Source: Cyanoderma ruficeps
Lineage: Eukaryota; Chordata; Aves; Passeriformes; Timaliidae
Assembly: GCA_008694505.1 (NCBI GenBank)
Contig: VZDJ01000064.1
Location: 805,281 to 869,280, forward strand
Direction of reading: 5' to 3'
DNA: 64,000 nt
Shown: positions 1-64,000 of the stretch, in pieces
Position numbering within the stretch: the first letter of the stretch is position 1
Layout: each line of letters starts with the position of its first letter
The notes under the pieces: model-generated
Told to the model about the DNA's origin: nothing
Databases searched by the model: none
The model's input: only the letters and a program-made list of their open reading frames with translations
Translations under genes and position numbers: made by a program

Positions 1-670
1 GAAATGTCTCAAGTATAGCAGAACTAATCATCTGAAAACTTATGCTGAATGTTCTTAAAGATGGTGGCCAAACCAGCCTGAATGTGCTCTGAAAGTCTTC
101 CAGTAAAAAGATACAGAACACATGCACTAATCTGGATTCAGATCTAACCAGCAATGAGTGAGTCCTGGCCCTAAGAGGACAGCTGTTTCTTGCATGCTTC
201 CCTATCAGTATAAAGTGAGAGAAATACAGATTTCTAACTGCCAACTGGTGTACCTTCCTCATCACAGAAATCAGTATTGAGAACTAGAACATTTTGCAAG
301 ATTCTTCTTTGAAGTCCTTAATTTCTCCCTATCCAGGAGTATGGAAATTGAAAGTATCATGGAAGAGGATAATTAGATAAGAATGATGGTTTAATCAGCA
401 CACAATTTTGTATTTAAAAAGTACCACAAAAGTTTAAAAAACATTGAAGAAAAGACTGCATGAAGTAAGGAGAAAAACCTTTCCAACCAGGGAATAAGAT
501 AATATATGTTAAGACTTAACCTTCAAGTTTTAGGTGACTGAATTTAACCTGTCAAATATGACTGTTGGAAGGTCATGGCTCAAACATTTGGTTTACTGGC
601 TTCAAAACACATTTATCTGATATTAACAGTAGTTTAATGAACATTAGGACATAACACAAGTGTACTGTAC

Positions 671-14656
<13,986 letters not shown>

Positions 14657-14770
14657 GGCCGGCGGGATGCGGGGCGGGAGCGGCGGGGACGCCGGGGGCA
14701 GCGGCGGCGCGGCTCGGGGCTTTAACGCGCGGCCCCGCCGCTTCCGGCCCCGGCCCGGCCCGGCCCCGCC

Positions 14771-14786
14771 NNNNNNNNNNNNNNNN
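14771..14786. other. Assembly gap (16 N)
   Basis: Sixteen undetermined bases lie about 115 bp upstream of the CDK7 start codon, in very GC-rich promoter DNA. The true gap size is unknown. A single further undetermined base is at 31066. Confidence 0.99.
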
Positions 14787-14870
14787 GCCCCTGCGCGCGC
14801 AGCGGCCCCGGCGAGGCGCACGCGCGGTTCCCTTTCGCGTCCCCGCTCAGTTCCCGGGTGTCGCGGGATG

Positions 14871-15290
14871 GCGGATGTGCTCCGTCTGCTGCAAACCCCT
14901 ACAGATTATCCCAGAAACTGCTTCTCTTTTGACCCTGATATCACGTCTGGCATTCGGGCAAATTTCTGTATACTCTCTGCGTAGAGAGATAGTTTGTTTT
15001 TTTTTTTTTTTAAATTCTCTATAAAGGGGGCTTTCCGGCCCTTCTTCATTAAGTTCTACGAGAAATTATTATACTTCTATAGTTTCTTCATTATGAAGAA
15101 TTACCTACAATCAAACTTGAAGTACTTAAAACTACCATTCAATAGCCATCAGAGGTAAATACTGGAGAAATTCTCACTTGAAAATTAATTTCCCTACATG
15201 CCCAAGCTTTGCTGTTATTTAATAAATTAATCTGTAAGATCAGTGAAGCTGTCTTAACTGTGAAGAACAGCCATCATATCTGAGAGTACT
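14871..15290. other. CDK7-MRPS36 intergenic stretch, no gene seen
   Basis: This lies between the CDK7 promoter and a CR1 LINE. It holds a T-run near 14996-15011 and AT-rich unique sequence. I recognise no exon, RNA gene or repeat family here. Confidence 0.5.
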
Positions 15291-16635
15291 TCAGTGTCTC
15301 TTTCCTGCCTGTGAAATCATTCCCAGTGAGACAGCTAGATGAGTCAGTGTTGCCTCAATCCCTGGAAAAGTGGTGGCATGCCTCATACTGGAGGCTATCT
15401 CTGTGGATGACAAGGAGGTGATCAGAAATAGTAGCATGGCTTCACTAAAGAAAACTCTTGCTTGATCAACCTGATTGCCTTCTACAAGGAAACAGCTACC
15501 ACGATGGGTAAGGGGAGAGCAGTGGATATTGTCCACTTGATGTCAGTCGGGATTTCAACACTGTCTCTCACAACGTCCTCATAGGCCAATTCAGGGATGT
15601 GGGCTGGATGAGTGGACAGTGAGGTGGATCAAGAGTAACAGATCCCAGAGGGTCAAAATCAGTGGCACAGGGTGTCGTCAGAGGCCTGTCCCTAGTGGTG
15701 TCCCTCAAGGTTCAATGCTGTACTGTTTAACTTACTCTGCCATGACTTGGATGAAGGGGCAGATGCCTGCTCAGCAAATTCAGAGGACACAGAGCTGGGA
15801 GCAGTGGTTGATACCTGGAGTGCTGTGCAGCCCTTCAGAAGGATCTTGGCAGGTTGGAGAGATGGACAAAGAACCATGTGATATTCAGCAAAGGCAAATG
15901 CAGGGACCTGCTCCTGGTGAAGAAACAACCCCAGGCACCAGCACAGCCTTGGGCTGCCCTGCTGGGGAGCAGCTTTGAGGAGAAGGACCTGGGGGTCCTG
16001 GTGGACAACAAGCTGTCCATGAGCCAGCAGTGTGTCCTGGTGGCCGAGAAGGCCAGTAGGATCCTGGGGACATTAGGAAGAGCATTGCCAGGTCATGGAA
16101 GGTGATCCTGCCCTTGTACTCAGTCCTGGTGAGGCCTGACCTGGAGTGCTGTGTCCAGTTCTGGGCTCCTCAGGACAAGAGAGACATGGAGCTCCTGGAG
16201 TGGGTCCAGAAGAGGGCAACAAATTTGATGACAGGTCTGGAGCATCTGTCTTGTGGGGAAGGGCTGAGGGAGCTTGAGGAGACAGAACGGAGAGGGGACC
16301 TCATCAGCCTCTATCAGTACCTGAAGGGAAATTGCCAAGAAGATGGACCAGGCTCTTCTTGGTGGTGCTGAGCAATAGAATAGAGGCAATGGGCAGATAC
16401 TGATGCCCAATATGGACATGAGGAAGAACTTAACTGTGCAGGTGACCACACATTGGAACAGACTGACCATAGAGGGTGTGGAGTCTCCCTCACTGGAAAT
16501 ATTCAAGCCCCATCTGGACACAATCCTGTGCCGTGTGCTCTGGGATGACCCTATTTGAGCAGGAAGGTCAGAAAAGGTGACCCACCCAATGTGGTTCCTT
16601 CCAACTTGACCCATTCTATGATTTTGTGATCTCAA
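15291..16635 (+). mobile_element. CR1 LINE fragment, intergenic
   Basis: A decayed CR1 retrotransposon. Near 15535-15575 it has the reverse-transcriptase block equivalent to 'SxDFNTVSHN'. It then runs through the C-terminal part of ORF2 (the '[17 protein letters not shown]' segment near 16125-16165) to the typical 3' end. The terminus is ATTCTATGATTTTGTG near 16613-16629. The frame is broken many times. It sits between the MRPS36 polyadenylation site and the CDK7 promoter. Confidence 0.9.
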
Positions 16636-16869
16636 TCAGTGGAAAAATAAAATGACTCTGTTAAGATTGTTGACTTTTTCAAATGGCTAATTAGAAAAAT
16701 ATTTTAATGGTGCAGACATCATATATATTCAATTGCTATTAGCCATAAACATAAAATCCTGCTGGGTCACAAATCAGCATCTTGTGTGTTGTGTCCATCT
16801 TCTCACCCCTCATATGAGATTTTATAAAAGCTATTAGTGTACAATAATTTTTAATATTAAGGAAAGGCC

Positions 16870-16875
16870 TTTATT
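16870..16875 (-). terminator. Polyadenylation signal AATAAA of MRPS36
   Basis: AATAAA on the minus strand lies about 55 bases after the MRPS36 stop codon (16928-16930). It is the first such hexamer downstream, giving a very short 3' UTR. Usage is inferred. Confidence 0.6.
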
Positions 16876-16927
16876 GTGAATATAATACCTCATTCTTCTA
16901 CAGTGGCCAAGAAACTATCTTCTACAT

Positions 16928-19900
16928 TTATTCTGGACCTCCACGCTGTAAAAGAAAAGCATACAGTTAAATATATTGCACTAACAGAATGTAAAACAGA
17001 GATCAAATCCTCTTTTGCACTGTTACAGACTAAGAGACATAGTTCCAATTTTAATTTCTGATTTAAATATTGGCTTTTCTACCTATTTAAGAACAGGCAT
17101 AGAGTGTCAAATATCAGCATCTACCAATCATTGCTACATTTTTTTTCAAGGGAAAATACAAAAAAATCAACACATGCTACCTACAGTTACAGCTGCTTCC
17201 ATGTCTCTTTCTCTGAAGAAACCTGACCCTTAACCTTAAAAATGTCCAACAAACACAATGCTAACAGACACAAGTTTTAAAATAACTTTCACTGCCTACA
17301 TTCCAAAGTGCAAAGTAAAAACAAAACCAAGCGGAGTCATTACAATCTTAATGAGAAATCAAAAAGGTATTCAGTTCATTATTTTCCCAACAAAATAATT
17401 TTACAACTTACCTCACTGTTAAACAAACTTCTGCAAAAAGTCAAGAAGTGTATTACTACGGGAAATAACTGGTTTTATGGTTTTATTTCTACTATATAGA
17501 TGCATACATGAAGGAAAACTGATCTCCTCTACTAACATGGTTATGCTATGTCCTTACCATTTAACAAAGCTTTGCAAGCATCTTTTCATTTCAAACTCAC
17601 AATCACCTCACAAATTCCTTGCATTTTGTGCGTTCTCGCATTGAGTCATCCGTTTTTATAACTGAGAATTGTTACAGAACAGAACCAGGTTTTTCTTGCC
17701 TTTCATGTACAATGACATATTTACAAGTATTGCAGAAAATATTTATATCAAGTTTAATAAAATGTTTCTACTACTAGAAATGCAAGAGTTAATTTACTAA
17801 TAAATAACTTTTGAAACTGGTTTGAGAAGTATTTTGGACTTCGGTCACCTGGTAATAGCCTTTCCTGGTCTAAGAGGAGACTTCTGTGCTCCTGCCCAGC
17901 ACAGTCAAATTACACATTAAACAGCTGTTATAAAACAGGTACTGGTGGCATTTAATGCAGGCTGTAACTATTACCAGCTTACCTGTACATCTGTTCTAAG
18001 TCCAAATCTCTCTACTCAGTGGTACCACAAGCTACTATACAGTGAGAGTTGGATACCTTCTGTATCACAAATTGGTACATTGGGTATTGCATAAGAAAAC
18101 CATGAAAGCCCAGGGCACACTCTTACAAAAAATTACTACATAATACCAAACCAGAAGATGTAGAAATAAGCTAAAGAAAAAGACTTACTTGAATATATTC
18201 AATCTCTTCATCTGACATTTGTTTCCTTCTGTATTTCTGAGGTAAGGTTCTTGTTAATTCAGAAGTGTCTGGTGTACCTTGTACTCTGCTAGCTGGTGAA
18301 ATATTTTGAAAGGCCAGCGATTTGCCTCCTACAGATTCCTGTGCTTTTGAAGCAAGGAGAGATGGCATACTTGCTTGTAGAGATTCCTGTACTGAAACCA
18401 GATTTCAAAACCATTTACAGAAATATTATTAGACTGTAAAATTAACAAGCAAGCAATAAAATCTACCATTGCTTGTCTTATTTGCTATAACAAATACATA
18501 AAAGAACTAAGTCACTCTACTTCTCCCAACCTGCTTTTATTGCTGTTATATATATCAAGTGCAGAATCTAAAAATTCTGGCAGTAGTTTGAATGGCCGAA
18601 CCACTGATATGGAAACAGAAGATATATCAGCATATACCCCAACAGTGGCTTTTTCACTGGGAAGCTGTACTTGGAGAAAAGGCATAATATTATGTAAATG
18701 CTTGTGTGTGGGCAATGTGGGCAAATGTAGAAAGGTAACAGAGATTATGCTTTTCATGTACTGGAACTGAAAAGACAGACAAGTGAAAAAGATCTAGAGG
18801 CTTACAGAAAGATAAAGCTCATTACCACAACATGCAATGCAGTGGTCTACCCATTTTTAATACAACAAAATGGCATCCTATCACATTTTGTTAATGCTGT
18901 GCAGAATGACCACCAAGTATCAGGCATCAGCAATCAATGTTAATGAAATGCAAACACCAAGGAGTGCATGAAGTTCTTCACAGGTGAGGATCAGGAGCTA
19001 AGCTTCAGGAATTCACATTAGAGAAGCTGCCTGGATTGTGCAGATAGCAGAGACAACAGAAGGGCAGTGTTGTCACAGTCAGCATTCCTAACCTTAGGTC
19101 TGTCCCACCATGGCTGATTTTACAATGGAGATATGCAATTTCCCCACCAGGCATGACAGAGATCATAGCAATATGTTCATTTCAGCACTCAGTACCGTGT
19201 GGGATGGGATCCATCCCAGGGTGAGGAGGGAGCTGGCAGATTGAGCTTGTGAAGCCACTCTCCATCATTTACCAACAGTCCTGGCTCACTGGTGAGGTTG
19301 CAGATGACTGAGAACTGGCCAGTGTGATTCCCATCCACAAAAAAGAGTGGGAAGGAGGATCCTGGTAATTATAGGCCAGTTAGCTTGACCTCAGTACCAG
19401 GTAAGGTAATGGAGCAGTTTATATTGAGTGCCATCACACAGCACTTAAAAGGATGGCCAGGGTATCAGACCCAGCCAACATGGGTTTAGGAGGGGTAGGT
19501 CATGTTTGACCAACCTGACCTCCTTTTATGACCAGGTGACCCGGCTGGTGGATGTGGGAAAGGCTGTGGATGTTGTCTATTTGGATTGCAGCAAGGCCTT
19601 TGGCAGTGTCTCCCACAGCATACTCCTGGAAAAGCTGGCAACCCACGGCTTGTACAGGAGCACTCCTTGCTGGGCTAGGAACTGGCTGGATGGACGGGTC
19701 CAGAGAGTGGTGGGGAATGGTGCTGCATCCAGCTGGGGACAGTCACCAGTGCTGTTCCTCAGGGGTCAGTGCTGGGGTCAGCTCTGTACAACATCTTTAC
19801 TGATGACATGGACGAGGGAATTGAGTCATTCACTGGTAAATCGCAGATGACACTAAGCTGGGAGCATGTGTCAATCTGCTGGAAGGTAGGAGAGTTCTGC

Positions 19901-22900
19901 AGAGAGGCCTGGAATGGTTGGATGGATGGGCAGAGTCCAGTAAGATGAAGTTTAATACGTCCAAGTACCAAGTCCTGCATTTTGGCCACAATAACCCCCT
20001 ACAAAGTTATAGGCTGGGGATGGTGTGGCTGGACAGTGCCCAGGCAGAAAGGGACCTGGGGGTTCTGGTTGATAACTGAATATGAGCCAGGGTGTGCCGT
20101 GGTGGCCAAGAACGCAAATGGCCCCTGGCCTGTATCAGGAATGGTGGGACCAGCAGGAGCAGGGAAGTCATTCTTCCCCTGTACTGGGCACTGGTGAGGC
20201 CACACCTGGAATGCTGTGTCCAGTTCTGGGCCCTCAGTTTAGGAAGGATGTTGAGACACTTGAGTGTGTCCAGAGGAGGCAACAAGGCTGGTGAGGGGCT
20301 TGGAGCACAAACCCTGTGAGGAACAGCTGAGGGAGCTGGGGGTGTTTAGCCTGGAGAAAAGGAGACTCAGGGGTGACCTTATCAGTCTCTACAACTTCCT
20401 GAAAGGTGGCTGTGGCCAGGGGGGGGTTGGTCTCTTTCTCCAGGCAGCAACTGACAATGAGAGGACACAGTCTTAAGCTGTGCCAAGGGATATATCGGTT
20501 GGACATCAGGAAGAAGTTTTTTACTGGAAGAGTGATAAAGTACTGGAATTGTCTGCCTGGGGAGGTGGTGGAGTCACCATCCCTGGATGTGTTTAAAGAA
20601 AGACTGGATGTGGCACTCAGTGCCATGGTTTAGTTGAGGTGTTAGGGTATGGGTTGGACTCGACCATCTTGAAGGTCTCTTCCAACCTGGTGATTCTGTC
20701 ACCCTACGATATGTAACGGTAAACCACCTGACAAAGCAGAATGCTTCCACAGAAGTCCTTCCCAATGCTCCAGAAAAATGAGCAGGACAAGCGCAACATC
20801 TAACAGCTGGGCAGAGGCTCTATATAACTACAAAATAAGCAGCATGAAAACTGCATGAACCAAAGCATGGGAGCAGCTATAACACCAGTTTTGCCTGCCT
20901 TTGTCCCTCCTTGCTCCAGCAAGACCAATGACCACAAAGGAGAAGGAGCCAGTTTTAGCCTTAATGAGTCTGATGCAGTTGCAGGATTGGGACAATCAAT
21001 CAAACACCTGCAGCACTGTGACCTAGCTACCACTGACAGGCATATTCAGAAGCTGTCAGTCGTAAGACTGGGTCTGAAGACAGGGTGGTTCAGAAATAAT
21101 GGAAGATCCCAAACAGAGCAAGGCAGAAGTGAGTCCATAAGAAGCAGCATATTGTGAACAGGGGGCAGAGTATTTTTGTTTCAAGAAACGCACCTTACAT
21201 ACAAAAAGATAATAATAAAAAAAGGCAGCGTCTCCAAGTTTGTTTCATCTACCACAAAAAAGTCTAGAGATCTGTCAAGGATTCTCCTCTACTGTATGTT
21301 TCTGAACTACATTCTGAAGTGTAGTTGGGGTAGATTCATTAGCCAATAAAAAACATCAGAAGTGCAGTAATCAGAAATTTTACTGCTTCTGCTTTAGTTC
21401 TGTTACAGTCTGCTACATCTTTCCCTTCCCTGTTTGAGACCATAATGTTGCAGTAGTAATAGGCCCCCTAGAATTTGGCTGGCCGTTCACATCCAGCCTG
21501 AGGAGCTGCTCTGAGGAGCCATTTAGCTATGCAGGAGCAACAATCTGGGACAATTAAATGCAGTTTTTGCCACAGCATTCAAGCAAGACAAAGTAGGTTG
21601 CAGTTTACTAACAAGATGGCAGATTCTGATGAAGGTAGATAAGTCTAACATACTTAAAAGACACAGACACAACAATCTTCTGACACAGAGACAAACAAGA
21701 GGTCAGAAACACATTTTCAAGCTTTTGAGAAAGTAGTTCACTGGCATGACAGGTGGTGAATTTGGCTGAACTGAGCAAAATGCACAGAATTTTGACAGAA
21801 AGTTATTGTACAAAATAGTTCCTGAAGAGTTCACAGTTAAGTCAGAAGAGGCATTTATATGCACTGTGGAGTTTCAAATGTAAAACTAAACTTAAAGCTA
21901 AACTGTGGGCTTGATGACGCTGTGGCAAATAACTAGGTACAGTATAATTTCAAAATAAATGAGAATAACACAGCACAGCTTTTAAGGACAACTCCTACTT
22001 TTCTTTCAGATGCTTTCTGACCCAAAAGGATTTCTAAACCAACATAATCCTAATATAATTCTGTTGTTTAAATATAATAGTATTTGGAATACGATAAATA
22101 TCAACATAGGTATAAAAGTTAATATCAAAGATTGCAATGATTTTTTTTTTCCTCAGCATTAATTCGTGACACAAGAAAATACTTCTTAAATTGTACAGAG
22201 GGGTGGATCTCCCAGCTGTAATCCTGTTTTGAAAATAGAGCAGAAAATCCATCACACACTTCAACTAAGAAAAAATGAGGAAAAAGCAACATCATTTATG
22301 CAAATATCACTGAATAGCTAAAGCTTCTTCAAACTGACTTGGGCACAGTCATTTCAGTAAATATTAGTACTTGGGAAAACATGACTTTATATAAAGTAGA
22401 AAACAAACACTGTAAATCTTTGTGAATCTTTCTTCAGAAAAAAATAAAGATATGCATCCATTATGTATCTACACACAGTTGTAAAAAAAAGAAGTTGTGA
22501 AGCAAGTTCAAGAGATGCCTTCAAACCAATCAAGCATGTTCCAAAACCCTGCTCCAACTCAGTTCAGTTGTGTAGCTGAAAGTGAGAAACTAGGTCCTGG
22601 CTCTTGAATAAAACAGTAGATGTAAAGAAATGTGGTGCAAGCTGTATCCATATCCAAAATACTTACTTTTAGGTTTAGGACCAGTTTTTCTGTCTGGGAA
22701 CTTTATTAATGGAGTATGTGGCTTGACTACCTAGAAGGAGACCAGGTAGGCAGAGAAACAGACACAGGTTACTGTGCATAATAAAACAGAATCTACAGTG
22801 TATCAAACAACCATTCTCCACAGCTGCTCTCTTCACCACTACTCTGATACACTTTCTACTACTTGAAGATTCTCAGTTTACCCCCAGAAGATTTTTACTT

Positions 22901-23802
22901 TAAAAAGTAGTCCTGCACCCTGATGTCCAGAGCAGATACAGGCTTTGTTTTCCTATTCCCATCAGTGTGTGTGTGCAGAAACAGCCACTGCCATTGCATG
23001 AATACAATCACAATGCAATCTGCTCTGGTGAGAATCCACCCACAGTGGGGTGTGTCCAGTTCTGGGGTCCCCAAAGCAAAAAAAAACCCCAAAAACATGG
23101 ACGTGCTGGAGCGAGTCCAGAGCAGGGCCATTAAGGCGATCAGAGGGCTGAAGCACCTCTCCTGTGAGGACAGGCTGAGAGAGCTGGGGTTGTTCAGCCT
23201 CAAGAAGGCTCTGGGGAGACCTTACGGCCCAAAGAGGCAGGTTTGCATTAGAAAGATTAGGAAGAAATTCTTTATTTTGAAGGTATTGAAGCACTGGAAC
23301 AAGCTGCCCACAGCATCTGTGGCTGTCCCATCCCTGGAAGTGCCTAAGGCCAGGTCTGGACGAGGATTTTAGCAACCTGGTCTAACGAAGGTGTCCCTGC
23401 CCACGGCGGGGGGTGTTGTAACTAGGTGACCTTTAAGGTCCCTTCCAATCCACAGCGCTTTAGCACACGGAATCGCGACCTGTGCTCTGCCTGTACGAAG
23501 CAGGTACCTTAGAGAGGACCATCTTAGGAAGGAGATGCCAGCCAGTGCCGCACCCCCTGCTATCACACCACCATGCACCTGCGACACCGCGTGCGCGCCA
23601 CTGCGCGGCTACCCCCAAGGACACCGGCCGCCCCAGCGGCGTGTCCTCAAGCCGCGGCCACTTCAGACCTCCTGTTCGGCGGCGGCAGCACGAGAAGCGA
23701 GCCCCGCTGCCCGAGGCAGGGCTCCGGCTGTCTCAGACACCGCCGTTCCGGGGCCGCCCTTACCTGCACCGCCCTGGTGGCCGCCGCCATCTTGCTGCCC
23801 AT
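16928..23802 (-). CDS. MRPS36: MRPS36 / KGD4, small alpha-ketoglutarate dehydrogenase adaptor (formerly mitoribosomal S36)
   Basis: A small mitochondrial matrix protein. First listed as 28S ribosomal protein S36, the family is now regarded as the KGD4 subunit that tethers E3 to the E1-E2 core of the 2-oxoglutarate dehydrogenase complex. Coding exons: 23764-23802, 22667-22730, 18189-18391, 16928-16945. They join in frame to 107 codons, against 103 in human. Exon 1 encodes [13 protein letters not shown], close to the human start. Exon 2 encodes the conserved [14 protein letters not shown]. Exon 3 ends in the family's signature TLPQKYRRK followed by EEIEYIQ. The last coding exon is only 18 bases and encodes RGGPE plus stop, as in mammals. 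Intron 2 carries a CR1 (19.2-20.7 kb) and intron 1 a CR1 3' end (23.0-23.45 kb). The middle of exon 3 (about 35-80) is poorly conserved, as is usual for the family. Confidence 0.95.
19202..20715 (+). mobile_element. CR1 LINE, 3' half, in MRPS36 intron 2
   Basis: A CR1 copy antisense to the host gene. It begins in the reverse-transcriptase region ('[12 protein letters not shown]', then '[16 protein letters not shown]' near 19575-19620). It runs through the '[18 protein letters not shown]' and '[18 protein letters not shown]' segments to the 3' terminal GATTCTGTCACC-type end near 20690-20710. Frameshifts and stops show that it is dead. Confidence 0.92.
20720..22660. other. MRPS36 intron 2 remainder, nothing recognised
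   Basis: AT-rich intronic sequence between the CR1 copy and coding exon 2. I find no further exon, RNA gene or confident repeat here. Confidence 0.4.
23020..23455 (+). mobile_element. CR1 LINE 3' end in MRPS36 intron 1
   Basis: It starts at the 'CTGGTGAGA..CCACCC' segment common in truncated CR1 copies. It carries the [20 protein letters not shown] reading and ends in the CR1 3' UTR near 23450. The orientation is antisense to MRPS36. It ends only about 310 bp from the first MRPS36 coding exon. Confidence 0.9.
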
Positions 23803-23905
23803 GGTGACGAGCCTGAGGGGCAGCTCCAGGCCCCGCCCACAGCAACGATCGCCCGCCGTGGGCGGGGCCTCCTCTGTGGGCGGGGCCCGGAGCTGAGGCC
23901 CGGCC
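23803..23905 (-). promoter_or_regulatory. GC-box promoter of MRPS36
   Basis: Three GC boxes (CCCCGCCC at 23831-23838, GGGCGGGG at 23860-23867, GGGCGGGGCCC-like at 23878-23887) lie 30-85 bp upstream of the MRPS36 start codon. They are the kind of Sp1/KLF sites found in TATA-less housekeeping promoters. Function is inferred from motif and position. Confidence 0.65.
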
Positions 23906-23972
23906 GGGTGAACAAACCGCTCTGTCCTGAGTTTAAAAAAACCTCCAAAACAATTTTTAGAAAAATCAGGGG

Positions 23973-24018
23973 TTTATTTTTATTATTAATTCAAGGGGTT
24001 TTATTTTTATTATTTATT
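23973..24018 (-). terminator. Cluster of three AATAAA signals, likely CENPH 3' end
   Basis: Minus-strand AATAAA occurs at 23973-23978, 24000-24005 and 24013-24018. This is roughly 800 bases after the CENPH stop codon and only about 110 bp upstream of the MRPS36 GC boxes. The cluster is a good candidate for the CENPH polyadenylation site, but the sequence alone cannot show use. Confidence 0.5.
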
Positions 24019-24811
24019 CAAGGCAACCATATTAAAAAAAATCTAGTGATCGATCACCAAGTTAAAAGTCACACACAAAGACAACACGGGACACTACACA
24101 CTCCGAAAACATACACCTCAATAGCTGATTTCTTTCAAACAAACATTAACTAAAAAAAAGCGCAAATGCTGGTGAAGACATGTAATTAAAACATAGCTGC
24201 ACAGTCGATAGTATGCAGTCACCTCTGCAGGCGAGAGTCACTGCTTACAAGCATAAAATTCCTGGTGTTTAAAATTTTATATAATGCACATAATAATACA
24301 TAAAATTACACAAAATTTTACATAAAATTATACATAATTAAAACCAAAAATAATCCCAGCTCAAAACTTGCTAATAAATTTTCTACATTGAGCTTTCCAC
24401 TGAGACAGAGAAGGGTCATGCATCCTGCTTGAGCTCCACAGCCTACTGGCTCCCAGGAAACCGGTGCAGTGAAGTCTCAATTTAAGTCCACCTCTACATG
24501 AAACCTTGAAACCTTTGTGCTATTTCTGCTTTTCAGAGGCACTTGAGACAGGACAGCTCGAGAAGCGAGTCTTCAGGTAGTTTCATTTGATCAGCTCTAT
24601 GACCTGTTCAAATGTTTGTTGCCAATCAGAAGATAAATTTAATTTAAAAGAATTGCTTGGAGAATTCTAATTCTCTAGAGCAAACAACATCTTTCAGAAG
24701 TGTCAAATTTTAAAATTCTTTAAGTGTGTTTTTGAGATACATATAGTCTATGAAGTTTAGCTAAAATGCACACACTGAATAAAACAAACACCAGCATATC
24801 CATCTCCTGAC

Positions 24812-27800
24812 TTAGTGAACACAGACGTTGTTTTCAAGCCGTAGAACAACTGCCTTTAAAGATGCATCTTCTGCCCAGTTAACTCCGCTTCCAACTATGA
24901 GGTTCTATAAATAAGAAAGATTTACAGGTTAAAACAATCCCTTGCAAAGGACAATTCCTAGTAAAATATCTCAAAGAAAGTCTGCTTTTTAATTTTTAAT
25001 CTGAAAGCCCTTGAAATTCACAAGCATTTGAAGTAGGCAGGATGGAGCAAAAAAGGAGAAAGGGAAGCATTGATTTAGATAACTATTGTTGATACAAAAA
25101 CCCCAAATCCATGCTTTTTGATTTCCTACAGGGGCTTGCATACTATCTCTATTTTAAACACAGAAACCTAGAGAACGTTTTTAACAATATGAAATGAAGT
25201 TTGCCTCAAAGAGAAAATAACGCAGTTAACATTCTCACACTGCCATTCTGGATTGAAAATGGGCATTTAAATGTAACCGAAGAGGATTTGCTCTATTTAC
25301 GGCTCAGAAAATTTCAGGAACACAAAACTGGGAGATTTAGACTGTAATCTAAATCCCAGTAAAATGTTAAATTTCTTGTTCTCAATTTGAGATGTAACGT
25401 TATCGATGCAAAACAGTTCCAGCCTTAGCATGCAGAGCAAAAAGTCAGAACACTTTTTGTCCTTGACATTCCTATGCTGCCTGAGACCCTTCCACCCTAA
25501 CCCAAACCATGAGGTTTTCCTGCTCACTTGCATGACTGCACACTCCAGGTGACCTGCCAGTCGACTGCATGCATGCAGACCAGTCAGCAGCCCCTGACAC
25601 ACGGATAACCAAAAGGGCAAAGGCCACGCTGCTGAAGGAATTTGGAGACTGGCTGCAGGCCAAGGCTTTCAAAGGGCTGTAGGGCATGACACAGAGAAGG
25701 CATGTGGTCAGAAGGGGCAGAGGGAAACTCACTGGTAACATCTATTTATTTTTTCTAACTGTGAGATGGGGAAGCTGATTTGGTAGGGTGCAGAGGTGAG
25801 TCAAAGTAGAAGGAAATACAGCCATTACTGTGACAGACATCCTTCAAGAAAGATGCATTATTTTTGTACTGTTAAGGAAACAAAGATAGAATGATGGAGT
25901 GTCTAAACCCTGCAAAAAATTAATGCAAAGATGCTTGTGACAATTTCAAGCTCTTAGCCTTTAAAGCAATAGAAGTCTTCCTTCTATACAGAGTCCTTCC
26001 ATTACCACTGTTTGGAAAACACAGTTTTGTGCTGTTAAGTTATATTTGCCAAACAGTATGTTATCTTGAATGTAATGAAAAATTGTAAACTTGGTTCTAA
26101 AAGCCACACAACATTACCTGGAACACATTTTGAATTACTGCAGTCATCTGTTTTTCTTGTTCCAATTTATTATTCTCTGTTTCACTGACATTCACACTTG
26201 CTGGTTTCTCCTCTTGCATATCCATCGTGGTCTGAATTTGCTCCACTTTCTGTCCTTCATCTACTTTTAGACCTGTTACATTATTAGGAAAATTAAGCAT
26301 TAAGTAGTTAGGTGAACAGTAGAACTGAAGGTATTATTTTTTCTCATAGCCACCTAAAATTCCACTGCACCTTCCACTGCAATAACCCTAATTTCACACT
26401 CCACTCCTTCCCTCCAATATACCTCAAGATATTTTTCTTATGAAAGAGGCAACACATGCTGTGGCTACCTGGTATCAAACTACATCAATCGGCTCCCTTA
26501 CCAACAGCAAAACAGAAAGTATGCTGCCTGCATTTCCCTCACACAGGCACTAATTTGCATCAACTGCCACAACATCTTTAGGCCTTTTTTATACCTCTTA
26601 AAGACTCTTAACTCCTTTTTCAGATTTAATTGAAACCAAATTCCAAAGTCATACAAAAAGCATATGGAAATGAGCAGTGAATATTACTATTTTTATAGGA
26701 AACCAGGCTAAAAACTAGACTGATTAAAAGTGTTTAGGAGCAGTTCATATGCTGAAAGAATGCTAGCAGAGCATTCCTTCCTTTATTTGCAAAGATATCA
26801 AGTATGTTTGTTTTTCCCATGTGAACAGTTATTTCATTGTGTTTGTTCATTACTGTCAACATATACACAACCCCCTACATGTGAATCAAACAATAGCTGT
26901 TCAAATTGGTGGCAAACCTGGTCATGAAAGAGAACACGTTTACCACATGAAGTTCTGAATATTGACATCACATCTAAATTTGACCCACCTAACAAGACTA
27001 CTGAATACCAATATGTATACTTCTTTGTAAGCAAATCCCCCTGCCAAATTCCTCATACATGTGCATATTACAAAAAGCTATCTTTTAGGTGCTGTAGGAT
27101 TGATTTAAATGACTAAACAATGTGTAACTTTCTGAGGAGCTTACATGAAATAAAATGAGTGTTGTTCTCGAGTGTTGTTCTCGAGTGTTGTCTTGCATCT
27201 CATTTTAATGTGTCAGTCTCAGGTTTGAGTAGCAGCTCATCCCTACAATACTTTCTACTCTTTTAACCAGTTTTATAACTGCATTGAATTTTGTTACTTC
27301 CCACGTAAATTAATATTGCTACAAGAACTACTTAAAAATATGAACTATATGAACTCTACATTAAAATACAAATCAAAGTCTATACAGATAACACACTTAC
27401 AGAGTCTTTTCCTTTTAATGTCAGTCATCCGTTCTTCCTTATGATTTGCTTGCTGAAAGAAAAAAAAAAGTATTTTCCTGACTCTTGTCTTCAAAAATAT
27501 TCAAAGGTGCTAATTCAATCCACAAAAACAGCTAAGGGCAACTCTAAGACAGACTCACTTACATGCTCACTTTAAGTAATCCTTTCAATGATTTTGACAG
27601 CAGTAGGAACTGCACCCATGTCACCACATTTTTAACTTCAAATGACTTGTGCAGTCCTGTGCTTTCAAAGTGCACTCCTGCCTATGCTGAGGTTGGTTGA
27701 CCTGCACAACAGTAACAGAAGACATAAATGCCACTTACCTGCTGATATTCCACTACTGCCTGGCTGAGCAGTCCTATCTGTTTCATTGTTTCAAGGATCA

Positions 27801-30800
27801 GACTAAGGAAGGAAACAATTGCATACCTTAAGACCACTAATATAAATCAACATCCTAAATATTTTAATCAACTTTATTTAGTTTAAATAAAGGATTTCTC
27901 ATTTGTCCTAACAGCAAAATAATATTAAGTGTCTGCACACTTCTTTTTACAGTTAATATATTCAGTATCATTGTAGAGGCCAAAGAATTCCCTTACTTCC
28001 CTCTTGGTTTCCCTAAGATTTCATTTAAGTCTGTCCAACATTTTAAATCACAGAGTTTGGAAGGCATCAAGAAAGTCCAGCCATCTGCAAATGGCTATGA
28101 ATTAAAGCTCCTAAATCATGGAGATGCAATCTCTTTGCTGTATTTCTGACAGAAATTAAATTTCTCATGTTACACTTCATATGCATTCACCTGTTAATAA
28201 TGAGTAGGAAATTAAAAGCTACTTTTAAATGTTTAAGCTTTCATTTCTTTTTCAAAGACATTTTGCTCCTACACAGTTAATTAATAAAGGCAGCAAAGCA
28301 GAGGCAAGGCCCTGTTACAAGCCTGTAATATGTGCTCAGCTATCATAAATGCAGATAATTCAGGCACTAAAACCAAAAACTAATCTTGGCTAAAAGCAGT
28401 TCTCAGTAGTGAATCAAGAGTTATGATCTCTGTAATCAAAGGTGGGTAAATTCAGAGCCCAACTGTAACTCTCCATGGGCATATGTGGTCTGATCGTGCT
28501 GATTCTAGCCAAAGGCAGACGGTATATCATTCTGTCAAATCTAGAAAGGAAGCTTGCTTTCACAAGAGGTAAAATGAAATAATCTAGAAACATGTCACAA
28601 TAAACTGTGCAAAGTCCATTCCTTCCTAGACATCTGACCCCCTAGAACAGCTTACCGTGAGTCCTCATCATTGTGGTCCACTTGGTTTCTGAGGGCATCC
28701 GTAATTTGGACTCTGCATATTATAAGAAATAACATATGACTGATGAGACTCATAAGAAACTGAGAGAAGCAGGAAACAGAGAGAAACAGATTTAAAAAAG
28801 TAATAGAAAAAGAAAATTTCTAGGATTCCACTTTTGTCCTCTTTCACGTTGGAATTATATAAACAAAATACTCAGTACCTTTTAAATATCACACACTAAA
28901 TAATGGGGCTTAACTCTCAGGACAGGAAAGAAGTATCAACGATTATTTGTGAGAGTGACAACTCCTTTGTCTCTTGACCAACTTATTTGGACACCATTAA
29001 TCCCAGAGTCTGCAGAAAGGAAGCTGGGCAGAGGTGTGAATTCTAATAAACAGCCATGAACACATGGGATGTCTAACATTATTAACTTCCGTATTTTCAT
29101 AGGCATTTGGAAAATACTGCCAAGAAATATGCTTAGTGATCTTTACTGTCACTCTTTCCCAACTGTAAAGGAACTTTTGGGTTTACACATTTCAACGGGT
29201 AAGTTTCTAGTTTTGGTGGGCTGTTTTTTGTTTTGTTTTCTACAGCATATCCATCAACATTCCTATTGTTTAATGGTACTTAAAATCTCTCTAATCTGCC
29301 GTATCACTTTAAAATCTTGTTTTAATCAGATCTATGTATGGACACATGGAGAGGAAATCTCCTGGTGTCCCATCTATACACAGATGCATAAAGGGTGAAG
29401 AAAATTCTACCTTTGCAAGGCCAAGGTCTTGTTTTGGAGAGAGACTTTTACTTCCTCTATACTTTTCTGCAAATTTTTTGTAGCACTGCAAGACAAAAAA
29501 CAATAAGACAGACAACTTGAGTATGAAGATAACAGAGTTTAAAAACAGTGCCACATTTTAACTTGCTTTCTACATATCTAGTGTAAGAATTTTTCATGCG
29601 AGCCGCAAATTATTAGGGCCAGGAGTAATTTAGCATGTGGAACGATATTAGTGAATTTTAGCCATCACATAAAGGACTGTAAATTTAAAAGCCACATCAG
29701 ATACAGAAGTACACTGGGAGAATGAATAAAACATTTCTTCCCCACATTTTCTCTTAGTTTCCATTATTTTCACCAATCTTCTACAAAGTACCGATTGTTA
29801 ATCCAGGAATTCACTAAGAAGGGATAACTAGAAAAAAAATTTGGAGTCATCCAGTGACATACCTCTGGATAAGTTTTTCTTCAATTATGTTAATCTTTAA
29901 GTGATTAGTGAAATATTCTTGATCTGCAAAAGAGAACATCACTAAAACAACCACAACAGACGCTTTCAAATATAATCTACAGAGCATAAAGGATTAGCAT
30001 TTTTGTGTGAACAAGTTACTTCTACCTCCAAGCTTTATTATCTTCTACTGTTAACAAGACTATGCTATCAACTGGCTGTATCAGAGAAATAATTAGGCTT
30101 TAAAACATTTTAATTTAGCACTTTTTACGTTAGCTAGAGCTGGTTCATGACACTGCTCTATATATGCCACTGGACAGTTCAGTGGAAGAGCCTGTACCCA
30201 ACTGTGCCCTGAGCTGTATCAGAGATGTGGCCAGCAGGTCAAGAGCGGTGATTCTGCCCCTCTACTCTGCTCTTGGCAGACCCCACCCGGTGTGCTGCAT
30301 CCAGGCCTGGGATTCCCACTATAAGAAGGACATGGATCTGTTACAGCAGGGCCAGAGGAGGGCAGTGAGGATGATCGGAGGGCTGGAGCACCTCTCCTAT
30401 AAGGAAAAGGCTGAGAGAGTGGTTTTGCACAGTGACCTTGCGGAGTCCTTCCAGTCCCTGAATAAAGCTTCTCCAGAGAGCTGGAGACGAATTTTTACTT
30501 GGGTATGTAGTGAATGGACAAGGGGAAATGGCTCGTACTTGAAAGCGGGTAGGTTTAGATTAAATATACTGTGGGGTGGTGAGGCACTGGTAGAGAGATT
30601 GCCCAGAGAAGCTGTGGATGCCTCATCCCTGGAAGTGTTCCAGATCAGGCTGTCAGGTTGTACAGGGCTCTGAGCAAGATGGTCTAGTGGAAGGTGTCAC
30701 TGTGCATGGTGGAGGGTTTGGAACCAGATATGTTTAACGTCCCTTCCAACCCAAATCATCTCGTGACTCTACAGGTGATGGAAACACCTTGAATCAGTAT

Positions 30801-31447
30801 TGCTGCCAAACACTTCGGCAGACTTTTGGCAAGATTTCAGTCCCAGTGACCAGATTTCTACACGTCAGGGGAGTCTAAAGTCCAAACCCAGAAAAGAAGG
30901 GCAAGGGCAGTGGGCAACTGACAACTATAAGGCATCTTTGGAAACATTCAAATACGCCTCAAAAGCTGCCTAGAAAACGCGTTAAAACGTGCAGCCAGCG
31001 AAAAAACCATCACTATCTTAAGGAGCACTTTCGAGAAACAATTAAAGAAAATATTCAAAAACTATNTACACATACATATATACATGTCACAGGGCATTCT
31101 TTGTTAGTGCAATATCCCACTGCGAGGAGGGATATACTCACTGGCAAGTAGGGCCGCTTTGTACTCAACGAGCTGTTCCTTCAGTCGGTCCCTCAGGCTG
31201 CGGCGGGAGTAAAGCGACAACAGTCAGAAGCTGTGCATCCCTTCATCCCTCCCCTGGGCTGCTCCCCGTCCCTTCCCGCCGGCACTAACCGGAGCAGAGC
31301 GAGAGCATTCAAGTCGCCGTCGTTGATACTGCCCTGGACCCACACCGGGGCTGGGACCGGAGCCGGTATCGGTTCCGGGTCCAGTGGCGGGGCCGGCGGC
31401 TCGAAGGTCGGGGCCGGGGCCGGCGGTTCCAGGGCCAGCGCCGCCAT
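24812..31447 (-). CDS. CENPH: Centromere protein H, CCAN kinetochore subunit
   Basis: CENP-H belongs to the CENP-H/I/K/M part of the constitutive centromere-associated network. It helps load CENP-A and anchors the outer kinetochore. Coding exons: 31290-31447, 31142-31197, 29863-29923, 29411-29485, 28656-28712, 27739-27802, 27401-27452, 26118-26272, 24812-24904. They join in frame to 256 codons (human 247). After a Pro/Ala-rich N-terminus (about 8-35) the protein is mostly charged heptad-like helix, expected to be coiled coil. Recognisable blocks are RLRDRLKEQLVEYKAALL, SIEEVKVSLQNKTLALQR and the conserved C-terminal core MTAVIQNVFQNLIVGSGVNW then AEDASLKAVVLRLENNV. The C-terminal core is the best match to the human protein. 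The N-terminus is diverged. Intron 2 holds a CR1 (30.17-30.77 kb). Confidence 0.96.
27158..27190. repeat. Short 13-bp tandem repeat
   Basis: The unit GAGTGTTGTTCTC occurs twice in full plus a partial third copy. It lies in CENPH intron 7 and is a minor local duplication with no evident role. Confidence 0.8.
30170..30775 (+). mobile_element. CR1 LINE 3' end in CENPH intron 2
   Basis: This carries the CR1 ORF2 C-terminal segment ('SRAVILPLYSALGRPHPVCC', then 'DLLQQGQRRAVRMIGGLEHL'). It ends with the CR1 3' UTR form 'CGTCCCTTCCAACCCAAATC'. It is antisense to CENPH. Confidence 0.88.
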
Positions 31448-31565
31448 CGCCGTAAATTCAAATCGCGCGGCTCCCGGCGGCCCGCGCGCCCGCAGAGCGC
31501 CGCCGGGGGGAGGGGCCAAGCCTCAGCCCTCAGGGAGCCGCCCGCGGCACTGGCACAGCGGATGC
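31445..31565 (-). promoter_or_regulatory. CpG-rich 5' flank of CENPH
   Basis: This GC- and CpG-rich sequence lies immediately upstream of the CENPH start codon (31445-31447). The CpG-rich block extends over coding exons 1 and 2 (31.14-31.55 kb). No TATA box is visible. Confidence 0.55.
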
Positions 31566-32400
31566 AAGGGAAAATAAAAAATAACACTGGCAGAACGCTA
31601 GGTAAAGCGCAACACTCCTTCCCTCTGCCTTAGTGTTCGCGTGGAGACAGAAGCAGGAGGTGTAAGCTACTAACGGAAGTAAAAATAGACTGCAAAAACG
31701 ACACATTAAATGAAGGGAGCTGCTGCATAGAACCAGGAACTTACTTGGGTTTAAGAGCAAGTGCAGCTATCAACCCAGCACGCCGGTCCCGTTCACCATT
31801 ACACCATGACCTCAGGTGTCACATTCACACATTTTTTTGAACATGCCCAGGGATGGTGACTCCTGCACAACTCTGGGCAGCTTGTTCCAGTGTCTGACTA
31901 TCTCGGACAGCCTCTGTAGTTGTCCAAGGGCGGGTAGAGTACGGGTCCACCAGCCAATCTCCTAGAATCCCCAGCACTTTCTCCTTCCTGTCTGAGTTCT
32001 GCTGCCAGCTCTGCTGTTTTGTGCCCCCAGGTCTAATCAGGAGGACACTCTACCACCAAACTAGCAGAGGTGATGTCCATCCACCACCCTGTGTGACCAG
32101 CCACAGCACCTGAGCTGGCCCAAGCTCCCAGCACTGGTCACAGGCTCCAGGGATATGCCACAGCTCTAGGAGGAAGGTAACTGTGCTACCTTCCCCACCC
32201 AACCAAACAAAAAATGATAACAGTTTTAGTAAGTTTAATACAAATAAGGCACTCTGTATATACAGTGAGTGGCATTCTACTTAAGTTCATATAGGAGTTA
32301 AAATCTTTTAGCCAGATCACATATAATAGGAGAGTAAAACTGTTCAATGGTGCTTATCTTGGGTGTTGGGAGTGGTGGTGATGCCTTAGACTCAGAAATG
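31566..32400. other. Intergenic DNA between CENPH and the CCNB1 position
   Basis: This is mostly unrecognised sequence. A short minus-strand CR1 remnant is visible near 31840-31920 (the 'GGGCAGCTTGTTCCAGTGTC' motif). I see no gene. Confidence 0.5.
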
Positions 32401-32760
32401 AAACAACACATTTTTTAAGCAATATTAATATAGGAAATAATATGAAGGCTGGTCTTTATTGGAGGCCTCCAGGGGCAGATATGAAAAAATGCCCACTCCA
32501 CATGGGGTGAACACAGTTTTATAAGTTTAGCAAATTAGCATAATTGACATGAATTCTCAATTAGAAGCATAAGTGATGAAGTAATTCCCACCTGTTCAAC
32601 CTTCTCTGAATCCTCTCCAACCCCTTGCTCTTAGATAGGAGCTAAACTTTGTTCCTCAAAATGTGTCTCAAATAGGTGATTTCAACCTTGGCTCCCAGGA
32701 AGAACCAGGACAGGACAGGGGACTTAGACCCCCAGCTTGGAGCCTCTGGAAAGTGTTTTG
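32400..32760 (-). mobile_element. LTR-like endogenous retroviral remnant
   Basis: On the minus strand this reads as a retroviral-type R/U5 region. A stretch 'GGAGGCCTCCAATAAAGACC' (AATAAA at 32456-32461) is followed by a short tract that looks like a polyadenylation region. The boundaries are approximate and I see no target-site duplication. No internal retroviral coding sequence is attached. Confidence 0.5.
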
Positions 32761-33285
32761 TCTTTCTGCCTATCAGGGTAGGTATTTAAGTCTGTCTGCA
32801 GTGGCAGACTGAACCAGCCTCAATGTGCCATGTATCAACACATAACCACACATCTTTCTCCCACACCTCTGCACCCTAAAATTCTTATCTTTTGCTTGGC
32901 AGCACACTTATTCACATTGATTACATTCTTTGCCATACGCCATGTCACTGAGAGAATGTCACTCTCAAGGTAAGTTGTGTAGCATTGCAGAAGTGGTAAC
33001 TGAAAGGAAGGGAATGCATTAGATAAGCCTATCAGAATAATCCAAGTACACTGGGTTCTTAATCTTCAGCTTTGCTTGGACAATTATGGTCTCTTGTCTC
33101 AGTGAGAGGTTTTAAGAGTTACTCCCCTACTGCTGTCCCCTTTTAGTGGTCCACAGGGAGTCAAGAACATGGTGAAATACCATGAGGAATGGAGGAGGCA
33201 TGCACCTTATAAGAGTGGTCTTTTGAGCTGCTGCACAGGCACACTGAATCACAAAGTAGGAGGTGGCCTGACAAGCACAACTTAC

Positions 33286-33424
33286 CAACTTGCATCCATC
33301 AAGGAGTTTCGGAGACAAACAGAAGGTAGGTGTTGCCATCATGGATGGAGGGAAGTGAACCAGGTCACAGCACACAATACACAGCTTCATCAGGTCCTTG
33401 GCCAGAATGTTTTGTTCAGTTTAC
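33286..33424 (-). pseudogene. CCNB1: CCNB1 relic exon 7 (second cyclin fold)
   Basis: A 139-base exon flanked by CTGCAG and GTAAGT. It reads EQNILAKDLMKLCIVCCDLV, then HFPPSMMATPTFCLSPKLLD. This aligns without gaps to the human cyclin B1 segment around [21 protein letters not shown]. Length and phase fit the human exon. An apparent in-frame TAA sits at its first codons (33421-33423). Hydrophobic core positions have been replaced by Cys and Pro. Confidence 0.85.
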
Positions 33425-33879
33425 CTGCAGTAAGTCAGAGTTAAATATTGGCTATCTCCAAGGCAAGAGCATCCTGTCAAGCCTTGGCTTAGTTAAACAC
33501 AAAGAAATACTTCCTTAGAGAACATTTTCAGAGTACAGGGTTGAAATTCAAGTGGCTTAATCACAGAACATTCCTGTGTTATATTAAGCCTGCTCATAGT
33601 CTAGGACTGCCCCTTTGAATAGCAGCCTAGCAGTTACCTGCAATATCAGTGTCACATTCCACTGTGGGAAACTGCAAGGAGTTCTTTTAAAATTAGATGG
33701 TCAGGAATGAAATTAAGCCAAATGAGACAAACATTGTATCTAAGAACCACCTACTCTTAACAAAAAACAAAATAAAAGCGAGTTACTCTACTAAAGAGAG
33801 CTAGAAAAGACAGAGCAAGAAGAAGAAAAATGGGAAAGGAATTGGGGAGGGGAAGAGAGACAGTCAGAGAGAAAGGAGA

Positions 33880-34180
33880 CAGAAAAAGATGCCACTGGAT
33901 GTCAGGGAGTGCTGTTGATGTCCACGAGGTGGGGGGTATGCATGTGGCTTGATGGGCAACAGGACATGAGGTGAGGGGGATTGGGCAGGGGGTCCAGAAG
34001 CCCGGAAAGGGTCAGAGTGAGGATCACAGCAGGTGGGCTGGCTCAGAGGTGGGCAGGGTTGGAGGTAGGGGGCTCAGGCAGGGACACAGGGAGGCAGAAC
34101 ACACAGGAGGGCCAAAAGGAAGTCTGGGGCCAGGACAAAGAATCAGGGGAAGGCCAACAAGACTGACATCTTGGTGGGAG
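33880..34180. repeat. G-rich low-complexity stretch
   Basis: An interval of irregular GGGG/AGG/CAGG-rich sequence sits just before the recognisable CR1 endonuclease region. It may be the diverged 5' part of that CR1 or independent low-complexity DNA. Long open frames here come from composition. Confidence 0.4.
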
Positions 34181-37100
34181 TCTGTTAAAGATCACCCAAC
34201 CAGGATGAAGAGGTAGGTAACTTATTCTACAAGCAGCCCTTGTTCTTGTAGGTGACTTTAACCTGGCAGCTATCAGCTGGAAACTCAACACAGCAAAGAA
34301 GAGGCAGCCTAGGAGGTTCTTAAGAGTGTATGGAGTACAACTTCTTGTTACAGCTGATGAGTGAGCCTACCAGGGGAAGGACTATGCTACACCTCCTGTT
34401 TGCAAACAGAGCTGGGCTGGTGGGAGATGTGGTGGCTGGAGACCACCTGGAGCACAGTGATTATGAAATTACAGAGTTTTCAATATTTGGTGAAACAAGG
34501 AGGGGCATCAATAAAACCTCCATACTGGACTTCTGGAGGGCAGACTTTGGCCTATTCAAGACACTTATTCAGAGAGCACCTTGGAAGCAGCCCTTTGTTG
34601 GTGGATGAGGCTTTCTTTTTTTTCCCCCTTTCCTTTACTTGTTACCGGCGGAACTTTTTCCCATTTGTGTTGCTAAGAAGCACTGATGGCTGGGTGCTTG
34701 AGACAGAGAGGAGGGGAAACTCTCACTTGATCTGAGCCTTTGGAGGGGAACAGTGTAGCTGCTGCTTGGGGAAAGGAACTCACTGCTGCTACAGAAGTCC
34801 AGCTTGGCCATGTTTCTTCTGGTGTGGGGTGAGCCTCTGGTCCTGGGAACAGCCACTCCACTGGGACCTTGTTATCTCCTGCATCACTAAAATAAGGGCC
34901 TGTTGCTATGCTGGGAGCCGGGTGACTGTTGTACCACTCCCCTTGTGCTTCTGTGGCACTGCTCTGAGTCTTTTCACTACTCTTTAGCCCGCACCCCCGT
35001 CTGCCAAGACCTCTCATGTCTTCAACCACAGCTCCAGAGTTTCTGATCCATCTCTTCCCATCTCAGATAAAGCCACCATTACCACGTGCCCCCCGAGCCC
35101 GTCCCACAGCGCCCCCTGCAGCCACGGGGGAATCATCGCACCCACCCGGCTCACTGGGAGCCACCAGCGCCCCTGCTGGCTGTGACCCGAACTACACCAA
35201 GGGGAAAGTGCCGCGCTCAGGGAAGCGGTGACCGGTTCTGTTTGTGGTTAATGTTGTAGTTGTTGTTTGTTTGCCTTGTTATACATACTTGTAAAGAACT
35301 GTTATTCCTATCCCCATGCCTTTGCCTGAGAGCCCTTTAATTTCAAAATTATAATAATTCGGGGGGAAAGGGTTTACATCTCCATTCCAAGGGAGGCCCT
35401 GGCTTTTCCTGGCAGACACCTGTCTTTCAAACTAAGACGCCCTTAAAAACAACAGAGTCCAGGAAAGGTGAGCATGCTTAAAAACAGAAATCTTGAAGGC
35501 ACAGGAATGGACTGTCTGTCTCTGTGTGCCAAAAGATGAGTCAATGAAGAAAACAACCAGCCTGGGTGGGCAAGGAGCTTTTGAAAGAGCTAAGGGGAAA
35601 AAAAGAGTGTGTATCACCCTTGAAAGCAGGGTCAGGTACCTCAGGAAATGCTTAAGGGAGTTGCTAGGTCATGTAGGAAAAAAATTAGAGAGGCAAAATT
35701 CCAGTTAGAACTCAATTTGGCCACTTCTGTAAAGGACAATAAAAATATTTTTACAAATACATTAATGACAAAAGGAGAGCAAGAACAACCTCTATTCTCT
35801 ATTAGATGCAGGAGGAAATTAAGTAATTAAAGATGAGGAAAAGGCAGAGGTGCTTATGACCTCCTTTGCCTTAGTTTTCAACAGAAAGACAGGCTGTCCT
35901 CAGGTCAACTGTCCTCCTGGGATGGTAGATGGTGTCAGGAAGCAGAACAGCCCCCCCCACCCCGTAATCCAGAAGGAAGCAGTCAGAGACTTGCTGAGCC
36001 ACTTAGGTACTCACAAATCTATGGGACCAGATGGGATCCATCCCAGGGTGATGAGGGAGCTGGCAGATGAGCTTGTGAAGCCACTCTCCATCTTTCTTTT
36101 TTTTTTCTCACTGGAAAAACATTTTTTTCTCATTTTTCTTTGCTCACTGGAAAGACTCCAGGGGACTGTAAGCTGCCCAATATGACATTGACCCACAAGG
36201 AGGCCAGAAGGAGGACCCAGGTAACTACAGGCCAGTCAGCCTGGCCTCAGCGTCTGGCAAGATTATGGAACAGATCACCTTGAGTGCCATCACACAGCAC
36301 TTACATGATGGCTGAGGATCAGACCAGCCAGCATGGGTTTAGAAGGGGCAGGTTCTGCTTGACCAGCCTGATCTCCTTTTATGACTAGGTGACCTGCCTG
36401 GTGGATGTGCAAAAGGCTGTGGATGTTTACCTGGACTTCAGCAAGGCCTTTGACACTGTCTCCCACAGCATACTCCTGGAAAAGCTGGTAGCCCAGGGTT
36501 TGTACAGGAGCACTCCTTGCTGGGCTAGGAACTGGCTGCATGGCCGGGCCCAGAGAGTGGTGGTGAACGATGTTGCATCCAGGGGGTTTCCAGTCACTAG
36601 CGGTGTCCCCCAGGGATCTGTGTTGGGGCCAGTCCTGTTTAGTATCTTCACTGATGATCTGGATGAGGGGATTGAGTCCACCATCAATAAATTTGCAGGG
36701 GACACCAAGCTGGGAGCACGTGTCAATCTCCTGGAAGGTAAGAGGGCTCTGCAAGGCCTCTGGACAGGCTGGATCGATGGGCCAAGTCCAACAATGTGAA
36801 GTTTAACAAGACCAAGTGCTGAGTCTTACACTTTGACCACAGCAATCCACTGCTGGGGACAGGGTGGCTGGACAGTGGCCAGGCAGAAGGGGACCTTGGG
36901 GTTGGCAGCAACTAAACATAGGGACCTTGAGTGCTGTGTCCAGTTTTGGCCCCTCAGTTTAGGAAGGATGTTGAGACACCTGAGCATGTCCAGAGAAGGC
37001 AACAAGGCTGGTGAGGGGCTTGGAGCACAAACCCTGTGAGGAACAGCTGAGGGAGCTGGGGTTGCTTAGCCTGGAGAAAAGGAGACTCAGAGGTGACCTC

Positions 37101-37400
37101 ATCACTCCCTACACGTACCTGGTTATAGTCAGGTGGGAGTCAGTCTCTTCTCCCAGGCAATCACCAATAGAAAAAGGGGACAGAGCCTTAAGCTGCACCA
37201 GGGGAAGTTTAGATTAGATGTCAGAAAAAAGTTCTTCATTGAAGAGTGATTGGGCACTGGAATGGGCTGCCCAGGGAGGTGGTGGAGCCACTGTTCCTGC
37301 ACGTGGCACACGGTGTCATGGTTTAGCTGATGAGGAGCTGTCAGGTTAGGTCATAGGTTGGACTTGTTCATCTCAAAGGTCTTTTCAAACGTAGTTCATT
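34180..37400 (+). mobile_element. Long CR1 LINE, split by an LTR
   Basis: The most complete CR1 in the window. The endonuclease part ('GDFNLAAISWKLNTAKKRQP', then SEPTRGRTMLHLLFANRAGL) ends at 34595 and resumes after the LTR at 35445. Reverse-transcriptase blocks follow: [49 protein letters not shown] and FAGDTKLGA, the last in place of the usual FADD-type box. The 3' end is near 37395. Stops, frameshifts and a T-rich insertion near 36090-36140 show that it is inactive. Confidence 0.93.
34596..35438 (+). mobile_element. Solo LTR of an avian endogenous retrovirus, nested in CR1
   Basis: An 843-bp insertion interrupts a CR1 exactly between homologous halves. The same six bases GCCCTT flank it on both sides (34590-34595 and 35439-35444), as a class II (ERVK-like) integration would leave. 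It starts TGTTGG and ends ...ACTAAGAC. It holds the GGGTTTACATCTCCATTCCA-type tail seen in avian LTRs. No internal coding region is present, so recombination between two LTRs is inferred. Confidence 0.85.
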
Positions 37401-37960
37401 CTGTAAAAAAAATAAAGGCAAAAACAGGCTGGGGCCAAAGCAAAACCAGAAGATTCAAAAAGCCCCTTGAATCACCAAGCCTCAAAAGCAAAAGCACAGT
37501 CTCAAAAAAGGCCCCAATCCAAAACCCCACCCACACTCAAAGAGCAAGTTTCGAAAAGCCCTGAGCGCTTGGGATGCAGTTACTTTTTATGCCCCTGGCT
37601 CTGCCCAAAGCCCACCTGCTGACAGGAGACCATTGGCCCAGTCCAACCTTTCACCATCTCATTGAACAAGCCCCTCTGAGGCGTTCAGTGTCTCCTACTG
37701 ACTGTTCCATGTGAGGTGTTGCCAGGCAAAATCCTCCCAGAGACAAGGCTTCTTCTACATGTAGGCTTGCCTCCTACACGTGACAAACGTGCACCTCTCC
37801 TCCACATGCCTCCGACAACCATTGTTGTGACAAATCAAAAATAAACTGGCTCCTCACAATCAGGCATGTATTTTAACACTGAATCTTGGCAAGTTAGGCT
37901 CATGTCAAAGGAACAGATAAATAAAACTAATTTCTACAGGAGACAGGTGTCAGCCAGGCT
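37401..37960. repeat. Unclassified, possibly retroviral, sequence
   Basis: A/C-rich sequence (37430-37570) followed by a CT-rich stretch to 37850, between the long CR1 and relic exon 6. The style resembles a minus-strand LTR, but I cannot find ends or duplications. I see no gene. Confidence 0.3.
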
Positions 37961-38048
37961 CAATTGCAATACTCAAAAATTTTGAGCCATTTTAACATTT
38001 GTGCCCCAGTTAAGTATTGCCTTTTCCAGATTCAATTTACAGTATTAC

Positions 38049-38298
38049 CTATTCTCAACACTTCTGCAATTTTTGAAGCTCTTCTTCAGCAGTGCAGAGG
38101 GAGAGGGCAACCCAGAGAGAAGTCCAGAGCTTCCAGGATCTTTGTCTCCATCTGGTGGATATGGACCTTTGAGCAAGTCTGGTCAGTTCCATAGCTGAAG
38201 TCTCCAAGATATGGGTGAAGAATTTCTGCATATTTGCTGGCAATGTACATGGCTATGACACCAACCTGCTGCAACTGCACCTTGGAAACAGCATTGTC
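38049..38298 (-). pseudogene. CCNB1: CCNB1 relic exon 6 with premature TGA in the cyclin box
   Basis: The exon follows TTTCTACAG and reads VQLQQVGVIAMYIASKYAEI, then GDFSYGTDQ, HQMETKILEALDFSLGCPLP and LHC-stop. It aligns end to end with human cyclin B1 (LQLVGVTAMFIASKYEE onward). The Leu codon after 'PLPLHF' is TGA (38086-38088). Beyond it the same frame continues as RRASKIAEV, matching human RRASKIGEV, so the stop is a lesion and not an exon end. The conserved SKYEE motif has become SKYAE. Confidence 0.9.
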
Positions 38299-38634
38299 CT
38301 GTAGAAAGAAGCAGCAGAGATTTATCTAAATGATTCAGAGCACAGGTTTTCAAGGTAGTCAACATAAGGTTGGTTATATGGCAGGATGTTCATACCCACT
38401 TACACAGAATAACTACACATCCTCTGTTACCTCTCTTGGCATGTGCAGGGGTGTCAGAAGGCTTTGAGTTCAAATCAGGGAGAGGAATAAGCAGTTTTGA
38501 CTCATCAACTCATTGTTCATAGCCAAGAGCTTTGTGTAGTACATACAATTGAGAGCTGAATGTCCTTTGTTGGTCATCTGTATTGTTAAAGGTATGTACA
38601 GCCATGTAGGGTGTTACTGACCAGCATTCATGCC

Positions 38635-38905
38635 TTAGCCTAGGGTAAAAGCCCCTTGTCAACTGACACATCCAGTCACTCCTTGAACACTTATGGAGAG
38701 TGACTTTACCCCTTCCCTGGGCAGCCCATTCCAGTGTCTGACCACCCTTTCACCCCAGAAGAAATTCTTCCTGATGTGCAACCTGAACCTCCCCTGGCAC
38801 AACTTGTGGCCATTTCTTCTTCTCCTGTCCTTATCTGGGAGTTTGGTACAGACATGGCCCACGGGTATAGATCACAGGGCACAAGGTTTCCTTGCTCACT
38901 AGACA
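38635..38905 (-). mobile_element. CR1 LINE 3' fragment inside the CCNB1 relic
   Basis: On the minus strand it carries the CR1 segments '[20 protein letters not shown]' and the adjoining 3' part. It lies between relic exons 3 and 6, where exons 4 and 5 would be expected. Unlike the long CR1 copies in the window, its orientation is the same as the gene. Confidence 0.85.
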
Positions 38906-39111
38906 TAGGCTAGAAAGGGCACAGTACTACTATTAGTAGTTGATTGGTCTAGCAACCAGCATCTCTTCATATAACCTGAGTTCAGTCCTGTATTTTAAAG
39001 TTGAAGGAAGCTTACCAATGCCTCTGGAGAACTCACTGGTGAAAGTGAATACCAACTCCAAGGCATCAACAGGGACAGGTTTACTGCAAATGTCACTAGA
39101 TACCTACCAAC

Positions 39112-39316
39112 CTTATGTCTCAGATAGTTGTAGATGTCCTTCACATAGCTGCTACACAGGTTTGGGTCATTACTATCTTACATGTCTGGGTCTTCAGACT
39201 CAAGCAAGATATCAGATAAAGCCTGACACAGTATGTGTCTTCTGCTGGATCACATTCTCATATTTCCATGGGGTTTGGAGACTGATGCTCTGTCTACAAG
39301 GAAATTCAGAAAATCA
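39112..39316 (-). pseudogene. CCNB1: CCNB1 relic exon 3 with in-frame stop
   Basis: It follows ATCTGCAG and contains LVDRAS (human ILVDTAS). A frame break follows, then CQALSDILLESEDPDM, TAA (39178-39180), then DSNDPNLCSSYVKDIYNYLR. The last part matches human cyclin B1 ADPNLCSEYVKDIYAYLR almost residue for residue. The TAA replaces a codon that is Glu in human (one base change from GAA). The text between LVDRAS and CQALSD reads best in a second frame, which also carries a TGA. Confidence 0.92.
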
Positions 39317-39488
39317 CTGCAGATAGCATCTCCCTCCATAGCCCAGTGTGGGCCAAGCTGCAATCCTGCAGGATGGAGCCCTGCAGGGGCTCATGACCCC
39401 TATTTCAGGGCACCAGAGGAAGTCATGGCTCTGCTACAGCGGCGGCTGGGGAAGGGGCACACGGCAGAAGGGAGGCCGCAGACGGTAC

Positions 39489-39756
39489 CTTGGAGGGCTC
39501 TGGCTGAGGCTCCGGGGCTGGCGGGGGCAGGTTTTCCTTGGAGAAAGCGTCAGCAGCCTGCTGGTAACCATCCTTCCCGAGACGGGGGCGCCCTAGACAC
39601 TCGGCTGCCCGTAGTCCCTCTTCAACTTGGCGACTTCTTGGCGGCTGGAAGCACTTTCGGCTCAGCCAGGCAGTTGCCGATGTTCCGCCATCGTGGGGGC
39701 GGTGGCTGTCCCATTCTTGGGGACTGGGGGCGCTCTCCTCTCGTTCGAGGGATCGG
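39489..39756 (-). pseudogene. CCNB1: CCNB1 relic exon 2 with frameshifts
   Basis: Cyclin B1 exon 2 encodes the N-terminal region with the ALGDIGN motif and a Pro/Glu-rich stretch. Here, after CTCTGCAG, similarity moves through three frames: APPVPKNGTATAP, then RWRNIGNCLAEPKVLPAAKK ending in TGA (39622-39624), then AFSKENLPPPAPEPQPEPSK before a GTACCG donor. The match to human PRTALGDIGNKVSEQ and the PVPEPEPEPEP stretch is partial but in order. The frame changes show that it cannot encode the protein. Confidence 0.75.
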
Positions 39757-39951
39757 CTGCAGAGCGGCGCTGCAGGGGAGCGCGAGAGAAGAGCAGACAG
39801 CGGGACGGCGCCTGTGAGTGTGCGCTGCACCGCCGCGCCCCCGGGCCGCGGGAACGGGAACCGGGGCAGCGCTACAGGCAAGAGGAGCGGAGCCGGGGCA
39901 GGACCGCAAGGCTCCGGAGCCGAAGGGGATTAGGTGCGGAGCTGAGGGGCT

Positions 39952-40007
39952 TCACTCTCCTCCCCTTCGCCCTAGAGGGCCCTCTAGGGCGAAGGGGAGG
40001 AGAGTGA
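39952..40007. repeat. Perfect 56-bp palindrome without spacer
   Basis: The left arm (39952-39979, beginning TCACTCTCCTCC) is the exact reverse complement of the right arm (39980-40007). There is no loop and no mismatch. It lies in the CpG-rich island upstream of CCNB1 relic exon 2. It could form a cruciform in DNA or a hairpin in RNA, or it could be an assembly fold-back. Confidence 0.97.
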
Positions 40008-40400
40008 GGGAACCAAGCGAAATGGGCACACACCCACACCGCCCTCCCCGCCAGGCGAAGACCGGGCTGGCCCCGGGCGGTATCCCGCACTGCCCGCCAA
40101 GCTGAACGGAGGGGAAGGGAAGGAGCGAGCAGGACACGAAGAGCCGCGCAGGTGCCTCCCCGCCCGCCCGCCCTGGCCCCATCGTGCACGTACCGAGATG
40201 AGCGCCGGGGAGCAGCAGAAGCAGCGGGACGGGCGCGGTGCCGGCGCCGCGCGTTTCAAGCCCGCGGCCGCCGCCCCGGGCGAGGCGCACACCGCCCGCC
40301 CACTGCCCGCCGGGGCCCCGCCCCGACACGCCGCCGCAGCGTGGACCTTGCTGCGGTCCCCATGGCTTCTGCTCCCGGGAAGCCAACATGCGGGACGTAA

Positions 40401-42928
40401 AACATTACGCGAAAACAATAACGTTTTCCTCCTTATTACACACGTACTGCTCGCTCGGAGTGCCTTTTAAAACTGTTCAATCTTTCAAAGTGTTTTGTTA
40501 CACCTCTCTGCATACATATCAGGTGATTAGATTGAACCTCCCCACACCCTCCCTGCATGAAGATGAATCAAACGGCCTGCACCTGTGGTTTGAACACCTG
40601 CCCACACAGCACAGTTCCAATGGATCTTGTGGGGAATCCTGAACCCTCCTTTGGTGGGTTATTGCTGGACCAAACAAATTTAAAATGGGTGTTGTAAGAT
40701 AAGACAATGCTTATTGCCATCATCTTCATGCCAGGAGAGCCAGGAAGAACACGGTGCATGTGTGCTGGATAACATGCAGAAACCTGCCAAATGCAAGCTA
40801 AGATGCAGCTTTGCACTTGCCTGTGAAGTCTGCAGATATGGGCTTATCTTCACTGCCATGATCACAGTGCCAGCCACCTTGATTTGTTTTGGGTTCTGCT
40901 GCTACCAGCTGAAGTAGGAAATCACCATTTGCTTCAGAGGAAGCCGTGGCAAGCACAGAAGCTTTGCATTTACATTAAGATAATGATTTAAAAGACAGAA
41001 TTACTCCCTTTTCATAATTTTCATTCCATGTCACAATGGGGTTTGCTGAAATACTGTCAATTCTAGTACAACCACCTCAAAACGGGAGTGGCACATGTAA
41101 ACATTAATTGAAGCTTTTTGTTTGAGATTGATTTCAAAACCAAAATATCACCCCAGTTCTAGACTGTAGTGCATAACTGTAGCTCATCAAGTGATGAGCC
41201 TTCTGGAGGAGGCAGGGTAAGAAAACCACAGCCAAATGGGCAGAAAACAGGATCTGGATTTGAGGAGGTGGCTGACTCTCCAGCGCTGTCCCAAGACGTG
41301 AGGGACTGCGATTTATGCACTTAATATTCATCACTCTACACAAAAGCAGTGCAACTTCTGGAAGTTTTCTGACCACAGTTTTCCAAGTCAGTCTTGTACT
41401 GCAGATGGTGTTTTAACATAGCACGGGAGGAACTCCTTCAAGAGTACCAAAACAAATCACAGTTGTATAAACAATCTGATCACAAGACAAGCAGACTGGC
41501 TCAAGGACATGGGTAACTGCATTCCTGGTAAATCCCCTGTAACAACATAATTCCTTTATCACTCTGTTCTGTCCTTCAATTTCACTAACCTCAAGCCTAT
41601 TCTTATTATTATGGTATTCAAGAACCACCGAATACCAGAAACAAGAAAACAGTATGACAAAACAATACTGCTATGATACATATGATGATGAAAGATGTAT
41701 TCATTGTAGTTAATCACTGAATTAATTTCTTATATTTCAAGGACTATTAACATGCTACAGACAAGAAGAGGGGGCACAAGAAGCCTGTAAACAGATGTAA
41801 GCACAACTACCTCTGACGATGTATTTTATTACCTCACTGACAGGTTTTCACTAAACACACAGATTTGTTTTCTTTGCAGTATTAAGTCCTCAAATTCTTT
41901 CTTAAAGGCAATCTTTCACTTTCCAGTCAAGAAGTCTCAATTTACTGTTAATTTCAGCAACTTGTCAAGTCAAAGACTACTGTCACAGTTTAGCATTCTA
42001 AACCTGAACTTCTTCCCTAGGTAGTACCTGGAGGTACAGCTGGCTACAGTATACCTGCAGCTGTCATGCTATTACTAAAAAAGTTGAGTAAAGTACAGGA
42101 TAACATATCTTGAAGAGATGAAGTTTAGCTGAGTGCTAGGATGCTCACTGATTTATTACTTTTGGACTTCAAATATTGCATTTGCAGCTATTCATACAAA
42201 AAGTACAAAAACTTTTATTTTACAGAGTGGTTTGAGCTATGATTCTGAGTCTTCCCAGGAAAAAGCATTTTCATTTTCTTCCCTTCCCTATTTCTCACTG
42301 TTAAATCTGTGGATTTTGCTTCTTAAAAAAGATAGTTCGATACAAATGTAAAATGGTAACACATATTTGCTCTGATGCATTAAGTGTAGAAATCAGATCT
42401 GTATGCTGACATAATATAAAACCCGTGTATTTCTGTAATTTAACAAAGTATGCACAACACAGGACTTGATGTTTTTTACTCCCCATAATAAAGAGGTGTT
42501 TTTTTTTTCATTCCAAGAGTCTTCAAGCTATCCTTGAAAGAAAGAAAAACATTGCCCTGTTGATCATGTTTTCAATTCCAGTATAAACTACTTCTATTTC
42601 CCACTGCTAACAAGAAATTATAATACCCATGTTCCACACTTTAGAGAAAGTATGGAAAATAAAAGTTTCAAGACTTCTGTTTAATAAACACCAAGTATGG
42701 TATATAAGATTTTGATTATTTTCACATTTACAGCAAGTACTCAAGTCCTTCTTATTTCCTTTATAAAAGCATCTCAATCCAATTAACAAAGATAGTACAG
42801 TTACAAAAATTCAAATATATAGTGCATTTGTTTCTGTACATGTATGTGCAAGATCCCCTGGCAAAAATACAAATATGGAATCCAACAGCTTGACCATTTA
42901 CATCCCCTTTGGCAAATACAACTTTGTA
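40401..42928. other. SLC30A5 3' flank and 3' UTR region
   Basis: No exon is recognisable left of the SLC30A5 stop codon (42929). The 3' UTR should occupy the right part. Minus-strand AATAAA hexamers at 42214-42219 and 42152-42157 are candidate polyadenylation signals, unproven. The rest, to the CpG island at 40.4 kb, is AT-rich sequence without a recognised repeat. Confidence 0.45.
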
Positions 42929-62100
<19,172 letters not shown>

Positions 62101-62109
62101 CCTCGGCGA

Positions 62110-64000
62110 GGGGCGCGAAGCGGTGATAGTAGGATTTTTTTTTTTTTAAAAGGCAAATCAGTTTATTTTGTGTTGTTATGGCACAAAGCTCTGCGCGAGT
62201 ATCCACGAGACGGTATCCCTGCCGAAGGCTTCAAATGTCCAGTTGAGACTGGAAAATTGGGAAGGGAAAATTGAGGCGGAAAAGGAAGTGTCCATATTGT
62301 GAGCTAGCTGCTCTCTTCCAGCCGTGTATTAAGCTCTCTGGTTTAGGTTCCCAACACATCATTTTGGTACATAGTTAAGCACTGAGGTAGGAAAAAGAAA
62401 TCGAGACTACTGATGTAGGGAATTAGCTCAGCAATGGCCAGCTGCATATTGGATTCCTTTGAAACAGACTTGGGTACACGTTAGGAAGAGATGGAGAGAT
62501 AGTAAGACAGAGGGATATGGCTGCTGGCAAATGAAATTTTCAGAATTCACGGGTCAAAAAATCAAAGGTTTTAAAAATTTATTTTCAGATATTCAGGTTA
62601 TTCCCAGGGCAGGTGAAGATTTCAGCATGGCAAGCATAAAGCCATTAAGTTAAATGCTGTCTCCCTGTTCCAGCTGTCTTATGAGGGCCCCTTCAAAGTT
62701 TAACCCGCGGGTCCTGTCTCCTGTCAGAAAAGCCCCCTCACTTAACAACTTGGAGTCCCTGAAGCCCAGGGATCTACCACAAGATGTCGATAATGTTTGT
62801 AAGCAGGGGAGGGGTGAAAAAAATGTTTCGTTCCGTGCCGTGTCCGCTGTGTCCGGGAGATGGAGGTGTTGGCAAACAGCACACGGGAGAGGTCCGGGAA
62901 CGAGAGGCCGCGGCGGCTGCATGGCCCGGGAGCCGCCACCGACGGCTCTGGAAGAGGGTAGAGGGTGAGAATCAACACACTGGATCGGAAACATGCAGAG
63001 AGGGGAAGAGAAAAAGGCTAGTAAGGCACAGGGGAGTGCTTTATGGGTCCGAAACGGGGAAACACAAAAAGCAAAGGTGAGTTAAATTAGCATTGCAAAG
63101 CCCAGAGGATGCAGAGGTGCATCCTCAAAGCTTTTTCAGGGTGGGTGTATGTGCCATACTGGGGCAGGCTGCTGCCCATTAGTGGCCCTCCTGCTCACAC
63201 AAGCCCTGTGATGTTGCAGCTGCTGGCCTGTCAGTTCACTTAGCTGATCCCCAATGAGTGCCTCCCCAACATGTCCCTCAAGCACCTGTGCCAGGTGTGG
63301 CATCCTTTTGGCTGCTGGGGGTCCCAGGCTGGAGTGGTGGCACGGCATCCCTGCCTAGGCTCTGCACCCCATCAGGACCCCTGGCTTAAAGGAAACTCCT
63401 GGAAGGACATGTGTCCTGCCACATCAGCGGTCCTGTCTCACCTGTATGTACATAAACATACCTAGGACATGAACTTAGACCTGGGTGTGAGCTTGACATA
63501 CTGGGAATCCACTCCTGGCTTGTCAGCCTGGTGCAGTTATATTTGATTTGGCCAAGAGCAGCCTTGGCATCAGCGTGTGAACTCTATTATGTGTGAAAAC
63601 GTATAATAACTCCACTAGTTTTGAAAATACACATTACTAGGCCCTGCCAGGGCCTACCAGATGTGCATGTTCTGGTAGGTTCCAGTGGAGCACCACTGCA
63701 GACACAGATGATTACTATCCTGCTATGGAGACGGGGGGGCAGGTAGCTAAAAACCAAAACTGCAGACAAACACCACACGGTGAAACTGGTTAAGGTTGTT
63801 CAAGGAGAAAATAAATGACTACTAAAGTTGGTGTCTGCAGGAACAGCTGAAGGAAAGAGAAGCTAAAGTCCCAGAAGGAATAGATCTAAACTTGCAGACT
63901 TTGCAATTGATAAAGAAGACGTGGTAGGTATGTGGTTCTTGGATAGGATTTTAAAGGACTCTTATTTAAATCCTGGAAAACATGCAGAAAAGGTGAGAAA
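62110..64000. other. Right-end intergenic DNA, no gene recognised
   Basis: I recognise no coding exon, RNA gene or repeat family here. Two features stand out: a minus-strand AATAAA (62162-62167) followed by an A13 tract (62135-62147), and a moderately CpG-rich patch near 62830-62960. Open frames of 60-115 codons occur on both strands, but none shows a familiar protein. Confidence 0.45.

Follow-up and report, generated by a model that had tools for sequence, protein, structure and literature searches.

The cyclin B1 gene of the passerine Cyanoderma ruficeps has very probably decayed in place between SLC30A5 and CENPH

We analysed a 64-kb window (the whole stretch of 64,000 nucleotides from one contig of this bird) and found an intron-bearing locus of CCNB1 on the minus strand, flanked by SLC30A5 and CENPH. 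Cyclin B1 is the textbook activator of CDK1. With high confidence we read the interval as the original CCNB1 of a passerine, decayed where it stands and thus a unitary pseudogene, because it keeps the syntenic place and the introns, carries stops and frameshifts, has one unrecognisable exon, has lost invariant residues and has no second CCNB1 to accompany it in the assembly. The reading rests on the DNA of one assembly. A first-pass annotation had proposed a dead CCNB1 between these two neighbours, and the ordered, disrupted exon remnants recovered by tblastn bear this out. The annotation had the locus right and its end, at 33,055, too early, since e7 (32,999-32,889) and e8 extend the relic to 32,298. 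Exons are numbered e1-e8 along this locus (Table 1), so that the exons 6 and 7 of the annotation are e5 and e6 here.

Table 1. Features of the CCNB1 relic, in window positions.
Feature	Positions	Strand	Basis or remark
e1 end, candidate	40188..40208	-	GCGCTC of 'MALR' recognisable, ATG not
e2 relic, destruction-box exon	39489..39720	-	tblastn matches, frame reading
e3 relic, human residues about 126-180	39112..39293	-	tblastn matches, frame reading
Expected e4 interval, human residues 184-235, MRAIL helix	38299..39111	-	exon not recognisable
e5 relic, human residues 236-314, cyclin box	38062..38298	-	tblastn matches, frame reading
e5-e6 intron	33425..38061		reverse-transcriptase-bearing repeat and dispersed LTR-like repeat
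Reverse-transcriptase frame in e5-e6 intron	36,389-36,799	+	Pfam RVT_1
e6 relic, human residues 315-361	33286..33424	-	tblastn matches; intron phase from CCNB2
e7 relic, human residues 362-397	32889..32999	-	open frame; tblastn matches; phase from CCNB2
e8 relic, C-terminal part (KISTIEQ...) only, with terminal TAA	32298..32360	-	tblastn, frame reading

The identity of the locus is established by similarity and by place. Human CCNB1 recovers the exons, and so do its counterparts from alligator, ostrich, pigeon, curlew and king vulture; e5 matches ostrich CCNB1 at E = 9.6e-28. The relic is identical to ostrich CCNB1 at 140 of 231 residues and to the bird's own CCNB2 at 111 of 226, and is therefore nearer to CCNB1. 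Exon frames and Pfam place SLC30A5, CCNB1 and CENPH on a common strand, in an order for which the reference was what we take to be the human gene order SLC30A5-CCNB1-CENPH. The neighbours had been described as intact; this holds for SLC30A5 as far as two exons that exceed the Pfam Cation_efflux cut-off, and is less secure for CENPH, of which one exon matches Pfam CENP-H at 20.4 bits, under the cut-off of 29.9. Five of the 10 window frames compared with Pfam gave no match, and four of those five read as SLC30A5 or CENPH sequence.

Introns are retained: AG acceptors precede e3, e5, e6 and e7, and the exons are spaced by up to 4.6 kb. These introns speak strongly against a processed retrocopy, which the annotation had ruled out on the same ground. 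Its CR1 and LTR insertions fared less evenly. Pfam RVT_1 confirms the reverse-transcriptase-bearing repeat, presumably a CR1, in the e5-e6 intron; what the annotation took for an LTR is a dispersed repeat, some 840 bases long and near 34,596-35,439, whose other near-full-length copies are 74-83% identical and which would fit a solo LTR. A perfect 28-base inverted repeat with zero spacer lies near the former CCNB1 promoter.

Disabling changes are spread along the relic. In e2 the frame switches between about 39,650 and 39,600, and a TGA at 39,622-39,624 sits in the frame that the frameshift abandons, so that the two count as one lesion. Exon e3 carries a TGA (39,258-39,260), a frameshift near 39,235 and a TAA (39,178-39,180). 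A search for e4 in its expected interval gave a best score of 31-35, against a maximum of 36-43 over 60 shuffles and 246 for e5 as control. There is an in-frame TGA at 38,086-38,088 in e5, where the conserved KYEE reads KYAE; the annotation had likewise listed a lost cyclin-box residue. A 2-base frameshift lies at the start of e6 (33,415-33,424), which retains a GTAAGT donor; the donor of e7 is probably broken, with AT in place of GT at 32,887-32,888. The start codon in e1 has probably been lost, judging from a stork protein model, and e8 is weak when taken alone (E 0.12-1.1 with four of the five bird and alligator queries). Long open stretches persist in e5, e6 and e7.

The tally is three frameshifts (e2, e3 and e6) and three stops that interrupt frames homologous to CCNB1, of which e3 has two and e5 one; a complete cyclin box with its MRAIL helix is absent, e4 being unrecognisable and e5 interrupted by a stop. 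At least three independent lesions had been claimed before: the frameshift in e2, the TAA in e3 and the TGA in e5 are real, while the e2 TGA loses its independence from the frameshift. The TGA and frameshift in e3, the frameshift in e6, the probable donor change in e7, the missing e4 and the probable loss of the e1 start are additions to that list.

The decay exceeds chance: of 54 sites that are otherwise invariant, 16 are broken in the relic, and the 62 other vertebrate CCNB1 sequences break 0-8 (worst 8/73), in a test that excluded Xenopus from the 63 non-relic proteins of the alignment. The rows of Pterocles, Aegotheles and Morus look odd or low-quality as models; once they are removed, 18 of 67 sites are broken in the relic and at most 3 of 89 in any other row. 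Judged by the 16 broken sites, protein-level selective constraint is gone from the relic.

A genome-wide hunt for a second CCNB1, which the annotation had advised, found none in the assembly, either with the Cyclin_N profile (24 matches, 40/40 candidates scored) or with human CCNB1 (29 matches, 35/35 candidates scored). The exons of CCNB2 and the cyclin box of CCNB3 are open frames in this assembly. GH is represented by two genes in this bird, a mark of passerines.

A working CCNB1 elsewhere (a moved copy, or one on an unassembled microchromosome or the germline-restricted chromosome), with the relic as the abandoned original, is improbable. Our searches reach only what one assembly contains, and the passerine germline-restricted chromosome, in the portion of the literature considered, would be absent from somatic DNA. 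Yet both searches show CCNB2 and the relic as the sole B1/B2-type matches, no passerine CCNB1 is among the named matches listed in public proteins, and a copy confined to the germline would be of no use in somatic mitosis. It is more doubtful still that the contig belongs to the W chromosome and that the relic is the dead partner of an intact Z copy. The SLC30A5/CCNB1/CENPH block is presumably Z-linked in birds, and this counts for such a reading, as do the small size of the contig (947 kb) and its repeats; against it, an SLC30A5 exon has a single 100% match in the assembly (the sole other match has 54% identity across 50 residues), so that a second, Z-linked copy of the neighbour was not found there, nor was a second CCNB1, and the main text of a paper on bird W chromosomes is without SLC30A5, CENPH, CDK7 and CCNB1.

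We give scarcely any credence to a processed or duplicated copy in place of the original gene: nothing in its favour was found, a second locus would be required, and it is opposed by the introns with their AG acceptors, by the place between SLC30A5 and CENPH and by the lack of another CCNB1 in the assembly. Equally hard to credit is a living gene disfigured by sequencing or assembly errors. The use of a single assembly and the spacerless inverted repeat near the old promoter speak for errors, but the damage (three frameshifts, three stops, one exon missing, 16 invariant sites broken) extends over 7 kb, and the window's only N letters lie at 14,771-14,786 and 31,066.

Decay of the original gene in this bird does not extend to all birds. 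CCNB1 proteins are on public record for at least six palaeognath and at least 42 neoavian genera, many of the neoavian matches being incomplete at about 72% of the query, and we dismissed a bird-wide loss on the strength of the neoavian records. Among the named matches listed in public proteins there is no CCNB1 from a passerine, parrot, falcon, fowl or duck. In the rooted tree palaeognath CCNB1 has hardly changed, by a mean of 0.04 changes per site from the bird node onward, and neoavian CCNB1 has changed 8-11 times more, a contrast drawn from CCNB1 alone. Palaeognaths evolve slowly in general. Many other birds keep a working but fast-changing CCNB1, and constraint apparently loosened ahead of loss.

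The relic falls within the neognath group (SH-aLRT 100). Its bird order is not resolved by the tree, where its branch is 0.97 and no starred set of at most half of the rows contains it; Xenopus, Lepidochelys and Rhineura were left out, and duplicate Balearica and Gavia entries (P0200, P0211) were not aligned. The 12 sites that differ between palaeognaths and Neoaves are of little help, the relic having the neoavian state at four, the palaeognath state at two, another at three and none at three where it is missing.

Selection on CCNB1 may have weakened after the palaeognath split because its sister cyclin CCNB2 could activate CDK1 instead; CCNB1 would then have become dispensable and vanished in this bird's lineage once Neoaves had begun diverging, leaving mitotic entry to CCNB2, possibly aided by CCNB3 and cyclin A2. 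The takeover raised by the annotation calls for open sister genes, and CCNB2 and the CCNB3 cyclin box are open in the assembly; we think it likely that CCNB2 took over. In mouse, endogenous cyclin B2 does not make up for the loss of Ccnb1 in embryos or meiosis II, according to the portion of the review considered (PMC10487953), which counts against a takeover. A chick study that mentions cyclin B1 expression, yet cites the identical source for B2, counts against loss (PMC3669015). We see an even chance that selection on CCNB1 loosened once, in stem Neoaves or Neognathae, while CCNB2 was turning into the principal partner of CDK1, with surviving neoavian copies drifting at 8-11 times the palaeognath rate and independent losses in several lineages, the passerines here among them and perhaps also fowl, parrots and falcons.

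A lineage living without cyclin B1, if real, would show that the role of CDK1 activator is transferable in vertebrates, and if the loosening and independent losses also hold, birds would be natural knock-outs of a cyclin deemed indispensable in vertebrates. The graded series, from nearly frozen palaeognaths through fast Neoaves to the dead gene here, opens a CCNB2 takeover to comparison and to tests in bird cells. Cyclin B1 markers and antibodies should not be used blindly in songbirds or, following a published remark seen in the part of the paper considered, in chicken (PMC8823707).

Among titles and the starts of abstracts (supplements, preprints and most subscription papers lay outside this scope), we found no report of CCNB1 loss in birds. 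Among the closest parallels to the decayed, intron-bearing relic are STK33 and DCC in birds. As described in the portions of the papers considered, DCC is always Z-linked in the birds that have it, is essential in mammals, is present in most birds and was lost independently in galliforms and passerines; it vanished together with a block of adjacent genes as the Z was rearranged (PMC5327424), whereas CCNB1, presumably Z-linked too, decays singly between retained neighbours. STK33, likewise a conserved vertebrate gene, works in palaeognaths, and in other birds only remnants of its exons are left, marked by deletions, indels and stops; unlike CCNB1, a mitotic gene essential in mouse and recorded in at least 42 neoavian genera, it is dead in 28 of the 28 neognaths of that study (PMC4509753). 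Mitotic proteomics of chicken DT40 cells found cyclins B2, A2 and B3 in mitosis, with cyclin B1 'yet to be identified in chicken'; the sections considered name no pseudogene, other birds or evolutionary account (PMC8823707). In mouse, as far as the portion considered goes, Ccnb1 loss is embryo-lethal and Ccnb2 loss tolerated, the opposite of what this bird implies, but cyclin B2 can substitute for cyclin B1 in meiosis I of oocytes, a redundancy of the kind proposed for this bird (PMC10487953).

The remnants of the cyclin B1 gene (CCNB1) lie on the minus strand between sequence of SLC30A5 (above ~45 kb of the window) and CENPH (below ~31.5 kb), both also on the minus strand. The contig, of 946,871 bases with the window at positions 805,281–869,280, belongs to an assembly of 481 contigs (1.03 Gb). 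A tblastn search with human CCNB1 (typed, then checked by its match to a PDB chain over all 433 residues) recovered in order a piece of exon 2, exons 3, 5, 6 and 7, and a short exon 8. Ostrich, curlew, king vulture, pigeon and alligator CCNB1 gave the same picture, except that the exon 8 piece was not shown with the pigeon query. The relic shares 140 of 231 residues with ostrich CCNB1 and 111 of 226 with the same bird's CCNB2, and we therefore identify it as CCNB1.

The reading frame is broken in several exons.

Lesions of the CCNB1 relic (window positions; exons numbered along the locus)
Feature	Position	Strand	Basis or remark
Exon 2 frame change	between ~39,650 and ~39,600	minus	reading frames
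Exon 2 TGA	39,622–39,624	minus	belongs to the frame abandoned at the exon 2 frame change
Exon 3 TGA	39,258–39,260	minus	reading frames
Exon 3 frameshift	near 39,235	minus	reading frames
Exon 3 TAA	39,178–39,180	minus	reading frames
Exon 5 TGA	38,086–38,088	minus	reading frames
Exon 6 start, 2-base shift from expected frame		minus	intron phase from the same genome's CCNB2
Exon 7 donor, AT in place of GT		minus	GT predicted from CCNB2 phase

Exon 4 was not found, its best scores being 31–35 in the expected interval and 32–36 over 31–41 kb (60 shuffles reach 36–43; the control, exon 5, scores 246). Judging from a stork protein model, the start codon also seems to have been lost. The N letters of the window (14,771–14,786 and 31,066) fall outside the relic.

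GC content is 67–68% across 39,500–40,500, which spans the first exons and promoter of the dead gene, as if the CpG island had outlived CCNB1. Within this GC-rich stretch, at the old promoter, 39,952–40,007 is a perfect inverted repeat (two 28-base arms, no spacer), either a real palindrome or an assembly artefact. A dispersed repeat of ~840 bases occupies 34,596–35,439; it has many copies in the assembly, the near-full-length ones 74–83% identical.

Over the whole assembly, the Cyclin_N profile gave 24 matches (40 of 40 candidates scored) and human CCNB1 gave 29 (35 of 35), among which the relic and CCNB2 (contig 109) were the only ones of B1/B2 type. CCNB2 is intact, with open exons; compared with the typed human sequence, six of them are 71–80% identical, and the identity of the N-terminal exon is 39%. 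CCNB3 (contig 45) is represented by four cyclin-box pieces 80–92% identical and a fifth alignment that crosses an intron. The SLC30A5 exon is single, a second match being only 54% identical over 50 residues. Two diverged GH last exons, on contigs 325 and 55, are 71% and 75% identical to typed chicken GH; this is a passerine hallmark, since PMC10016047 places the GH duplicate in all major passerine lineages and in no other birds, and on this evidence the bird is very probably a passerine.

Aligned with CCNB1 of other vertebrates (62 sequences), the relic differs at 16 of the 54 readable columns that are invariant among the others. The same test applied to each of the others found no difference in 46 of the 62 and at worst 8 of 73. 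With three odd models excluded, the count for the relic is 18 of 67 columns and that for the worst other sequence 3 of 89. The neoavian models from Pterocles (P0192), Aegotheles (P0195) and Morus (P0218) have 5–8 otherwise invariant sites broken, or odd ends; these could be either additional copies in decay or badly modelled genes.

A maximum-likelihood tree of 61 CCNB1 sequences places the relic in a neognath group with SH-aLRT 100. Mean distance from the bird node is 0.039 changes per site for the 6 palaeognath tips and 0.441 for the 42 neoavian tips (least 0.262), with the relic at 1.22. Leaving out the relic together with five sequences that were long or odd gives means of 0.049 and 0.385 (37 neoavian sequences), a ratio of ~8 versus 11 with all included. 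Identity to human CCNB1 averages 82% in palaeognaths and 69% in Neoaves, against 55% in the relic. The palaeognath–neoavian contrast may be partly genome-wide, because palaeognaths evolve slowly in general and the rates were measured on CCNB1 only.

Human, tortoise and curlew CCNB1 each served as a protein query, and the best 120 of 3104, 5025 and 1748 matches, respectively, were read. Among those listed for curlew were at least 44 neoavian CCNB1 sequences, many of them partial, from at least 42 genera, including waders, gulls, storks, cranes, penguins, hawks, seriema, hornbill and pigeon; curlew and tortoise queries alike listed at least six palaeognath genera. No passerine, parrot, falcon, fowl or duck appeared among the named matches listed. 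This absence is only suggestive, because the matches are the best 120 of much larger numbers, some are nameless, and clusters display few of their members. For chicken, one passage states that "Cyclin B1 is yet to be identified in chicken" (PMC8823707). Contrary to this, a chick retina study mentions cyclin B1 expression, although the reference it gives is cited elsewhere in that paper for cyclin B2; that study employed introduced cyclin B1 (PMC3669015).

Most simply, CCNB1 would have become dispensable and then decayed at its original locus. CCNB2 probably took over ahead of the loss; such a takeover would also account for the rapid change seen in the neoavian copies of CCNB1 that survive. 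Excerpts of a review report that in mouse oocytes cyclin B2 can replace cyclin B1 in meiosis I, and that without Ccnb1 mouse embryos die and oocytes fail in meiosis II (PMC10487953). Cyclins B2, A2 and B3 are described in mitosis of chicken cells in part of PMC8823707. The position of the relic inside the neognath group would place the loss in this bird's lineage after Neoaves began to diverge.

None of the papers listed by the searches on cyclin B1 describes a loss of avian CCNB1, and the word "cyclin" is absent from the main texts examined on missing avian genes. The type of event is already known, since losses of STK33 and DCC have been described in birds; the affected gene is the surprise. 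STK33, a conserved gene, functions in palaeognaths and was a unitary pseudogene in 28 of 28 neognaths (PMC4509753). Z-linked DCC was lost in passerines, and independently in galliforms, but went along with a block of its neighbours (PMC5327424).
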